From Pelobacter propionicus DSM 2379 (GTDB lineage: Bacteria > Desulfobacterota > Desulfuromonadia > Geobacterales > Pseudopelobacteraceae), in assembly GCF_000015045.1 (NCBI RefSeq), contig NC_008609.1, forward strand, positions 806,001-870,000: DNA of 64,000 nt. The letters run 5' to 3'. The notes under the pieces are model-generated. The model had not been told where the DNA came from, searched no databases, and saw nothing but the letters and a program-made list of their open reading frames with translations. Positions 1 to 64,000 of the stretch are shown in pieces; within the stretch, counting starts at the first letter, position 1, and the number at the start of each line of letters is the position of its first letter. The translations under genes were made by a program, and so were the position numbers.

Positions 1-174
1 ATCAGACAGGTCGCGGATCTCCCCTACGATACGGTCGCCGGAATGATCCTGGACGCCCTGGGTCGCTTCCCGCAGCGTGGTGAAGGCGTGGTCTGGCAGG
101 GGTACCGCTTCACCTGTGAAGACGTCACCAGGACGGCCATCCTGCGGGTGCGGGTCGTGGCGGCGGGGGAATAG
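1..174 (+). CDS. C-terminal end of a CorC/HlyC-type protein (partial)
   Basis: Frame 1 is open from the first base to a TAG at 172-174, giving the last 57 residues of a protein that starts outside the window. The stretch GRFPQRGEGVVWQGYRF followed by a run of hydrophobic strands resembles the transporter-associated CorC_HlyC domain at the end of hemolysin-C/CorC-type membrane proteins, which also carry CBS domains. Those upstream domains are not visible here, so the family call rests on this domain alone. The gene ends 7 bases before the AsmA-like gene and may be co-transcribed with it. Confidence 0.6.
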   Translation: MRQVADLPYDTVAGMILDALGRFPQRGEGVVWQGYRFTCEDVTRTAILRVRVVAAGE

Positions 175-181
175 CGCAACC

Positions 182-3100
182 ATGCTCAAGCGTCTGCATA
201 TCCGCCTGCCCGCGCTCCTGCTGCTCTTCCTGGTTTCGGGGCTGATCGGGCTGGCACTGTTCCTGCCGCGCCTGATCGACGTCAACGCCTACCGTGACGA
301 TATCATCACCTCCCTGCGGCAAGAACTCAACCGCGACGTCAGCTTCGGGCGCGGCACGTTTTCAATGAAGTTCGGCCCCACCTTCACCTTCGATGACCTG
401 TCCGTCCGGGAGAAGGGGGGCGGGGATTTCCTCAGGGCCACACGCGTCAGCGTTCACCTGGCCCTGCTGCCGCTCCTGGAGAAGCGTATTGTTCTGCGCA
501 CTGTTGTCGTGGAAGGGGCTGATCTGCGACTGGAACGGGATGCTGCCGGCAGGCTGAACATCGACGATCTGCTCGTTCCTCGCCCTGGTGCATACAAGCT
601 GCAGCTACGAAAGGTGCAGGTCAACGGAGGAGTGCTCCGCTGGCGCGACAGGAGTGTCGCTAAAGATGGTTTTCAGGCCGAGGCGCGCATCTCCACCCTG
701 CTGCTCAGCGGCATCCGCCCCGGAAAGAGGGGAACCGTGAAGCTGGAGTGTAGCCTGCTCGCGCTGTCAGGCGCTCCCGGCCAGATTTCCCTGTCCGGGA
801 GTGTCAGGCTTCCCGACAGCGGCAGGCCGCTCTCCACGCTGGAACTGGATATGGACGCCCATATCCGGCGCTTCGATGCAGGGCGTTTCTGGCCCTACTA
901 TGGCAGCCACATCCCCTTTGGTCCCACCGGGGGGCGGCTGGATATATCCACCAGCTTCAAGGGCACACCGCGGCAGTTCAGCGCCAGGGGTACGCTCCGC
1001 CTGGCCGGTGTGTCCGTGAACTGGCCGACGGTCTTCCACCACCCGGTCAATCCGCGCCTGGCGCAGCTCCAGTACGAGCTGAAGCGGGAGAAAAACGTCA
1101 TCGACATGCCCCTGCTGCACTTTTCCGCCGATGGCTTCACGGTCAGGGGGAGCTGCCGGATCCAGGATGTCAACGGCCCGGATCCGCGCATCACGGCCAG
1201 GGCCTCCTCGGAGCCGTTCCAGCTTGAAAGGGTGCGCAACTGGATCCCCTACGGCATCATCGCCGACGATGCCTCCCGGTATATCGAGGAGCATATCACC
1301 GGCGGCCTGTTCCGGCTGGAGAACGGCCTTTTGGACGGCAGGGTCAGCCAGATCGCCCACATGGAGAGGGGTACCAACTACAACGTCCTGCGCATCAAGG
1401 GGACCGTTGAGCGGGGAATCGTCAGCTACGGTCCCAACGTGCCCGCCTTCTCTAACATCCGGGGGGGGCTGGATCTGTTGGGCAAGGACTTTATCCTCAG
1501 TAAGGTCACCGCCAGCTTCGGAGGCTCGCCCTTCCGCCTGGAGGGGAGGATCACCGACTATCCGCTGCTGGCTCCCTGCAGCTACCCCTTCCAGATGGAG
1601 ATCAATCCCCGGCCGGCCGAGGTGGCCTGGCTGGCGCGGCTCGCCGGTTTGAGCGGGCTGGAGTTTGGCGGCACCTCGCAGCTGGTGCTGAAGGGGAGCG
1701 GCATGACCTCCTCCTATGCCCTTTCAGGTGAATGGGACCTGAAACCGGCCTCCTACTCATTCCCCGGAATCATCCGCAAGCAGCCGGGAACCGTCAACAG
1801 CCTCTCCTTCAGCTCCCTGCTGTCACCAACCGCCACACGGCTGAACAGCCTGACCTATTCCCTGCCCCCGCTGGCGCTCTCGGCCGCCGCACGGCTCGAC
1901 TACGGCGTCAAACCCCGTCTGACGTTCGAGGTTCAAACCAACCAGTTCCTGCTCAACGAGGCGCTTCCCATCCTCTCCCGCTGGCGTTCGTACCATCCCC
2001 GGGGCAGGCTCCAGGCCCATGTCAGGGGGAGCGGCAACCCGGAGGAGTTCAGCGCCATGGAGTACAGCGGAACGGTTGCCCTGCAATCCTTCGCCTTCCA
2101 GCCGGGCGAGACGTTCAGGCCGGTGAGCAACCTCAATGGCTCGCTGATCTTACGGGGCAACGGTCTGGAGGCATCCGGCATCAGCATGCAGTACGGCAGC
2201 TCTTTCATCACCGGTCGGGGACGGGTCAGGAACTTCAGCACCCCCGAGGCGGAGATCAGTCTGTCGTCACCACAGCTCCATCTGCGCGATCTGGTCTCCG
2301 GTCCACCCCGGACCGATACCGCTATCCGCGGGCTGTCGGCATCCCTTTCCGTCAGGGACAGCGTCTGCGTGATCCGCTCCCTTTCCGGCCAGCTCAACTC
2401 CTCTGCCTTCGCTATCAGTGGCAGGTACGCGGGGGGCGCCGCGCCTTCGGCTGACCTCACCCTCAACTCCCGTCACCTGGACCTGGACGAACTCCTGCTG
2501 CTGGTGGGAGCGGGGGGGGAGGATGACGGGGGGGCGAAAACGGATCTCCGGCTCCGGGTGGTCGCCGAGGGGAGCTCCTACAAAAAGGTTCGCCTGAACC
2601 GCCTGAACCTGGACCTTTCCCGTGACAGCGGCATCTTCTACATCCATGACCTGCAAGCCGGCCTCTATGGCGGCAAGCTCAACGCCAAGGGGCGGATAGC
2701 GCCCGATAGCGCCCGCATCAACCGCTATGACCTGAACCTGAACCTGGAAAAGGTCAATGCCGCGCAGTTCCTGCGCGCGCTGGATGTGTCCCCGGAGGTC
2801 ACCGGCAGCCTCAGCCTGCAGGGGAATGTCACCGCCCGCGGTGCGAATATGACCGATATCAAGCGCAGCGCCCTGGGAAATCTGCGCCTGCGCCTGGAAG
2901 AGGGGAAACTGCGGAAATTCAACGTACTCTCCAAGCTTTTCTCACTTCTGAACCTGTCGCAGCTGTTGAAATTCCAGCTGCCCGACATGGTCCATGGCGG
3001 CATGCCCTACAACGAAATCAAGGGGAGTTTCGCGGTGAGCGACGGGAGTGTCGCCACCCAGGACCTGTTCATCAAAAGCGATGCCATCAACATCTCGGTG

Positions 3101-3394
3101 GTCGGCAGTGCGGACATCGTCAGGGAACTTTTGGATTTCACCATCGGCGTACAGCCGTTACAGACCGTGGACAAGGTCGTCAACCGCATCCCGGTGGTGG
3201 GGTGGCTGCTGACCGGCAAGGACAGGTCGGTCGTAACCGCCTATTACGAGGCCAAGGGGAGCTGGTCCGATCCGCAGGTCAAATCCGTTTCGGTTAAATC
3301 CCTGTCAAAGGGGGCCTGGAACGTTTTCAGAAGGGTGTTTGAGCTGCCGGTGCGCCTGTTCTCCGATACGGGCGAAGTTTTGCTGGGGGAGTGA
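182..3394 (+). CDS. AsmA-family envelope protein
   Basis: Protein of 1070 residues. The ATG at 182 is chosen because it opens directly onto a basic N-terminus and a single membrane anchor (about residues 8-29, LPALLLLFLVSGLIGLALFL), after which comes the typical AsmA opening with a PRLIDVN motif. The rest is a long run of beta-strand-rich repeats, with a C-terminal AsmA_2-like part ending in a VVNRIPVVGWLLTGKD segment. AsmA/TamB-like proteins bridge the periplasm and are linked to lipid transport and outer-membrane homeostasis. An upstream start at 77 would overlap the preceding gene and add residues without family character. The exact substrate cannot be told from sequence. Confidence 0.85.
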   Translation: MLKRLHIRLPALLLLFLVSGLIGLALFLPRLIDVNAYRDDIITSLRQELNRDVSFGRGTFSMKFGPTFTFDDLSVREKGGGDFLRATRVSVHLALLPLLEKRIVLRTVVVEGADLRLERDAAGRLNIDDLLVPRPGAYKLQLRKVQVNGGVLRWRDRSVAKDGFQAEARISTLLLSGIRPGKRGTVKLECSLLALSGAPGQISLSGSVRLPDSGRPLSTLELDMDAHIRRFDAGRFWPYYGSHIPFGPTGGRLDISTSFKGTPRQFSARGTLRLAGVSVNWPTVFHHPVNPRLAQLQYELKREKNVIDMPLLHFSADGFTVRGSCRIQDVNGPDPRITARASSEPFQLERVRNWIPYGIIADDASRYIEEHITGGLFRLENGLLDGRVSQIAHMERGTNYNVLRIKGTVERGIVSYGPNVPAFSNIRGGLDLLGKDFILSKVTASFGGSPFRLEGRITDYPLLAPCSYPFQMEINPRPAEVAWLARLAGLSGLEFGGTSQLVLKGSGMTSSYALSGEWDLKPASYSFPGIIRKQPGTVNSLSFSSLLSPTATRLNSLTYSLPPLALSAAARLDYGVKPRLTFEVQTNQFLLNEALPILSRWRSYHPRGRLQAHVRGSGNPEEFSAMEYSGTVALQSFAFQPGETFRPVSNLNGSLILRGNGLEASGISMQYGSSFITGRGRVRNFSTPEAEISLSSPQLHLRDLVSGPPRTDTAIRGLSASLSVRDSVCVIRSLSGQLNSSAFAISGRYAGGAAPSADLTLNSRHLDLDELLLLVGAGGEDDGGAKTDLRLRVVAEGSSYKKVRLNRLNLDLSRDSGIFYIHDLQAGLYGGKLNAKGRIAPDSARINRYDLNLNLEKVNAAQFLRALDVSPEVTGSLSLQGNVTARGANMTDIKRSALGNLRLRLEEGKLRKFNVLSKLFSLLNLSQLLKFQLPDMVHGGMPYNEIKGSFAVSDGSVATQDLFIKSDAINISVVGSADIVRELLDFTIGVQPLQTVDKVVNRIPVVGWLLTGKDRSVVTAYYEAKGSWSDPQVKSVSVKSLSKGAWNVFRRVFELPVRLFSDTGEVLLGE

Positions 3395-3580
3395 ACTGCC
3401 CGCGGATGAGCTGATCCATGAACGGCGGCGCCATCCAAGCGGATGCCACGATCGGTTGGCGGCAACCTGCTCGCCATTCAAGCTTTCTGCATCCACGGCG
3501 GCCGGGAGACAGGCTCCCCGTGGTCTGGCATGGAGTTTCTCCATTTCATGCAGACAGGTCCGTTCTGCGTGAAATGGTTC

Positions 3581-3642
3581 TTGTCATCGCATACATCTCT
3601 GTGTTATTTGAATGTCGTTAATTTAGGTTTACGGTGTTAATA
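3581..3642 (+). promoter_or_regulatory. Possible promoter and operator before the TetR gene
   Basis: The 248-base gap 3395-3642 has no convincing gene. Near its end are TTGTCA at 3581-3586 and TTATTT at 3604-3609, spaced 17 bases. Just before the start codon is TTTACGGTGTTA (3628-3639), whose last nine bases recur at 4275-4283 ahead of squalene-hopene cyclase. This fits an autoregulated promoter but is inference. Confidence 0.4.
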
Positions 3643-4254
3643 ATGGGTTTCAAGGAACGAAGGAAGAGACATAGGGAGGAGTTCAGGGGAGAGATCCTCG
3701 AGGCGGCGCTGGATCTCTTCGCTCTGGAGGGGTACGGCGGTTTTTCCATGCGCAAGCTGGCGGCGAGGATCGATTACTCGCCAACGACCATCTACCTGTA
3801 TTTCCGCGACAAGGACGACTTGCTCTTCCATATCTGCGAAAACTATTATGCGACCATGCTCGGGGATATGCAGGCAGTCAGGGAGAGAGGGACAACGGCG
3901 GAGCAGGCACTGAGAGATATCCTCCTGAACTATATTCATTTCAGTCTGGCCAATCCCGAGCGTTATAAGGTGGTTTTCTTTTCCAATCCGCAACTTTACG
4001 GCAGGCCGGAGGAGTATGTTTCCCGGGATACCATGTCCCTCCGCTGCTGGAAAAGCATCTGTGAGGTTATTGATGACTGCAGGAAAGGCGGAGTGCTTCG
4101 GATTGTGGATGTCGAGACACTCTCCCTGGTGTTCTGGAGCGCCGTGCACGGCCTGGTTTCAAGCCTGATTTTCACCAAGGACTTTCCCATGCCGAATCCT
4201 GATGTCATGGCTGATATGCTCATCAGCGGGTTGCTCAGGGGCTACAGGCCGTAG
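3643..4254 (+). CDS. TetR-family transcriptional regulator
   Basis: Protein of 203 residues. An N-terminal helix-turn-helix spans about residues 12-58 (LDLFALEGYGGFSMRKLAA then YLYFRDKDDLL), typical of TetR, followed by an all-helical ligand domain that cannot be assigned a ligand. ATG 3643 is preferred on family grounds; GTG 3634 in the same frame is possible and adds three residues. The gene lies 60 bases before squalene-hopene cyclase on the same strand, so it may control hopanoid synthesis. The last codons form a short CTAC/GTAG hairpin followed by seven T, a weak possible terminator. Confidence 0.85.
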   Translation: MGFKERRKRHREEFRGEILEAALDLFALEGYGGFSMRKLAARIDYSPTTIYLYFRDKDDLLFHICENYYATMLGDMQAVRERGTTAEQALRDILLNYIHFSLANPERYKVVFFSNPQLYGRPEEYVSRDTMSLRCWKSICEVIDDCRKGGVLRIVDVETLSLVFWSAVHGLVSSLIFTKDFPMPNPDVMADMLISGLLRGYRP

Positions 4255-4272
4255 TTTTTTTGTGATAAATGT

Positions 4273-4283
4273 TAACGGTGTTA
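4273..4283 (+). promoter_or_regulatory. Candidate TetR operator before squalene-hopene cyclase
   Basis: TAACGGTGTTA is a TAAC/GTTA inverted repeat with a 3-base centre, between the TetR gene and the cyclase gene. Nine of its bases (ACGGTGTTA) recur in front of the TetR gene at 3631-3639. Shared sites in front of both genes are what a local repressor would need. Confidence 0.4.
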
Positions 4284-4314
4284 TTTTTAGTGACTGGTGT
4301 TTTGAGGAGTGGGT

Positions 4315-6474
4315 ATGAAGAAAGCAACCAGGTCGGTATTCAGTCTGCTGGATGGCGGCAAAATCAGCGACTCGGGCAGCAGGGGCGACAGCCGTCATGC
4401 AGGCTCCAGGCTGGACAGCGTGACAAAGAGCGCGGCAGCCCTGCTCGCATCCCGCCAGAATCCCGATGGGCACTGGGTTTTCGATCTGGAGGCGGACGTT
4501 ACCATCCCGGCGGAATATGTGATGATGCGGTGCTTCATCGGCGAGCCCCTGGATTCCGATATGGCTTCACGGTTGTCCGCCTACTTGCTGGAACGGCAGT
4601 TGCCCGATGGAGGCTGGCCGCTGTATGCCGTTGACGGCAATGCCAATATAAGCGCCACTGTCAAGGCCTATTTCGCCCTCAAACTGCTGGGGCACGACAA
4701 GTATGCGCCGCATATGGTCAGCGCGCGCCGAATGATACTGGCGCAGGGGGGGGCGGAACGGAGTAATGTGTTCACCAGGATCACCCTGGCGCTCTTCGGC
4801 CAGGTGCCGTGGCATACGACTCCCGCCATGCCGATCGAGATCATGCTGCTGCCGAAATGGTTCTTCTTTCATCTGAGCAAGGTCGCGTACTGGTCGAGAA
4901 CGGTGATCGTGCCGCTGCTGATCCTGTACAACAAACAACCGGTCTGCCGGTTGGGCTACAGCGAAGGGATTGCCGAACTGTTTTCGACGTCGCCGGACAT
5001 GCTTGTCCATCTGGATCACTTCCGCTACCGCGCCTGGCGCAAGAACGCCTTCATCGTGCTGGACCGCCTGCTCAAACGCACGATGCATCTGGTTCCCGGT
5101 CGCATCAAACGACGTGCCCTGGAGGAGGCTGAACGCTGGACGCGGGAACGGATGAAGGGGGATGGCAGTATCGGCGCCATTTATCCCGCCATGGCAAATG
5201 CCGTCATGGCGCTGAAAACACTGGGGTGCGGTGATAGTGATCCCGATTACCTGCGCGGTCTGCGGGCCATCGACAGACTGCTGATCCACGGGAAGCCAGA
5301 GGCCGGGGCTCTGCCGGCCGACGGCGCGGGGACATTGTTCCCGGTTCTTGACGGAGCGTCCTCCGCCGCTGTCGACCTGTATCCCGCATCCCTCAGTGAT
5401 ACCGCGAAAAGCCACGCATTCAGCTTCTGCCAGCCCTGCAACTCGCCTGTCTGGGACACTGCCCTGAGCCTCACGGCCCTCTCCGAAGCAGGTGGTGGCG
5501 GGTACTCGCCGGAGAGGGCCATGGAATGGCTCTTCAACCGGCAGATCGCCACGCAGGGCGACTGGACCGAGAGATGCCCCGGCCTGGAGTGCGGCGGCTG
5601 GGCATTCCAGTACGAGAATGCGCTCTATCCCGATGTGGACGATACCGCCAAGGTACTGATGAGTCTGTTCCGCGCCGGAGCGCTGGAGAGGGGGGAGTAC
5701 CCGGAGAAGATCGCAAAGGCGGTGCGGTGGGTGCTGGGCATGCAGGGGGCGGACGGCGGCTGGGGCGCTTTTGATGTGGACAACAATCACTTCTACCTCA
5801 ACGACATCCCCTTTGCCGACCATGGGGCTTTGCTCGACCCGAGCACGGCCGACCTGACCGGCAGATGCATAGAAATGCTGGGGATGCTCGGCCACGGCCC
5901 GGACTACCCGCCCATCACCCGGGGGATCGAGTTTCTCAGGGAGGAACAGGAACCCTTCGGGGGGTGGTTCGGACGCTGGGGGGTGAACTACATCTACGGC
6001 ACCTGGTCGGTCCTCTCGGGGCTGAGTCAGGCCGGGGAGGATATGGGCCGGCCCTATGTCAGGAAGGCGGTTGAATGGCTGGTTTCATGCCAGAACGACG
6101 ATGGCGGGTGGGGTGAGACCTGTGCCAGCTATGACGACCCCTCCCTTGCGGGAAGCGGAGCCAGCACCGCATCCCAGACCGCCTGGGCGCTCCTGGGGTT
6201 GATGGCGGCCGGCGAGGCGGATCATGCCGCCGTCAGGGCGGGCATTGCCTACCTGGCGGACAGTTTCGCCGATGGCTGGGATGAGCGCCATTTCACCGGC
6301 ACCGGTTTTCCGCGGGTATTTTATCTGCGCTACCATGGCTACAGCCTTTTCTTCCCCGTCTGGGCCCTGGGGGTGTACGCACGACACAGGGAAGGGGGAA
6401 AGACTGTTCAGGAACAGGTTCGCGAACGCGGTGTCAACGGGGTCTTTGATTTCGTTATGGGCGGCTCTGCATGA
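4315..6474 (+). CDS. shc: Squalene-hopene cyclase
   Basis: Protein of 719 residues that cyclises squalene to hopene, the committed step of hopanoid synthesis, on the cytoplasmic membrane. The catalytic acid motif DVDDTA is at residues 440-445. Several QW repeats are visible, for example QNPDGHWVFDLEADV near the N-terminus, GGWGAFDVDNN, GGWFGRWGVNY and QNDDGGWGE. ATG 4315 has GAGGAG at 4304-4309 with a 5-base spacing; the in-frame GTG at 4309 overlaps that ribosome site and is less likely. Length is slightly above the usual 630-700 residues. No other hopanoid genes (hpn) are adjacent in this window. Confidence 0.95.
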   Translation: MKKATRSVFSLLDGGKISDSGSRGDSRHAGSRLDSVTKSAAALLASRQNPDGHWVFDLEADVTIPAEYVMMRCFIGEPLDSDMASRLSAYLLERQLPDGGWPLYAVDGNANISATVKAYFALKLLGHDKYAPHMVSARRMILAQGGAERSNVFTRITLALFGQVPWHTTPAMPIEIMLLPKWFFFHLSKVAYWSRTVIVPLLILYNKQPVCRLGYSEGIAELFSTSPDMLVHLDHFRYRAWRKNAFIVLDRLLKRTMHLVPGRIKRRALEEAERWTRERMKGDGSIGAIYPAMANAVMALKTLGCGDSDPDYLRGLRAIDRLLIHGKPEAGALPADGAGTLFPVLDGASSAAVDLYPASLSDTAKSHAFSFCQPCNSPVWDTALSLTALSEAGGGGYSPERAMEWLFNRQIATQGDWTERCPGLECGGWAFQYENALYPDVDDTAKVLMSLFRAGALERGEYPEKIAKAVRWVLGMQGADGGWGAFDVDNNHFYLNDIPFADHGALLDPSTADLTGRCIEMLGMLGHGPDYPPITRGIEFLREEQEPFGGWFGRWGVNYIYGTWSVLSGLSQAGEDMGRPYVRKAVEWLVSCQNDDGGWGETCASYDDPSLAGSGASTASQTAWALLGLMAAGEADHAAVRAGIAYLADSFADGWDERHFTGTGFPRVFYLRYHGYSLFFPVWALGVYARHREGGKTVQEQVRERGVNGVFDFVMGGSA

Positions 6475-6651
6475 GACACGCCAGGTAATGTTTGCACTAG
6501 CCGCTGTACATGGGGTAGACTTTGCCCCTCCCGTACCCTGACCTCCGGCTCAATACTCTGGGGACTCATGTACGTTAGTGACGCCGGAGGGGACAGGATC
6601 GTGCTGAGGTCGATCATCCTGGTCGGCGGCTTTTCTGAAAGGCGTTGAGTG

Positions 6652-8181
6652 ATGGGCATTGTGCTAAACAGAGTTCTCCGTAACGGAAGACGGGTTGTGT
6701 TCGCTCTGGCAGCTGCCGCTGCGCTGGCGGGGTGTGCCGTGGGGCCTGATTTCAGGCGGCCGGAACAGGCGCTTCCTGTCGGCTATACCGCACCTGCTCT
6801 GCCGAAGGTTCATCCGGCGGTGGGTGGCGCTGCCGGCGAGACGCAGGCAGTGGTTCCCGGCCGGGACCTGCCCGCCCAGTGGTGGCGGCTGTTCCGCAAT
6901 GCCGAGCTCGACCGTCTGATCCGCCAGGCATTGGACGATAGTCCCACCTTGGCCGCTGCCGGGGCGGCCCTGCGCCAGGCCGAGGAGAACCTGCGCGCCC
7001 GGAGCGGGGCGGTATACTATCCCGCCCTGGACGCTTCCCTCTCCGGGGCGCGCCAGAAGGTGTCAAGCGCCGCCAGCGGCCAGCCGGGAACGGGTGGTTT
7101 TACCTACGGGCTGTACAACGCCTCGCTGGTGCTCTCCTACGACCTTGACCTGTTCGGCGGCGGCCGCCGCGAACTGGAGGAGTTGCGCTCACAGGTGGAT
7201 TACCAGCGTTTCCAGCTGGAGGCCGCCCATCTCTCCCTGACCGCCAACATCGTCACCACGGTGGTGAGGGAGGCCTCCCTGAGGGCGCAACTGGCAACCA
7301 CCCGTGAGATGCTGGCGGTACAGGAACAGCTGCGCGACCTGGTGGCGCGGCAGCTCCAGCTGGGGGGGACGACCCGCGTCGAACTGCTCAGCCAGGAGAG
7401 CCAGGTGGCCCAGTTGCGGGCCAGCCTGCCCCTGCTGGAAAAGGAGCTTGCCTGGACCCGCAACCAGCTGGCGCAGTACTGCGCCAGGTTCCCCAGCCAG
7501 GCCGGATTGCCGGAATTCAGCCTGGACCAGCTGCTGCTGCCGCCGGAACTGCCGCTCTCCCTCCCCTCGTCCCTGGCCCGGCAGCGCCCGGATATCCGCG
7601 CTGCGGAAGAACTGCTCCACGCAGCCAGCGCCCGTATCGGCGTTGCCACGGCCAACCTCTACCCCCAGATCACCCTCAGCGGCGGCGTGGGGACCCAGGC
7701 CGCCACCCTGGGCAAGCTGCTCTCCAGCGGCAGCCCCATCTGGAGCCTGGGCGCCGGCCTGCTGCAGCCCCTGTTCCGTGGCGGCGAGCTGACCGCCAGG
7801 CGCCGGGCCGCGATCGCCGCCTATGACCAGGCAACGGCGCAGTACCGGGAGACGATTCTGAAATCGTTTCAGAGTGTGGCCGACGTACTGCAGGCCCTGG
7901 ATTCGGATGCGACCGCACTCGTGGCCCAGGCCGAAAGCGAGCGCACAGCCCGTGAGACCCTCACGCTGACCCGTCGGCAGTATGAAATCGGTGCGACAAA
8001 CTACCTGCTGCTGCTCAATGCCCAGCGTCAGCAGCAGCAGGCCAGCATTGCCCTGATCCAGGCCCGGGCAGCCCGTCTGGCGGACAGCGCCGCGCTCTTC
8101 CAGGCCCTGGGGGGCGGATGGTGGAACCGGGAAGCCGGAGCCGATGCCGCTCAACCCGCGGAGCAGGAGGAGCGGCGATGA
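6652..8181 (+). CDS. RND efflux outer-membrane factor, NodT/OprM-type lipoprotein
   Basis: Protein of 509 residues forming the outer-membrane exit duct of a tripartite pump. The N-terminus has a lipoprotein signal with lipobox LAGC (Cys27), followed by the family hallmark AVGPDFRRPE. Two repeated TolC/OEP halves follow, with long coiled-coil helices and the conserved SLARQRPDIRAAEELL segment. It is the first gene of the efflux operon with the adaptor and pump genes. The 177-base gap before it contains an inverted repeat (CCTCCGGC / GCCGGAGG near 6543-6591) but no clear gene. GTG 6649 is an alternative start. Confidence 0.9.
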   Translation: MGIVLNRVLRNGRRVVFALAAAAALAGCAVGPDFRRPEQALPVGYTAPALPKVHPAVGGAAGETQAVVPGRDLPAQWWRLFRNAELDRLIRQALDDSPTLAAAGAALRQAEENLRARSGAVYYPALDASLSGARQKVSSAASGQPGTGGFTYGLYNASLVLSYDLDLFGGGRRELEELRSQVDYQRFQLEAAHLSLTANIVTTVVREASLRAQLATTREMLAVQEQLRDLVARQLQLGGTTRVELLSQESQVAQLRASLPLLEKELAWTRNQLAQYCARFPSQAGLPEFSLDQLLLPPELPLSLPSSLARQRPDIRAAEELLHAASARIGVATANLYPQITLSGGVGTQAATLGKLLSSGSPIWSLGAGLLQPLFRGGELTARRRAAIAAYDQATAQYRETILKSFQSVADVLQALDSDATALVAQAESERTARETLTLTRRQYEIGATNYLLLLNAQRQQQQASIALIQARAARLADSAALFQALGGGWWNREAGADAAQPAEQEERR

Positions 8182-8242
8182 GTCTTCCGAACGCCCTGCT
8201 CCCTCACGCTTCCTCTCCACCCTATTGCGGAGTTATACAACC

Positions 8243-9361
8243 ATGAATAAACGAGTCCTGTTTGCCATACTTGGCCTCTTGGCCGTCATCGCCATCCTGG
8301 CCGGCGTCAAGTTCCTGCAGATCAAGACCATGATCAACCAGGGCAAAGCCTTCGTGCCGCCGGCCGAGACCGTCACCACGGCGCTGGTCGCCTCCGATAC
8401 CTGGACCACGGACCTGACCGCCGTGGGAACCCTGAGCGCGGTGCAGGGGGTGACTGTTGCGTCGGAGCTGCCGGGGAAGGTGATCAGGATAGCCTTTGAA
8501 TCCGGGACAACGGTCAGGAAGGGGGATCTGCTGGTCAGGCAAGATACCAGTAGCGAAGAGGCCCAGCTTCCCGGACTTCTGGCCCAGGTGAAGCTGGCCC
8601 GGGCCGAACTTGATCGCGCCGCACGGATGGTGGCGGAAAAGATCATCTCCCAGGCGGACTATGACCGTAGCGTAGCACTCCATGACCAAGCCCTGTCCCA
8701 GCTGAACACCGTGCGCGCGACCATCGCCAAAAAGACCATCCGCGCCCCTTTCGCTGGTAGGGTCGGCATCCGCCAGGTCAACCTGGGGCAGGTCCTCAAG
8801 GAGGGAGATGCCATCGTCACCCTGCAGAGTCTGAATCCGATCCATGTGGATTTTTCCCTCCCCCAGCAGCAGCTGGCCCGCCTGCGCACCGGGCAGGGGA
8901 TGCGCCTGACCTGTGACGCACTTCCGGGCGAGACCTTCCAGGGGCGTATCAGTGCCATCACGCCGCTGGTGGATGTGGATACAAGAAACGTCAAACTGCA
9001 GGCCACCGCCCTCAACCCGGGCGAGAAGCTGCGGCCCGGGATGTTCGTCTCGGTGGCGGTGGGGCTGTCCGAGCAGCGCCCGGTGCGGGTGATTCCCGCC
9101 ACGGCGGTGCTCTATGCGCCCTACAGCGACTCGGTCTTTGTGGTGGAGCAGACAAAGGATCGCAAGGGGAAACAACTGCGTCAGCAGTTCGTCCGGCTGG
9201 GAGAGAAGCGGGGTGATTTCGTGGCGGTTACGGCCGGACTGAAGGGTGACGAGACGCTGGTCAGTACCGGGGTGTTCAAGCTGCGCAACGGCCAAGGGGT
9301 GGTGGTGGACAACCGGCTGGCCCCCCGCTTCTCCTCGGCACCCAGGCCGGAGAACAATTGA
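8243..9361 (+). CDS. RND efflux periplasmic adaptor (membrane fusion protein)
   Basis: Protein of 372 residues. It begins with a membrane anchor (residues 5-24), then a lipoyl-like half (VASELPGKVIRIAFESGTTV), a short alpha-helical hairpin, the second lipoyl half (IRAPFAGRVGIRQVNLGQ) and beta-barrel domains. This is the pattern of HlyD/AcrA adaptors that join the inner-membrane pump to the outer-membrane duct. ATG 8243 is chosen because it starts exactly at the anchor; upstream codons in the frame overlap the previous gene. It ends 3 bases before the pump gene, so the two are surely co-expressed. Confidence 0.92.
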   Translation: MNKRVLFAILGLLAVIAILAGVKFLQIKTMINQGKAFVPPAETVTTALVASDTWTTDLTAVGTLSAVQGVTVASELPGKVIRIAFESGTTVRKGDLLVRQDTSSEEAQLPGLLAQVKLARAELDRAARMVAEKIISQADYDRSVALHDQALSQLNTVRATIAKKTIRAPFAGRVGIRQVNLGQVLKEGDAIVTLQSLNPIHVDFSLPQQQLARLRTGQGMRLTCDALPGETFQGRISAITPLVDVDTRNVKLQATALNPGEKLRPGMFVSVAVGLSEQRPVRVIPATAVLYAPYSDSVFVVEQTKDRKGKQLRQQFVRLGEKRGDFVAVTAGLKGDETLVSTGVFKLRNGQGVVVDNRLAPRFSSAPRPENN

Positions 9362-9364
9362 GCC

Positions 9365-12300
9365 ATGAAACTGACCGATCTGTTCATCCGTCGCCCCGTA
9401 CTGGCCCTGGTGGTCAACCTGATCATCATCATTGCCGGACTGCAGGCTATCCGCTCCCTCAACGTGCGCCAGTATCCGCGCAGCGAGAACGCGGCCGTGA
9501 CCGTGACCACCGTCTACGTGGGGGCCAGCGCCAGCCTGGTGCGCGGCTTCGTCACCACGCCGCTGGAGCGCGCCATTGCCGCGGCGGACGGCATCGAGTA
9601 CATGGAGTCCCAGAGCAGCATGGGGGTCTCCACCATCAAGGTGCGCCTCAAACTCAACTATGACGCCACCAAGGCCCTGGCCGAGATCAGCTCCAAGGTG
9701 GATCAGGTGCGCCGTGACCTCCCCCTGGATGCCGAGGTTCCGGTGATCAACATCGAGTCGGCTGACAGCGAGTTCGCCTCGGCCTACTTGAGCTTCACCT
9801 GCGATGCGCTGCAGCAGAACGAGATCACCGACTACCTGGTGCGCGTGGTGCAACCGCGCCTGTCGGCCGTGAGCGGCGTGCAGCGGGCCGATGTGCTGGG
9901 CGCTCGCACCTTTGCCATGCGTATCTGGCTCAAGCCGGAACGCATGGCGGCCCTGAACATCAGTCCGGTCCAGGTGCGCCAGGCCCTGGTGGCCAACAAC
10001 TACCTCTCCACCCTGGGCCAGAGCAAGGGGGCCTATATCCAGGTCAACCTGACCGCCAACACCAACATGAATACGGTGGACGATTTCAGGCGCCTGGCCA
10101 TTCGCGGTCAGAACGGCGCCATCATCCGCTTGGAGGATGTGGCCGATATCGTGCTGGGGGCCGAGGATTACGACACCGAGGTGCGCTTCTCGGGGCAGAC
10201 CGCCGTGTTCATGGGGATCTGGTCCCTGCCCAACGCCAACTCCCTGGATGTCATCAAGCGAGTGCGGGCCGAGATGGAGGCAATCCAGCGCGAACTCCCC
10301 AGCGGCATGCACGCCCGTGTGGCCTATGACGCCACCGACTACATCAACAACGCCATCCACGAGGTGATCAGCACCCTCATCGATACCCTGCTGATCGTGG
10401 TGGTGGTCATCTTCCTCTTCCTCGGCTCCTTCCGCTCGGTGCTGATCCCGCTGGTGGCCATACCCATCTCCCTGATCGGCGCCGTGTTCCTGATCCAGGC
10501 CTTCGGTTTCACCATCAACCTGCTGACCCTTTTGGCCATCGTGCTCTCCGTCGGCCTGGTGGTGGACGACGCCATCGTGGTGGTGGAGAACGTGGAACGC
10601 CACATGGGTGAGGGGAAGAGTCCCTTGGAGGCGGCCCTTCTGGGGGCTCGGGAACTGGTCGGCCCGATCATTGCCATGACCATCACCCTGGCCGCGGTCT
10701 ATCTTCCCATCGGCCTGCAAGGGGGACTCACCGGCTCCCTGTTCCGCGAATTCGCCTTTACCCTGGCCGGTGCCGTGACCATCTCCGGCGTGGTGGCCCT
10801 GACCCTGACGCCGCTCATGTCGTCACGGCTGCTCAAGCCGGGCATGGAGGATCATGGCCTGGCCGGCCGTATCAGCCGGGGCTTTAACCGGCTTAAGGAG
10901 GCCTACGGCCGGCGGCTGGACGCAACCCTGAGGGCGCGCCCCGCCATCTACACCATCTGGATTGTTGTCAGCCTGCTGACCATCCCCCTGTTCACCATGT
11001 CTGCCAAGGAGTTGGCCCCCACCGAAGACCAAGGGGTCATCTTCGGCATCATCGACGCGGCCGCAAACTCCACCTTGGACCAGAACAGCCGCTTTGCCGC
11101 CGCGGTTAACCGGGTGTTCCTCAGTATCCCCGAGACCGATTTTACCTTCCAGATCACCCAACCCAGCTCCGGCATGGGCGGCATGGTGGCCAAACCCTGG
11201 GATAAGCGCACACGGAACATCTTCCAGATCATGCCCGAGGTCTCCCAGAAGCTGCAGGCGATCCCCGGGGTGCAGATCTTTCCGGTGGTGCCGCCGGCGC
11301 TCCCGGGTGGTGGCCAGTTTCCGGTGGAGTTCATCCTGGCCTCCACCGCCGAGACCTCCGAGATCCTGGAATTCGCCCAGAAGCTGCAGGTGAAGGCGGC
11401 TACGAGCGGCATGTTTGCCTTTCCCCCCATGATCGACGTCAAGATCGACCAGCCCCAGACCGAGTTCGTCATCGACCGCGACAAGGTGGCTGACCTGGGG
11501 CTCAACCTGGCGCAGATCGGTGGAGACTTGGGCGGAATGGTGGGGGGGGATTACGTGAACCGCTTCGACATCAGCGGCCGCAGCTACAAGGTCATCCCCC
11601 AGGTGCAACGCAGCGGTCGTCTCAATCCGGACCAGCTGAAAGATATCTATGTCACAGGTCCCAGCGGAAAGCTGATACCCTTAAGCACCATCGCCACCCT
11701 GCGGGAATCGGTAGTTCCCCGGTCGCTCAACCGCTTCCAGCAGCTGAACGCGGTCAAGATCAGCGCTGTGGCCATCCGGCCGCTGGATGAGGCGCTGCGC
11801 TTCCTGGAGGATGAGGCGGCCAGGATCCTGCCCAAGGGGTACGTGCTGGACTACACCGGCGAGTCGCGCCAGCTGCGCACGGAGGGGAACAAGTTTCTGC
11901 CGGCCTTTGCTCTGGCCGTGATCCTGATCTTTTTGGTGTTGGCGGCCCAGTTCAACAGTTTCCGCGACCCCTTCGTCATCCTGGCCGGGTCGGTGCCGCT
12001 GGCCATGTTCGGGGCGCTGATCTTCACCTTCCTGAAGATGCCCGACCCCAACGTCAGCTTCTGGACCGGCGGCTGGACCACCACCCTGAACATCTACTCC
12101 CAGGTCGGCTTGGTCACCCTGGTGGGGCTGGTGGCCAAGAACGGCATCCTGATCGTTGAGTTTGCCAACCAGTTGCAACTGCAGGGGCGTCCCAAGCTGG
12201 AGGCGGTGCGGGAGGCGGCCATGACCCGCCTGCGGCCGATCCTGATGACCACCGCCGCCACCATTGCCGGCCACTTCCCCCTGACCCTGGTGACCGGCGC

Positions 12301-12463
12301 CGGCGCCGCTGCCCGTAACTCCATCGGCCTGGTGCTGGTGGGGGGGATGTTCATCGGCACCTTGTTCACCCTGTTCGTGGTCCCCTCCATCTACATGCTG
12401 ATCGCCCGCGACCATGGCGGGGAGCGGGGGCCTGAGGCGGCCATCGACGCCGTGGAGGCATGA
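9365..12463 (+). CDS. RND multidrug efflux pump (HAE1/AcrB family)
   Basis: Protein of 1032 residues, the usual AcrB length. Twelve membrane segments in two halves surround two large periplasmic loops. The proton-relay Asp pair is visible in TM4 as GLVVDDAIVVVENVERHM (Asp401-Asp402), and the matching TM10-11 part reads GLVAKNGILIVEFANQLQ. The N-terminus FIRRPVLALVV is typical. It uses the proton gradient to expel drugs or other amphiphiles through the two proteins encoded upstream. Which compounds it exports cannot be predicted, and no dedicated regulator lies next to the operon. Confidence 0.95.
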   Translation: MKLTDLFIRRPVLALVVNLIIIIAGLQAIRSLNVRQYPRSENAAVTVTTVYVGASASLVRGFVTTPLERAIAAADGIEYMESQSSMGVSTIKVRLKLNYDATKALAEISSKVDQVRRDLPLDAEVPVINIESADSEFASAYLSFTCDALQQNEITDYLVRVVQPRLSAVSGVQRADVLGARTFAMRIWLKPERMAALNISPVQVRQALVANNYLSTLGQSKGAYIQVNLTANTNMNTVDDFRRLAIRGQNGAIIRLEDVADIVLGAEDYDTEVRFSGQTAVFMGIWSLPNANSLDVIKRVRAEMEAIQRELPSGMHARVAYDATDYINNAIHEVISTLIDTLLIVVVVIFLFLGSFRSVLIPLVAIPISLIGAVFLIQAFGFTINLLTLLAIVLSVGLVVDDAIVVVENVERHMGEGKSPLEAALLGARELVGPIIAMTITLAAVYLPIGLQGGLTGSLFREFAFTLAGAVTISGVVALTLTPLMSSRLLKPGMEDHGLAGRISRGFNRLKEAYGRRLDATLRARPAIYTIWIVVSLLTIPLFTMSAKELAPTEDQGVIFGIIDAAANSTLDQNSRFAAAVNRVFLSIPETDFTFQITQPSSGMGGMVAKPWDKRTRNIFQIMPEVSQKLQAIPGVQIFPVVPPALPGGGQFPVEFILASTAETSEILEFAQKLQVKAATSGMFAFPPMIDVKIDQPQTEFVIDRDKVADLGLNLAQIGGDLGGMVGGDYVNRFDISGRSYKVIPQVQRSGRLNPDQLKDIYVTGPSGKLIPLSTIATLRESVVPRSLNRFQQLNAVKISAVAIRPLDEALRFLEDEAARILPKGYVLDYTGESRQLRTEGNKFLPAFALAVILIFLVLAAQFNSFRDPFVILAGSVPLAMFGALIFTFLKMPDPNVSFWTGGWTTTLNIYSQVGLVTLVGLVAKNGILIVEFANQLQLQGRPKLEAVREAAMTRLRPILMTTAATIAGHFPLTLVTGAGAAARNSIGLVLVGGMFIGTLFTLFVVPSIYMLIARDHGGERGPEAAIDAVEA

Positions 12464-12553
12464 ATGGAAATTGACCTGGGCTCGATGAACCGGTATGATC
12501 ATTCACGTCGTCCATTCAGACACCCCTTAGGTTGAAGTTCCGGCGCTAATCCC

Positions 12554-13630
12554 ATGGATACATCTCAATTTCGGCTCATGCAGATCATGCTTTCATCCCA
12601 AGAGGGGGGAGCAGAGACCTTTTTCGAAAAGCTCTGCCTGGCCCTGGCTGATGCCGGCATCCGTCAGTACGTGGTGATGGAGCCCAATCCCCGGCGCGAG
12701 GCTCTCCTTACGGCCCACCCCCTGGTGCAGGTCAAGCTGATCCGCTTTCGCGGCCTGCGGGAAATCCCCGGCCGGATCCGTATCGCCCGCCATGCCAGGC
12801 AGATCAAACCGAGCCTGATGCTCATCTGGATGGACCGCGCCGTAAAACGGGCGCCACGGGGGTATTGTCCCGTTGTCGCTCGCCTGGGGGGGTATTACGG
12901 TCTGGACCGCTACCGGGGGTGCGACCGTCTGATCGGCAATACTCCCGATATCGTTGAATACTTCCTGAAAAGCGGCATTCCGGCCGAGCGCGCCGTGTGC
13001 ATCCCCAACTTCGGTGACATTGCCCCGGGGAGCGCTTCCCGTGATCAGTCCAGGAGAATGATCCGTGCATCGATGGGGATACCGGACCATCATCACCTGC
13101 TGCTGGCCCTGGGACGTCTCCATTCGGCCAAGGCGCATGATACGCTGATCCGGGCGATCGTCCCCATTCCGGACGTATCGGTCATGATCGCCGGTGAGGG
13201 GCCGCTGCGCGCCGAGCTGGAGGCGATGACCGGTGAGTTGGGTGTCGCGGAACGTGTTCATCTCCTGGGGTGGCGCAGCGACATTGCCGATCTTTTTGCC
13301 GCCGCTGATATCAGCGTATTCCCTTCGCGATTCGAGCCGTTCGGGAATGTGGTGGTGGAAAGTTGGGCCCAGCAGGTTCCGCTCATCGCGGCGCGCTCCG
13401 TCGGGCCTGCCTGGCTGGTGGATGATGGTGTCGACGGCCTGTTGTTCGATATCGATCATGTGGCTCAACTGACTGAGTGTATCCAGGCCATGATTGCCCA
13501 GCCCGACTTGGCACAGCGTCTGGTCGAGGCGGGACGGGACAAACTCCGGCGGTGTTTCAGTCAGGAGGCCATTGTCGAGCGCTATATCGAATTGTTCGAT
13601 GATGTCATGGAGAAGGCTTGTACGGGGTAG
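12554..13630 (+). CDS. Glycosyltransferase, GT-B fold (GT4-like)
   Basis: Protein of 358 residues. The N-terminal half starts with a Rossmann strand and the glycine-rich acceptor loop SSQEGGAETF; the C-terminal half has the GT4 pattern LLALGRLHSAKAHDTLI, VMIAGEGPLRAEL, VHLLGWRSDIADLFAAADI and FPSRFEPFGNVVVESWA, where the E-x7-E-like motif binds the nucleotide sugar. It probably adds a sugar to lipopolysaccharide or another envelope glycan. It follows the RND pump by 90 bases and has no other glycan genes next to it, so its acceptor is unknown. Confidence 0.88.
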   Translation: MDTSQFRLMQIMLSSQEGGAETFFEKLCLALADAGIRQYVVMEPNPRREALLTAHPLVQVKLIRFRGLREIPGRIRIARHARQIKPSLMLIWMDRAVKRAPRGYCPVVARLGGYYGLDRYRGCDRLIGNTPDIVEYFLKSGIPAERAVCIPNFGDIAPGSASRDQSRRMIRASMGIPDHHHLLLALGRLHSAKAHDTLIRAIVPIPDVSVMIAGEGPLRAELEAMTGELGVAERVHLLGWRSDIADLFAAADISVFPSRFEPFGNVVVESWAQQVPLIAARSVGPAWLVDDGVDGLLFDIDHVAQLTECIQAMIAQPDLAQRLVEAGRDKLRRCFSQEAIVERYIELFDDVMEKACTG

Positions 13631-13710
13631 TCGTCGTCGGGAAGGGGGAAAGATCACTTCTCCTCTGGACGGTCGTCATACATTACATAACCTAAGTGGA
13701 GGAAGGCTGA

Positions 13711-13974
13711 ATGGCGCGGGAGAAACAGCAGGAACAGGAGATGACCGCAAAACAGATGAGTCACGAGATTCAGCGCTTGATGAAGGCCCTGGGACCGGAA
13801 GAATTTCAGGATGTGTTCGAACGGTCGCTTGTGGGGTGGATCAAGGGGATACCGGAGGGGAAGCGTAAGCAGAAACTGCTGGAGGACCTCTATCCCAAAC
13901 TCCCCCCCCTGCTGCGGGAGATGGTGACCCGTGAGACCGGCTTTTCGGCAGTCGGCATTGCCGCTGAGGCATAG
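13711..13974 (+). CDS. Small charged protein of unknown function
   Basis: Protein of 87 residues preceded by a good ribosome site (GGAGG about 7 bases before ATG 13711). It is almost entirely helical and charged, beginning AREKQQEQEMTAKQMSHEI and containing a central FERSLVGWIKGIPEGKRK segment. There is no signal peptide or membrane segment, so it is cytoplasmic. I do not recognise the family. The N-terminal 35 residues could form a short coiled coil. It stands alone between the glycosyltransferase and a long non-coding stretch. Confidence 0.65.
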   Translation: MAREKQQEQEMTAKQMSHEIQRLMKALGPEEFQDVFERSLVGWIKGIPEGKRKQKLLEDLYPKLPPLLREMVTRETGFSAVGIAAEA

Positions 13975-14262
13975 GCTCCTGAACACGACCGTGGAGTGCC
14001 GGGCCAACTCTCTCGCCCCGCGACATGGTCGCAGCAACTGACTGAAGGAGCTCGGGAGATTCTCCTCTGTGCGAAGGTCAGCGAACCGGGGTGGTCAGCC
14101 CCTGGTCGATCATGGGTGACGGCAGTGAGGGCTTGAACATGAGGTCCCTTTACGGAAGGGGGACATGAAGATCCACGCTTCGAACAGCGGCAGATACACT
14201 GTTGTTTTGGTGCATCCCGCTTTCGCGTGGAACTGTTTCACTCCTCCGACCGCTTTGCATGC
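13975..14262 (+). other. Intergenic stretch with no recognised gene
   Basis: About 290 bases without a convincing reading frame. It contains several short hairpins (for example GGGG-TGGTCAG-CCCC around 14088-14102) and purine-rich segments such as GGAAGGGGG at 14154-14162, so a structured RNA is possible, but I match it to no known family. Confidence 0.4.
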
Positions 14263-14291
14263 AAAAAAAAGCCCGGCATGCACCGGGCTTT
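14263..14291 (-). terminator. Intrinsic terminator of the small reverse-strand gene
   Basis: A 9-bp stem AAAGCCCGG/CCGGGCTTT (14268-14276 with 14283-14291) is followed on the reverse strand by eight T (complement of 14263-14270). It sits about 30 bases after the stop of the 53-residue gene. Confidence 0.8.
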
Positions 14292-14319
14292 CATTGATTC
14301 AATCGTCACTGGCGCCGGC

Positions 14320-14481
14320 TCATCCCTTGCGCCCCTTGCGTCCGCTCTGGATTTTGCCGTGGGGTGTGATGATGTGGGCGTTGTGGTTGCCGGCACGGCG
14401 GATCATCAACCCATGCTTGCCGATCATGGCCATCTGCATCGTGCGGCGCGGTTTCATGGTTGGACGTTTCATCTCTTTCAT
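14320..14481 (-). CDS. 53-residue Met/Lys/Arg-rich protein of unknown function
   Basis: A short reverse-strand gene with all signals of a real one: AGGAGGT seven bases before the ATG, a TATACT -10-like box about 30 bases upstream, and an intrinsic terminator after the stop. The product begins MKEMKRPTMKPRRTMQMAMI and ends GRKGRKG; it has seven Met in the first 26 residues, four His and a strong net positive charge. It is too short and basic for an enzyme and could bind RNA, DNA or metal. I do not recognise it. It is divergent from fur, with the two start codons about 200 bases apart, so the two may share control. Confidence 0.7.
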   Translation of the reverse strand: MKEMKRPTMKPRRTMQMAMIGKHGLMIRRAGNHNAHIITPHGKIQSGRKGRKG

Positions 14482-14621
14482 GGTCGCCACCTCCTCTCTT
14501 CTGTTCCTTAAAGTATAGCATGTGTTGCCCCATGGAGATGCGCACTATGTGCCCCTTTTCATGGAGACCCCCCTGAAACATTTTCCGATTTCTTCCTGTG
14601 TCCACCTGTGCCAAAAAATAC

Positions 14622-14659
14622 TTGACAGCTGACCGGTATCTTCTTATCTTGAAATTCAA
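14622..14659 (+). promoter_or_regulatory. fur promoter with overlapping palindrome
   Basis: TTGACA at 14622-14627 and TATCTT at 14645-14650 are spaced 17 bases, a near-consensus sigma-70 promoter. The palindrome TTGAAATTCAA (14649-14659) overlaps the end of the -10 box and continues into ACTTCAA, which would suit autoregulation by Fur. The operator role is inferred. Confidence 0.6.
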
Positions 14660-14679
14660 CTTCAACAAAGGGGGGGCGG

Positions 14680-15123
14680 ATGATTCTCGAAAAGAAGCAT
14701 GCGTTCAACAGGTTTGCCGCGGGCAAGGGGCTGCGCTCCACCAGGCAGCGCGAAATCATCCTTGATTTCTTCCTCGCCACCCATCAGCACGTCAGCGTCG
14801 AAGAGTTGTATCTGAAGATCAAGGCGGTGCATCCCGGCATTGGTAGCGCAACGGTTTACCGCACCCTCAAGCTGTTCGTTGAGGCCGGACTGGCCCGCGA
14901 GGTGCTGCTGCATGACGGGCAGACCCGCTACGAACATGTGGTGGAAGGTGAGCACCACGATCACCTGGTCTGTACCGGCTGCAACGCGGTCATCGAGTTC
15001 GAGAACGAGACCATCGAGAAGTTGCAGGATGAGATCGCCACCCGCCACGGTTTTCTGATCAAGAGTCACAAGCTGGAGATTTACGGGCTCTGCGCCCGCT
15101 GCCGCGCAGCGGCGAAGACCTAG
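14680..15123 (+). CDS. fur: Fur-family metal-responsive repressor
   Basis: Protein of 147 residues. It has the N-terminal winged helix (STRQREIILDFF, then SVEELYLKIK and GSATVYRTLKLFVEAGLA) and the metal-binding half with HVVEGEHHDHLVCTGC and a second CARC pair near the C-terminus, giving two CxxC zinc sites plus the HHDH regulatory site. It represses iron-uptake genes when ferrous iron is plentiful. Its position directly before a feoB operon and the iron theme of the window support a true Fur rather than Zur or PerR, but the paralogues cannot be separated with certainty from sequence. Confidence 0.88.
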   Translation: MILEKKHAFNRFAAGKGLRSTRQREIILDFFLATHQHVSVEELYLKIKAVHPGIGSATVYRTLKLFVEAGLAREVLLHDGQTRYEHVVEGEHHDHLVCTGCNAVIEFENETIEKLQDEIATRHGFLIKSHKLEIYGLCARCRAAAKT

Positions 15124-15170
15124 CCCATCCAACGCCTCTCACCGTCTCGGGAACTGTTTTTTTGTGTATG

Positions 15171-15185
15171 TGAAAATGAATGTCA
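15171..15185 (+). promoter_or_regulatory. Fur-box-like site before feoB
   Basis: TGAAAATGAATGTCA is close to the classical AT-rich Fur half-site arrangement and is nearly palindromic. It overlaps the upstream in-frame ATG at 15180, which favours the later start at 15210. Function is inferred from resemblance and position after fur. Confidence 0.45.
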
Positions 15186-15209
15186 AGAACATGGATAGGG
15201 TGTGATTGT

Positions 15210-17207
15210 ATGGCATCATGTTGCGCGAATCAGACGGAAGTGTCGAACAGGGGGGATACCCTCAAACGGGTAGTCCTGGTGGGCAACCCCAATGTGGGCA
15301 AGAGTGTGCTGTTCAATGCCCTCACCGGGGCGTATGTCACCGTTTCAAACTACCCCGGAACCTCGGTGGAGGTCTCCCGAGGCAACGCGACGATCCAGGG
15401 CAGGAGCTGGCAGGTCATCGACACCCCCGGCATGTACTCGATCCACACCATCACCGAGGAGGAGCGGGTTGCCCGCGAGATCATCCTCCACGAAACACCC
15501 GACGTGGTACTGCACGTCCTAGATGCCCGAAACCTGGAGCGGATGCTGGCCATGACCATCCAGTTGATCGAGGCCGGGCTTCCGGTGATCCTGGTGGTCA
15601 ACATCATGGATGAAGCGGAACGCATGGGGCTGAAGATCGACCTGAATCTGCTGCAGGAACGCCTGGGCATTCCGGTGATCGGGGCAGCCACGGCCCGCAA
15701 GCGCGGACTGGATCAGATACGCTCTGCCCTTGCTTCCTACGCAAGCGGAAAGGAAGGGGCGGCGCCGATGCAATTCCCCTACGCCAGTCCGCTGGAACGC
15801 AACGTGCAGGAGGTGGTTGGGCTGATGAAGGGGGAATATATCCTCTCTCGCCGCGCCCTGGCTATTCTGCTCTTGCAGCGGGACGAGGAGATCGTCTCCC
15901 TGGTGCGGGAGCGTGAGGGCGAGGGATATGCGGCCATCGCCGCAAAAGTCGCTTCCATCTCCTTCGAGCGCCGCGAATCCTTTCACCTGGACCTCTCCCT
16001 TGAGCGTAACAGCATGGTCAGGAATCTGGTCAAAGGCGCCTTCGTGGCACCGGATACGCGGGTGGTGACCTGGTCCGAGCATCTCTCCCGCTGGGCGGTG
16101 AACCCCTTGACCGGTGTGCCGTTGCTGCTGCTGGTGCTCTACTTCGGCCTGTACCGCTTTGTCGGCGATTTCGGCGCCGGCACCCTGGTGGACCTGCTGG
16201 AAAACCGGCTGTTCATGGAGCGTTTCAATCCCTGGATTACCGGCTGGGTCAAGGAGATCGTCCCCTGGGAGATCATCCAGGAACTGTTCGTGGGCGAGTA
16301 CGGCATCATCACCCTGGGTATACGCTACGCGGTGGGGATCATCCTGCCGATCGTGGCCACCTTCTTCATCTTCTTTTCTTTTCTTGAGGATACCGGCTAT
16401 TTCCCGCGCCTGGCGCTGCTGGTGGATCGCGTCTTCAAGAGGTTCGGCATGACCGGCCGGGCGGTGATCCCCATGGTGCTTGGCTTCGGCTGCGACACCA
16501 TGGCAACCATGGTGACCCGAACCCTTGAGACGGTACGTGAACGGGTGATCGCCACGATCCTGCTCTCCCTGGCGATTCCCTGCTCGGCCCAACTGGGGGT
16601 TATCATTGCCCTGCTCTCCAAGGCGCCCGGCGCGCTGGCAGTGTGGGGCGGCTGCCTGATGCTGCTGTTCGTGGTCGTCGGCCTCTTGGCCACCCGGGTG
16701 CTGCCGGGAGATGCGCCCATGTTCTACATGGAGCTTCCCCCCATGCGCCTGCCGCAGGTGAGTAATGTGCTGACCAAGACCTACACCCGCATGCAGTGGT
16801 ACTTCCTGGAGATACTGCCGCTGTTCGTGCTGGCGTCGGTACTGCTCTGGCTGGGCAAGGTGACCGGTTTCTTCGAGAAGGCGGTTGACGCCATGACGCC
16901 GCTCATGGCGTCCCTGGGGCTTCCCCGGGAGACGGCGGTGGCATTCATCTTCGGTTTCTTCCGTCGCGATTACGGTGCCGCCGGCCTGTACGACCTGCAG
17001 ACCAAGGGTTTGATGGATGCCCGCCAGCTGACCGTGGCTGCCGTTACCCTGACCCTGTTCATCCCCTGTGTGGCCCAGTTCCTGATCATGAAGAAGGAGC
17101 GGGGGTGGAAGGTAGCCGGAGCCATCGGCCTGTTCGTGAGCTGTCTTGCCTTCGGCAGCGGCTATCTGCTCAACCAGGTGCTGTTGATCACCGGATTGTT
17201 GACGTGA
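15210..17207 (+). CDS. feoB: Ferrous iron transporter FeoB (first copy)
   Basis: Protein of 665 residues. The N-terminal G domain has GNPNVGKS (residues 25-32), the SNYPGT switch, DTPG and NIMD; then come a GDI helical region and two Gate domains with Cys-containing motifs such as VLGFGCDTMATMV and IPCSAQLGV. It imports Fe2+ through the inner membrane. It is shorter than most FeoB (about 700-770). ATG 15210 (MASCCANQ) is preferred over ATG 15180, which falls in a Fur-box-like site. The stop overlaps the next start, so it is coupled to the zinc-ribbon gene and the FeoA-domain regulator. Confidence 0.92.
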   Translation: MASCCANQTEVSNRGDTLKRVVLVGNPNVGKSVLFNALTGAYVTVSNYPGTSVEVSRGNATIQGRSWQVIDTPGMYSIHTITEEERVAREIILHETPDVVLHVLDARNLERMLAMTIQLIEAGLPVILVVNIMDEAERMGLKIDLNLLQERLGIPVIGAATARKRGLDQIRSALASYASGKEGAAPMQFPYASPLERNVQEVVGLMKGEYILSRRALAILLLQRDEEIVSLVREREGEGYAAIAAKVASISFERRESFHLDLSLERNSMVRNLVKGAFVAPDTRVVTWSEHLSRWAVNPLTGVPLLLLVLYFGLYRFVGDFGAGTLVDLLENRLFMERFNPWITGWVKEIVPWEIIQELFVGEYGIITLGIRYAVGIILPIVATFFIFFSFLEDTGYFPRLALLVDRVFKRFGMTGRAVIPMVLGFGCDTMATMVTRTLETVRERVIATILLSLAIPCSAQLGVIIALLSKAPGALAVWGGCLMLLFVVVGLLATRVLPGDAPMFYMELPPMRLPQVSNVLTKTYTRMQWYFLEILPLFVLASVLLWLGKVTGFFEKAVDAMTPLMASLGLPRETAVAFIFGFFRRDYGAAGLYDLQTKGLMDARQLTVAAVTLTLFIPCVAQFLIMKKERGWKVAGAIGLFVSCLAFGSGYLLNQVLLITGLLT

Positions 17208-17395
17208 AATGCGCATTCTGTGGGCACGAATTTGACGAAAAGGAGGCGCGCCAGGGGTGCGGCGCCTGTCCCGGCGGGTGCCATTCCGTGCACTGTCCGA
17301 AATGCAACTACAGCAATCCGCTGGAAGCGAAGCTGATCAGGAAGATTCGATCGTTGTTCACCAGGAACGACGACCAAGGAGGAGATGGGGCATGA
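17204..17395 (+). CDS. Small zinc-ribbon protein coupled to feoB
   Basis: Protein of 63 residues starting at GTG 17204, which overlaps the feoB stop by four bases (GTGA). Seven Cys and two His are clustered: CAFCGHEF, then CGACPGGCHSVHCPKC, then a basic tail LIRKIRSLFTR. This pattern suggests a zinc ribbon or an iron-binding site, and its place between FeoB and a FeoA-domain protein suggests an accessory role in ferrous iron import or sensing. I know of no established name. Translation is coupled at both ends. Confidence 0.75.
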   Translation: MKCAFCGHEFDEKEARQGCGACPGGCHSVHCPKCNYSNPLEAKLIRKIRSLFTRNDDQGGDGA

Positions 17396-18036
17396 AACTG
17401 TCCGATAAGGCGGAAGAGGTACTGGAGGCGTTGTGGATCGCGGTTGAAGAGGAGCGGGTGCCCGGCCTTGATCCCGCCAAGCTGGGCATCGCCCTGGACG
17501 ACCCGGCCTTCGCGGAGCTGAGCGAGCGCGCCCTGGTGGAGATCAGGCAGGGGGTGGTCTATTTCCGGCCCGAAGGGAGGGAAGAGGGGCGCATGACCAT
17601 TCGTCGTCACCGCCTGGCGGAGCGGCTGATGATGGACGTGCTCAACATCCGCGGCGAGGATGGCAATCTCAAGGCCTGCCAGTTCGAGCACCTGCTCAGC
17701 GAGGGGGTCGATACCAAGGTCTGTACCATGCTCAACCACCCCACCACCTGCCCCCACGGAAAGCCGATCCCGCCGGGTGAATGCTGCCATCAGGCGTTGG
17801 CCGAGGGGGACCTGGGAGTGGTGGCGCTGACCGAGCTCAAGTCGGGACAGGAGGGGGAAATCGCCTATATCCAGACCGATGACAGCAAGAAGATGCAGAA
17901 ACTGATGGCCATGGGGGTCCTGCCGGGAAACAGGATCACCCTGGTGCAGGCCTTTCCCTCGTACATCTTCCGGGTGGGCTACTCCGAGTTCGCCATTGAC
18001 ACCAACCTGGCCAAAGAGATTTTCGTCAGGAAATAG
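17392..18036 (+). CDS. DtxR-like metal-dependent regulator with C-terminal FeoA domain
   Basis: Protein of 214 residues. The first 60 residues look like a winged helix variant; residues 60-130 hold the DtxR-type dimerisation and metal-site region (HRLAERLMMDVL, EHLLSEGV, CTMLNHPTTCPHGKPIPPGECC), and residues 138-214 form a FeoA/SH3-like domain (MQKLMAMGVLPGNRITLVQ). A Cys-rich CPHGKPIPPGECC segment is typical of this group. It overlaps the previous gene by four bases and has GGAGG upstream. It could act as an iron-responsive repressor, as the FeoA partner of FeoB, or both. Confidence 0.82.
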   Translation: MKLSDKAEEVLEALWIAVEEERVPGLDPAKLGIALDDPAFAELSERALVEIRQGVVYFRPEGREEGRMTIRRHRLAERLMMDVLNIRGEDGNLKACQFEHLLSEGVDTKVCTMLNHPTTCPHGKPIPPGECCHQALAEGDLGVVALTELKSGQEGEIAYIQTDDSKKMQKLMAMGVLPGNRITLVQAFPSYIFRVGYSEFAIDTNLAKEIFVRK

Positions 18037-18057
18037 CCGTCCCTGCACGCATGGTGG

Positions 18058-18087
18058 TTGACAAGCAACTGATTCGGAAACTACTAT
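18058..18087 (+). promoter_or_regulatory. Promoter before apgM
   Basis: TTGACA at 18058-18063 and TACTAT at 18082-18087 are spaced 18 bases, about 50 bases before the start codon. Confidence 0.55.
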
Positions 18088-18134
18088 ATTCCCCCCAGCA
18101 GCATCAATAAACGCAACCGGAAAGGCACGTATAT

Positions 18135-19331
18135 ATGAAGGTCATCATTCTCCTGGGCGATGGCATGTCGGACATCGCCTACAGCGAACTGGGCAACCGC
18201 TCCCCTCTCCAGGCGGCGTCGACCCCCAACATGGATTTCATGGCTCGAAACGGTCAGGTGGGGCTGGCCCGGACCGTTCCCGACGGCCTGCCCCCGGGCA
18301 GCGATGTCGCCAATCTGTCTGTGTTCGGTTATGACCCGCGCGACTGCTACACCGGACGCTCACCCCTGGAGGCCATCAGCATGGGGGTCGAACTGGGGCC
18401 GGATGACGTCGCCTTCCGCATGAACCTGGTCACCCTCAGGCAGGCCAGCACCAGCGTCTTCATGGAGGATTTCTCCGCCGGCCACATTACCACCGCCGAG
18501 GGGCGCCTGCTGGTGCAGGCCCTGCAGGAGAAGTTGGGTAGCTCCGAATTCGAGTTTCATCCCGGGGTCAGCTACCGCCACCTGATGGTCTGGCGGGGGG
18601 GCAGGGACGGCATGCTGCTCACCCCACCCCATGACATCAGCGGCAGGCCCATACTGGAGTACCTCCCCAGCGGTGATGGCTCCGAGCGGCTGAATGAAAT
18701 CATGAACCATGCCCAGATGGTGCTGCACGATCATCCGGTCAACAAGCAGCGGGAGCAGGAGGGGAAGCCCCAGGCCAATTCGGTCTGGCTGTGGGGGCAT
18801 GGCAAGACCCCCCGCGTCGCCTCCTACGGGGAGAAGTTCGGCTTGACCGGCGCGGTCATCTCCGCCGTGGACCTGATCAAGGGGATCGGCCTCTGCGCCG
18901 GCCTGGATGTGATCAACGTGGAGGGGGCCACCGGTTTCATCGACACCAACTACCTGGGCAAGGCCAAGGCCGCCCTGGCCGCCCTGGAGGACCACGATTT
19001 CGTCTATGTCCATGTGGAGGCGCCGGACGAGGCCGCTCATGCTGGCAGGATGGATTACAAGCTCCAGGCCATCGAGGACTTCGACCGCCAGGTGGTGGGA
19101 ACCGTGCTGGAGGGGATCGGCACGTTCGGCGAGTACGCCATTCTCTGCACGCCGGATCATCCCACGCCGGTCAACATCATGACCCATACCGCTGATCCGG
19201 TGCCGTTCATCATCTACCGCGGTGGCGAGGGGAAGGGGAATGGCGCCACGGCCTATGACGAGGAGCAGGCCAGGTCCACCGGACTGGCCGTCGAAGGGCA
19301 TCGCCTGATGGAGATGCTGCTGGAAAAATAA
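18135..19331 (+). CDS. apgM: Cofactor-independent phosphoglycerate mutase, archaeal type
   Basis: Protein of 398 residues interconverting 3- and 2-phosphoglycerate in glycolysis and gluconeogenesis. It starts with the alkaline-phosphatase-superfamily metal motif LLGDGMSD and has the nucleophile region GSDVANLSVFGYDP, then EAPDEAAHAGRMDYK and TPDHPTPVNIMTHTADPVP near the C-terminus, which supply metal ligands. The length and motifs match the aPGM group found in archaea and some bacteria including Geobacter relatives. It has its own promoter and is followed by a strong hairpin, so it is probably monocistronic. Confidence 0.93.
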   Translation: MKVIILLGDGMSDIAYSELGNRSPLQAASTPNMDFMARNGQVGLARTVPDGLPPGSDVANLSVFGYDPRDCYTGRSPLEAISMGVELGPDDVAFRMNLVTLRQASTSVFMEDFSAGHITTAEGRLLVQALQEKLGSSEFEFHPGVSYRHLMVWRGGRDGMLLTPPHDISGRPILEYLPSGDGSERLNEIMNHAQMVLHDHPVNKQREQEGKPQANSVWLWGHGKTPRVASYGEKFGLTGAVISAVDLIKGIGLCAGLDVINVEGATGFIDTNYLGKAKAALAALEDHDFVYVHVEAPDEAAHAGRMDYKLQAIEDFDRQVVGTVLEGIGTFGEYAILCTPDHPTPVNIMTHTADPVPFIIYRGGEGKGNGATAYDEEQARSTGLAVEGHRLMEMLLEK

Positions 19332-19350
19332 CAGGAACGACAGAGAGTGT

Positions 19351-19387
19351 CAGAAGAGGCGTCCGCGGCAAGGGGACGCCTCTTCTG
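19351..19387 (+). terminator. Strong hairpin after apgM
   Basis: A 14-bp perfect stem (19351-19364 with 19374-19387) and a 9-base loop follow the stop codon by 19 bases. There is no T run right after it, so it may act as a factor-assisted terminator or transcript end protector. Confidence 0.6.
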
Positions 19388-19414
19388 CGTTGGGGAGCTG
19401 CTCTGTTTTTGGGG

Positions 19415-19443
19415 TTGACAGGTTAGACGGATCGGTCTATTTG
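19415..19443 (+). promoter_or_regulatory. Promoter with palindromic operator in the spacer
   Basis: TTGACA (19415-19420) is followed at 17 bases by TATTTG (19438-19443). The spacer and -10 box hold TAGACGGATCGGTCTA (19424-19439), a 16-base palindrome with one mismatched pair per side, which is the size of a TetR-type operator. A similar partial site, TATACGATCAGTCTA, is at 19581-19595. The rest of the 333-base gap 19332-19664 shows no gene. Presumably it drives the nitroreductase fusion and the Old Yellow Enzyme. Confidence 0.5.
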
Positions 19444-19664
19444 TTGAGGCGTGATCAGGAGGCGTTTTCGGTGCTGCCGACCGGAGACGATCCCGATTGC
19501 GACTTTGTATGGCCTGTATCTGAACTGTTTGTCGCCCCTGTATCTCCGGCTGTTTTCCGAAAAGGGGCTGCGTTGCCTGCTATACGATCAGTCTACTTTA
19601 TCGGGACAGGGCTGACTCTCCCCTGTCCAGCAGGACGCGAATGTATTTTTCCGAGGAGAAACGT

Positions 19665-20468
19665 ATGAGCCTGATAACCATCGACCACACCACCTGCCTG
19701 CGTGACGGCATCTGTCATGCTGTCTGCCCGCTGCGGCTTTTCGAGACGGACAGCGAGGGATTTCCGGAGTTCCGGACGGGTGCCGACTCCAAGTGCATCG
19801 CCTGCGGCCACTGCGTCGCCGTCTGCCCCGTCTCCGCGGTCCACCACCAGACCCTGTCGCTGGAGCAGGCGCCTCTCCTCAACCAGGCGCTTACGGTTTC
19901 GCCGTCTGCCCTGGGGCAGCTGCTCATGGGCCGCCGTTCCGTCCGTGAATTCCGGCCGGAACCGGTTCCCCGCGAACTGGTGCACGAAGCCATCGAGGTT
20001 GCCCGCTGGGCGCCGTCGGCGGTGAATCGCCAGCCGGTGCACTGGCTGGTGATACAGGATCCCGCGGAGGTCAGGCAGCTGGCTGCTCTCGTGATCGACT
20101 TTTTGCGCAGGCGCAGCGAAGAGGAGCCGCAGTACGCCCCCTATGTCAGGCTGTGGGAGGAGGGTAAGGATCCGGTGCTGCGCAACGCGCCCCACCTGAT
20201 TGTTGTCCACGCCCCCGACGACTGGACCTGGAGCGGGGTGGACTGTGCCATTGCCCTGACCCAGTTCGAGCTTGCCGCCGTTGCCAACGGCATCGGCACC
20301 TGCTGGGGCGGCTTCCTGATGCGGGCGGCCAACGGGCATGGGCCGCTCAAGGAGCGGCTGGCTATCCCGGCCGGTCACAGCGTCCAGGGGGCGCTCATGT
20401 ACGGCTTTCCCCTGTACCGCTACCAGCGTATTCCGTCGCGCCAGGCAGCCAGGGTGGTGTGGAGATGA
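19665..20468 (+). CDS. Ferredoxin-nitroreductase fusion protein
   Basis: Protein of 267 residues. Residues 1-65 form a two-cluster ferredoxin domain; residues 80-267 form an FMN-binding nitroreductase domain (RRSVREFRPEPVP, ARWAPSAVNRQPVHWLVI, GIGTCWGGFLM). The second iron-sulfur motif CIACGHCVAVCP is canonical, while the first reads CLRDGICHAVCP, with Asp where the second Cys normally stands. ATG 19665 has GAGGAG eight bases upstream. Such fusions reduce nitro groups, quinones or other electron acceptors with ferredoxin-like electron entry. It precedes an Old Yellow Enzyme, suggesting a joint reductive or detoxifying role. Confidence 0.88.
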   Translation: MSLITIDHTTCLRDGICHAVCPLRLFETDSEGFPEFRTGADSKCIACGHCVAVCPVSAVHHQTLSLEQAPLLNQALTVSPSALGQLLMGRRSVREFRPEPVPRELVHEAIEVARWAPSAVNRQPVHWLVIQDPAEVRQLAALVIDFLRRRSEEEPQYAPYVRLWEEGKDPVLRNAPHLIVVHAPDDWTWSGVDCAIALTQFELAAVANGIGTCWGGFLMRAANGHGPLKERLAIPAGHSVQGALMYGFPLYRYQRIPSRQAARVVWR

Positions 20469-20518
20469 TGGGCCAGGTGGAGGAAACCAGTCACACAATC
20501 CGAATGGAGGATTCAGGC

Positions 20519-21625
20519 ATGGCGAAACTTTTTGAAAAGAGCGTTATCAAATCCATGGAGCTTGACAACCGCTTCGTCCGTTCCGCAACCTGGGAAGGAA
20601 TGGCGGGAACGGATGGCTCCTGTACCCAGCCGCTGATCGACCAGACAGCCGCTCTTGCCGAAGGAGGGGTGGGGCTGATCATCACCGGTCACGCCTTTGT
20701 CAGCCCGGAGGGGCAGGCCGGGCCGTGGCAGATCGGGGTGCACCGTGATGATCTGCTGCCAGGCCTGACCTGCATGGCCGATGCCGTGCACCGGGCAGGC
20801 GGGAAAATCGCCCTGCAGATCGCCCATGCAGGATGCTACGGCTTTGCCTCCGGAACCGGCATTGAGGCGGTCGGCCCCTCGTGCGGCATTCCGGACAAGA
20901 CCCCCCCTTGTCGGGAACTCACTCGGGAAGAGATCGGCGTTATCCGGGCCGCCTTCGGCAGGGCAGCCGGCCGGGCCAAGTCGGCCGGTTTCGACGCAGT
21001 CCAGATCCATGCCGCTCACGGCTATCTGCTGAGTGAATTCCTCTCCCCCTTCTTTAACCGGCGCAACGACGAGTACGGAGGCCCGGTGGAGAACCGGGCT
21101 CGCATCGTTCTGGAGGTCCTGGAGAGCGTCAGGCAGGAGGTGGGTGACGACTATCCGGTGCTGATCAAGCTCAATTCCCAGGACTTCATCGACGGCGGTC
21201 TCTCGGTGGATGACATGCTTGTCGTTGCCGTCCTTCTGGAGAAGGGGGGAGTGGATGCCATCGAGATGAGCGGTGGCACCATCTACGCCTCGGGCGAGCT
21301 CTCGGCCATCCGCACCGGCGTGCTGGCCACACCCGAAGAGGAGGTCTACTACCGGGATGCGGCGTTGCGTTTTAAACAAGAGATTGCTGTCCCGCTGATG
21401 CTGGTGGGAGGGGTCCGCTCCCTGGAGGTTGCCGAGGCCCTGGTGGAGGACGGCGTCACTGACTACGTATCCCTCTGCCGCCCCCTGATCCGGGAACCGG
21501 GGCTGGTCAATCGCTGGCGCTCCGGTGACCGGCGCAAGGCGGGCTGCCTTTCGGAAAACGCCTGCTTCGGGCCGCTGATGAAGGGAGAGGGGCTGGTCTG
21601 CCCGCTGAAAAGGGGGGAGTCGTAG
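20519..21625 (+). CDS. NADH:flavin oxidoreductase, Old Yellow Enzyme family
   Basis: Protein of 368 residues with an FMN-binding TIM barrel. Visible hallmarks are NRFVRSATWEGMA near the start, IALQIAHAGCYG, the catalytic-region motif FDAVQIHAAHGYLLSEFLSP, NRRNDEYGGPVENRARI and the phosphate-binding LVGGVRSLEVAEALVEDG. It lacks the C-terminal iron-sulfur and pyridine-nucleotide domains of dienoyl-CoA reductase, so it is a stand-alone ene-reductase type. ATG 20519 has GGAGG at 20506-20510. It lies 50 bases after the nitroreductase fusion and is probably in the same operon. A strong hairpin follows. Confidence 0.9.
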   Translation: MAKLFEKSVIKSMELDNRFVRSATWEGMAGTDGSCTQPLIDQTAALAEGGVGLIITGHAFVSPEGQAGPWQIGVHRDDLLPGLTCMADAVHRAGGKIALQIAHAGCYGFASGTGIEAVGPSCGIPDKTPPCRELTREEIGVIRAAFGRAAGRAKSAGFDAVQIHAAHGYLLSEFLSPFFNRRNDEYGGPVENRARIVLEVLESVRQEVGDDYPVLIKLNSQDFIDGGLSVDDMLVVAVLLEKGGVDAIEMSGGTIYASGELSAIRTGVLATPEEEVYYRDAALRFKQEIAVPLMLVGGVRSLEVAEALVEDGVTDYVSLCRPLIREPGLVNRWRSGDRRKAGCLSENACFGPLMKGEGLVCPLKRGES

Positions 21626-21672
21626 GAGAGTCTGACCTCGAATAAAAAGAACCTTGCCCGTTCGGGCGAAAG

Positions 21673-21701
21673 CTGGCCGGTTTCTCCGCGAAACCGGCCA
21701 G
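21673..21701 (+). terminator. Bidirectional hairpin between converging genes
   Basis: A 12-bp stem CTGGCCGGTTTC/GAAACCGGCCAG with a 5-base loop lies between the convergent Old Yellow Enzyme and radical SAM genes and can end transcripts from both sides. Confidence 0.65.
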
Positions 21702-21743
21702 TTCCGTTCCTGGGTCAGGGGATTGCGGCAGGGGAGCCGGCGA

Positions 21744-22754
21744 TCACATGCCGATGCCGGCGATGGCTGTTCCGCAGTGCGGGCAGGCACCGTTTTCGAT
21801 TTCGTTGCGCTGGACGGTGAAGCCGCTGCGCTCCACCAGTCGGGCGGAGCAGGAGGGGCAGGAGGTGTCTTCGCCACCACTGCCGGGCACGTTCCCCTCG
21901 TAGACGTAGTTCAGCCCGGCGGCCCGCCCGATCTCCATTGTCCGGCGCAGGGTTTCCGGCGGGGTGGGGGGGCGGTCGGTCAGCTTGAAGGTGGGATAGA
22001 AGCGGCTTACGTGCCAGGGGGTGTCGGCGCCCAGGTTGCTGACTATGAAGCGGGCGATTCCCTCCAGTTCGTTGTCCGCGTCGTTCAGGCCGGGGATGAT
22101 CAGGGTGGTCAGCTCGATCCAGATCCCCTGGCTGCGGTACTGGATGATCGAGTCGAGCACCTCGGACAGGCGGGCATGGACAATGTCACGGTAGAAACGT
22201 TCGCTGAATCCCTTCAGGTCGATGTTGGCCGCGTCCAGGAAGGGGGCTATCGTTGCCAGGGCCTGGCTGCTGATGTAGCCGTTGGTGACGAATATGTTCA
22301 ACAGCCCCGCATCCCGGGCCAGTTTTGCCGTGTCGTAGGCGAATTCGAAGAACACGGTCGGCTCGGTATAGGTGTAGGAGATGGATCGGCACCCATTGGC
22401 CAGGGCATGGCTTACGACCTCCTCCGGCGTCTGGTCGTGCCCCGCTATCCGGTCGCCGCCCTGTACCTGGGAGATGGAGTAATTCTGGCAGTGGCGGCAG
22501 TGGAAATTGCACCCCACCGTTGCGATGGAAAAGGAGCTGCTTCCCGGCATGACGTGGAAGAGCGGTTTTTTCTCGATGGGGTCCACGTTTTCGGCGCACA
22601 GCTTTCCATAGACCAGGCTGAACAGGGTTCCGCCGCGATTCTCGCGTACGGCGCAGATACCCCTGGCGCCATCGGCGATCAGGCAATGAAACCTGCAGAG
22701 CCCGCAGCGCACCCGCCCCCCGCTTTCACATTCGTAGAACATGGCTTCCTTCAT
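21744..22754 (-). CDS. amrS: AmmeMemoRadiSam-type radical SAM protein (AmrS/PflA-like)
   Basis: Protein of 336 residues. The radical SAM cluster motif is CNFHCRHC (CxxxCxxC), in the context FSIATVGCNFHCRHCQNYSIS; an N-terminal CGLCRFHC pair and C-terminal CPSC and CPHC zinc-like pairs flank the barrel. This layout is that of AmrS, which resembles pyruvate-formate-lyase activase and is usually encoded with AmmeMemoRadiSam partners; none is next to it here. The start at 22754 is chosen because GGAGGT lies seven bases upstream; a longer frame runs to 22865 without family character. Its substrate is not known. Confidence 0.88.
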   Translation of the reverse strand: MKEAMFYECESGGRVRCGLCRFHCLIADGARGICAVRENRGGTLFSLVYGKLCAENVDPIEKKPLFHVMPGSSSFSIATVGCNFHCRHCQNYSISQVQGGDRIAGHDQTPEEVVSHALANGCRSISYTYTEPTVFFEFAYDTAKLARDAGLLNIFVTNGYISSQALATIAPFLDAANIDLKGFSERFYRDIVHARLSEVLDSIIQYRSQGIWIELTTLIIPGLNDADNELEGIARFIVSNLGADTPWHVSRFYPTFKLTDRPPTPPETLRRTMEIGRAAGLNYVYEGNVPGSGGEDTSCPSCSARLVERSGFTVQRNEIENGACPHCGTAIAGIGM

Positions 22755-22839
22755 CAAACACCTCCCCATACTGACGCTTGGTAGTGAGAGTATATCAGTC
22801 GACGTGGGGGGCGCAAACCGGCTGGTCGGTTCCCGACGC

Positions 22840-22868
22840 TTGACAGTCGCGGCTCGCGGCAACATACT
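22840..22868 (+). promoter_or_regulatory. Promoter before the lipoprotein gene
   Basis: TTGACA at 22840-22845 and CATACT at 22863-22868 are spaced 17 bases. On the other strand a TATACT box (complement of 22790-22795) could serve the divergent radical SAM gene. Confidence 0.5.
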
Positions 22869-22927
22869 GGGCGCGGAACAGACCGGCGCCGGCGGTAGCG
22901 GCGTCAGAAACGGGAGGAATGAAACGG

Positions 22928-23386
22928 ATGAAAACAGGAATTATCGTGTTGATCGTGCTGCTGCTGGCATGCCTTTCCGGTTGCGCCCAGAACGGCTACC
23001 AGACCATCAGGCCGGAGGAGTATCCTGGCGTGCAGCGGATGTTCGACCTGACCTTCGGCTGGAAAACGGGCGCCACGGACAGCTCTCTGACCATTGACGG
23101 CTATGTGCGCAACAACCGCTACTACCTCATCTCGGATATGGACATGATCGTTTCGCTGCTGGACGCCGGCGGCAGGGAGAAGGCCCGCGAGACGTTCTCG
23201 TTCATCCCGGACAGGCTGCCCATGGACAACTCCTCCGCTTTCCGCGTCGTGCTCAGGGCGCGTCCCCTGGCCGGGGACATGATCAGGTTCCAGTACCGCT
23301 ACGAGGCAGAGGATGCCCGTGATGGAGGTTTCACCTGGAGGAACAGTTTCCTGGTCCCGGCGATTGAGCAGGCGGGGAGTCCCTGA
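22928..23386 (+). CDS. Small lipoprotein of unknown function (YcfL-like)
   Basis: Protein of 152 residues. The signal peptide ends in the lipobox LSGC (Cys19). The mature part is beta-rich with a hydrophobic core and includes SLTIDGYVRNNRYYLISDMDMIVSLL and a late RFQYRYEAEDARDGG segment, like small periplasmic immunoglobulin-type lipoproteins. ATG 22928 has GGAGGA nine bases upstream; ATG 22919 sits directly on that site and is less likely. It has its own promoter and is followed by a very strong hairpin, so it appears to be monocistronic. Confidence 0.75.
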   Translation: MKTGIIVLIVLLLACLSGCAQNGYQTIRPEEYPGVQRMFDLTFGWKTGATDSSLTIDGYVRNNRYYLISDMDMIVSLLDAGGREKARETFSFIPDRLPMDNSSAFRVVLRARPLAGDMIRFQYRYEAEDARDGGFTWRNSFLVPAIEQAGSP

Positions 23387-23462
23387 CCCCGTGAGAACGG
23401 AGCGGGAATCGTTGCCGTGGCTCGACAGGTCTCGTTACGGCAGTGAACTGCAAGGGGAATTG

Positions 23463-23499
23463 CCAGGGCCCGCCGGATGGAATATCCGGCGGGCCCTGG
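23463..23499 (+). terminator. Strong bidirectional hairpin
   Basis: A 16-bp perfect stem (23463-23478 with 23484-23499) and a 5-base loop lie between the lipoprotein gene and the convergent TerC gene. Confidence 0.7.
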
Positions 23500-23510
23500 T
23501 GTGTGCGGAA

Positions 23511-24455
23511 CTATTTGTTTTCGAGGTGGGCGATCTGGCGGTTGTTCCGGGCGTCGGCCAGCAATGAGGCGAGCACCGCCAGGGCCAGGGTGGTGAAGAT
23601 GATGGTCAGGGAGACCTGGATGGGGATGTGGAATCCGCTGGCGGTGGCGATCATCTTGCCGCCCACGAAGGCCAGGATGAAGGATATGGCCAGCTTGAGG
23701 TAGGCGAACATGCCGATCATCCCTGCCAGCAGGAAGTAGAGCGCTCTCAGCCCCATGATGGCGAAGATGTTCGAGCTGAAGACGATGAACGGGTCCAGGG
23801 TTACGGCGAAGATGGCCGGAATTGAGTCGATGGCGAAGACGACATCGCTGCTCTCCACCATTACCAGCGACAGGAACAGCGGGCTTGCCACCAGCATTCC
23901 CTGGCGGCGGGTGAAAAACCAGTCGCCGCGCACCCGTTTCGTGAAGGGGAAGAGTCTGCGGGCCAGTTTCACCAGCAGGTTGTTCTCCGGGTCAACCTCG
24001 TCGTTCCCGCCGAAGGCCATCTTCCAGGCGGTGAACAGGAGCAGGGCGCCGAACAGGTAGAACAGCCAGTGAAAGTTGGTCAGCAGTTCGATGCCGGTGA
24101 AGATGAACAGACCGCGCAGCACGAGCGCGCCGATGATGCCCCACTTGAGGATGCGGGCCTGGTGCTCGCCGCGGATGTTGAAGTAGCCGAAGATCATGAT
24201 GAAAACGAACAGGTTATCCACGGAGAGCGATTTCTCGATGATGTAGCCGGCAAAGAACTCCAGCGCCTTGGTCTTGCCCAGCACGGTGTAGATGCCGGCG
24301 TTGAACGCCAGCGCCAGGGAGACCCAGATGATGCTCCAGGACAGGGCCTGGCGGAACGAGACTTTATGCGCCCTGCGGTTTAATCCCAGATCGATGGCCA
24401 GCATGATTGTCATCAGCAGGCCGAAGGCGACCCATAGTAGCGATTGTTCTGACAT
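23511..24455 (-). CDS. TerC/Alx-family integral membrane protein
   Basis: Protein of 314 residues with eight or more membrane segments. The TerC signature is visible as AGYIIEKSLSVDNLFVFIMIF and, in the second half, VESSDVVFAIDSIPAIFAV, with the paired Asp residues that are thought to bind metal. The family (Alx, MeeF, TerC) is linked to Mn2+ export and to insertion of metal-loaded proteins. It follows a UPF0016 Mn exporter gene by 49 bases on the same strand, which supports a role in manganese homeostasis. No riboswitch is visible directly before it. Confidence 0.88.
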   Translation of the reverse strand: MSEQSLLWVAFGLLMTIMLAIDLGLNRRAHKVSFRQALSWSIIWVSLALAFNAGIYTVLGKTKALEFFAGYIIEKSLSVDNLFVFIMIFGYFNIRGEHQARILKWGIIGALVLRGLFIFTGIELLTNFHWLFYLFGALLLFTAWKMAFGGNDEVDPENNLLVKLARRLFPFTKRVRGDWFFTRRQGMLVASPLFLSLVMVESSDVVFAIDSIPAIFAVTLDPFIVFSSNIFAIMGLRALYFLLAGMIGMFAYLKLAISFILAFVGGKMIATASGFHIPIQVSLTIIFTTLALAVLASLLADARNNRQIAHLENK

Positions 24456-24504
24456 GTGTATTCCTTTGTTACCGTTTTCGTTCCCCGCGCAGGGAGAACC
24501 GTAG

Positions 24505-25092
24505 CTACATTCCCCAGAGCTTCCAGAGCGTGACAGTGCCGAACAGCAGGAACATCACTCCGGCCGCGCGATGGATCCAGCAGAGCGGAATCACGCGTAC
24601 CAGTTGCCTGCCGGCGAAGATTCCCAAGAGCGATACCAGCAGCAGGGCCAGCGTTGAGGCCGCGAAGACCATGCCCATCCCCTCCAGGCTGGCCGAATGG
24701 CGTGCCGCCTGGCTGGCGGTAACCAACTGGGTCTTGTCGCCCAGTTCGGCCATGAAGATCATGACAAAGGCGGTGCGCACGGCGCTGGACGCCGGGGGGG
24801 GCGATCCGTCGTCATCGGCGATGGCGCAGGCATGGCGCAGGGTGGTGAAGCCAAAGAAGAGGAAGAGCAGCCCCGATACCATGGACACCCAGAAGAGCGG
24901 GAGCAGCAGGAACAGCAGCTTTCCCACGACGACCGCTGCCAGGTTGAGCAGGGCGAACGCAGCGGCAATGCCGATAAAAACCCGCTTCCAGGGGTAGCGC
25001 AGCGCCAGCGCCAGGGCGGTGAGCTGGGTCTTGTCTCCAAGTTCGGCCAAAAAGATCAGGCCAAAGGTGCTTAAAAAAATCGTAGTTTGCAT
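24505..25092 (-). CDS. UPF0016/GDT1-family manganese exporter
   Basis: Protein of 195 residues with six membrane segments in two homologous halves. Each half has the family signature ExGD(K/R)T: LAELGDKTQLTAL near residue 17 and MAELGDKTQLVTA in the second half. Bacterial members (MneA, Mnx) export Mn2+; eukaryotic GDT1/TMEM165 move Mn2+ and Ca2+ into the Golgi. Its partner downstream is a TerC protein. The 89-base upstream gap has a small ACGGA/TCCGT hairpin but no yybP-ykoY riboswitch. Confidence 0.88.
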   Translation of the reverse strand: MQTTIFLSTFGLIFLAELGDKTQLTALALALRYPWKRVFIGIAAAFALLNLAAVVVGKLLFLLLPLFWVSMVSGLLFLFFGFTTLRHACAIADDDGSPPPASSAVRTAFVMIFMAELGDKTQLVTASQAARHSASLEGMGMVFAASTLALLLVSLLGIFAGRQLVRVIPLCWIHRAAGVMFLLFGTVTLWKLWGM

Positions 25093-25181
25093 ATCCCTTC
25101 CCCTACGGAGTTCCGTGTAACTGTCTATTTTCTTTTGAATTGCGTGAGGCAGGGGGGGCGTGCAGGACGATCCATGTCGGC

Positions 25182-26243
25182 CTATTCCTCTGCCATTTCC
25201 TTTTCGCCGTAGGATTCGAAGAACACCAGGAAGAGCGCTACGATCACTGGTCCCGCCACCACGCCGGTCAGTCCGAAGGCCAAAAGCCCCCCCAAAACCC
25301 CGAATATCACGACCGGGATGGGGAGTTTGGCCCTGCCACTGATGAACAGGGGGCGGATGATGTTGTCGATGCCGCTCACCGCCACGGCGCTCCAGACCAT
25401 CAGCAGAACGCCGGCCAGTATCCTTCCCTGGGTCAGCAGGTAGATGGCGCCCGGCATCCAGATCATGGCGGTGCCGATCAGCGGGATCGGCGCGCAGACG
25501 GTCATCAGGATGCCGAACAGGAAGGGGGAGGGGAGGCCGGCAACCCAGAAGCCCAGGCCGCCCAGGGTCCCCTGCACCAGACAGGTCAGCAGAAAGCCGT
25601 ACAGTACCGCGTCCAGAACCCGCGTAATGGTGGTGGCAATGGTCGCCCGCATCTTTTCGTCGATTCCCACCACCGGCCAGAAACGTCTCAGGAAATGCCT
25701 GCCGTCCCGGTAGATGAAGAAGAGGGTGATCAGCATCAGCATCAGCTTGATCAGGAAGCCGAGAAAGTTCTTCACGATTCCGGTGGAGTAGTTCAGCAGG
25801 GAGGCCAGCCCGCGCTTGAGCGCCGGCAGGAGCATGCTGTCCAGTTCCAGGTTGAACGAGCCGGTCAGCGGCCTGATCCTGTCCAGCAGGGGGGAAACCT
25901 GGGGGTGGCGCAGGATGCTTTCCATGAAACTGCCGGATTGTCCGCTGGTTACACCCTCAATGTACTGGTAGGCCAGGGCCGTTTCCCGCGCCAGGGTGAA
26001 GATCAGTCCCACCAGGGGGATGATCAGCGCCAGCACCACCAGCGTGGTCATGGCAACCGCTGCCAGGTTTTCGCGGCAACGGAAGCGGGCCAGCAGTTTG
26101 TCGTAGAGCGGATAGCTGATGGCTCCGATCGTCCCGGCCCAGACCATGGTAGTCAGAAACGGCGCCAGAATGGTGAAGAGCAGGTAGCACATCAGCAGGG
26201 TGAAAGTGTAACCAAATAGCGTATTTAGTAGTGTTCGGTCCAT
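25182..26243 (-). CDS. AI-2E family permease
   Basis: Protein of 353 residues with about eight membrane segments and the family pattern MVWAGTIGAISYPLYDKLL near the start, GTLGGLGFWVAGLPSPFLFGILM and IDNIIRPLFISG toward the end. Family members include TqsA, proposed to export autoinducer-2, and Na+/H+ antiporter-like proteins; the real cargo is often unknown. The start at 26243 is chosen for the GGGAGG site upstream and the hydrophobic N-terminus; a longer frame runs upstream into the antiporter end. It follows the KefB-like antiporter by 76 bases. Confidence 0.85.
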   Translation of the reverse strand: MDRTLLNTLFGYTFTLLMCYLLFTILAPFLTTMVWAGTIGAISYPLYDKLLARFRCRENLAAVAMTTLVVLALIIPLVGLIFTLARETALAYQYIEGVTSGQSGSFMESILRHPQVSPLLDRIRPLTGSFNLELDSMLLPALKRGLASLLNYSTGIVKNFLGFLIKLMLMLITLFFIYRDGRHFLRRFWPVVGIDEKMRATIATTITRVLDAVLYGFLLTCLVQGTLGGLGFWVAGLPSPFLFGILMTVCAPIPLIGTAMIWMPGAIYLLTQGRILAGVLLMVWSAVAVSGIDNIIRPLFISGRAKLPIPVVIFGVLGGLLAFGLTGVVAGPVIVALFLVFFESYGEKEMAEE

Positions 26244-26319
26244 GAAGACGCCTCCCGGTCGCCTGGCATGCGCGTTGTTGGCGATGTCGCTCACCCACGT
26301 CTGGGGGCAGCCTGTCCGT

Positions 26320-28338
26320 CTAGGCCTGCCGCAGGTGCGGAGTCGGCTCGAACAGTCGGCCCGCCGCCGCCAGTTGCTCCGCACTGCCTAAAAGCAGCAC
26401 CAGGTCATCCCTGCGCAGTTCCCAGACCGGATCGGGGTTGGGCACGACCTCCTCACCCCGCTTGATGACCAGCACCGTTGCCCCGGACATGTTCCTGATG
26501 GTCCCCTCGCGCAGGCTGCGGGCCTCCAGTTGCGACCCCTCCCGCACGCGGAAGGTTCCTATCTCGGCGCCGGAGAGATAGCCGCTGATGCCCATGGCGT
26601 GGCTGTGGCGTCTGCTTAAGGAACGCAGCATGTCGTAGCCGTCGCTGCGCACCTCGGCGATGCAGCGGTCGACGTCATGTTGGGGGACGAGATAGTTCCT
26701 CAGTACCCGGGAAAAAATTTCCACCGATGTCTCGAACTCTTCCGGCACGACCTCGTTGACCCCCAGCTTGAACAGCGGTTCTACCTCCAGGACATAGCGG
26801 GTCCTGACGATGATGTGCAGCGCCGGGTTCATCTGCCGGGCCATACCGGCGACCCTCCTGCTGGCCGCGGCATCGGAGATAGCCACCACCAGGACGCGGG
26901 CCCTGTCCACATGGGCATGCTCAAGCACCTCTGGTTTTGATGCGTCACCGAAGTGGATCTTGTGTCCCTTCCTGGCCTCGCTCCTGACCGTGAAAGGGTT
27001 TGTCTCAATGACCAGGTGCTGGATCTTCTGGCTCTTCAGCACCCGGGAAAGGTTTCTGCCGTTGACGCCGTAGCCGACGATGATGACGTGATCGCTCATG
27101 GCTACCGGTCGGTCGTGGCTGGCAAGGACGCCCCGGCCACGGCTCCAGCGGCGGGGGAGCAGGGTGCTGATGCGCTCCGCCACAGCTGGGGCGAATCCGA
27201 GGCAGGCCGGTGTCAGTCCCATGGTGGCGATGGAGGCGGCTAGGAATATCTGGTACATGTCCGGGGTGAGGATTCCCAGATTGACGCCGCTCTGGGAGAG
27301 CACGAAGGAGAACTCGCCGATCTGGGCCAGGGAGAGCGCCGTGATAACGGTGATGCGGGTGGAAACTCCCAGGGCCATGCCAGCCCCGCTGGTGACTAGG
27401 GTCTTGATAAGCAGGATGGCTGCCACCAGCGAGGCGATCAGCAGTGGATGCTTCAGCAGGATGGCAGGGTCAAGCAGCATGCCCACCGAGATAAAGAAGA
27501 GGCTCATGAAGGCCTCGCGGAAGGGGATGATGTCGCCCAACGCCTGGTGGCTGTATTCCGATTCCGAGATGGCCAGGCCGGCGATGAACGCCCCCAGCGC
27601 CAGGGAGAGGCCGGCCAGGGCGGTCAGCCAGGCCGTGCCCAGTCCGATGAAGATGATGGTCAGGATGAACAGTTCCCTGCTTCTGGTCCTTACCACCTGT
27701 TTGAATATCCACGGCACCAGGAAACGGGCGCCGTAATGGGCCATGACCACGACGGCTGCAGCCTTGGCGCCGATCAGCACGATCTCCCGTGCTCCGTCGC
27801 CTCCGCCCGCCAGGAGCGGGGTCAGCAGCATCAGCGGTACGATGCACAGGTCCTGGAAGATCAGGATGCCCATGGCCATTTTGCCGTGGGGCGTGTCCGC
27901 CTGGCCGCTGTCGATCAAGAGCTTCATCAGGATGGCGGTGCTGGAGAGGGCCACCAGAAACCCGAAGAAGACCGACTGGTTGGCCGGGAAGCCGCCAAGC
28001 ATGGCCACGCCTGCCACTACCAGGATGGTGACCAGAACCTGCAGCCCGCCGCCCAAAAGCACCAGATGCCTGATGCGCATCAGTTCCTTCAGGGAAAGCT
28101 CGATGCCGATGGTGAACAGGAGCAGCACCACGCCGATTTCGGCCATCTGTTCCACCTGGTGGCTGTTTTTGATGAATCCCAGGGCGTGGGGGCCGGCCAG
28201 GATGCCGGTGGCCATGAAGCCGACGATGGAGGGGAACATCAGGCGACGGAAGAGGATCACCGTTATCAGTGCCAGGCCGAAGAGAATCTCGATGTCTTGC
28301 AGGGTCTCGTAAGGCACGAAAGAGTGTGCTCCTGTCAC
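26320..28338 (-). CDS. CPA2 cation:proton antiporter with TrkA domains (KefB-like)
   Basis: Protein of 672 residues. Residues 1-390 form a Na+/H+ exchanger domain with about twelve membrane segments (SIVGFMATGILAGPHALG, ALSSTAILMKLL, and a FIAGLAISESEY turn); residues 420-540 form a TrkA-N Rossmann domain starting HVIIVGYGVNGRNLSRVL; residues 590-665 form a TrkA-C ligand domain. It likely exchanges K+ or Na+ for H+, gated by nucleotide or another cytosolic signal. It begins after a hairpin terminator that follows the Tim44-like gene, so it may be a separate unit. Confidence 0.92.
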   Translation of the reverse strand: MTGAHSFVPYETLQDIEILFGLALITVILFRRLMFPSIVGFMATGILAGPHALGFIKNSHQVEQMAEIGVVLLLFTIGIELSLKELMRIRHLVLLGGGLQVLVTILVVAGVAMLGGFPANQSVFFGFLVALSSTAILMKLLIDSGQADTPHGKMAMGILIFQDLCIVPLMLLTPLLAGGGDGAREIVLIGAKAAAVVVMAHYGARFLVPWIFKQVVRTRSRELFILTIIFIGLGTAWLTALAGLSLALGAFIAGLAISESEYSHQALGDIIPFREAFMSLFFISVGMLLDPAILLKHPLLIASLVAAILLIKTLVTSGAGMALGVSTRITVITALSLAQIGEFSFVLSQSGVNLGILTPDMYQIFLAASIATMGLTPACLGFAPAVAERISTLLPRRWSRGRGVLASHDRPVAMSDHVIIVGYGVNGRNLSRVLKSQKIQHLVIETNPFTVRSEARKGHKIHFGDASKPEVLEHAHVDRARVLVVAISDAAASRRVAGMARQMNPALHIIVRTRYVLEVEPLFKLGVNEVVPEEFETSVEIFSRVLRNYLVPQHDVDRCIAEVRSDGYDMLRSLSRRHSHAMGISGYLSGAEIGTFRVREGSQLEARSLREGTIRNMSGATVLVIKRGEEVVPNPDPVWELRRDDLVLLLGSAEQLAAAGRLFEPTPHLRQA

Positions 28339-28397
28339 CGTGTTGGGACAATAATCAGGCGACTGCTCCGCGTCGCATCATGGATTGTGCCGTGAAA

Positions 28398-28420
28398 GGG
28401 GCGTCCTTGTGGGACGCCCC
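28398..28420 (-). terminator. Hairpin between Tim44-like and antiporter genes
   Basis: A 9-bp stem GGGGCGTCC/GGACGCCCC with a 5-base loop follows the stop of the Tim44-like gene on the reverse strand by 17 bases. No T run is visible. Confidence 0.55.
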
Positions 28421-28436
28421 GTGTGTTCAGTGGTGG

Positions 28437-29381
28437 TTATTTCTGGGCGATCGCCGACAGGCGCCAGGGAGTGCCGCCGATGGGCCGGGTGAAGGTCCAG
28501 TATTCCTCGAACTTGACCGGATCTGTTTTGCTGCCTGATACCACTATGCCGCTAGCGTCGTCGGTCGTGTAATCCAGCAGGTTGGCGTAGATCAGGGTGG
28601 TGATGTAGTCCTGGCCCGACTCCTGCCAGGCTTCGCTGATATCCACCTTCCTGACAGCGATGTTTTCCAGGCGGTTCGTCCGCCGCTCCCGCAGCAAGCC
28701 GTCCAGATCCTCCTGGAAGACCCGTCTCATCTCGTCGGTCAACAGGGTGGAAACCGGCGCCAGGTCGCGGTTCATCCATGCTCCCTGGATCTTGAAGAAG
28801 GTGTCCATGGCCATGTCGTTGAAGCGGTTTTCGTCGAATCCGGGATCCATCTGGCGGATATGGTCCAGGCCGCCGTCCGCTCCCTGCCCGTCGTGCTGGC
28901 TCTCCTGATAGGCGGCGCCATAGGGGGGCGGCACGCTGGTTGCCTGGTATCCCGCCTGATTGTAACCGCCGGGAGCTAGCTCAGGCTGTTTTTTTTTTAC
29001 GAAGCGGTAGATCAGGTAGGCGATGCCGGCCAGGAGGATGATCTCGAAGATGCCGATGCCGCCTCCCATGCCGCCCGGGCCGGCGAAGCCCAGGCTTCTG
29101 AACAGCATGCCTCCCAGCATGCCCCCCATGATGCCTCCGGCCATGCTCCTCAGGAAGCCGCCCGAGGAGCGCTGCTGATTGGGGGTGGTGGTGTTGTACT
29201 GCTGGCGCTGCTGGCTCGGCCGAAACAGCGGAGGAGTTGACCGGGAGAAGCTTCGTGAACCGCGGCTGCCGAAGGAACGCCCTCCACCGGCTCTGGCGTG
29301 GGCCGTCTGCTCCATGATGGTGATGCCCAGGAACATGACCATGGCGGCCAAGGCAAAGAATTTCATTACATGTCGTTTCAT
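28437..29381 (-). CDS. Tim44-like domain membrane protein
   Basis: Protein of 314 residues. An N-terminal signal or anchor (residues 7-28) is followed by an Arg/Ser/Gly-rich stretch (RAGGGRSFGSRGSRSFSRS), a Gly/Met-rich segment MAGGIMGGMLGGMLFRSLG, a membrane helix (about residues 108-126), a linker rich in Pro, Tyr and Gln, and a C-terminal Tim44/MBA1-like domain (residues 175-312). Bacterial members are found near membrane-protein or metal-handling genes but are poorly studied. ATG 29381 has GGAG eight bases upstream. It lies 58 bases after the second TerC gene and probably shares its transcript. Confidence 0.82.
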   Translation of the reverse strand: MKRHVMKFFALAAMVMFLGITIMEQTAHARAGGGRSFGSRGSRSFSRSTPPLFRPSQQRQQYNTTTPNQQRSSGGFLRSMAGGIMGGMLGGMLFRSLGFAGPGGMGGGIGIFEIILLAGIAYLIYRFVKKKQPELAPGGYNQAGYQATSVPPPYGAAYQESQHDGQGADGGLDHIRQMDPGFDENRFNDMAMDTFFKIQGAWMNRDLAPVSTLLTDEMRRVFQEDLDGLLRERRTNRLENIAVRKVDISEAWQESGQDYITTLIYANLLDYTTDDASGIVVSGSKTDPVKFEEYWTFTRPIGGTPWRLSAIAQK

Positions 29382-29439
29382 CCACAAATCTCCTTGATAA
29401 TGTCGTTCGCGACTGGGCCGCGGAGGGTTCTGGCCGGAG

Positions 29440-30201
29440 TCAGCGGTCGCCTTCTCCCGGTTCCGCCCCCTCCAGGTGGGGCTGGTGAAGCACCACCGGC
29501 ATCCCGCGCTTCATGCGCAGGTTGAGCATCTCGACCATGACCGAGAAAGCCATGGCGAAATAGATGTATCCCTTGGGGATGTGCATGTCGAAGCCGTCGC
29601 CGATCAGCGCCACGCCGATCAGCAGCAGGAAGCTGAGCGCCAGCATCTTGATGGTGGGGTGTCTTTCCACGAAGGAACTGATCTTCCCCGAAAACAACAT
29701 CATGAAACCGACGGCGATGACGACGGCGGCGACCATGACGGCCAGTTTGTTGGCCATGCCCAGGGCGGTGATGATCGAATCCAGCGAGAAAACGATGTCC
29801 AGCAGCAGGATCTGGACGATCACCGCGCCGAAGGTGGTGCCGACGCTCTTTGTCGCGACCACTTCATCGCCTTCCAGTTTCTCGTGGATCTCCATGGTGC
29901 TCTTCCAGAGCAGAAACAGTCCGCCCGAAAGCAGGATCAGGTCGCGGCCGGAAATCTCGTTACCCAGCAAGGAAAAGAGCGGCGCGGTGAGCCCCATCAG
30001 CCAGGTCAGGGAGAAGAGCAGGGCGATGCGAATGAACATTGCCAGACCGAGACCGACCAGGCGGGCCCTCTCTTGCAACTCTCGGGGGAGTTTTCCGGCC
30101 TGGATGGAGATGAAGATAATGTTGTCGATGCCCAGAACGATTTCCAGCGAAGTTAGCGTTACCAGCGCCAACCAAACCTGGGGGTCTGTCAGCCATTCCA
30201 T
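29440..30201 (-). CDS. TerC-family membrane protein (YoaE/YgdQ type)
   Basis: Protein of 253 residues with seven or eight membrane segments. The two signature motifs are LEIVLGIDNIIFISIQAGKL and LLLDIVFSLDSIITALGMA, with the Asp residues that define the family. The C-terminal tail is hydrophilic (HQPHLEGAEPGEG). It is downstream of a yybP-ykoY manganese riboswitch, a small reading frame and a ribbon-helix-helix gene, so it is a likely manganese-induced exporter. GGAG lies 10 bases before the start codon. Confidence 0.88.
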   Translation of the reverse strand: MEWLTDPQVWLALVTLTSLEIVLGIDNIIFISIQAGKLPRELQERARLVGLGLAMFIRIALLFSLTWLMGLTAPLFSLLGNEISGRDLILLSGGLFLLWKSTMEIHEKLEGDEVVATKSVGTTFGAVIVQILLLDIVFSLDSIITALGMANKLAVMVAAVVIAVGFMMLFSGKISSFVERHPTIKMLALSFLLLIGVALIGDGFDMHIPKGYIYFAMAFSVMVEMLNLRMKRGMPVVLHQPHLEGAEPGEGDR

Positions 30202-30322
30202 TCAGTTGCGTCTCCTGATTTATGCAGTGAACCGGCCGATGAACGGCCCGGAGATTATCCCCTTGCCGGCGACCGTGTCACGTTCATTTCAGATCATGAT
30301 TGCGTGTTCGTATGTACGGGGG

Positions 30323-30353
30323 CCCCACCCTCGCCGCGAGGGGGAGGGTGGGG
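30323..30353 (+). terminator. GC-rich hairpin between the RHH and TerC genes
   Basis: A 10-bp stem CCCCACCCTC/GAGGGTGGGG is followed on the plus strand by TTTT. On the reverse strand it lies 20 bases after the ribbon-helix-helix stop without a T run, so it may only attenuate read-through into TerC. Confidence 0.5.
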
Positions 30354-30371
30354 TTTTCGGATGGGGGGTGC

Positions 30372-30599
30372 CTAGTCCAGGCAGAGTTTGCGACGTTTGG
30401 CACTCCAGAGGTTGACCGCCTCCCTCATGATGTCGGAGATGCTCTTGGAAGTCGTCTTGGAAAGTTTCTCCAGCATCATCTTCTGGTTGTCGCTGATGCG
30501 CAGGGAGATGATGTTCTGCAGTTGCTCTTTCTTGTTCTTTTTCGAGCGGGATGCCTTGGGCTCTTTCGTTATCTGTTTCTTGGTGGTTGCGTGTGACAT
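30372..30599 (-). CDS. Ribbon-helix-helix small protein (paralogue 1)
   Basis: Protein of 75 residues. A basic N-terminal arm (about residues 1-28, Lys-rich) precedes a predicted ribbon-helix-helix fold: strand IISLRISDNQ, helix MMLEKLSKTTS, turn, helix SISDIMREAVNLWS, and a final KRRKLCLD. It probably binds DNA as a dimer, or regulates a partner. AAGGAG lies seven bases before ATG at 30599. The gene at 38009-38233 is a clear paralogue. It sits between the Mn riboswitch and TerC, so it may be induced by manganese. Confidence 0.8.
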   Translation of the reverse strand: MSHATTKKQITKEPKASRSKKNKKEQLQNIISLRISDNQKMMLEKLSKTTSKSISDIMREAVNLWSAKRRKLCLD

Positions 30600-30684
30600 A
30601 TGAGTCTCCTTGATTTTTTTTGTTGTACGGGGCTCTGCCCCTCCAGCGCATGATGCATGGATTGTACCATGTCTCATGCGGGCC

Positions 30685-30849
30685 TCACGGTCCAGGTCGC
30701 TGTGAAGAGGTGTCGATACAGCAAGTATACACCTGTTCCGTGGTGGTGGGTGGTGTGGTGGTCAACGCGTAGTTCGGGGGGAAGGAGAGGTCTGAAGGGC
30801 CTTTCCCGTTCGGTGTGGTGCTGTCGTGAAAATGTATTGACAAAAGCAT
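30685..30849 (-). CDS. Candidate 54-residue protein directly after the Mn riboswitch
   Basis: The first reading frame downstream of the riboswitch terminator starts at an ATG with GGAGGT seven bases upstream (complement of 30857-30862), a near-ideal site. The product opens MLLSIHFHDSTTPNGKGPSD and is rich in Thr, Pro and Ser with two adjacent Cys. It has no membrane segment. A manganese-repressed small protein, MntS, exists in E. coli, but I do not claim homology. It may instead be a leader or an accidental frame. Confidence 0.4.
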   Translation of the reverse strand: MLLSIHFHDSTTPNGKGPSDLSFPPNYALTTTPPTTTEQVYTCCIDTSSQRPGP

Positions 30850-30888
30850 GGTTGCTACCTCCGGCATCCCTTTGCTGAGCCAGGGTAA

Positions 30889-30936
30889 AAATAAAAAGAC
30901 CTTTACCCGTGGAGCGCAGTGCTCTGGATAAAGGTC
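30889..30936 (-). terminator. Riboswitch expression-platform terminator
   Basis: GACCTTTATCC pairs with GGGTAAAGGTC around an inner AGAGCACTGCGCTC hairpin and runs into TTTTTATTTTT. The left arm is also the last conserved part of the aptamer, so ligand binding can compete with termination. Confidence 0.8.
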
Positions 30937-31030
30937 TTGCTTGCGATATGTATCGTCCCCTGCCCGGGCGTCTGCCGTATTGACGGGCCTGGGGCCGGCC
31001 ATTTCTCTGGCCGGTAGCTACTCCCCTTTA
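30889..31030 (-). promoter_or_regulatory. yybP-ykoY manganese riboswitch
   Basis: Read on the reverse strand, the segment starts AAAGGGGAGTAGCTACC, has a CCGGCC/GGCCGG arm, then CCCGTCAATACGGC and ends with CGCAAGCAAGACCTTTATCC. The GGGGAGTAG and CCGTCAA elements and the terminal CAAGCAAGACCTT are the conserved loops and junction of the yybP-ykoY aptamer, which binds Mn2+ and typically turns on exporters. The 3' part pairs into an intrinsic terminator. It precedes, in order, a 54-residue frame, a ribbon-helix-helix gene and TerC. The call rests on matching conserved segments by eye. Confidence 0.85.
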
Positions 31031-31043
31031 TTTTATGCACTGT

Positions 31044-31072
31044 ACCATAGGATGAAGCGCAACCAAAGTCAA
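31044..31072 (-). promoter_or_regulatory. Promoter of the riboswitch transcript
   Basis: On the reverse strand, TTGACT (complement of 31067-31072) and TATGGT (complement of 31044-31049) are spaced 17 bases. The expected start is about 10 bases before the aptamer. Confidence 0.6.
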
Positions 31073-31089
31073 CGGATTTTTATGATTCA

Positions 31090-31124
31090 TATAAAATTTG
31101 TCATACCATAAAGTTGTCATACCA
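31090..31124 (+). promoter_or_regulatory. TATAAA box and 11-base direct repeat before DUF3793
   Basis: TATAAA at 31090-31095 is followed by two exact copies of TTGTCATACCA at 31098-31108 and 31114-31124, spaced 16 bases start to start. A further AT-rich inverted repeat, GATATTGAA with TTCAAATATC, spans 31171-31202. These are candidate metal-regulator sites in a divergent control region shared with the Mn riboswitch promoter. Confidence 0.45.
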
Positions 31125-31228
31125 CTATGGTGAGGAAATGTGAGAAAAAAGCTTTACAGTGCAGCGGAAGAATGATATTGAAAACAAAGTTCAAATTCAA
31201 ATATCCGGTGCGAACGGGAGGAACTCCG

Positions 31229-31909
31229 ATGGACAGAGAAACGGCTTTCGCGGAATACCATGGACAGCGACCATCATGGCTCTGGATCGCTCATCGCTAC
31301 CCTTCGGGAATGGACTGTCTGGCCGCATTCATCGCCCTGGAGGCTGCGGAGGTTCTGGCTGGCGAAAAACCTTCGGTACTCATCGGTGTGCCGGATCGTG
31401 CCCGGGCCTGCGGCCGCAACCTCCATAGCCTCTGGCTGGAACATGGGGCTGAGTTGATGGAACGTACCTGTCTCTCGGCGCGGGAGATTCGCAGAGGTGC
31501 CGGGTTTCTTCAGTTGCTCCTCTCTGTTCCCGATGATTTTTCCCGATTTCTGGCGCGACGCGATGTGTCCAGCTTGTTGCGCAAGGCGGGATATCAGGAA
31601 CCGTTTAGTGCCGAGCATGCTCTGGACCAGTTGGAGCAGCGGATGAATGCCGGGACGTTTCCCCATGAAATCGGCATATTTCTCGGGTATCCGCTCAAGG
31701 ATGTGGCCGCCTTCATGGGCTGGATCAGGCTTCCTTTCGCCTGCCAGGGGCCGTGGAAAATGTATGGCGATCCCCGGGCCAGCCTGGGTCTGGCGGAGCG
31801 TTTCCGGGCCTGTCGTCGGGGAATGGCGGAACGTCTGGCGGCAACGTCTTCGGCTCTGGAGTGCGTCGTGTCGTCCTCCCGTTCGGTTGAGTCGTTTTTG
31901 TGTCCATAA
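31229..31909 (+). CDS. DUF3793-family protein
   Basis: Protein of 226 residues without signal or membrane segments. The family character is seen in RPSWLWIAHRYP, CLAAFIALEAAEVLAGEKPSVL, then FPHEIGIFLGYPLKDVAAFMGW, a motif conserved in DUF3793 proteins. The biochemical role is not established; members commonly sit beside DUF2325, flavodoxin and ferrous iron genes, which is true here as well. ATG 31229 has GGGAGGA 6 bases upstream. The upstream frame to 31127 crosses regulatory sequence and is rejected. It opens the second iron-related block. Confidence 0.8.
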   Translation: MDRETAFAEYHGQRPSWLWIAHRYPSGMDCLAAFIALEAAEVLAGEKPSVLIGVPDRARACGRNLHSLWLEHGAELMERTCLSAREIRRGAGFLQLLLSVPDDFSRFLARRDVSSLLRKAGYQEPFSAEHALDQLEQRMNAGTFPHEIGIFLGYPLKDVAAFMGWIRLPFACQGPWKMYGDPRASLGLAERFRACRRGMAERLAATSSALECVVSSSRSVESFLCP

Positions 31910-31948
31910 TTTGATAATGGATATCAAAGTCCAGAAAAGGAGAAATAT

Positions 31949-32263
31949 ATGTGTGTTGCGGTGATTGGTGGCGTGCGGCGGCTTGGCCCACATTACCTGC
32001 GGGCAGCGGAACGGATGGGGGTTGAGTTGCGACTGTTCAACGAACCTGGGGCGGAAATGGCCGACAAGCTCTATCGAGCTGACGCGATGATCATTTTTAC
32101 CAACATGGTGTCCCACAACGGCAGGCGGTTGGCGAAAAAGGCCGCGAAGCTCCATGGTATACCGGTATTCATGCATCACGCCTGCGGTCTGTGTACCCTG
32201 CGGGAGTGCCTGAATTGCCTAAAAATAGTGAGCGACGCTTCGTCCGGCGGACGTTGTTCGTGA
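31949..32263 (+). CDS. DUF2325-family protein
   Basis: Protein of 104 residues. It starts MCVAVIGGVRRLGPHY and contains IIFTNMVSHNGRRLAKKAA and HGIPVFMHHACGLCTLREC, matching the DUF2325 pattern of a small Rossmann-like domain with a Cys/His-rich end (CGLCTLRECLNC). The clustered Cys and His could hold a metal or iron-sulfur centre; function is unknown. AAGGAG lies 7 bases before the start. It is the direct neighbour of DUF3793 and precedes the FeoA/FeoB genes, suggesting a role under changing iron supply. The following 200 bases hold no gene. Confidence 0.8.
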   Translation: MCVAVIGGVRRLGPHYLRAAERMGVELRLFNEPGAEMADKLYRADAMIIFTNMVSHNGRRLAKKAAKLHGIPVFMHHACGLCTLRECLNCLKIVSDASSGGRCS

Positions 32264-32465
32264 AGCACCGCGTTCCGCGTAGTGGGGAGGTTGTGGTGGA
32301 CACGGATGGCGGTGGGTGTACATGGAGTTTTTGTACCGTTCCCGCTGGTTGGGGGGCGGAGCGGTTCCGGTGGTGGGACGCCGGTTTGATTGGGTGATGT
32401 GTGGAGAGGAACGGACGGCCGATTCGTCGGTCGAGTGGTTCATAGTACAAAAAAGGGGAACGAAA

Positions 32466-33275
32466 ATGGAAAAACGGGTAGCTGGTAAGCTGTGCGCGAA
32501 GATGGTTGTGGCCGGATGTCTTGTTGTGGGTGCGGGAAACGCGTTTGCCGGACCGCCACTGGTGACCGACGATGCCGGCATCGTGGATGTGGGGCACCTG
32601 GAGGTGGAACTGAACGGCTCCTACGCCCATGACAGCGAGCGCGAGGATGGTGTCAGGGTTAAGAGCGATCTGTTTGACGGTGAGGTCAAGCTGACAACCG
32701 GCCTGCTGAAGAACCTGGGGGTCTCCCTGGCTCTGCCCTACGCCTTCAGCGCACGGAGTTATGAAGATGGCGGGTTGACCAGTTCCACCGAGGGAGTGGG
32801 GGATGCGCTCTTCGAACTGAAATACGTCTTTTTTGAACAGAATGACCTGGCGCTGACCCTGAAGCCGACCCTGTATCTTCCCACCGGAAGGCGCAGCATG
32901 TCCGAGGGACACTGGCAGCCCGGTGTCACCCTGATCGCCACCAAGGAATTCGCCGACGGTGCATACGCGCTGCACGGGAATCTTGGGTATGAGCACCATT
33001 TCTATCGCACGGCAGACAAGGCGGGGAGCCGCAGCGACCTGTGGAGCGCCTCTGTTGCCGGTGAGGCGGAGCTTGTTCCCAAACTCACCGGAATGCTTGA
33101 CTTCGGTGTTTCCCGTAACAGCGATACCTCCACCAGTACACCTCTCGTCTATGGTCTGGCCGGTTTTCGTTACGAAGTGAACGAGTATCTGGATGTGGAT
33201 CTGGGCGTCAAGGTCGGTCTGACCAAGCCCGAGGACGACGTGGCTGCGCTGTACGGGATCGTGCTGAAGTTCTGA
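32466..33275 (+). CDS. Outer-membrane beta-barrel protein (MetA-pathway/transporter-like)
   Basis: Protein of 269 residues. A signal peptide ends near GNAFA (residue 26-27), and the mature part begins GPPLVTDDAGIVDVGHLEVEL, the standard opening of this outer-membrane family. It continues as alternating amphipathic strands (VGDALFELKYVFF, LALTLKPTLYLPTGRR) and ends in Phe, the usual outer-membrane insertion signal. Its cargo is unknown; placed directly before feoAAB it may admit iron or another small solute. ATG 32466 has AGGGGAA upstream and removes 50 non-secretory residues from the longer frame. Confidence 0.78.
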   Translation: MEKRVAGKLCAKMVVAGCLVVGAGNAFAGPPLVTDDAGIVDVGHLEVELNGSYAHDSEREDGVRVKSDLFDGEVKLTTGLLKNLGVSLALPYAFSARSYEDGGLTSSTEGVGDALFELKYVFFEQNDLALTLKPTLYLPTGRRSMSEGHWQPGVTLIATKEFADGAYALHGNLGYEHHFYRTADKAGSRSDLWSASVAGEAELVPKLTGMLDFGVSRNSDTSTSTPLVYGLAGFRYEVNEYLDVDLGVKVGLTKPEDDVAALYGIVLKF

Positions 33276-33294
33276 GTAAAGGGAGGAGATGGTC

Positions 33295-33555
33295 ATGATG
33301 CTTGGTTTGATGAGCGCGGGAGAAGAGTGTGAGATCGTGAAGATCGGCCACTGCGGTAACTGTACCTGTGGGGATGGAAATCACTCCCATGGGGAGGGGA
33401 CGGTGACCCGGGCTGAAGAGATGGGACTCCGGGTCGGTAAACGAATTGAAATGTTGCGCAACGAGGGGAACATGCTGCTGGTGCTGGTGGACAACTCCCG
33501 TATCGCTCTGGATCGTCGCATGGCGATGAAAATAACGGTCAGGAGGAACGACTGA
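33295..33555 (+). CDS. feoA: FeoA-like protein with Cys/His-rich insert
   Basis: Protein of 86 residues with the SH3-like FeoA fold: an N-terminal LGLMSAGEECEIVKI strand, then an insert CGNCTCGDGNHSHGEG, then VTRAEEMGLRVGKRIEMLR and a final strand DRRMAMKITVRR. Ordinary FeoA proteins lack this insert of three Cys and two His, which looks like a metal site. ATG 33295 is spaced eight bases from GGAGG; ATG 33289 and 33298 are alternatives. Its stop overlaps the next feoA start by one base, so the proteins are made together with FeoB. Confidence 0.82.
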   Translation: MMLGLMSAGEECEIVKIGHCGNCTCGDGNHSHGEGTVTRAEEMGLRVGKRIEMLRNEGNMLLVLVDNSRIALDRRMAMKITVRRND

Positions 33556-33785
33556 TGCAACTGGCAGTCATGAAACCGGGGCAGGAGGGAACGATTGCCC
33601 GTATCGATACAGCGGCCGGCCCGATCAAGCGGCGTCTGATGGACATGGGGATTCTGGCGGGCGAGCGGGTCAGGGTGGAGAAGGTGGCGCCCCTGGGCGA
33701 CCCTCTGGAGGTGAGCATCAAGGGGTATCGCCTCTCCCTGCGCAAGAAGGAAGCCGAGGGGATTCATGTGGAGGTGTCGCCATGA
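33555..33785 (+). CDS. feoA: FeoA
   Basis: Protein of 76 residues of normal FeoA size. It has MKPGQEGTIARIDTAAGPIKRRLMDMGILAGERVRVEKVAP and the closing strand GYRLSLRKKEAEGIHVEV, the classic SH3-like FeoA pattern. FeoA is a small cytoplasmic partner needed for ferrous iron import by FeoB. It overlaps the previous feoA by one base and feoB by four bases (ATGA), so all three are translationally coupled. Confidence 0.92.
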   Translation: MQLAVMKPGQEGTIARIDTAAGPIKRRLMDMGILAGERVRVEKVAPLGDPLEVSIKGYRLSLRKKEAEGIHVEVSP

Positions 33786-35968
33786 GCATGACCGACACCA
33801 GGCAAAGCCGGGGGGAGGGAAGAAGGGTCCTCACCGTTGCCGTTGCCGGCAACCCCAACGTGGGTAAGTCTACCCTGATCAACGCCATCGCCGGTACCCG
33901 CCTGCAGGTGGGCAACTGGCCCGGCGTGACCGTGGAGAAGAAGGAGGCCCTGTTCGAACTGGACGGTTTGAAGATCAGGCTGGTGGACCTGCCCGGAACC
34001 TACTCCCTTTCCCCCTATACCCAGGAGGAGATCATTGCCCGGGACTTCCTGGTGCATGAGAAGCCGGACCTGATCGTCAACGTGGTGGATGCCACCAATC
34101 TGGAGCGCAACCTGTACCTGACGGTGCAGCTCCTGGAACTGGGCATTCCGCTGGTCATGGCGCTGAACATGTCCGACGAGGCCGATGCAAAGGGGTACCG
34201 CATCGACGGTGACGGGATCGAGCAGATGATGGGGATCCGGGTTATCCCCACCTCCGCCACCAGGCGCACGGGGCTTGAGTCGCTCCAGAAAGCCCTGGGG
34301 GAGTACGCCGAAGCTCCGGATAGCAGGCGGCCGCGCACGCTCAACTACGGCGACGACATGGAGAGGGCGCTGGCATGCATACGGGAGCATCTGCTGCTGC
34401 TGCATCCGGCCCTTGTGGAGAGTTTTCCCGAACGCTGGCTTCTCCTCAGGCTGCTGGAGGGGGATGAGCGGGTGCGCGCCGATGCCAACCTGCCCGCCTC
34501 GGCCCTGCCCCAGGAGGCCTTCGAGCATCTGCGGCGCGCCCATGGCGAGGACCTGGAGGCGCTCCTGGCGGACGTGCGCTATTCCCTGGCCACCGGACTG
34601 GCCCGGGAGGTCGTGCAGCGCACCGAGCAGCGCAATCTGGAGATGACCGAGCGCATCGACCGGGTGGTGCTGAACCGCTTCCTGGGCATCCCGATTTTCC
34701 TGGTGGCCATGTGGCTTTTGTTCAAACTGACCTTCGACCTCTCCTCCCCCTTTGGCGACTGGATCGATGCCATGACCAACGGCCCCTTTAAGCGCTGGGC
34801 CGCAACGCTCCTGGGAGGGATAGGCGCGCCGGACTGGACCGTCTCTCTGGTGAACGACGGCATCATCGCCGGGGTCGGTTTCGTGCTGGTCTTCGTGCCG
34901 GTGATCTTTGCCATGATGTTTTTCATCACCTTCCTGGAGGGGAGCGGTTACATGGCCAGGGCCGCCTTTGTCATGGATCGGGCCATGCACGCCATCGGCC
35001 TGCACGGAAAATCCTTCATCCCCATGCTGCTGGGGTTCGGCTGCAACGTGCCGGGCATCTACGCCACCCGTACTCTGGAGAATCCCCGGGACAAGGTGCT
35101 GACCGCGCTGCTGATCCCGCTCATGTCCTGCGGCGCGCGGCTGCCGGTGTACGTGCTTTTCGCCGGGGTGTTCTTCCCGGATAACTCCGGCACGGTGATC
35201 TGGTCCCTGTACGTGTTGGGTATCCTGCTGGCGGTCCTGATGGGATTCATCTTCAAGAAGACCCTCTTCCGGGGCGAGGCGCCCATGTTCATCATGGAAC
35301 TGCCCCCCTACCGCATGCCCTCCTTCTCCAGTCTCTGCCTGCATACCTGGGAGAAGGGGAAGCACTTCCTCTACAAGGCCGGCACCTATATCCTGGCCGT
35401 TTCCGTCCTGGTCTGGTTCATGCTGAACCTCCCGTGGGGCGTGGAGCAGAAGCGTGACTCCTATCTGGGCAAGGCGGGGGCCGCCATCGCCCCGATCTTC
35501 GAGCCGGCCGGCTTTGGAACCTGGGAAGCCTCGGCATCGCTGATCACCGGCGTCATCGCCAAGGAGATCGTGGTGGGCACCATGGGCGAGGTCTATACCC
35601 CCAAACACGAAGAGAAGGAGGAAACTCCCACCCTGGGAGAGGACCTGAAGGAGATCGTCGTCTCCTTCGCCGGTGCGGCCAAAACGGCGGTCACGACACT
35701 CCTGTTCATCCCGGGTGACGAGGAGCCGGAGGAGGATCACCCCTCCCTGAGACAGGCTCTGTCCGCTGCCTTTACCCCCCTTTCGTCCTATGCCTTCATG
35801 GCCTTCGTGCTCCTGTACATGCCCTGTGTCATCGTGGGGATCGCCATGCGCCAGGAGTTCGGGACCTGGAAATGGGCCGGGGTCGGCTTCCTCTACCAGA
35901 CGGTGCTGGCCTGGGTGGTGGCGGTGATCATCTACCAGGGGGGGCGCCTTCTGGGATTGGGAGGGTAG
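33782..35968 (+). CDS. feoB: Ferrous iron transporter FeoB (second copy)
   Basis: Protein of 728 residues. The G domain has GNPNVGKS (residues 23-30), the GNWPGVTVEKKE switch region, DLPGTYSL and NMSDEAD; the membrane part has the Gate motifs MLLGFGCNVPGIYATRTL and LMSCGARLPVYVLF with conserved Cys. It imports Fe2+ using GTP. The switch sequence (NWPGVTVEKKE) is the common FeoB form, whereas the first copy at 15210 has SNYPGTSVEV, so the two belong to different subtypes. It is coupled to two upstream FeoA proteins and followed by a FeoB-associated small protein. Confidence 0.95.
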   Translation: MSMTDTRQSRGEGRRVLTVAVAGNPNVGKSTLINAIAGTRLQVGNWPGVTVEKKEALFELDGLKIRLVDLPGTYSLSPYTQEEIIARDFLVHEKPDLIVNVVDATNLERNLYLTVQLLELGIPLVMALNMSDEADAKGYRIDGDGIEQMMGIRVIPTSATRRTGLESLQKALGEYAEAPDSRRPRTLNYGDDMERALACIREHLLLLHPALVESFPERWLLLRLLEGDERVRADANLPASALPQEAFEHLRRAHGEDLEALLADVRYSLATGLAREVVQRTEQRNLEMTERIDRVVLNRFLGIPIFLVAMWLLFKLTFDLSSPFGDWIDAMTNGPFKRWAATLLGGIGAPDWTVSLVNDGIIAGVGFVLVFVPVIFAMMFFITFLEGSGYMARAAFVMDRAMHAIGLHGKSFIPMLLGFGCNVPGIYATRTLENPRDKVLTALLIPLMSCGARLPVYVLFAGVFFPDNSGTVIWSLYVLGILLAVLMGFIFKKTLFRGEAPMFIMELPPYRMPSFSSLCLHTWEKGKHFLYKAGTYILAVSVLVWFMLNLPWGVEQKRDSYLGKAGAAIAPIFEPAGFGTWEASASLITGVIAKEIVVGTMGEVYTPKHEEKEETPTLGEDLKEIVVSFAGAAKTAVTTLLFIPGDEEPEEDHPSLRQALSAAFTPLSSYAFMAFVLLYMPCVIVGIAMRQEFGTWKWAGVGFLYQTVLAWVVAVIIYQGGRLLGLGG

Positions 35969-35972
35969 CGGT

Positions 35973-36107
35973 ATGGGGGGGACGGACCTGATGCTGATGC
36001 TGGCAATCCTGGCGGCAGCCCTGTGGCTGCTCTACCGCTCCCTGTGGAAGAGCCGGGGCACATGCCCCGGCTGCCCCGGGAACGGCTGCTCCGGCAAGCA
36101 CCGCTGA
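35973..36107 (+). CDS. FeoB-associated Cys-rich membrane protein, 44 residues
   Basis: A gene of 44 codons plus stop, starting 5 bases after the feoB stop. The product has one membrane helix (MLMLAILAAALWLLY, residues 7-21), a basic turn and a Cys-rich tail CPGCPGNGCSGKHR with three Cys. This matches the FeoB-associated Cys-rich membrane protein family in size, topology and place. The role is unknown; an iron-delivery or gating part for FeoB is a reasonable inference. GAGGGTAGCG ahead of the ATG gives a usable ribosome site. Confidence 0.8.
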   Translation: MGGTDLMLMLAILAAALWLLYRSLWKSRGTCPGCPGNGCSGKHR

Positions 36108-36164
36108 GCCGGGGCTTCCCGGAATGCCGGAGTGAACTGTCCCGCTGAGCGGTACGAAGACGAA

Positions 36165-36214
36165 AGAATCAAAATAGTTTTTCTTCGCGTGCCTCGCGGC
36201 TTCGCGTGAACAAC
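36165..36214 (+). repeat. Dispersed CTTCGCG...GCGTGA repeat
   Basis: GAATC followed by an A/T-rich link and CTTCGCGTGCCTCGCGGC TTCGCGTGAAC (36183-36211). The end resembles 48210-48241 and, inverted, 60326-60354, all in non-coding DNA. Confidence 0.5.
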
Positions 36215-36248
36215 CGCTTTTTCAGGACACGCGGGAAGAGAGAATACC

Positions 36249-36998
36249 ATGTCAGAAATATACGTTGATGAGATGTTCGTGGGGGAGGCGGCAGAAATTA
36301 TGTCCATCAGCGACGTATTCCCCGAATACCGGCAGTTGCGCACCATGGGGTTCCGTGAGGGAAGGTTGGTGGATCTTCTGCACTTCGATCCGCTGATTAC
36401 CAGGAAGCTGGTCTTGCGGGTGGAGGGCATGCGCCTGGCAATGGGGGCGTCCTGCGCCGCTCACATAAGGGTCAGGCCGCTGAAGAGCGCCTATCTTCAC
36501 CTGCGGGACATGGCCCACTACGACAACCTGACCGGCTGCTTCAACCGCCATGCAGCCGGGACCGTCGTGCGCCAGGAGGTGGAACGCTTTTCCAGTCTGG
36601 GGCTCCCTCTGGCGCTGCTCATGGCCGACCTGGACCACTTCAAGCGCATCAACGACACCTTTGGTCACACGTCGGGTGACGATGTTCTCAAGTCCTTCGC
36701 CTCGCTCATCCGTCAGGGGCTGCGGCGCTCGGACCTGTTCTGTCGCTGGGGGGGGGAGGAGTTCCTGATCCTGCTCAGGGGGACGCTGAAGGAAGAGGCG
36801 CTGAAGATCGCCGAACGTTTCCGGGAGCGGATCGCCTCGGCGCTATTTCCGCCGTTCAACGAACGCGGAGCCGTTACGGTCAGCATCGGCTGCGCCTGTC
36901 TTCCTCCCGGCAGACCGTTGGAGCGACTGATCGTCGATGCCGATTGTGCCTTGTACCGCGCCAAGCAGGGGGGGAGGAACAGGGTGTGCCTATGTTGA
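36249..36998 (+). CDS. FeoA-like domain fused to GGDEF diguanylate cyclase
   Basis: Protein of 249 residues. Residues 5-78 look like FeoA: GEAAEIMSISDVFPEYRQLRTMGFREGRLVDLLHF, a middle strand, and AAHIRVRPL. Residues 88-249 form a GGDEF domain: DNLTGCFNRHA, MADLDHFKRINDTFGH, the active site GGEEF at 168-172 and an intact inhibitory site RxxD at 159-162. It should make cyclic-di-GMP from GTP with product inhibition. It is cytoplasmic, lies 141 bases after the feoAAB operon and overlaps the HD-GYP gene. The FeoA part may sense iron or bind FeoB, which is inference. Confidence 0.88.
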   Translation: MSEIYVDEMFVGEAAEIMSISDVFPEYRQLRTMGFREGRLVDLLHFDPLITRKLVLRVEGMRLAMGASCAAHIRVRPLKSAYLHLRDMAHYDNLTGCFNRHAAGTVVRQEVERFSSLGLPLALLMADLDHFKRINDTFGHTSGDDVLKSFASLIRQGLRRSDLFCRWGGEEFLILLRGTLKEEALKIAERFRERIASALFPPFNERGAVTVSIGCACLPPGRPLERLIVDADCALYRAKQGGRNRVCLC

Positions 36999-37783
36999 AT
37001 ATGGTACGGGCGACAACGTCGCTTTTTGTTATGAAACGCAACCAAAAGAAGCGCATGCGGAACAGGGGGGAAAGCCTCGACAGTTTCACGTCGCTGCATC
37101 ATCTTGCCGAGGCGCTGGGCAATGCGGTCGATGCCCGTGATTCCCAGCTGTACCGCCATTCCCGGGATGTGGCCGAGGTTTCCTGCGTGCTGGCCCATGC
37201 CATGGGGTTTTCCCGGGAGGAGATAGATGTCATTCACATCGCCGGACACCTGCACGACATCGGCAAGATCGGTATTCCCGATGTCGTGCTGAAAAAAAAA
37301 GGCCCCCTGGACGCAGATGAGTGGCGCTGGATGAGGCTGCATCCCGGAATCGGGGCGGAGATCGTGCGGCCGGTGCCGGCCCTGAACGGTCCGGGAGGGG
37401 TGGCCGACATAATCCTGCGTCACCACGAGCGGTTCGACGGCAAAGGCTACCCCGATGGCCTGGGGGACGACCAGATTCCCCGCGGCGCTCGCATCGTGGC
37501 GGTGGCCGACACCCTCTCGGCGCTCCTGCGCAACCGCTCCTACCGTGCGGGATGCTCCTTCGACCTGGCCTGTGCCGAAATCCGGCGCTGTTCCGGTTCC
37601 CAGTTTGATCCGGTGGTGGTGAAGGTTCTGGAAAAAAACCGGAAAAAGGTTGCCGGATGTCTGGACGCCGCCGAGGAACTCGCCGTCTCGGCCTGCTCTC
37701 CCTACGAGCCTCCTTCTCACGGGTTGTTTGTCCCCGGCGAGATGCTTCTTCAGGAGAGCGCCTCTCTCCCGCATGTGCTGTAA
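36992..37783 (+). CDS. HD-GYP cyclic-di-GMP phosphodiesterase
   Basis: Protein of 263 residues. The HD part reads HLHDIGKIGIPDVVLKKKG, and the second motif is HHERFDGKGYPDGLGDDQIP, so both the HD dyad and the GYP triad are present. It should hydrolyse cyclic-di-GMP. The N-terminal 45 residues are basic with no recognised sensor, and the C-terminal 60 residues are variable. ATG 36992 overlaps the GGDEF gene by seven bases; ATG 37001 and 37031 are possible. Making and destroying enzymes encoded back to back suggest a shared local signalling module. Confidence 0.9.
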   Translation: MLNMVRATTSLFVMKRNQKKRMRNRGESLDSFTSLHHLAEALGNAVDARDSQLYRHSRDVAEVSCVLAHAMGFSREEIDVIHIAGHLHDIGKIGIPDVVLKKKGPLDADEWRWMRLHPGIGAEIVRPVPALNGPGGVADIILRHHERFDGKGYPDGLGDDQIPRGARIVAVADTLSALLRNRSYRAGCSFDLACAEIRRCSGSQFDPVVVKVLEKNRKKVAGCLDAAEELAVSACSPYEPPSHGLFVPGEMLLQESASLPHVL

Positions 37784-37889
37784 TTTCCCCTGCCTGTTCC
37801 TCTCCCGTTGCGGGAAGGAGCGGGCAGACAAAACGGAAGTGGCAGGGGAAAAACGGTCGTCGCCGCGGAGACACCTATCAGAAACAAAT

Positions 37890-37941
37890 ACAATTCCGAC
37901 CGGCCGGGGAAATCCGGTTGTTTCCGGTCGGTCGGAATTGT
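37890..37941 (+). repeat. 18-bp inverted repeat before the second RHH gene
   Basis: ACAATTCCGACCGGCCGG (37890-37907) pairs with 37924-37941 with one mismatch around a 16-base loop. It lies 67 bases before the ribbon-helix-helix start and may be an operator, an attenuator or a mobile-element remnant. The rest of 37784-38008 holds no gene. Confidence 0.6.
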
Positions 37942-38008
37942 TGCCGCGAGGCGGGCCGGCTGTGCCGCGCCGTCACGCAGATTACGATACGAGAAAGGAA
38001 TCCACACT

Positions 38009-38233
38009 ATGGAACAGGCACAACATGCACGGGAAACCAGCGGACGGAAATCGCGGCGTAAAGGCGCGCGGAAGAGGGAACAGCTGCACCACATGATATC
38101 CCTGCGAATCAACGACCCTCAGAAGGCATCCCTGGAAAGACTGTCGCTTGCCACGAGCAGGAGCATTTCCGACATCATGCGCGAGGCGGTTACCCTCTGG
38201 AGTAAGAAGCACCGCAGGCTCTGCCTGGAGTGA
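38009..38233 (+). CDS. Ribbon-helix-helix small protein (paralogue 2)
   Basis: Protein of 74 residues with a basic, unstructured N-terminus (GRKSRRKGARKREQ) and a ribbon-helix-helix: MISLRINDPQ, KASLERLSLATS, SISDIMREAVTLWS, ending KKHRRLCLE. It matches the protein at 30372-30599 through the whole fold, with the identical SISDIMREAV core. AAAGGA lies nine bases before ATG 38009. It stands between the cyclic-di-GMP genes and hemP. It could bind the inverted repeat at 37890-37941, but this is speculation. Confidence 0.8.
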   Translation: MEQAQHARETSGRKSRRKGARKREQLHHMISLRINDPQKASLERLSLATSRSISDIMREAVTLWSKKHRRLCLE

Positions 38234-38336
38234 GCCTGCTCTTCGCGCGCAGCGACAGAGGGGAAGCGAAGCACGGCAGGTTTGCCGCGACGCCGGACGG
38301 CGCTGTTGTCCATGAAAAAGCGGAGGAGAACCCACC

Positions 38337-38462
38337 ATGAAAAAGCGGATTGTTACGAGCCGCGAACTGCTGGGCGAGGATCGTGAAATTGTTATTATCC
38401 ATGACGGCAAGGAATACCTCCTGAGAATCACCGTCAACAACAGGTTGATATTGACGAAATAG
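38337..38462 (+). CDS. hemP: HemP-like small protein, 41 residues
   Basis: A 42-codon gene with GGAGGA nine bases before its ATG. The product has the HemP pattern: an initial basic part, SRELLGEDREIVIIHDGKEYLLRIT split over the first 33 residues, and the closing NNRLILTK. HemP proteins accompany haem or siderophore uptake genes and some act as regulators of them. No haem receptor lies next to it here, but flavodoxin follows, so iron limitation is the likely common signal. Confidence 0.78.
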   Translation: MKKRIVTSRELLGEDREIVIIHDGKEYLLRITVNNRLILTK

Positions 38463-38820
38463 CGCGGCGGTCCGGTCAGTGTCTCCGGCCGACGGTACGG
38501 CGGTTTTCCCGATCTCCGCGGCTCCCTATGCTACGCAACCTGCATTCAGGCTTTCGTGCCGGATGCGCATCCCTTTCATACAGCCAGCCACTCATACCCC
38601 TCCACGGTTTGGTAGCCAGCTAATTTTTGACAAGAGAACGAACAACAACGCACCTGTGCCTCACCCGTTTCCGTAGATACGTTCCGGTCTCGGGGCGGCT
38701 GGTGAACGGTCACGCGGGAGCGGTGCTTCGGTGGGTCATCGCCTGCCGGAGCGCTTCCGCCCACTCGCGCCGGAACAGGGACACCGCTTTCGACGCATAC
38801 CAACAACCGGGAGGAATTAC
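38463..38820 (+). other. Long leader region before flavodoxin
   Basis: 358 bases with no supported gene. A possible -35 box TTGACA is at 38629-38634 (in AATTTTTGACAAGAG), but no matching -10 is evident. No known riboswitch pattern was recognised. Confidence 0.4.
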
Positions 38821-39327
38821 ATGGAAAAGGTCGCAGTCATTTACGGTTCAACCACGGGCAATACGGAGAACGTCGCACAGTCGATCAGGGAACTGCTGGG
38901 AGAGGATCGGGCCGACCTGATCAACGTAGCATCGGCCGGGGTGGAGGATTTCAACCGTTACCGGAACCTGATCCTGGGGGCATCAACCTGGGGGCTGGGA
39001 GAGCTGCAGGACGACTGGGACGGAAAGCTGGCGCTGCTGAAGAGTGCCGACCTGAAGGGAAAGCAGATCGCCCTGTTCGGCCTGGGGGACCAGCAGAGTT
39101 ATTCCGAGACGTTCCTTGACGGCATGGGAACACTGTACGAGACGCTGTTGTCGTGTGGCGTCATGCCCATCGGGCAGTGGCCGTCCGAAGGGTATTCCTT
39201 CGGCGCCTCCACCGCATGTGTGGACGGCAATTTTGTCGGGCTGGCCCTGGATGAAGACACGGAGCCGGACAAAACGGAAGGGCGTATCAGAACCTGGTTG
39301 AAGCAGCTTGACACTCAGTGGCTGTAA
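38821..39327 (+). CDS. Flavodoxin
   Basis: Protein of 168 residues, a long-chain flavodoxin. The FMN phosphate loop is GSTTGNTENVAQ at residues 9-20, with the second loop ASTWGLGELQDDW and third DQQSYSETFLDGMG. It is a soluble one-electron carrier that replaces ferredoxin when iron is scarce, which suits its place after hemP and feo genes. GGGAGG lies 7 bases before ATG 38821. Three hairpins follow the gene. Confidence 0.95.
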   Translation: MEKVAVIYGSTTGNTENVAQSIRELLGEDRADLINVASAGVEDFNRYRNLILGASTWGLGELQDDWDGKLALLKSADLKGKQIALFGLGDQQSYSETFLDGMGTLYETLLSCGVMPIGQWPSEGYSFGASTACVDGNFVGLALDEDTEPDKTEGRIRTWLKQLDTQWL

Positions 39328-39342
39328 GCAGAGGAAAGCGTG

Positions 39343-39401
39343 CCGGGAGTGGGTGTTGCCCCCTCCCGGTACCGCTCGCCCATGCCGTGATTTAGTCACG
39401 G
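39343..39401 (+). terminator. Two hairpins after flavodoxin
   Basis: CCGGGAG/CTCCCGG (39343-39349 with 39363-39369) and CCGTGA/TCACGG (39385-39390 with 39396-39401). Neither has a T run. Confidence 0.45.
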
Positions 39402-39500
39402 GGCGCGCGGCCCATGGGTTCTTTATCCGTGAGCCTTCTCCGCTGGAGGATTTCAGCAGGTGTGAAGCCGTATCCGGTAGGGCCGGGGGTTGAACAGGGT

Positions 39501-39531
39501 GCTCCTGTGCATGGGCGGGGGCGTTTTTTTT
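39501..39531 (+). terminator. Terminator with eight T
   Basis: GCTCCTG (39501-39507) pairs with CGGGGGC (39516-39522, two G-T pairs), followed after one base by eight T at 39524-39531. It is 174 bases beyond the flavodoxin stop, so the mRNA has a long 3' end or a small RNA lies between. Confidence 0.6.
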
Positions 39532-39576
39532 CGTCGGCTCTCTTTTGTTTCGGCCGGTATTAGCCCCGTTCCCAGC

Positions 39577-40164
39577 TCATGGCGCGGTTTTTTTCAGGAG
39601 GGAACACCTCTGGCGGATGACCCGGGGACGGTCGACCTCGATGAAACCGGCTGCTCCGGCCATGGCGACCTCTGCCTCGAATTCCTCCTGTCTCAGGTGA
39701 ACGCCGGGCTCCATCAACAGGAACAGGCCGCCGGGGGAAAGCATGCCGAACAGTTCGGAAAGCAGCCTCCGCGGGTCCGGTGTTTCGTGCAGCGAATTGG
39801 AGGCCAGGGCGAAATCCAGTCGCAGTGGCAGCCCGATTCCATGGCCGTCGCAGAGCAGCGGCTGGATGATGTCGGCCAGCCCGTCCCCGCGGGCACGACC
39901 CATGGTTTTGTCCAGCATCTTTTGCTGCACGTCAACCGCGACCACCTTCCCGGTTTTGCCTGTCAGCCGCGCCATGCCCAGGGAGTAATGACCGAAGCCG
40001 CACCCAAGGTCCAGCGCCGTCATGCCTTCCTGTACGTACGGGCCGAGAATTCTGGCGGGCGGATGCATCAGGCGGCGCAGCGGGTTATCGAAAGCGTAGG
40101 CCATCCACCAGGGGCAAACGCCATGTTTATTCGTCTCCGGCTGCTCAGAGCTCATAGTGTTCAT
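39577..40164 (-). CDS. Class I SAM-dependent methyltransferase
   Basis: Protein of 195 residues. Motif I is ALDLGCGFGHYSLGMA, motif II KVVAVDVQQKML, and LDFALASNSLHET plus GGLFLLMEPG follow, the methyltransferase-11 type pattern. The acceptor cannot be named; family members act on small molecules, quinones or arsenicals. It has GGGAGAG six bases before ATG 40164. The 245-base gap to the prepilin peptidase shows no gene and only a possible promoter region. Confidence 0.85.
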   Translation of the reverse strand: MNTMSSEQPETNKHGVCPWWMAYAFDNPLRRLMHPPARILGPYVQEGMTALDLGCGFGHYSLGMARLTGKTGKVVAVDVQQKMLDKTMGRARGDGLADIIQPLLCDGHGIGLPLRLDFALASNSLHETPDPRRLLSELFGMLSPGGLFLLMEPGVHLRQEEFEAEVAMAGAAGFIEVDRPRVIRQRCSLLKKTAP

Positions 40165-40409
40165 GTTTCTCTCCCTTGAGTCGTTTTTGCCAAAACATGA
40201 GATTCATGTCGGCTTTTGTTAATCGAAAACCTGGTATGCGGGTCACTTTTGTGACGGAGGAACATTCGCACGGCTCTCCCGAGGAGCGAAGCGGGAACGT
40301 TCCCTGTTATCGCGCCAATTCCGGTAATGGCACATCAGCAAGCACTTGTCCCTCAGGCGTCCCGGAATGATACGTCTGCCCTGGAATTCTACCCTTTACG
40401 GAAGCCGCC

Positions 40410-41177
40410 CTACGCAAGATACCGGTTCAGTATCCTGAGACCGAGGAAGAGGTGAAACAGCGCTCCGAAAGCAAGGTACGGGCCGAAGGGAATGGCCTGG
40501 CCGGAGTCTCGCCTCCTGATCAGCATCGGCAGGCCCCCTGCCAGCAAACCGGCCAGGGAGCCGGCAAGGATGATGAACGGGACGGCTTCCCAACCGAGGA
40601 ACGCCCCCATCATGGCCACCAGCTTGATGTCGCCTCCTCCCATCCCCTCCCTGCCGGTCAGCCACTCGTAGGCGCAGGCCACCAGCAGCAGGCTGCCGCC
40701 CCCCGCCAGAATGCCGAGCAGCGAATTCAGCCACCCGGGCCAGGGGAGGAAAAAGGAAAGGACAAAGCCGATAACGATTCCCGGCAATGATATCTTGTTC
40801 GGGATGACCCGGTACTCCAGATCGATGCAGGTGATCACCAGCAGCGCCGAACAGAACAGGAACAGGGCAGCGAATGTCGGGGAAAGGCTGTAACGGAGAA
40901 AGAGCGCCAGTGCCAGCAGCCCGTTACCCAGCTCGACCAGCGGATACCGGATGGGGATACGGATGCCACAGCCGCGGCACCTGCCGCGGAGCAGCAGATA
41001 GCTGGCCAGGGGAATATTGTCGTACCAGCGGATCCGGTACATGCATGTTGGGCAATGGGAGGGGGGCGATACGACCGATTCGTCCTTCGGCATGCGGCAT
41101 ATGCAGACATTGAGGAATGAACCGGTCACGGCTCCGAAGATAAAGACAATGATGGAATAATAGAACTGTGACGTCAT
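40410..41177 (-). CDS. pilD: Prepilin peptidase / N-methyltransferase
   Basis: Protein of 255 residues with eight membrane segments. A cytoplasmic zinc loop has CPTCMYRIRWYDN and GRCRGCG; the catalytic aspartates are in ITCIDLEYRVIPN and GMGGGDIKLVAM (the GxGD motif). It cleaves the leader of type IV pilins and pseudopilins after Gly and methylates the new N-terminus. The three pseudopilins at 47-51 kb are natural substrates. The gene points away from that cluster and may serve all such systems of the cell. Confidence 0.95.
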   Translation of the reverse strand: MTSQFYYSIIVFIFGAVTGSFLNVCICRMPKDESVVSPPSHCPTCMYRIRWYDNIPLASYLLLRGRCRGCGIRIPIRYPLVELGNGLLALALFLRYSLSPTFAALFLFCSALLVITCIDLEYRVIPNKISLPGIVIGFVLSFFLPWPGWLNSLLGILAGGGSLLLVACAYEWLTGREGMGGGDIKLVAMMGAFLGWEAVPFIILAGSLAGLLAGGLPMLIRRRDSGQAIPFGPYLAFGALFHLFLGLRILNRYLA

Positions 41178-41213
41178 GGAAAACCTTTACACCGATTCCA
41201 ACGGAACAATCCG

Positions 41214-41528
41214 TCAGAAAACCCCCGGGATGCTCCTTCCCCCGGTTATGCGGGACATCTCTCCCGATAGTTCATCCTGAACCTTTTTCAGCGCCTGATT
41301 TACCGCCGCACGGATCAGATCCTGCAACATCTCCACATCCTCCGGATCAACCACCTGTTTTTGTATCGACAGCGACAGTATCTCGTTCTTGCCGTTGACG
41401 GCAACGGTGACTGCCCCGCCGCCGGAGGTTGCCTCGGCCGTTTTCATTGCCGCGTTCTCCTGCAGTTTCGACATCTTGGCCTGAATCATCTGGGCCTGCT
41501 TCAAAATGTTTGTCATACCTTTTGCCAT
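41214..41528 (-). CDS. YbaB/EbfC nucleoid-associated protein
   Basis: Protein of 104 residues. It starts with the long helix typical of the family (ILKQAQMIQAKMSKLQENA), has the central strands TVAVNGKNEILSLSI and the helix DLIRAAVNQALKKVQDEL. YbaB dimers bind DNA without strong sequence preference. The gene normally lies between dnaX and recR; neither is here, so this is a stand-alone or second copy. GGAGGA lies 5 bases before the ATG. Spacing to pilD downstream is 36 bases. Confidence 0.92.
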   Translation of the reverse strand: MAKGMTNILKQAQMIQAKMSKLQENAAMKTAEATSGGGAVTVAVNGKNEILSLSIQKQVVDPEDVEMLQDLIRAAVNQALKKVQDELSGEMSRITGGRSIPGVF

Positions 41529-41723
41529 TGTTTCCTCCTGAAAATGTAGTGTGCCGCACGTAGTCGGCTTTGCGCGTCAGGCGCGGTCTCATCGGGATGA
41601 CGTGCCTGCATGTGGGCAAAATTGCCCGCCCATCCCGCTGTTATCCGCATGTCGCAGGTTTCCTGCCCCCATGGTTTCTCCCAAACCATCCGCTCGTTCG
41701 GGAGAATTCCGGTATGGCCGGAA

Positions 41724-42341
41724 TTACCTGTTCTCCACCTGGGCGATCGCCGTTTTGATGGACAGCTCGCTGATCCGGTTTTTACCGGCCAGGAGCCTGG
41801 TCTTTTTCGTTCTCGAATTGGTCACCACGGCCGTCGGGGTCATGGTGACGTCGTAGCCCCGGTAGACCATCAGGTTGGACTGCAACCCGAAAAGCGTGTC
41901 CGAGGTTTTGAGCTGGGGCAGCTTTACGCCAAGAGGCGCTACCGCAGCCTTTACCTCGCCGTGGGACGGTTTTTTTGTTTTGCGCGTCAGCGCGGAGAGC
42001 GCCTTGCGGATGGCGATATACTTGCCCTTTTCATGGGTCAGAAAATAGGTGTTATAGGGGGTGAAGTTGGTCGTTTCCCCATGGATCGGAAAATCGACAA
42101 AACCGATTCTGGCCGATCCGGCTATCGTAGGATAGATCTTTTCGATGACCGGTTCGGTTCTGATGCAGACGGGACAGAACCAGTCATTGACAAAATAGAC
42201 CGTTGTCGCGCTGGTTTTCTTGCCGAGAAACAGATCCGGTCCGGCGGCATCAGCCTCTTTCCCGGCGCCGAGGAGCGCTGTTCCCAGCCCGATGGCGAAC
42301 AATGCGCCGACAAGTACAAGGTGTCTCAGTTTTGAGTTCAT
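41724..42341 (-). CDS. Exported thioredoxin-fold (DsbA/DsbC-like) protein
   Basis: Protein of 205 residues with a signal peptide of about 33 residues ending near ADA. A thioredoxin-type active site WFCPVC is at about residues 54-59, with VYFVNDWFCPVC in the family position, followed by a helical insert and a late MTPTAVVTN segment carrying the cis-Pro. It likely makes or repairs disulfides in the periplasm. The upstream non-coding DNA and convergent layout suggest its own promoter. It could assist folding of secreted proteins, but no partner is adjacent. Confidence 0.82.
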   Translation of the reverse strand: MNSKLRHLVLVGALFAIGLGTALLGAGKEADAAGPDLFLGKKTSATTVYFVNDWFCPVCIRTEPVIEKIYPTIAGSARIGFVDFPIHGETTNFTPYNTYFLTHEKGKYIAIRKALSALTRKTKKPSHGEVKAAVAPLGVKLPQLKTSDTLFGLQSNLMVYRGYDVTMTPTAVVTNSRTKKTRLLAGKNRISELSIKTAIAQVENR

Positions 42342-43108
42342 AGATCTCCTCTTGAAATGAATATTCGAGCCGGGGTTTTGACTGTTTCGGTTGGTGGGGG
42401 GGGAGTGAGTTCCGATCCGGCGGCCGATTTGTCAGAAAAAACGTCGTCAAACTCTGGAAATGTAACGGAATTTCTGGTGTTGCCCTCCGGTTTCCGGCTG
42501 GGCGCCCCGTTGCTTGCATGGCCATGAAGTTACAGATTTACCAGCATCTCCGGGTTATTGCAATAGAAATTCAAAATCATAATGACAGTCGCGTAAAAAA
42601 GTGCTAGAAAGAACCGTCCGGTCATATCCGGATGGAACCGCCACAGTCTTCAGCCAGCCGTTACCGCCGCTTCCGGTGGTACAAGCCAGCCCTTCTCATG
42701 ACGGCGTACAGGGCATCACCGTACGTTCAGCGGACTAATCGACCTAAATAACGGCAATCCATCTCACGCAAAGACGCTAAGAAATCAAATGGTTGTACAT
42801 AATCACCCTTCACCGAACAGGTGATTCCAGTGCCTTGTCTACCCATTCGGTTTTCTTCCCGATCTTCGTGATTTCACCTGGTCAATTGCTTTTTTAGGTT
42901 CAACGATCCACACCAGCATACACATCGGCCACGTACTCCTTTTCAGGGGGCTCGGCATGTCCGGCGGTTTCATGCCGCATCAAGCGGTTGTCGTGCGTGT
43001 TCCGCTGTTTTTACCGGAAAGCTTCGATGGTGCGTGAACGGTTGGTGATGCCGGGACACTTTTTTCCGTCATCCGCCCGTGATGACGGCGTTGGAAGGAG
43101 GGACATTG
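42342..43108 (+). other. 767-base non-coding region
   Basis: No supported gene on either strand. It holds a copy of the long dispersed repeat (42753-42831), hairpins around 42618-42640 (CCGTCCGG with CCGGATGG), and TTGCAA/TAATGA at 42557-42584 as a weak promoter pair. It separates the reverse-strand genes from the AraC-headed cluster. Confidence 0.5.
42753..42831 (+). repeat. Long dispersed repeat, left copy (inverted partner at 60382-60466)
   Basis: The first 31 bases (42753-42783) match the reverse complement of 60436-60466 at 30 of 31 positions. The last part (42807-42831, containing TCACC-GAACA-GGTGA) matches the reverse complement of 60382-60407 with one base missing. The middle differs in length and sequence. 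Confidence 0.8.
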
Positions 43109-44044
43109 ATGAAGAATGGAAATACGGTCCCGTTGTCGTGGTTTTCTCCGGCCCGGAATTGCTGGGCATTGCAGACGCTTCAGGTTGAACTTGTTCAGTC
43201 GGCGCGGAGCAGGGGCGATATCCGGTGTGAGGTGGTCACCGAAGACCACTGGCAGGTGATCTTCATGCTTGAGGGGGAGTTGCAGGAATGTGTTGTAAAC
43301 GATAATGGATGTCATTTGCAGCAGCTTGCCGGCGAGGAACGGTGCAGCCTGCGCTATCTGACGCGGGGGATGAGGCTCAACGAGGGCTCGCAGGACAGCG
43401 GGGGGGGGCGGCTGCTCATCCGGTTGGCGTCTCCGGAACTGTTCGGGACAGGGCGGCTCCGACGTGAAGCGGACGAGCTGCAACGGCAGGGAGCGGCGGC
43501 GCTCACCATTCCTGCCACTCCTCAGATGCTGCGGACCGCCGCCGATATCTTGGCCCATTCCGTCCGTCCCGACAACCTGCTCCCGGTTATGTCCGGGGCC
43601 CTGGATCTGTTGCGCCAGATCGCCCATTCCCGCGAACTCAGCCGCGTTCCGAGCGCGGACCGGGAAAAGAGCGCCGTCGACGCGGCCTGCAAATTACTGG
43701 AGGCGAGTATGGACAATCCGCCGTCGCTGGAAGAGCTGGCGACCCAGGTGGGTATGAGCGCGACCCGCTTCAAACAGGCGTTCAGTCGCATCCGGGGAGT
43801 ACCTCCCTTTGCCTATCTGCGGAATCTGCGGCTTGAGCGGGCCATGTGCCTCCTGCGGTACGAAGGATTACGGGTCACCGAGGTGGCCCTGGAGGTCGGA
43901 TACAATAATTTCAGTCATTTCGCAAAGATATTCGAAGCGCGTTTTGGAATTGTCCCATCCAGAGTCCGCCGGGAAACTATGGTGAGGCTTGTAGCGTTAC
44001 TTTATGGTCTGCACGCGTTAGCACTCTGCGCCGAGATGGTGTAA
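43109..44044 (+). CDS. AraC-family transcriptional regulator
   Basis: Protein of 311 residues. The C-terminal 100 residues carry two helix-turn-helices: LEELATQVGMSATRFKQAF and RVTEVALEVGYNNFSHFAKIF with the closing FGIVPSRVRRE. The N-terminal 190 residues look like an AraC-type sensing domain with several strands; the ligand is unknown. ATG 43109 has GGAGG seven bases upstream. It is first in a co-directional set with the Rid-fold and imelysin-like genes and is a natural candidate for binding the 29-base repeats at 44191-44280. Confidence 0.85.
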   Translation: MKNGNTVPLSWFSPARNCWALQTLQVELVQSARSRGDIRCEVVTEDHWQVIFMLEGELQECVVNDNGCHLQQLAGEERCSLRYLTRGMRLNEGSQDSGGGRLLIRLASPELFGTGRLRREADELQRQGAAALTIPATPQMLRTAADILAHSVRPDNLLPVMSGALDLLRQIAHSRELSRVPSADREKSAVDAACKLLEASMDNPPSLEELATQVGMSATRFKQAFSRIRGVPPFAYLRNLRLERAMCLLRYEGLRVTEVALEVGYNNFSHFAKIFEARFGIVPSRVRRETMVRLVALLYGLHALALCAEMV

Positions 44045-44190
44045 ACAGGTTAAACATGATTTTGAATTTCGAAAGCAATTGCGGCAACCGATAAGGTGGG
44101 AGCGTGGGGTGGGCGCGGTTGCCGCACCGGCGGACGGGGATAAGCTCGCTGCCAGAATCGTCGCATACAGTCAAGAAACCGTCCGGTTGC

Positions 44191-44280
44191 CGGGCACGCT
44201 CCTTTCGCGGGGGCTGCGGAGCGTGCGCACCATGGCCGCCGACCGCGACATCGGGCACGCTCCTTTCGCGGGGGCTGCGG
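44191..44280 (+). repeat. Two exact 29-base direct repeats
   Basis: The same 29 bases, starting CGGGCACGCTCCTTTCGCGG, occur at 44191-44219 and 44252-44280, 61 bases apart (32-base spacer). They end 33 bases before the next start codon. Confidence 0.85.
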
Positions 44281-44313
44281 TCCGGGACGGCGAGAATAAA
44301 GGAATCAACGATC

Positions 44314-45492
44314 ATGCACTACCATTCCGTGACACAGGATACCGTAAGGATCACCGCCTCCTCGTTCTGCCGGAACCGGGTTTCCGAGCTCCATCTCATG
44401 GCGGTGTCCGACAATCAGAAAGCCTTCAGCGGCCAGATGGAGGATATCCTGGGGGCCGTAACCGAGTATCTCTCCGCGCACGGCATCCCGAATTCTTCCG
44501 TCGTGTTCACCCGGTTCTTTCTCAGCGATTACGCCAACCAGGCAGAAGAGCTCAGCTTTATTGTGGATTATGTCACCTCGGTCTTTGGCGATTGCGCTGT
44601 TTCAATAGTTCAGCAACCTCCCGCGGCTAGCGGGAAGATCGCTGTCTGGGCGTATGTCATAGACGACGGCAACCGGGGTTGTCTTTCGAAATTCAGGGCC
44701 ACGCCTGCGTGCGATCTGGTTGTTACGCGGGGGGGGTACGAACATATCTGGAGTACGCAGCTTGTCTCCGGCAACTGTTCAACCAAATCCTTCGACCAGG
44801 CCGGCGCCGTCTTTACGAAGCTGAGCCACTCCCTGGAGGGGAAGGGGTATTCCCTCAAGGAGAACTGCGTCAGGACCTGGCTGTTCGTAAAGGATATCGA
44901 TTCCAATTACTCCGGAGTCGTGGACGCCCGACGGCGGTTTTTTGAAACGGTGAACATGACCTGGGATACGCACTATATCGCCAGCACCGGAATCGAGGGG
45001 CGGCATGCCGATCCGGGCGTCTGCGTACTGCTGGACGCCTATTCCATCGGCGGTGTTCAGCACGGCCAGATCGGGTTTCTCAAGGCCCCCGACTTCCTGA
45101 ACCCGACGCACGAATACGGCGTAACCTTCGAGAGGGGAACCAGTGTGGCGTTTGGCGACAGAAAGCACATCTTTATTTCCGGAACCGCAAGCATCAACCA
45201 CAAAGGGGAGATCATGCACCGGAATGACGTTGTCAGGCAGCTCAACCGTACCTTTGTCAACATTATGGCGCTCTTGGCGGACGCCGGCGCCGGAATGGAA
45301 AACGTGGCGCAGATGATCGTCTACTTGAGGGATCCCTCTGACAGCGAAACGGTCAACGCCTATCTGGATGAAAATTACCGGAACATACCGAACATCGTGA
45401 CGCTGGCGCCTGTCTGCCGTCCCGGCTGGCTGGTGGAGGTGGAATGCATTGCCATCTCGGATGCGGCGAATCCGTCCTTCGCCAACTTCTGA
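44314..45492 (+). CDS. Tandem YjgF/Rid-fold protein (chorismatase-like)
   Basis: Protein of 392 residues. The C-terminal 130 residues have Rid character: SVAFGDRKHIFISGTASINH, NRTFVNIMALLADAGAGMENVAQMIVYLRD and a late PGWLVEVECIAI. The N-terminal half has a weaker related pattern (EDILGAVTEYLSAHG, VVFTRFFLSDYANQ), as in chorismatases and related two-domain Rid proteins. Substrate cannot be named; imine hydrolysis or chorismate cleavage are family options. ATG 44314 has AAGGA about nine bases upstream. The longer frame reads through the direct repeats and is not supported. Confidence 0.7.
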   Translation: MHYHSVTQDTVRITASSFCRNRVSELHLMAVSDNQKAFSGQMEDILGAVTEYLSAHGIPNSSVVFTRFFLSDYANQAEELSFIVDYVTSVFGDCAVSIVQQPPAASGKIAVWAYVIDDGNRGCLSKFRATPACDLVVTRGGYEHIWSTQLVSGNCSTKSFDQAGAVFTKLSHSLEGKGYSLKENCVRTWLFVKDIDSNYSGVVDARRRFFETVNMTWDTHYIASTGIEGRHADPGVCVLLDAYSIGGVQHGQIGFLKAPDFLNPTHEYGVTFERGTSVAFGDRKHIFISGTASINHKGEIMHRNDVVRQLNRTFVNIMALLADAGAGMENVAQMIVYLRDPSDSETVNAYLDENYRNIPNIVTLAPVCRPGWLVEVECIAISDAANPSFANF

Positions 45493-45523
45493 CAAAAGCG
45501 TCGCCATTGTGGAACCAACGAAT

Positions 45524-46591
45524 ATGACACGATTCAGCCCCACATCCAGCGCCATTCTGCTCCCCTGTCTGCTCGCCCTGGCTGCCGCCCTGCCGCCAGC
45601 AGCGGTCGCGGCCGCGCCTACCGAGCCCGGCGTCCTTGCGTCCCTGGCGACCGGCGTCATTCGACCGTCCCTGACGGAGCTGGCGGACACGGCTCGCAAG
45701 CTGGCGGACTCGTCCCGGCGGATGTGCCAACGGCGAGACATGGCCGGCCTGACCGCGGCTCAAGATGACTGGAGGAAGGCCAGCGCCGCCTGGCGGCGCT
45801 CCGTACCGTTCCAGTTCGGACCGGCCGCGAATCTGGAACGCCGGCTGGGCGGGCCGACCCAGGAAACCGTCCTGGAAGCGGCGGTGCGGGACGACAGGAT
45901 GCAACACCTGCGCACGGGCAAGGAAACCCGCGGTTACGCGGCCGTCGAGTACCTGCTCTTTGCCCCCGCCGGCGCCGCGGCGGCAACGGCCGGAGGGCGG
46001 TGCGAGCATCTCAGGGATGTCACCGCCGAGATCGCGGCCGTCACCTCCCGGGCGGAACAGGAATGGGACAAGGGGTACGGCAGGGAGTTCGTTGCGGCAG
46101 GAGACGGCAAACCCTTCCTGGTGCCGGGTGATGCCCTGAGTCTCATTCTCGCCAGGACCCTGAACAGCATCGAAACCGTGCTGCGGGACGGGATCGGGGT
46201 CCCCGGTGGTATTTTCACCGGCAGGCCCAGGCCCGAGCTTTTCTACGGACGGCGCAGCGCCACCACCCGTGAAGCCTTTCAGGCGACGCTGGAGGGGCTC
46301 AACCGGTCGCTCCTGGGCGGCGGTTCCGCCAGTATCGTGAACCTGGTGGCCACCCGGGACGGGCTCGTCTCCAGGAAGAATCCTGCCCTTGCCGCCGGCA
46401 TCAGGCGGCAGCTGGAGATAATCGGGAACACCATCGCGAAGCTGGATGCCGCCGACCTGGGCTCCCATGGGGGAAAGCCGTCGCGCAGGCTCAAGCGCCT
46501 CTACGACGGCATGGAGAAACTGCAGAAACAGTTGGTCGAAGCTACCCTGGTGCTGGAGCTGGACGTCCGCTCGGCAACGGAGAAGCAGTGA
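45524..46591 (+). CDS. Imelysin-like periplasmic protein
   Basis: Protein of 355 residues with a signal peptide (about residues 1-33, ending VAAA). It has the helical imelysin/ICMP layout: FQFGPAANLERRL early, the core RGYAAVEYLLFAP, and LSLILARTLNSIETVL later. The family motif GxHxxE reads GYAAVE here (residues 137-142), with Ala139 in place of His. Imelysins are linked to iron uptake and are found as outer-membrane or periplasmic proteins. The start at 45524 lies 32 bases after the Rid-fold gene; the ribosome site is weak. Confidence 0.68.
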   Translation: MTRFSPTSSAILLPCLLALAAALPPAAVAAAPTEPGVLASLATGVIRPSLTELADTARKLADSSRRMCQRRDMAGLTAAQDDWRKASAAWRRSVPFQFGPAANLERRLGGPTQETVLEAAVRDDRMQHLRTGKETRGYAAVEYLLFAPAGAAAATAGGRCEHLRDVTAEIAAVTSRAEQEWDKGYGREFVAAGDGKPFLVPGDALSLILARTLNSIETVLRDGIGVPGGIFTGRPRPELFYGRRSATTREAFQATLEGLNRSLLGGGSASIVNLVATRDGLVSRKNPALAAGIRRQLEIIGNTIAKLDAADLGSHGGKPSRRLKRLYDGMEKLQKQLVEATLVLELDVRSATEKQ

Positions 46592-46653
46592 GAGCCGGTG
46601 TGACGCGGCCGGGGCGCCGCAAACCAACAGACGGGAGAACAGGACTGACAACG

Positions 46654-46848
46654 ATGGAAACAGCGACCAATCAAGATGTCATGGAGCAGCTGGCCAAATT
46701 GTACGAAGAGGTTTTCCGCCACGACGGCTATGGAGAGATCCGGCTGGAGATGAAGATCCTGCGCCGCGGTCAGAAAGAGGTCATCATCCACTGCGGCAAG
46801 CAGTACCGGTTCGTGGTCGATTTCGTGAAACAACCCGGAATGGGGTAG
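46654..46848 (+). CDS. Small conserved-looking protein of unknown function
   Basis: Protein of 64 residues, cytoplasmic and mixed alpha/beta: a helix QDVMEQLAKLYEEVFRHDGYG, then strands EIRLEMKILRRGQKEVIIHCG and KQYRFVVDF. The composition and compact pattern look like a real small domain. The upstream ribosome site is weak (AGGA, distant). I cannot name the family. It is placed between the imelysin-like gene and the pseudopilin locus, and a GTCCCCC/GGGGAC hairpin follows. Confidence 0.6.
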   Translation: METATNQDVMEQLAKLYEEVFRHDGYGEIRLEMKILRRGQKEVIIHCGKQYRFVVDFVKQPGMG

Positions 46849-46955
46849 AGCTGGAAATGACGCGGGGTCATCTGGCTGAGAAAAAGGTGTCTGGGCGTGT
46901 GGGTCGCCGGTGCCGTACGGAGAAAGGAGGGGCGTCGTTACGAACGGTAGTGGCC

Positions 46956-46974
46956 GTCCCCCACGGTTGGGGAC
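46956..46974 (+). terminator. Hairpin before the pseudopilin locus
   Basis: GTCCCC (46956-46961) pairs with GGGGAC (46969-46974). It may limit read-through into the secretion genes; there is no T run. Confidence 0.4.
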
Positions 46975-47014
46975 ATGTGTGTAATCAAATAACCCATTTT
47001 TCAGGAGACCAGAC

Positions 47015-48001
47015 ATGAGTATCAATTTTTTCAACAGGAAAGAAATCAAATGTTTGCAGAAACTGCGTAAGAAGCTGAACCAGCGCGGCTTTACCCTGCT
47101 TGAGCTCCTCGTTGTCGTCGCCATCCTGGCGGCCATCGCCGGTACCGCCACCATCGCCCTGAAAGACACCGACGCCCGCGCCTCGGCCGCGGCCCACGTC
47201 ACCATGATGGATGAGCTGAACAAGGGGATCAGCACCTACCGCGTGCTCCAGAGGAACACGCTGCCCAACCGGCTTGATTCCCTGATGATGTATGGCGGCA
47301 CCGGCCACGTCACCGTGGGTGCGGCTGCGCCTCTGTCCATCCTCGGCTTCACCGCCGCGGATACTGGAACGTACACCAATGAAGATGCCGCTACCCTGCC
47401 GATTCCCGCCGGTGTCCAGACGATCATGTCCGACGCAGGCATCACCGAACTGCGCTATGTTAACGACGTCGCCGCCAACAACCCGGATGGCGACGGCAAT
47501 TGTGGTGACATTAAAGCTCTGGTCGAAAACCGGGGGAACAACGTGGTGGCGGGCAATATCTTCCTGAGCGCGTCCGCCAACGGTTGCGGCGTTGCCCAGG
47601 CGCTGGACGGTACCGCCACCCCCATGGGGATGTTCTGGGTCGGCGGCCAGGAACGCCTCACCGGCCAGCCGTTTACGGTTGAAACAGGTACTCCCGTTGA
47701 GTTCGACGGCACCAACCTGGCTACTGCGAATAGTCCCGCCTACCTGCTGACCGGCATCGGACCCTCATCCACCCTGTTCGATGCCAACACCCTGGGCGGC
47801 ATGACCACCGTGCCGGTGTACCGTCACGTGAAACCGAACGAGTACAACCGCTTCGTGGCCGTCTGGAACGTCGGTGACTTTGACGGCGCCGGCGCCATTA
47901 CCGCCAAGGACCAGATCGAACTGGTGGCCATCGTTGACGGCGCCCTCGACACCAAGGAAGAGGAACTGGGCGAATGGGACGGCACGCGTAACACCATCTA
48001 A
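47015..48001 (+). CDS. Pseudopilin 1 (major, large)
   Basis: Protein of 328 residues with a type IV prepilin leader: 25 residues ending QRG, cleavage before Phe26, Glu at mature position 5 (FTLLELLVVVAILAAIAG). After the hydrophobic helix comes a globular part of about 270 residues, far larger than a standard GspG (about 140). It has CGAG-type Cys pairs near residues 163 and 190 that might form a disulfide. CAGGAG lies 6 bases before ATG 47015. Strong hairpins follow, which may raise its own level relative to the downstream genes. Confidence 0.88.
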   Translation: MSINFFNRKEIKCLQKLRKKLNQRGFTLLELLVVVAILAAIAGTATIALKDTDARASAAAHVTMMDELNKGISTYRVLQRNTLPNRLDSLMMYGGTGHVTVGAAAPLSILGFTAADTGTYTNEDAATLPIPAGVQTIMSDAGITELRYVNDVAANNPDGDGNCGDIKALVENRGNNVVAGNIFLSASANGCGVAQALDGTATPMGMFWVGGQERLTGQPFTVETGTPVEFDGTNLATANSPAYLLTGIGPSSTLFDANTLGGMTTVPVYRHVKPNEYNRFVAVWNVGDFDGAGAITAKDQIELVAIVDGALDTKEEELGEWDGTRNTI

Positions 48002-48012
48002 GGCGGCAGTAT

Positions 48013-48097
48013 AGGGGCGGTGTAACGCCGCCCCTGACCGCCCGGCTCCGATGCAACCTTCTCCCCGTCCCCGCCCCACACAGGCGGTGGCGGGGAG
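48013..48097 (+). terminator. Two hairpins after pseudopilin 1
   Basis: AGGGGCGG/CCGCCCCT (48013-48020 with 48028-48035) and a longer CTCCCCG...CGGGGAG stem (48061-48097) lie within 100 bases of the stop. Neither has a T run, so some read-through is expected. Confidence 0.5.
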
Positions 48098-48190
48098 AAA
48101 ATATCGCGAACCGGAGTGAAGGCTGTTCGCGGGCAGCCGCGAGGCGCGTGAGGAAGGATGAACCGGGAGAAAGCGCCGCACACCATGGAT

Positions 48191-48241
48191 GAATCACCGG
48201 GTTTGACTTCTTCGCGCTTTCGCGCCTTTGCGTGAAACAAC
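48191..48241 (+). repeat. Dispersed CTTCGCG...GCGTGA repeat (inside the locus)
   Basis: GAATCACC then CTTCGCGCTTTCGCGCC TTTGCGTGAAACAAC (48210-48241). Its end resembles 36183-36214, and inverted 60436-60457. Confidence 0.55.
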
Positions 48242-48284
48242 GTGAGAGTTTACAGGTTGAATACTCAACAGAAGGAGAGGGTCC

Positions 48285-48596
48285 TTGAGGATGAAGACGA
48301 ACACAATGATGAAATGCGCGCTGCTGCTGACCACCCTGCTGACCATGTCTGCCTGCGGCCGGCCGGATGTCGGCCTGATGAAGGAAGGGCTGACCCGTAC
48401 GGGGATGCCGGCCGACCAGGCCGCCTGTTTCGCCGAGAAGATGAGCGAAAAGGTCAAGGGGAGGCCGTACAACTACATGGCCAAGCTGATGAAGGCCGGC
48501 TCCGACGAACGGGACGCGGTCAACAAGGCGCGGCGCAAATTCGGCCCCGATTTCAAGGAGCCGATGGAACAGGCGCGCAATGCCTGCGTCAAGTAG
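48285..48596 (+). CDS. Small lipoprotein in the secretion locus
   Basis: Protein of 103 residues from TTG 48285, or 101 from ATG 48291. GGAG is spaced seven bases from the TTG. The signal peptide ends at a lipobox-like MSAC. The mature part (about 80 residues) is charged and helical, with Cys in ACFAEKMSEKVKG and NACVK. Being inside the locus and lipidated, it could be a pilotin-like partner for the secretin, which would fit but is not shown. Its end overlaps the next pseudopilin start by 17 bases. Confidence 0.65.
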   Translation: MRMKTNTMMKCALLLTTLLTMSACGRPDVGLMKEGLTRTGMPADQAACFAEKMSEKVKGRPYNYMAKLMKAGSDERDAVNKARRKFGPDFKEPMEQARNACVK

Positions 48597-49359
48597 AACC
48601 GACCGCGCTTCCGGATCTCCGTTATCCGGGCGGCGGGGGTTCACCCTGCTGGAGCTTTTGGTCATCGTCGCCATCATGGCGGCCGTCGCCTTTGTCGCCG
48701 GCGGATCGTATTCCGGGGTGAGCCGGCAGGCCAACGACCAACTCGTCCGTTCGGAAATGCAGGAGCTGGCCACGGCCATCCGCCGCTTCAGACAGGACAC
48801 CGGCTATTACCCCAAGACCGGGCCGTTCGGCCTCGTAGGTGTTGGGGCCGGAAAAATTACGGATGCGGCGATTGAGGCGCAATTTTCCCATGCCGGCGCG
48901 AGCGCGGCAGAGCGGGCGCGCTGGTTCTATTCACCGGCCAATCTGTACCAACTTACGGCGGAAAAGAGTCTGCTGCCGGCCGGCCACCAACTGGAAGAAT
49001 GGAACAAGGAGACCGGCCGGGGCTGGCGCGGCCCCTATTTGCGGGGGGACGACGGTTACGTGGATATTCGAGACGGCATCAATAGCGGCACGGCGGCCGG
49101 AACATCGGCCGGGAACCCGCTGGCCGGCAACGACATCCGGGACGTGAACGGCGTGGCCGACCCCTTCGAGCTCCGGGCCGTGACCGTCTCCGGCGTCAGC
49201 CTCCTTAGCTGGAGCGCCGCTGCGGGCGTTACGGAACGGGAGGTCTGGGGACGCCCCTATCTGGTGTTCGACCTGAATACCGCCCATCCCTGGATTGTCA
49301 GCATGGGGCCGGACGGGGTCTACAACACGTCCGACGACATCAAACTTACTATCGAGTGA
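48580..49359 (+). CDS. Pseudopilin 2 (GspG-like)
   Basis: Protein of 259 residues. The leader ends GRRG with cleavage before Phe21 and Glu at mature position 5 (FTLLELLVIVAIMAAVAF). The body contains TAIRRFRQDTGYYPKTGPFG and RGWRGPYLRGDDGYVDIRD, then FDLNTAHPWIVSMGPDGVYNT near the end, recalling the GspG calcium-site region (WG.PY and SxGxDG). This makes it the best GspG candidate of the locus though nearly twice the standard size. The start overlaps the lipoprotein gene. Confidence 0.88.
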   Translation: MPASSRTDRASGSPLSGRRGFTLLELLVIVAIMAAVAFVAGGSYSGVSRQANDQLVRSEMQELATAIRRFRQDTGYYPKTGPFGLVGVGAGKITDAAIEAQFSHAGASAAERARWFYSPANLYQLTAEKSLLPAGHQLEEWNKETGRGWRGPYLRGDDGYVDIRDGINSGTAAGTSAGNPLAGNDIRDVNGVADPFELRAVTVSGVSLLSWSAAAGVTEREVWGRPYLVFDLNTAHPWIVSMGPDGVYNTSDDIKLTIE

Positions 49360-49368
49360 GACACTTAC

Positions 49369-49875
49369 ATGAGCTTTGCAAAGAAACTGCTGTTTATCCT
49401 GGCGCTGTCGGCCCTCATCAGTTGCCCGGTTAGCATGCGGGCGCATGCGGCGGCTAAACCCGCGGCGTCCCGCACCGCCGGGAGCGCGAAAGCGGCCTTC
49501 AGGGCCATTGACCTGGACCGGTTCATCGTCCAGGAGAAGAAGGCCGTCGGCAAAGACAAGAAACGGATCATCAGAATGGCCGCGCCGGTCAGCTTCGAGG
49601 CCAGGATGAAGCGCAATCCGGAAGAGAAGAAGATGACCTATGTCTACGAAGTCCTGGAACTCTCCGGGGTGAAACCGCTGCCGGAGGTCAAGCACCGGAT
49701 GTTCGTCGAGAGCCGGGGACGGCGCATCATCCCGGTCTATGTGGAGCGCCGGGTCGTCGACCGGATCGGAAAGGAGCTGACGGCGGGAAGCATGGCGCGT
49801 TTCGTCGGCTATCACCTCTACAGCTACGGCAAGGGACCGGCCATCATGGTGGTCGACTTTGCCGCGGCCAGATGA
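49369..49875 (+). CDS. Exported protein of unknown function in the secretion locus
   Basis: Protein of 168 residues with a signal peptide of about 28 residues (LLFILALSALISCPVSMRAHA). The mature part is basic at first (AAKPAASRTAGSAKAAFRAI) and then beta-rich with many Arg and Lys, ending in HLYSYGKGPAIMVVDF. No family is recognised. It lies between two pseudopilin genes, suggesting a periplasmic partner of the pseudopilus or its cargo. The ribosome site is weak. Confidence 0.62.
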   Translation: MSFAKKLLFILALSALISCPVSMRAHAAAKPAASRTAGSAKAAFRAIDLDRFIVQEKKAVGKDKKRIIRMAAPVSFEARMKRNPEEKKMTYVYEVLELSGVKPLPEVKHRMFVESRGRRIIPVYVERRVVDRIGKELTAGSMARFVGYHLYSYGKGPAIMVVDFAAAR

Positions 49876-49891
49876 GCGGTTACCGGGTCCC

Positions 49892-50965
49892 ATGGATACC
49901 GCCCCGTCATACATCGGCATCGGCAACGAGCGGGGACTGACCCTGCTGGAGCTGCTGTTGGTGGTCACCATCCTGTCGGCGGTGGCCTGGGTGAGCCTGG
50001 CCTCGGTGGCCAATGACGCCGAGCAGATACGCTATGACGACACCCGCAACCGCCTGCGGTCGATCCGGGGCGCGGTTGTTGGCGACACCGGAACGGCGGG
50101 GTGGGAGAAGGGGATCCAGAGCGGCTTTGTGGTGGACAACGGCAGGCTTCCCGGCAGCATCAACGACCTGATCATGGCGCCGTCCGGATTTCTGGCGTAC
50201 GGGCCGGTTTCGCCCCTGTTCGACCCGGCCCCTGATACCAATGGTTACAACAACGGTGGGGAGACCACGCTGAGCCAGGCGCAGAACCAGTTCATGAAAG
50301 GGTTCCGCGGCTCCTATCTGGTTGGCTCGGCAGGCGGCACATACCGGGACGGCTGGGGGACCAGGCTGTCTCCGGGGGCCACGCTCAAAAACTGCCCCAC
50401 CGTACCGTCCGGTTCCACGAACAGCGGCAGCGATCTTGATAGCGACAATCACGGCTGGTGCGTCACCCTGTACAACGACGGTCTGTACGTGGACAGCTAC
50501 GGCAAGGACGGGGAGAACGGCGGCAATGATTTCGAGGCGGATATGGCCATGGGTGAGCCGGTGCTGGCCGGGGACTGGCGGATCAATCTGTCCGGCGCGG
50601 GGGTCAGGATCGTCAACCAGAGCGGCGCCGACCTGAGCTTTTCCACGGCGGTCAGGGCATCGCTGCTTATTTTCCACAACGGTGCAAGCGCCACCTGGCG
50701 GCGCATTACCTCGGGTGTCGCCGCCGACACCTGTCTGGATGGCGACGGCGACGGCCTGTGCGGCGGCGCTCCCGCGCCCCGGGAGACGACGGCGACCCTG
50801 CCGGCCGAGAATGTCCCGGCGGGAGAGCATCTGCTGGTGCTGGTAGCCGATCCGGACGGGACGGCCCATAACGCCGACGACAGCCTGTACGCCGGTCCCG
50901 TGACCGCCAGGGTGAAGTTCTTCTCCCGGGGCGGTGTACCGGACCTGGTCCTGATCATCCGCTGA
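49892..50965 (+). CDS. Pseudopilin 3 (large)
   Basis: Protein of 357 residues. The leader ends NERG with cleavage before Leu16 and Glu at mature position 5 (LTLLELLLVVTILSAVAW). The body is Gly/Asp/Asn-rich with a possible calcium-binding run DLDSDNHGW and DGDGDGLCGG, and a Cys pair. At this size it might be a tip or minor pseudopilin (like GspK) or carry a substrate-binding domain. ATG 49892 is chosen for the leader length; the frame extends up to 49859, where it overlaps the previous gene. Confidence 0.82.
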   Translation: MDTAPSYIGIGNERGLTLLELLLVVTILSAVAWVSLASVANDAEQIRYDDTRNRLRSIRGAVVGDTGTAGWEKGIQSGFVVDNGRLPGSINDLIMAPSGFLAYGPVSPLFDPAPDTNGYNNGGETTLSQAQNQFMKGFRGSYLVGSAGGTYRDGWGTRLSPGATLKNCPTVPSGSTNSGSDLDSDNHGWCVTLYNDGLYVDSYGKDGENGGNDFEADMAMGEPVLAGDWRINLSGAGVRIVNQSGADLSFSTAVRASLLIFHNGASATWRRITSGVAADTCLDGDGDGLCGGAPAPRETTATLPAENVPAGEHLLVLVADPDGTAHNADDSLYAGPVTARVKFFSRGGVPDLVLIIR

Positions 50966-51032
50966 ACCGTCTCCATTCCAGTAGTTCAACCTTTCTCAGA
51001 CGCCGGTGGGCGGCGCGAGTGTGTAATCGATA

Positions 51033-52730
51033 ATGAGACTTAAGCCTCGCAGTATCATACAAGGAATGAAGGTCGGCAGGCCGGGCCGGATGCTCGTCTT
51101 CGAGAGCACCGGATTTGCCCTCTACGGGGCCGTGGCGAGCCGCGGACTCCGCTCCCCGTTCGAGCTGGGCGAAGCGGCGGTCTCAACGGCGCCCGATTTC
51201 GCCACCGCCGTCGGCGAGGTTCTGGCCCGGCTCCGCGAGCGGGGCCAGCGGCTGCCGAAAAAGGCGCTCCTCGTTACCCCTTCCGCGGCTGCGAAGCTGC
51301 TCGGGCTCCCGGTCGACCCGGCAAAGCCCCGCGGCTTCAGCCAGATGAGCGAGCTGGTGCGCTGGGAACTGGAAGAGTTCTGCGTGAGCCAGAACGACAT
51401 CTGGACCCAGGGCAGCCTGCTCATGGGGCGCGGTCATATCAGCTCCGGGCAGCGGCGGGAAGCCGAGGGGAGCGGTCAGGGGCCGAGGCCCAGCTCTTCC
51501 GGCCTCTACAACGATATGGTTTCCCGCGAGCAGCTGGACGAGTGCCTGGAACTGATGGAGCTGTTGTCGGCATCCGACGACGAACTGTCCACCGGCTGGG
51601 CGCCCCATGCGTCCGATGGGGAGGAAGGCCCCTTCACCTGGTGGGGGGCCGGGATCGGGACGAAGCTGTGCGCCCGGTGGTCCGACGCTTTCCGCAGGCA
51701 GGGCGTCTTCCTCGCCTGGATCTATCCCCAACTGGGCGCCGCTGCTTCACTCCTGGCGCGGGAAACCGAGTCCTGGCTGCTGGTGGAGGTCCGCCAGGAA
51801 CAGTTCGCCCTCTTCCTGGGGCATAACGGACTGCTGACCTCCCTTGCCCTCAGCTTCACTTCATGTGGCCTGGCCGATCCGGTAACGGTGGCGGAGGCCG
51901 CCCGGGGCGCTATCCATCCCGAAACCGCCAGGATCTATCTTTCCGCTCCCGTCTCCCTTGCCGCTCCGATCCTGTATGAGCTGAGCCGTCTGACCGGCCG
52001 GGAGGCCGCGCTGCTCAGCACCGGCGGAACTCCGCCCGACGATGAAACCTGTCCGCCCGAGGTCCTGGCTTCCCTCACCGGAGCGGCTCTCCACGCGCTC
52101 GGTCAGTGCCCCTCCTCAACCCTGGTCCGCGTTCCGGCCCAGCCTCCCCTCCCTCCCCTGTGGCAGAACAGGGAGCTGTACCCCTGGCTGGTCATGGGGC
52201 TGCTGCTGGCAGTCATGGCCGGCAACGAGTGGCGCCTGCGCTCCCGGGCCATGAAAAACGAATGGGAGCTGGAGAAGGCGGACATCGAATACAACCTCAA
52301 GATGAAGGTGAAAAAACAGTTGCAGAGTTCGGGCAGCGAGGCAAAGCACCTGGAGCAGGAACTTAAGCTGAAGGAGGAGACGCTGAAGGAGGAGACGCGG
52401 CTCAAGAATATTTTCGACAATGTGATCCGCCACCGCCAGGAACTGGTTCCGGGGCTGCTCCAGTCCGTCGCGGCAGCGGTCAATGACGAGGTGGTGCTGG
52501 ACCGGGTGGAGGAACTGGATAACGGCAAGGGGTTCTATCTTGAGGCCTGGGCGCTCCGGGATACCGCGGGACAGTATTTCGTCTCGCGGCTCAACAAGAC
52601 CCTGGTCCCCTGGGAATACAAGGTCGGAGAAATGCAGTTCGCCCGGGGGCGCGGGAGGGTCAATATCGATGGGGTTATCCTGAAAATCTGGCTGATCGGG
52701 ACGGACGTCGCTACGGAGGCGCCGAAATGA
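51033..52730 (+). CDS. GspL- or PilM/PilN-like assembly protein
   Basis: Protein of 565 residues. Residues 1-370 are a cytoplasmic, actin-like-looking part (MLVFESTGFALYGAV near the start). A membrane helix follows (about residues 382-398, YPWLVMGLLLAVMAGNEW), then a coiled coil rich in Glu, Lys and Leu (about 400-465) and a periplasmic ferredoxin-like domain ending DVATEAPK. This one-pass layout is that of GspL, or a PilM-PilN fusion, which joins the ATPase to the membrane platform. The stop overlaps the next start (ATGA), so it is made with the PilO/GspM-like protein. Confidence 0.78.
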   Translation: MRLKPRSIIQGMKVGRPGRMLVFESTGFALYGAVASRGLRSPFELGEAAVSTAPDFATAVGEVLARLRERGQRLPKKALLVTPSAAAKLLGLPVDPAKPRGFSQMSELVRWELEEFCVSQNDIWTQGSLLMGRGHISSGQRREAEGSGQGPRPSSSGLYNDMVSREQLDECLELMELLSASDDELSTGWAPHASDGEEGPFTWWGAGIGTKLCARWSDAFRRQGVFLAWIYPQLGAAASLLARETESWLLVEVRQEQFALFLGHNGLLTSLALSFTSCGLADPVTVAEAARGAIHPETARIYLSAPVSLAAPILYELSRLTGREAALLSTGGTPPDDETCPPEVLASLTGAALHALGQCPSSTLVRVPAQPPLPPLWQNRELYPWLVMGLLLAVMAGNEWRLRSRAMKNEWELEKADIEYNLKMKVKKQLQSSGSEAKHLEQELKLKEETLKEETRLKNIFDNVIRHRQELVPGLLQSVAAAVNDEVVLDRVEELDNGKGFYLEAWALRDTAGQYFVSRLNKTLVPWEYKVGEMQFARGRGRVNIDGVILKIWLIGTDVATEAPK

Positions 52731-53386
52731 TGGGGAAGGCACTTGCCCGATGGAAAAAACTCTCCGCGAAGGAACGGCTCCGGTACCAGCTGCTCCTCAT
52801 CGCCGCGCTGCTCGGCATATACGGCGGGGGCTTCTATCCCATCAGCAAAAGCAGGCTCGCGGAATCGGAAAAGATGCTCCATCGCCGCCAGGACCGGATC
52901 AAAAAACGGGCCGGAGCAGTGGATACCGTTGTTGGCGCCGCTTCTTCTCCCCAGGCCATTGCCAAACGAATCGAGACGGTTGATGCGGAGCTGGACAGCC
53001 TCAGGATGGAGTTCGATGAGCTGGACTCAGGCTTCGCCCCGGTGGATTCCACGGAGACGCGCCAGCAGCTGCTCCTGGAAATATCCGCCCTTGCCGAGCG
53101 CTCCGGCGTGGAGCTGACGTCGGTTGCCAGAAAAGGTTTTTCTCCGGAAAAGGACCTGGGGACTCCCGCGGTGGATCCGGCAGTTGGCCGTCCCCTGTTG
53201 CTGATCACCGCCAATACCACCTATCCCTATCTGCTCACGTTTCTGTACGGTCTCAGGGATCTCTCGTTTTACGTTTCGGTCATGAAGGTGAAAATGCACT
53301 CCCGGCATCTGGATGAAGAACAACGGAAAAGCTCGACGCCTCTGCCATCCGGCTTAATCAGTGTGTCCATCGAGATGTCTATCTGA
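52727..53386 (+). CDS. GspM/PilO-like assembly protein
   Basis: Protein of 219 residues with a short cytoplasmic start, one membrane helix (about 21-38), a coiled coil (40-105) and a periplasmic alpha/beta domain (LLLISALAERSGVELTSV-like, then TYPYLLTFLYGLRDLSFYVSVMKVKM). This is the PilO/GspM layout; it pairs with the upstream GspL/PilN-like protein. It overlaps the preceding gene by four bases and touches the following ATPase gene by one base (TGATGA). Confidence 0.8.
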   Translation: MMGKALARWKKLSAKERLRYQLLLIAALLGIYGGGFYPISKSRLAESEKMLHRRQDRIKKRAGAVDTVVGAASSPQAIAKRIETVDAELDSLRMEFDELDSGFAPVDSTETRQQLLLEISALAERSGVELTSVARKGFSPEKDLGTPAVDPAVGRPLLLITANTTYPYLLTFLYGLRDLSFYVSVMKVKMHSRHLDEEQRKSSTPLPSGLISVSIEMSI

Positions 53387-54471
53387 TGACGAACTTCAGG
53401 GACGGATTGGAGGTTCTGCTGCGGACCTGTGTTGAACTGGGCGCTTCAGATATGCATCTCTCCGGCGGGGAGCGGGTGCGCTTCAGGGTCAACGGGCTGC
53501 TGCAAGCCCATGGAAACGAGCTGTTTTCCTCCGATGCCGTTGAGGCCATGGCAACGGCGATCATGAACGAACACCAGCGGAAGGAGTTTTTTACCAGGCT
53601 GACGGCCGATATCGGCTACTCCTCCTCCGATGGCGAGCGTTACAGGGTCAACTGTTTCCGGGAAATGTGCAAGCCGGCCATGACCGTGCGCCACCTGGAC
53701 CAGCGGCTGCGCTCTCTTGAGGAGCTGGGGCTTCCGAGCCGGCTGCGGGAACTGGCCTATCTCCATTCGGGCCTGGTGCTGGTGACCGGCGCCACCGGCA
53801 GCGGTAAATCGTCCACGCTGGCAATGCTGCTGAACGAGATCAACCGCACCCGCGACTGCCATATCCTGACGGTGGAGGATCCCGTGGAATTCATCCATAC
53901 CAGCCAGCGGAGCCTGGTGCATCACCGCGAGGTGCACACCGACGTTCCCAGCTATGCCGAGGCGGTCCGCGCCGCCATGCGCGAGGATCCTGACGTTATC
54001 ATGGTCGGCGAGATGCGGGACCTGGAGACGATGCAGGCGTCTCTCGCCGCCGCGGAAACCGGTCATCTGGTGTTTTCAACCCTCCATACCGGCGAGGCGG
54101 TGGGCGCAATCGAGCGCTTCATCGGCTATTTTTCCGGCGAGGAGCAGGCCGTGGCCCGGCACCGCATCGCGATGGTGCTGCGGGCCATTGTCGCCCAGCG
54201 GCTGGTCATAGGGCTGGACGGCAGGAAGAGGGTGCCTGCGGTGGAGTTGCTGATGGTCAACACGGCCGCGGCCAACCTGATCCAGACCTCCAGGACCAGA
54301 CAGCTCTACTCCATGATGGAGACCGGCGCCAAGGACGGGATGTGGACCCTGGACCAGGACCTGGCCCGTCTGGTCAAGTCCAATAAAATTAGTCGGGAAA
54401 CGGCCCTGACCTACTGCAACAACCGGGAAGGTTTCGACCGGCTGGTCAGTGTCGCCGTGGAGCGGGAGTGA
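53386..54471 (+). CDS. PilT-family ATPase
   Basis: Protein of 361 residues. Walker A is GATGSGKSS at residues 135-143; Walker B and Asp box appear as HILTVEDPVEFIH and EDPDVIMVGEMRDLETM, and the His box as STLHTGEAVGAIERF. This is the PilT/PilU type, not GspE, lacking the zinc-binding tetracysteine. PilT powers pilus retraction in type IV pili. In a type II-like locus it is unusual. It is coupled to the PilO-like gene and is followed 7 bases later by GspE, so both ATPases come from one transcript. Confidence 0.9.
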   Translation: MTNFRDGLEVLLRTCVELGASDMHLSGGERVRFRVNGLLQAHGNELFSSDAVEAMATAIMNEHQRKEFFTRLTADIGYSSSDGERYRVNCFREMCKPAMTVRHLDQRLRSLEELGLPSRLRELAYLHSGLVLVTGATGSGKSSTLAMLLNEINRTRDCHILTVEDPVEFIHTSQRSLVHHREVHTDVPSYAEAVRAAMREDPDVIMVGEMRDLETMQASLAAAETGHLVFSTLHTGEAVGAIERFIGYFSGEEQAVARHRIAMVLRAIVAQRLVIGLDGRKRVPAVELLMVNTAAANLIQTSRTRQLYSMMETGAKDGMWTLDQDLARLVKSNKISRETALTYCNNREGFDRLVSVAVERE

Positions 54472-54478
54472 AGAGCAT

Positions 54479-56098
54479 ATGCCGGTAAACGAAACCATTC
54501 TGATCGAGGCCGCCATCAAGACCGGCCTGCTCAGGGAAGCCGATATCAAGACGTTGCGGTTGCAGGCCAAACGGGAGCGGCTCCCCCTGCTGGAGGTGAT
54601 CACCAGGGCGGGCAGGTTTCCCGAGGCCGCTCTCTACCAGTCCCTGGCCGACGCGCGGGGGATTCCCTTTCTCCTGCCGGAGCAGCTGACGGCCGATGCG
54701 GAAGCGCTGGCGCTCCTGCCCCAGGGGAGCCGGCAGCACCGGCTGCTGTTGCCGGTGCGGGACGCGGACGGCGGCAGGCTGCTGGCGCTGGCGGATCCCG
54801 ATGATCACCTGAGCCTGGAGCGTGTCGAACGCGCCACCGGTGAACGCTATCGTCCCGCTCTTGCGGAACCCGCGGCGCTCCGCGGCGCGCTCGAGCGGTG
54901 CGGCCAGGGGGGGGCGGCATGGCCCGCGGCGGCGGAAAAGAATGATCCGGTCCAGTTTCTGGACGACGTCATGAAGGAGGTGTACCTGCGCCGCGCCTCC
55001 GACGTGCACTTCGAGCCCCAGGAGGGGAGGATGAGAATCCGCCTGCGGGTGGACGGCCGCATGCAGGAGTTCGGCCGCATGCTGCCGGCCTCGGATGAAG
55101 ATGCCCTGCTGAACCGGATCAAGGTGCTGGCGGGGCTGGATATCGCCGAGCAGCGCATGGCCCAGGACGGCGCCATGAAATACGCCATCATGAACTGGGA
55201 CATCCCGGAGGTGGATATCCGCGTCGCCACCATTCCAACCCGCTGGGGCGAGCGGGCGACCATGCGTATCCTCGGTCAGGATACCGGCCGGTTGACGCTG
55301 GAGCAGCTGGGCATGCCGAAAACGATGCTCGGGGCGTTCCGCCGTGCCATTGCCCGGCCCCATGGCGTGATTCTGGTGACCGGCCCCACCGGCAGCGGCA
55401 AGTCGACGACGCTGTACAGCGCCATTCGGGAGCTGGACGTGAACGCCATCAATGTGCTGACGGTTGAAGACCCGGTGGAACTGCCCATCGCCGGGGTCAG
55501 TCAGGTCCAGGTGAGCGTCAAGGTCGGCTTTGCCGAGGCGCTGCGCTCGTTTCTGCGTCACGATCCCGATGTCATCCTGGTGGGGGAAATGCGCGACCGG
55601 GAGACGGTTGATATCGGGCTGCGGGCGGCCATGACGGGGCACCTGGTGATGTCTACCCTCCATACCAACGATGCCGTCGGAGCGGTTACCAGGCTCCTGG
55701 ATATCGGCGCCGAGCGTTTTCTCATCGCTTCGACCCTGACCGGTGTGCTGGCCCAGCGTCTGGTGCGGCGACTGTGCGTCAACTGCTGCCGGAAACGCCC
55801 GGCCCTGCCCGAGGAGCTGCGGATACTCAACCTGGAAGGCGAAAACGTGGTGGAGATCTACGAGCCGGGGGGCTGCTCCTTTTGCCTCGGCAGCGGCTTC
55901 AGGGGGCGCATCGGGCTGTTCGAGGCGTTCTGGATCGACCAGGATCTGAGTCTGGCGATCTCGGAAGGCGCAAGCGAGGTGAGGATACGGGAAATGGCCG
56001 GAAATTACACAACCCTCTGGCAGGACGCCCGCGAGAAGGTTCTGCGGGGCGAGGTCTCCCTTGCCGAAGTGCTCCACGTAAGGGCGGAGGCGAACTAG
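54479..56098 (+). CDS. gspE: Type II secretion ATPase GspE
   Basis: Protein of 539 residues. An N-terminal GspE/PilB domain (residues 1-150) precedes the ATPase core with Walker A GPTGSGKST at 302-310, DVILVGEMRDRETVD and STLHTNDAVGAVTRLL, and a zinc-binding tetracysteine CVNC (433-436) with CSFC (466-469). It is the assembly ATPase for the pseudopilus. ATG 54479 is chosen because the PVNETIL start fits the family; GGGAGTGA lies upstream. It is directly followed by GspF with no gap. Confidence 0.93.
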   Translation: MPVNETILIEAAIKTGLLREADIKTLRLQAKRERLPLLEVITRAGRFPEAALYQSLADARGIPFLLPEQLTADAEALALLPQGSRQHRLLLPVRDADGGRLLALADPDDHLSLERVERATGERYRPALAEPAALRGALERCGQGGAAWPAAAEKNDPVQFLDDVMKEVYLRRASDVHFEPQEGRMRIRLRVDGRMQEFGRMLPASDEDALLNRIKVLAGLDIAEQRMAQDGAMKYAIMNWDIPEVDIRVATIPTRWGERATMRILGQDTGRLTLEQLGMPKTMLGAFRRAIARPHGVILVTGPTGSGKSTTLYSAIRELDVNAINVLTVEDPVELPIAGVSQVQVSVKVGFAEALRSFLRHDPDVILVGEMRDRETVDIGLRAAMTGHLVMSTLHTNDAVGAVTRLLDIGAERFLIASTLTGVLAQRLVRRLCVNCCRKRPALPEELRILNLEGENVVEIYEPGGCSFCLGSGFRGRIGLFEAFWIDQDLSLAISEGASEVRIREMAGNYTTLWQDAREKVLRGEVSLAEVLHVRAEAN

Positions 56099-57343
56099 AT
56101 GTCGCTCTATTCCTTTATCGGCCTTGATGGTCAAGGGCGGGAACTGCGGGAAACCATCGAGGCTGAAACCGAAAAGGATGTGGCGCGTCTTCTCCGAAAC
56201 CGCTCCATTTTCGTCCTGAAAGTCTGGGAGGGGGGGGGAGCGAAACCGGGAAACGGTTTCCGGGAATGGCTGGCACGGCTGAAACCGCTCCTGAGGCCGG
56301 GACAGTATGCTCCCGTGGGGGCGGGAGATCTGGTGATTTTCTTCCGCCAGACGGCGATGATGCTGCGCGCCGGATATACCCTGGTCACCGCCCTGGACGC
56401 GAGCTCCGAGATGACGGCCAAACTGCGTCTGCGTCGGACCATCAAAAAGATGTGCGATGAAATCAGAAAAGGGGGCAGTTTTTCAGGGACCCTGGCCGGA
56501 GAAAAGAAGATCTTCACCCCCATGGTTTCCAACCTGATCGCCAGCGGAGAAAAGAGCGGCAACCTGGACGACATTCTGGACCGGCTGGCGGACAGTATCG
56601 AACGGAGCAAGGATATCAAGCGTCAGCTGGTAGCGGCCATGTTCTACCCCCTGTTCGTGCTGCTGGTCTCCATCGGGGTCGTCATTTTCCTGGTCCTGGG
56701 GGTCATCCCCCGGTTCGCGACCTTTCTGAACGCCCGTAACGCCGCCCTGCCGGCATCGACCCAGGTACTGATGAATATTTCAGCCTGGGCCCAGGATTAC
56801 GGCCGCATCCTCGCGATCGCGCTGGGCGCCGTCTTCTTCTCCCTTTTTGTGGCGTACACGACCAGGAAAGGGAAGCAATTCCTGGACAGGGTGCTGCTGA
56901 CCCTGCCCCTGGTGGGTAAAGCGATCCTGTTCGCCTCCATGGCCCAGGCCGGATGGTGTCTTGCCATGCTTCTGAGAAGCGGCGTGACGGCCCTGGAGTC
57001 GATCCGCATCGCCGCCAGCGTCATGGGAAACAGCGCCGTCAGCGATTGTTTCAGCGCGGCGGCGGACGGGTTGCTGCAGGGGCAGTCCCTGTCCAAGACC
57101 CTGGACCAGCCCCATATCCCGCTGATGATGCGGCACATGGCGGCGGTCGGCGAGAGCAGCGGCCAGCTGGATACGGTAATGCACGGCGCGGGAGAATATT
57201 ACCAGAAAGAGTTGACCGCCAGGGTGAAACTCATCTCCGTGGCGATCGAACCGATGCTGATTCTGATGGTCGGGGTTGTGGTCGGGTTTGTCTACTTCGC
57301 TTTTTTCCAGGCAGTGATGTCTGTTTCGAAGGGTGGGATGTGA
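56099..57343 (+). CDS. gspF: Type II secretion inner-membrane platform protein GspF
   Basis: Protein of 414 residues. Two T2SSF domains each with a membrane segment, first VIFFRQTAMMLRAGYTLVTALD and PMVSNLIASGEKSGNLDDILDRLAD, second MAQAGWCLAMLLRSGVTALESIRIAA and MRHMAAVGESSGQLDTVM; three membrane helices around 175-200, 228-248 and 385-410. It is the platform that GspE drives. The start follows directly on the gspE stop, and the stop overlaps the next start (TGATG). Confidence 0.93.
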   Translation: MSLYSFIGLDGQGRELRETIEAETEKDVARLLRNRSIFVLKVWEGGGAKPGNGFREWLARLKPLLRPGQYAPVGAGDLVIFFRQTAMMLRAGYTLVTALDASSEMTAKLRLRRTIKKMCDEIRKGGSFSGTLAGEKKIFTPMVSNLIASGEKSGNLDDILDRLADSIERSKDIKRQLVAAMFYPLFVLLVSIGVVIFLVLGVIPRFATFLNARNAALPASTQVLMNISAWAQDYGRILAIALGAVFFSLFVAYTTRKGKQFLDRVLLTLPLVGKAILFASMAQAGWCLAMLLRSGVTALESIRIAASVMGNSAVSDCFSAAADGLLQGQSLSKTLDQPHIPLMMRHMAAVGESSGQLDTVMHGAGEYYQKELTARVKLISVAIEPMLILMVGVVVGFVYFAFFQAVMSVSKGGM

Positions 57344-57996
57344 TGCGGCCGGTACATTCAAGATCAACATGTCTGGCAGCGCGCATGCTGCTGGTTTTCC
57401 TGTCCGTTGCGTCCGTCAGCTATGGGGCCGCTATCGCCCCCGTGACTGCCGCGGACCCCGGAACGCCCCGCGGGGCGAACGGGGGCGGAACCGCATCCGC
57501 CGCCGCTACTGCCGCCTCGCGGAAGCCGGTATCCGGCACAGGAGCGGGGAGCGTAAAAAATGCCGGCGCGCTCCCCGAAACGCGGTCCCACTCTCTGCGG
57601 GGCGGCGGAATGTCCGCCGTCGTGCCGCCGGGGCGGAACGGCAGGGCCAGGAGCGCTTCCGGTGCGCTGCAACGCGACCCGTTCTCCGTGACGAATCGGG
57701 TGCGGACGCAGTCCGAGAGGCCGCCGGCTTTTTCCCCCTACGGCTCCGAGGAGGGGTCGGTGGAGCAAGCCAGAACCATGCCGAAAATGCGTCTGCGCGG
57801 ACATCTCAGGGGCACGGACGGCAGGATCGCGGCGCTTCTGGAGATCGAGGGGGCCGGTGTCTACATCGTCCGGGAAAGGGACACCGTGGGGCTGCACGAA
57901 CTGGGAATCGACACGGCTATCCGGATCAAGAAAATCAACAGACTCAATATGTTGGTCGAAGCAGGATCGCTGGGCCGGATGATTATTGTCCACTAA
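57343..57996 (+). CDS. GspC/PilP-like periplasmic protein
   Basis: Protein of 217 residues. A membrane anchor or signal (about 14-34) is followed by an Ala/Gly/Thr/Arg-rich, low-complexity linker (35-130) and a C-terminal domain of about 80 residues with MRLRGHLRGTDGRIAALLEIEGAGVYIV and TIRIKKINR-like strands, similar to the HR domain of GspC or the beta domain of PilP. Such proteins connect the inner platform to the secretin. The start overlaps the gspF stop and the gene is followed after 10 bases by the secretin. Confidence 0.75.
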   Translation: MRPVHSRSTCLAARMLLVFLSVASVSYGAAIAPVTAADPGTPRGANGGGTASAAATAASRKPVSGTGAGSVKNAGALPETRSHSLRGGGMSAVVPPGRNGRARSASGALQRDPFSVTNRVRTQSERPPAFSPYGSEEGSVEQARTMPKMRLRGHLRGTDGRIAALLEIEGAGVYIVRERDTVGLHELGIDTAIRIKKINRLNMLVEAGSLGRMIIVH

Positions 57997-58006
57997 AGGG
58001 GACCTC

Positions 58007-60310
58007 ATGCTGTTTGTAACGCCTGTTGTGACATCTCTTTCCGTCAGACGACGCATGCCGGTTGCGGCACTGCTGCTCTCGGTCCTTTTGTCGGTTTCCG
58101 TCGCGTGCGCCGCCGAAATAGGCAAAGTCCGCACCGCTACCGACATGGCGGGAAACGTGGTCGTGGAGGAATTGGAATTCAAGAAAGCAGACGTTCAGGA
58201 CGCCGTCCGGATCATCTCGGAATTGTCCGGAGTCAATATCGTTGCGACCGGAGAGGCGGGCAAGAAGCGGGTGACGTTCTTTATCCGCAAGCAGACCGTG
58301 GCCGAGATCGTCGACTGCATCTGCCGGCTTTCCGGGCTCTGGTACCGGCATAATCCGAAATCCGGCGTTTTCATCCTGATGACCACTGAGGAGTACCAAC
58401 GGGATATCGTGGTCTTCCGCAACGAACCGATCAAGTCGTTCCAGCTCAAGTATCTCAATGTGGCTGTCGCCGCCAGAACCATCGCCGATCTCTACGGCGA
58501 CCGGGTGGAGCTGCAGGGGAAGGCCAACTGGGATACGGGTGACGACTACGCCATCAGCGGGCTGGATTCGGAGATCGAGAACGACGATGGCGATGATGAC
58601 GACGACAGCAACAGCAACAGCAACAGCGGCAACGGCAGAAACAACCGCAACAACAGCGACAACAGCGACAACAGGAACAACCGTAGCAATGACGGCTCCG
58701 GAAGCAGATCCGGCCGCACCGAGGAAAAGCTGAACCTGACTTCGGCCCAGCTTGCCCTGCTTGAACAGAAAGCCAAGACGGAGCTGCAGATACCCGAAGG
58801 AATGCTCCGCCAGTTGACCGAACGCAAAACAGCTCCCATCTACGTGACCATCAACCGGCAGCACAACATCCTCTTCGTCCGCACCTCCGACGAAAAGGCG
58901 CTCACCGAGATCGCGAAGGTGGTGCAGGATTCCGATCGGCAGGTGCCGGAGGTGCTGCTGGAGATGAAGGTACTGGAGGTACAGCTCAACGACAAGTTCG
59001 AATCGGCTTTCACCATCAGCACCATCAGCGGCGGCAGCCAGACCGGCCCCGATGACGGTCAGGTCGCCAACCCCCTGAACACCGCCGCATCCGCCGTGGG
59101 CAGTACCTTGTTGGGTATGGGTAATTTCGCTCTCAATTCCGAGAGTACCCTGACCTATCAGTTTCTGAGTTCGGATCTGCGCCTGCGGTTACAGCTCTTG
59201 CAGCAGAACAATAACCTCACGACCATCGCCACGCCGATGCTCATGGCCGCCAACAACCATCCGGCCCGGCTGTTCATCGGAGAGGAGACGGTGCTGACAA
59301 CCGGCTTCACGACAATGACATCGACCTCAACCACCACCAGCGGCGTGGTGGTCAATAACACCCTTCCCGTTCCCGTGACGGAAACCAAGAGCGTCGGCAA
59401 TACCCTGACCATTCTTCCCTCCATCAATGCCGACCGTTCGGTGGTGATGCGGATCGTGCATGAGAATTCAAGTGTCAAAACCAACGGCGCCAGCATTCCG
59501 TTGCCGGTGGGGACGACCGTTCAGACCGTTTCCATAGATACCGTCAACACGTCGAAACTGGAAGGAACCGTGCTGGCCCAGGATGGCATGACGGTTGCCG
59601 TGGGAGGGATGATGCGGACGAATATCACCGACTACGAAAGCAAGGTGCCGCTGCTGGGCGATATCCCTTACCTGGGCTTCTTCTTCAAACAGAAACAGAA
59701 GATCAAAACCAAGACGGAACTGGTGCTCCTGATAACCCCCTACATACTCCAAGCGCCGAACCTGGGAGAGGCCGTTACCCGGCGGCGACTGAACGATCTG
59801 TCGGGGAATACCGGTGAAATCAACTCCTATATGGACAAGCTGGAACAGGAGCGTTCCGCAACCGGGACTAGCCGGACCGACGCCGCGAACCGGCATGCGG
59901 AACCGCCCGCAGACGTTGTCGGCGGGAAGGAACAGGGCATTGCCGAGTTGATCAAGACAGCGGCCGTCCAGGTGCGCCAGCCCCTGTCGCTCAGGCAGCC
60001 GGTGGGCGCTGTCCGGCCGGCGCCGCTGGACGTCCGGGGCGAGGTTCAGGTTTTCACCGTCAGCGGCGTTGCGGCGTTGCCCACGGCCGCCTGGAGCGAC
60101 GGCCGGCACTTCGTGACCGCCCTGAAGGTCGTCAACCGGACCAGCAGGGAGCTGAAACTGGATGTCACCGCTCTGCGGGGCGTCTGGGCCGCCGCGACCC
60201 TGGAGCGGCAGGAACTGGCGCCCGCCGGCAGGGACGGTGATTCCACCTGGCTGTATCTTGTTTCCGAAACCGGCTTTGAAAACGTGATTGCCGGGAGCGG
60301 GAGCAAATGA
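58007..60310 (+). CDS. gspD: Secretin GspD/PilQ-type outer-membrane channel
   Basis: Protein of 767 residues. A signal peptide (1-36) is followed by an STN/N0-like domain (45-120), an N1-like repeat (about 140-190), a striking low-complexity stretch of Asp, Ser and Asn (about 191-238), further N domains, and the secretin core (about 320-585) with VPLLGDIPYLGFFF and TKTELVLLITPYIL. The C-terminal 180 residues after it are not part of the core; they may be an extra domain or pilotin-binding region. GGGG lies 6 bases before ATG 58007. It forms the exit channel of the secretion system. Confidence 0.9.
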   Translation: MLFVTPVVTSLSVRRRMPVAALLLSVLLSVSVACAAEIGKVRTATDMAGNVVVEELEFKKADVQDAVRIISELSGVNIVATGEAGKKRVTFFIRKQTVAEIVDCICRLSGLWYRHNPKSGVFILMTTEEYQRDIVVFRNEPIKSFQLKYLNVAVAARTIADLYGDRVELQGKANWDTGDDYAISGLDSEIENDDGDDDDDSNSNSNSGNGRNNRNNSDNSDNRNNRSNDGSGSRSGRTEEKLNLTSAQLALLEQKAKTELQIPEGMLRQLTERKTAPIYVTINRQHNILFVRTSDEKALTEIAKVVQDSDRQVPEVLLEMKVLEVQLNDKFESAFTISTISGGSQTGPDDGQVANPLNTAASAVGSTLLGMGNFALNSESTLTYQFLSSDLRLRLQLLQQNNNLTTIATPMLMAANNHPARLFIGEETVLTTGFTTMTSTSTTTSGVVVNNTLPVPVTETKSVGNTLTILPSINADRSVVMRIVHENSSVKTNGASIPLPVGTTVQTVSIDTVNTSKLEGTVLAQDGMTVAVGGMMRTNITDYESKVPLLGDIPYLGFFFKQKQKIKTKTELVLLITPYILQAPNLGEAVTRRRLNDLSGNTGEINSYMDKLEQERSATGTSRTDAANRHAEPPADVVGGKEQGIAELIKTAAVQVRQPLSLRQPVGAVRPAPLDVRGEVQVFTVSGVAALPTAAWSDGRHFVTALKVVNRTSRELKLDVTALRGVWAAATLERQELAPAGRDGDSTWLYLVSETGFENVIAGSGSK

Positions 60311-60325
60311 ACCCCAAAAAGGGCG

Positions 60326-60466
60326 GTTGTTCACGCGAAGTCACGAAGTTCGCGCAGAAAACCGGATGGTTGGACAAGGCGCTGGAATCACCTGTTCGGT
60401 GAAAGGGGATGATGTTGCAATTATTTGTTTTTAGGTCTTAGCGCCTTTGCGTGAGATGGATTGCCG
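60326..60466 (+). repeat. Dispersed repeat cluster, right copy (inverted)
   Basis: Two pieces: GTTGTTCACGCGAAGTCACG (60326-60345 onward), related inverted to 36183-36214; and 60382-60466, the inverted partner of 42753-42831. The cluster fills the gap between the secretin and MoxR genes. Confidence 0.75.
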
Positions 60467-60548
60467 TTTTTTTAGAATCAAACAACATGGAGTGGAACTC
60501 CTGATCCACCAATTTCAGCAGTGCCTACTATTTCTGAGAAGGGACGTC

Positions 60549-61496
60549 ATGGAAAAGAACAAAGTAAAACCGGCTTGCGGGCAGCCCGGAACAACGCTCG
60601 CCCCCGTCTTTACGCAGCTTAACGGTGTCATACTCGGCAAAGAGAAGCAGATCAAACTGGCGCTCACCTGCCTGCTCGCCCGCGGCCACCTGCTGATCGA
60701 GGATGTGCCCGGACTCGGCAAGACCGTCCTGGCCCATGCATTGGGCCGTGCTCTGGGGCTGGAATACCAGCGGGTGCAGTTTACCAGCGACCTGTTGCCC
60801 GGCGATGTCATCGGCTGTTCCGTCTACGATCGCAACCAGGGTGCGTTCCATTTTACCCCGGGACCGGTCTTTACGCAGCTTCTGCTGGCGGACGAAATCA
60901 ACCGCGCCACTCCCAAGTGCCAGAGCGCCCTGCTGGAGGCCATGGAGGAGCGCCAGGTGAGCGCCGACGGCAAAACGCGCGAGTTGCCGCAGCCGTTTTA
61001 CGTCATCGCCACCCAGAACCCCACCGAACAGGTGGGCACCTATCCGCTTCCCGAATCACAGCTTGACCGCTTTCTGCTGCGGATTTCCATGGGCTATCCC
61101 GATCAGGACGCGGAATTGGAGATCCTTCGGGGGGAAGACCGCAAAACGATGCTGGAGAACATGAATCCCCTCGTCTCCCCGTCCGATCTGCTGGCGCTCC
61201 AGGCCGGGGTGCGGGAGGTGAAGGTTTCGGACGCCGTCTTGCGCTACCTGTACCGGTTGCTTGATTTCACCAGAACGTCGGAGCTGTTTCATACCGGTCT
61301 TTCCACGCGGGCGGGGCTGGGGTTGCTGCGCGCCGCGCAGGCCTGGGCGCTGATCCATGATGAGGACAAGCTGCTGCCGGGAGATATCCAGAGCGTTTTC
61401 CCGGCCGTGGCGGGCCATCGTCTGGCGCCGGTGGCGGGCAGGATGTCGTCATCACGGATCGGCGAGGAGATCATCGCCAATGTTGCCGTCGATTAG
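60549..61496 (+). CDS. MoxR-type AAA+ ATPase
   Basis: Protein of 315 residues. Walker A is GLGKTVLAHALG (in EDVPGLGKT), Walker B LLADEINRATPKCQSALLEAMEE, sensor 1 VIATQNPTEQVGTYPLPESQLDRF. MoxR proteins act as chaperone-like partners of von Willebrand or DUF58 proteins. ATG 60549 has AAGGGA four to five bases upstream. It is followed with a 17-base overlap by the DUF58 gene and then a transglutaminase-like gene, the familiar MoxR-DUF58-TGase arrangement. No signal from the upstream secretin operon is needed, as the repeat separates them. Confidence 0.92.
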   Translation: MEKNKVKPACGQPGTTLAPVFTQLNGVILGKEKQIKLALTCLLARGHLLIEDVPGLGKTVLAHALGRALGLEYQRVQFTSDLLPGDVIGCSVYDRNQGAFHFTPGPVFTQLLLADEINRATPKCQSALLEAMEERQVSADGKTRELPQPFYVIATQNPTEQVGTYPLPESQLDRFLLRISMGYPDQDAELEILRGEDRKTMLENMNPLVSPSDLLALQAGVREVKVSDAVLRYLYRLLDFTRTSELFHTGLSTRAGLGLLRAAQAWALIHDEDKLLPGDIQSVFPAVAGHRLAPVAGRMSSSRIGEEIIANVAVD

Positions 61497-62451
61497 GGGG
61501 GCCGGTTTGCGTCAACGTCTTTCCGCGCTACTGAAACAACCGTTTTCCCTGAAATTGTTCCGGCCGGGGCCGGGAAGAGTCAGGATGCGCCTGACTCCTT
61601 CGGGATGGGGTTTCGTGGGCCTCATTCTGTGCGGGCTTCTGATGGCGGTTAATTTCAGCAACAATCTGATTTTCGCCATGACGGCTCTGTTGCTCTCGAT
61701 CGCGCTGGTGGGGTGGTATCACACCCGGGTCAACCTGAGCTGCCTGAGCTTGACCGATTGGCGCGTCGCTCCGGTCTTTGCCGGCCAGAAAGCGATCTGG
61801 CGTCTGACCGTGGAAAACGGCAAACAGCGCGGTCGCTATGGTATCAGGGCGTGTTCATCCGGAGCGGAAACAGACCCTGAACAGTATCTGGCTGCAGGTG
61901 GACAGACTGAAATTACCCTGCGGCGCCAGGTCGTTGCCCGAGGTCTGATCAAGCCTTGCCCGGCGGATCTCAGAAGCTGTTTTCCCCTGGGGATTTTTGA
62001 AGCGCGCCTGGGCACGAAAGATCTGCCGGAATGTCTGGCCTATCCAAAACCCGCGGGTGATCAGCCTGTCCCGGAACAGACCGCGGGCCGGCAGGCCCAC
62101 CTGCTGAACGAATCCGGCGCCTATACCGGCATGCGGCGTTATGCGCCGGGCGATACGCTTTCCCGCATTTCGTGGAAAGCATATGCCCGCTTTGACGAGC
62201 TTTACACCAAGGAATTCGACGGCGCCCAGGGACGTCCGGCGCTCTGGCTCAGATGGAGCGACGTGCGGGCAAGCGGCGTGGAGCAGAAGCTGTCGCAGCT
62301 TTGTCGCTGGATGCTGGATGTGCACGGCCAGAACCGGGAATACGGCCTGGAACTGCCGGGAATGAAGATTGAACCGGCGGGCGAGGAGAGCCATCTCCGC
62401 CATTGCCTGCAAGCACTTGCCCTTTATGGCGAAACGGAGCGGACTTCATGA
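61480..62451 (+). CDS. DUF58 membrane protein
   Basis: Protein of 323 residues. Two membrane helices close to the N-terminus (about 37-58 and 60-80) precede a cytoplasmic or periplasmic body with the DUF58 motif GMRRYAPGDTLSRISWKAYARFDELYTKEFDG. The family normally has GxRxYxPGDxxRxIxWKxxAR, matched here. It is a probable partner of MoxR. ATG 61480 overlaps moxR by 17 bases with GAGGAG about ten bases upstream; its stop overlaps the next start by four (ATGA). Confidence 0.88.
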   Translation: MLPSIRGAGLRQRLSALLKQPFSLKLFRPGPGRVRMRLTPSGWGFVGLILCGLLMAVNFSNNLIFAMTALLLSIALVGWYHTRVNLSCLSLTDWRVAPVFAGQKAIWRLTVENGKQRGRYGIRACSSGAETDPEQYLAAGGQTEITLRRQVVARGLIKPCPADLRSCFPLGIFEARLGTKDLPECLAYPKPAGDQPVPEQTAGRQAHLLNESGAYTGMRRYAPGDTLSRISWKAYARFDELYTKEFDGAQGRPALWLRWSDVRASGVEQKLSQLCRWMLDVHGQNREYGLELPGMKIEPAGEESHLRHCLQALALYGETERTS

Positions 62452-64000
62452 GCGGTTATTATCAGTGGGTACTGCTGACCCTTGTCATGGCCGCTTTCCC
62501 GAGTCTTGTGCGTCTTCCCTTATGGGTTGCCGGGATAGCGCTTGCCGGTGGCGCGCTGCATTACGCGGGGCGGTGGCGGAAAGGCTGGTATGGCCGGGGC
62601 GCGGGCGCCGCTTTGCTGACGATGACCGTGGCTGGCATCTGGCTTTCGTTTGAAAGCTGGTTCAGCGGCGACGCCGTGCTCAGCTTCTTCATTGCCGTCG
62701 TGTTTCTCAAATGGGGGGAGGCGCGCAAACGGCGGGACTATCTGCTTCTGATATTTGCCGCCGTGATCCTGACCGCTTGCGGCACGCTGTATTGGGAAAA
62801 CCTTTTGAACCTGCTGCACATGCTGCTGGTGGTTTTTCTGCTTACGGTCAGTCTGGTGGCGATTCACTCGGGTGACTCCGCCTTGTCCGGACTGTTTTTT
62901 CTTAGGCGTTCCGGACTGATTTTCGCGCTCGGGCTGCCGCTGATGCTGCTCCTTTTTCTGACCCTGCCGCGTATTCCAGGGCCTTTGTGGGATATCGGCC
63001 TGGCCTTTGGGCTGCCGGTCAAGGCCATGCTGGACCGGGGCGCGGGGGATTTCGGCAAGGCGACATCAATGCAGCCGGGCGGGATTCACAAGGCAAGCCA
63101 GCAGACCGGCAATGTTCTGGTCGCCGAATTCAAGGGCGCCGTGCCCTATAAAAGCCGGCTGTACTGGCGCGGACCGGTTTTCTGGGAGTATGACGGCGAA
63201 AAATGGAATCTCCCGGCAGGCTGGGATGACCGAACCAGGCTGCTCAAGCGCGCTATCCGCACGAAAAAACGGCTCGACCGGGAACTGCATTTCCGGAAGG
63301 ATCCGGTGCGCTACACCCTGCGGGTCATGCCCAATGGCGGCCGCTGGCTTTATGGTCTCGACATTCCCGCGGCGCCGGCCCCCGAATCGTTCATCTCCGA
63401 CGAATACCAGTTGTTGAGCATCCGGAAGATCGACGACCAGGAACCCAAGTTTGAGATGCTTTCGTACCTGGAGTATCTGACAGGGGTCGAGCTTGGCGAC
63501 GAACAGCGGAAAAGGGGGCTTTCCTGGTCGGAAAACTCCAATCCGCGGCTGCGCGCCCTTGGAGCGGAGCTGGCAAAAAAGCATAAAAAGACGGACGCCA
63601 TCGTCCACCAGGCGCTCCGTCTTCTGGCGGACGGCGCCTACCGCTTTGACGCCGGGTATGTCATCCCTCCGGGAAAGGACTCGCTGGATCGCTTCTTCTT
63701 TGACGAAAAACGGGGCGGCGCCGAATATCTCGCCGGCAGTTTCGTGATGCTGATGAGGGCCGCCGGTATTCCGGCCCGGCTGGTCAGCGGCTACCGCGGC
63801 GGGACCATCATCGCGCTGACCAATTTCGTGATCGTCAAACGCGCCGACGCCCATGCCTGGGTGGAAATCTGGCGGGACGGCAAGGGGTGGAGCAGGGTGG
63901 AGCCCAAGGATATCATCCTGCCGCTCGCGGCTGACGACACGGCGCTTTCGGAGAAAAAGCCCAAAGAATCCGTCGTAAAGATGGAAACCGGCAGGGAAAA
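62448..64000 (+). CDS. Transglutaminase-like membrane protein (partial, catalytic Cys replaced)
   Basis: At least 517 residues, open to the window end. About six membrane segments (1-190, including VAGIALAGGALHYAG and LIFALGLPLMLLLFLTLP) are followed by a DUF3488-like periplasmic part and a transglutaminase-like core near 370-490. The nucleophile position, normally RGxCExxA, reads RGGAEYLAG with Ala at 425; the second part LMRAAGIPARLVSGYRGG and the His motif ADAHAWVEIW are normal. It is probably a non-enzymatic or altered family member. It is the last of the MoxR-DUF58 trio. Confidence 0.85.
   Translation, partial: MSGYYQWVLLTLVMAAFPSLVRLPLWVAGIALAGGALHYAGRWRKGWYGRGAGAALLTMTVAGIWLSFESWFSGDAVLSFFIAVVFLKWGEARKRRDYLLLIFAAVILTACGTLYWENLLNLLHMLLVVFLLTVSLVAIHSGDSALSGLFFLRRSGLIFALGLPLMLLLFLTLPRIPGPLWDIGLAFGLPVKAMLDRGAGDFGKATSMQPGGIHKASQQTGNVLVAEFKGAVPYKSRLYWRGPVFWEYDGEKWNLPAGWDDRTRLLKRAIRTKKRLDRELHFRKDPVRYTLRVMPNGGRWLYGLDIPAAPAPESFISDEYQLLSIRKIDDQEPKFEMLSYLEYLTGVELGDEQRKRGLSWSENSNPRLRALGAELAKKHKKTDAIVHQALRLLADGAYRFDAGYVIPPGKDSLDRFFFDEKRGGAEYLAGSFVMLMRAAGIPARLVSGYRGGTIIALTNFVIVKRADAHAWVEIWRDGKGWSRVEPKDIILPLAADDTALSEKKPKESVVKMETGRE

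Follow-up and report, generated by a model that had tools for sequence, protein, structure and literature searches.

A FeoA domain fused to a predicted diguanylate cyclase in a conserved ferrous iron transport cassette of mostly anaerobic bacteria

Introduction

What FeoA does has been a matter of long debate, and little is known of inputs by which iron acts directly on cyclic-di-GMP synthesis. A survey of FeoA architectures, from which DtxR-type and non-Feo fusions were removed, describes stand-alone, tandem and FeoB-fused forms (PMC8980893). In the FeoA-FeoB fusion of B. fragilis, FeoA contacts the G domain of FeoB in a nucleotide-dependent manner, by which the GTP form is stabilised and GTP hydrolysis slowed (PMC8980893). 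The DtxR/IdeR proteins, with a C-terminal FeoA-like domain, join a FeoA-type SH3 domain to a metal-homeostasis regulator, their output being DNA binding. Diguanylate cyclases of the PleD, WspR and SiaD type combine a complete GGEEF domain and an I-site with a receiver, PAS, GAF or similar input domain, whereas GacA (Hypr) of the iron-respiring genus Geobacter, a GGDEF enzyme linked to metal respiration, makes cGAMP by means of Ser348 together with a GGDEF motif. In Desulfovibrio, cyclic-di-GMP-type enzymes, gdp (GGDEF) and hdd (HD-domain), have been predicted to be under iron control; these are separate genes, for which neither a FeoA fusion nor linkage to a feo operon was reported (PMC545781).

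The protein described here is encoded in a 64,000-nucleotide stretch of Pelobacter propionicus DNA (the window). It shares with FeoA (PF04023), including the B. fragilis type, the family and fold, an adjoining feoB and four hydrophobic clamp positions, but its FeoA domain is joined to a GGDEF cyclase instead of FeoB, branches separately from the FeoA1 and FeoA2 proteins encoded in the same operons, and has an invariant E-G two residues past the MG motif, where free FeoA proteins mostly have another residue before that G. The complete GGEEF domain and I-site are those of PleD, WspR and SiaD, whereas the input domain is FeoA; the predicted output is a second messenger, unlike the DNA binding of DtxR/IdeR, whose FeoA domains branch elsewhere in the tree; and an Asp with GGEEF takes the place of the Ser with GGDEF of GacA. 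FeoA as a cyclase input domain would make both of the questions raised at the outset, that of FeoA function and that of iron inputs, approachable with one soluble protein.

Results

The fusion gene (36249–36998, + strand) encodes 249 residues, for which a reading of the sequence alone had proposed a FeoA-like domain at residues 5–78 and a GGDEF enzyme at 88–249. Pfam places FeoA (PF04023) at residues 8–77 (35.9 bits against a cut-off of 23, E 8e-9) and a complete GGDEF domain (PF00990) at 89–245 (153 bits), and its FeoA profile is matched by all 16 aligned fusion homologues. The AlphaFold2 model of the whole protein (mean pLDDT 89.6) consists of a five-stranded barrel, a short helix (27–32), a second helix (79–90) and then the GGDEF domain, and the PDB structures closest to it are those of known cyclases (Z about 26). 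Because the full-length fold search was filled almost wholly by GGDEF domains, the FeoA part was folded (pLDDT 90.2) and searched separately, returning FeoA and the SH3-like domains of DtxR/IdeR with Z scores from 14.0 to 7.4, followed by a gap and then unrelated chains at 5.9, with nothing else above Z 6. The SH3-like β-barrel of FeoA is thus recovered, with Z 13.9 to 3e19 and 13.7 to 7r7b over 74–76 residues, and both proposed domains are borne out, the N-terminal one by profile and by structure.

The GG(D/E)EF motif and the nucleotide and metal residues of a diguanylate cyclase are all present in the fusion. GGEEF (168–172) and the RxxD motif (R159–D162), which sits five residues ahead of it at the expected spacing, had been noted as intact from the sequence and are conserved across the 16 aligned fusions, except that L040 has GGDEF and L037 has GGEEI; D127, K132, N135, D144, G168, G169, E171 and K239 are invariant in all 16, as are R159 and D162 of the product-inhibition site. 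The fusion is predicted to be a canonical product-inhibited diguanylate cyclase in which a FeoA (SH3-like) domain replaces the usual N-terminal sensor. Its residue D144 is taken by us to be equivalent to D344 of PleD and to position 348 of GacA. An Asp at this position together with GGEEF predicts specificity for GTP, and hence cyclic-di-GMP, not cGAMP, as the product. In GGDEF enzymes that make cGAMP, a Ser or Thr occupies that position, and only in combination with GGDE[F/Y] (PMC6456294). A cGAMP (Hypr) enzyme was accordingly ruled out on these residues. The source genome contains five FeoA matches and 35 GGDEF matches, the two coinciding only at the fusion; with so many GGDEF matches, the effect of the fusion may be small or local. 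Frameshifts interrupt the GGDEF part in two assemblies, L039 (about 8270–8304) and L086 (about 7232), and the HD-GYP frame in L126 (about 6780), by assembly error or gene decay.

The feo genes proposed to precede the fusion were recognised by Pfam: FeoA1 (33289–33555, +; FeoA 52.5 bits), which bears a Cys/His-rich insert HCGNCTCGDGNHSHGEG, the canonical FeoA2 (33555–33785, +; 86.2 bits) and the ferrous iron transporter FeoB (33782–35968, +), with its G domain, cytosolic helical domain and gates. The small FeoB-associated protein claimed to follow them, a Cys-rich membrane protein of 44 residues (35973–36107, +), scores 26.1 bits with the FeoB_associated profile, just under the cut-off of 27. 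Further 5′ lie genes for a DUF3793 protein (31217–31909, +; 134 bits), a DUF2325 protein (31949–32263, +), which is a conserved companion found in 15 genomes, and an outer-membrane β-barrel of the Phenol_MetA_deg family (32316–33275, +; the true start is probably downstream of 32316), a family also represented in L014, L016 and L017. No terminator match was found between 36107 and 36249, and an RNA fold z of 0.49 gives no indication of a structured RNA in the interval from feoB to the fusion. No Rfam family, cyclic-di-GMP riboswitches included, was found in the 64-kb window; RF01051 has 16 matches elsewhere in the source genome. The FeoA1 insert (e.g., CGGCGGGCHSHGQSHHHDHGHHHK), which comes after the first strand and ahead of the MGL motif, varies in sequence by lineage and is a candidate metal-binding loop, missing from FeoA2 and the fusion; insert-bearing FeoA1 proteins are encoded at 33289–33555 of the window and in L016 (9280–9576), L017 (2370–2657) and L036 (7916–8239). 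The DUF2325 protein (31949–32263 and 14 related loci) is near-constant in all three lineages and has conserved Cys residues near the C-terminus.

The overlap with an HD-GYP gene seen in the sequence-only reading is real: the most likely start of this gene (36992–37783, +) is the ATG at 36992, giving a 7-base overlap at the stop codon of the fusion (ATGTTGA). The encoded protein has the HD motif, HHERFDGKGYP and the metal ligands. Among ten HD-GYP partners of fusions, HD, HHExxDGxGYP and the seven metal ligands common to both known subgroups (H56, H88, D89, H117, H144, H145 and D173, in alignment numbering) are invariant, whereas the conserved Asp at the position of D308 in PmGH is replaced in all ten by Ser176 (same numbering). 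At the eighth ligand position, where PmGH has a carboxylate, the window's protein, L015, L036 and L084 have Q, Y or F. By the rule of PMC4159591, a binuclear metal centre is predicted for these proteins, in comparison with the three irons of PmGH; given that the D308A substitution impaired PmGH (PMC4159591), the Ser at this position makes the activity of the partners unsure.

The architecture count proposed from the sequence shows that the fusion recurs in 19 genomes, which is not chance: eight of the source class, eight of a thermophile-like order of the same phylum and three of a third group (taken as Nitrospirota), these being the groups that the survey covered, so that the true range may be wider. 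A search with the N-terminal part found seven fusions, the source's included, among 141 genomes of the source order, all in one family; profile searches added one in another family of the source class, eight among 41 genomes of the thermophile-like order, and three in the group reached via a Nitrospiraceae metagenome record. Occurrence is patchy inside each carrier group. Uncounted are L024 (Eisenbacteria), which proved to be a free FeoA, and other weak HMM matches (frames of 76–101 or 217–230 residues), which are free FeoA or, judged by length, probably DtxR-type proteins.

In trees with limited outgroup sampling, 16 fusion GGDEF domains group together as a single clade (support 100/95) when placed among the other GGDEF domains of the source genome, and so do 16 fusion FeoA domains (99/89; 79 columns), which lie on the same side of the tree as FeoA1 and the DtxR-type domains, at a long distance from FeoA2. 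Each half being one supported clade, the trees suggest one ancient fusion event, both halves having been inherited together since. There is no sign of plasmid spread in a tblastn search against plasmids: all matches are below 60% identity, the best-listed ones begin within or past the FeoA part, and L013, the one examined more closely, is a large multidomain sensor.

In three bacterial lineages, comprising mostly anaerobes, the genes around the fusion make up a cassette of DUF2325, FeoA1, FeoA2, FeoB, FeoA-GGDEF and usually HD-GYP. feoA/feoB genes lie beside the fusion in 16 of the 18 assessable genomes (including L087, with feoA genes but no recognised feoB, and L017, with feoB 4 kb off), DUF2325 in 15 genomes and an HD-GYP gene in 13. 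In the Geobacter-type genomes L015 and L019 the fusion lies away from feo genes, and six genomes have no adjacent HD-GYP, so that neither is obligatory at the locus. Membership persists while gene order varies between groups: feoAAB-fusion-HD-GYP in the window and L014, DUF2325-feoA1-fusion-HD-GYP-feoA2-feoB in the thermophile-like order, DUF2325-porin-fusion-HD-GYP-feoA-feoA-feoB in L084, and fusion-HD-GYP-feoA-feoA-feoB in L126. That these genes stay together although their order changes is a good argument for a functional link, one that takes in the HD-GYP enzyme as well. Genes for methyl-accepting chemotaxis proteins lie between the fusion and HD-GYP in L015 (4553–5812, −; a Fur-family gene follows) and after the fusion in L017 (10215–11855, +), hinting at a motility output.

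Candidate regulatory sites were sought with the δ-proteobacterial Fur box WTGAAAATNATTTTCAW given by Rodionov et al. 2004 (PMC545781). With up to three mismatches, it has five matches in the window against 0.14 expected, including sites before fur (14649), feoB-1 (15170) and DUF3793 (31178–31194, +; 3 mismatches). A Fur-like palindrome TTGATAATGGATATCAA (31911–31927, +) lies 21 bp before DUF2325. A palindrome related to the Fur box, TTGATAATNATTATCAA, was found six times over 157 kb of Geobacter-type loci, where 0.2 would be expected, and always ahead of a fusion-carrying unit (in L015, L018 and L019 before the fusion itself or a ribbon-helix-helix–fusion pair); its consensus was refined after hits on these same loci, so that the statistics are optimistic and suggestive only. 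These candidate palindromes before the transcription unit are suggestive of Fur control of the cassette. Upstream of the thermophile-like cassettes there is an imperfect, TTGAAATTnAATTTCAA-like palindrome, possibly an own Fur-type operator, at 7517 in L036, 9295 in L037, 6885 in L038, 7017 in L039, 7012 in L040, 8575 in L086 and 8640 in L087; with up to three mismatches, 29 such matches occur in eight thermophile-like loci against 5.3 expected.

Discussion

On balance, and with modest confidence, we favour a scheme in which the cassette is controlled by Fur, the cyclase is docked on FeoB by way of its FeoA domain, and a metal-dependent (perhaps iron-dependent) HD-GYP hydrolase opposes it. When iron is short, Fur would release the cassette, and the FeoA domain of the fusion, by analogy to free FeoA, may dock at the membrane to the FeoB GTPase domain. 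GGDEF domains act as dimers, and docking would place or pair them, with proximity or allostery acting on the docked cyclase, so that cyclic-di-GMP synthesis may follow the state of the importer. The HD-GYP enzyme needs a metal centre, which consists of iron in the PmGH structure, and by analogy would break down cyclic-di-GMP when the iron supply is ample. The direction in which iron would act on cyclic-di-GMP, the downstream outputs and any effect of iron or FeoB on cyclase activity are putative parts of this scheme. Docking on FeoB is favoured by the reported role of FeoA at GTP-bound FeoB (PMC8980893) and by the clamp of the B. fragilis FeoA, of which four of five positions are hydrophobic across fusions (I27, M30, I59 and L61, corresponding to L30, M33, L63 and M65 of the fusion); the equivalent of the fifth, F23, is variable. 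More tentatively, FeoB may be a signalling receptor whose nucleotide or transport state is converted by a FeoA-type domain into cyclic-di-GMP, opposed by HD-GYP, as a self-contained switch inside the feo operon in three lineages; this is possible, and we would not call it probable.

The main rival is that the FeoA domain senses iron itself, direct Fe2+ binding switching the cyclase without FeoB. In DtxR/IdeR, the SH3-like domain provides part of a metal site, and SH3 domains of these metal-activated repressors are among the top structural neighbours of the FeoA part; moreover, the acidic residues E13, E16, E37 and D47 are invariant in all 16 aligned fusions, and the fusions of L015 and L019 have no nearby feoB. 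However, E13 and E16 are also found in several free FeoA1 proteins, hence are not fusion-specific, and the Cys/His-rich insert of FeoA1 is missing from the fusion; we consider direct sensing unlikely. It is also conceivable that the arrow runs the other way, the fusion being a local source of cyclic-di-GMP that tunes FeoB/FeoA, so that the signal would regulate iron import and not lifestyle. Gene linkage with the transporter agrees with this, as does the lack of any recognised cyclic-di-GMP receptor gene among those of the cassette; the chemoreceptor genes beside the fusion in L015 and L017, however, point to motility, and neither FeoB nor FeoA has a cyclic-di-GMP binding site known to us, making this direction improbable in our view. 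Finally, the cyclase might be simply a further gene of the Fur regulon, with FeoA as a neutral dimerisation or stabilising module, in line with the predicted Fur control of stand-alone GGDEF and HD-domain genes in Desulfovibrio (PMC545781). That FeoA and no other module has been kept in three lineages within reshuffled feo operons renders such purely regulatory linkage improbable.

If the cyclase activity tracks the nucleotide state of FeoB or Fe2+, FeoA would be a reader of the transporter. The idea, first drawn from the sequence, that the fusion links iron import to cyclic-di-GMP gains support from the 19 genomes and the conserved cassette, and the carrier cells probably tie their iron supply to lifestyle via the fused gene, by an apparently undescribed route. 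For Geobacter relatives and sulfate reducers, to which iron is nutrient and respiratory substrate alike, iron supply would then be tied to biofilm, motility and metal respiration. The presumed novelty of the fusion stands in the open-access literature searched, where no description of it or of a feo/GGDEF/HD-GYP cassette was found; the architecture may already be catalogued, without remark, in domain databases. What is new is a conserved, undescribed arrangement of known parts, and the general link between iron and GGDEF proteins is not wholly new, since Fur-controlled GGDEF and HD-domain genes were predicted in Desulfovibrio in 2004 (PMC545781).

Several other features were observed in the window and related loci. 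A second ferrous iron system (14680–18036) comprises fur, a different FeoB and a protein that ends in a FeoA domain, and Fur-box matches precede its fur and feoB; this FeoB matches feoB-1, which adjoins fur in Geobacter (PMC2700814). Short ribbon-helix-helix proteins are encoded on either side of the feo block (30372–30677, −; 38010–38233, +), and similar ones directly 5′ of the fusion, behind the Fur-like palindrome, in L018 and L019. A flavodoxin gene (38800–39327) follows the cassette at a short distance, which fits an iron-sparing regulon, and in L018 another comes after the fusion.
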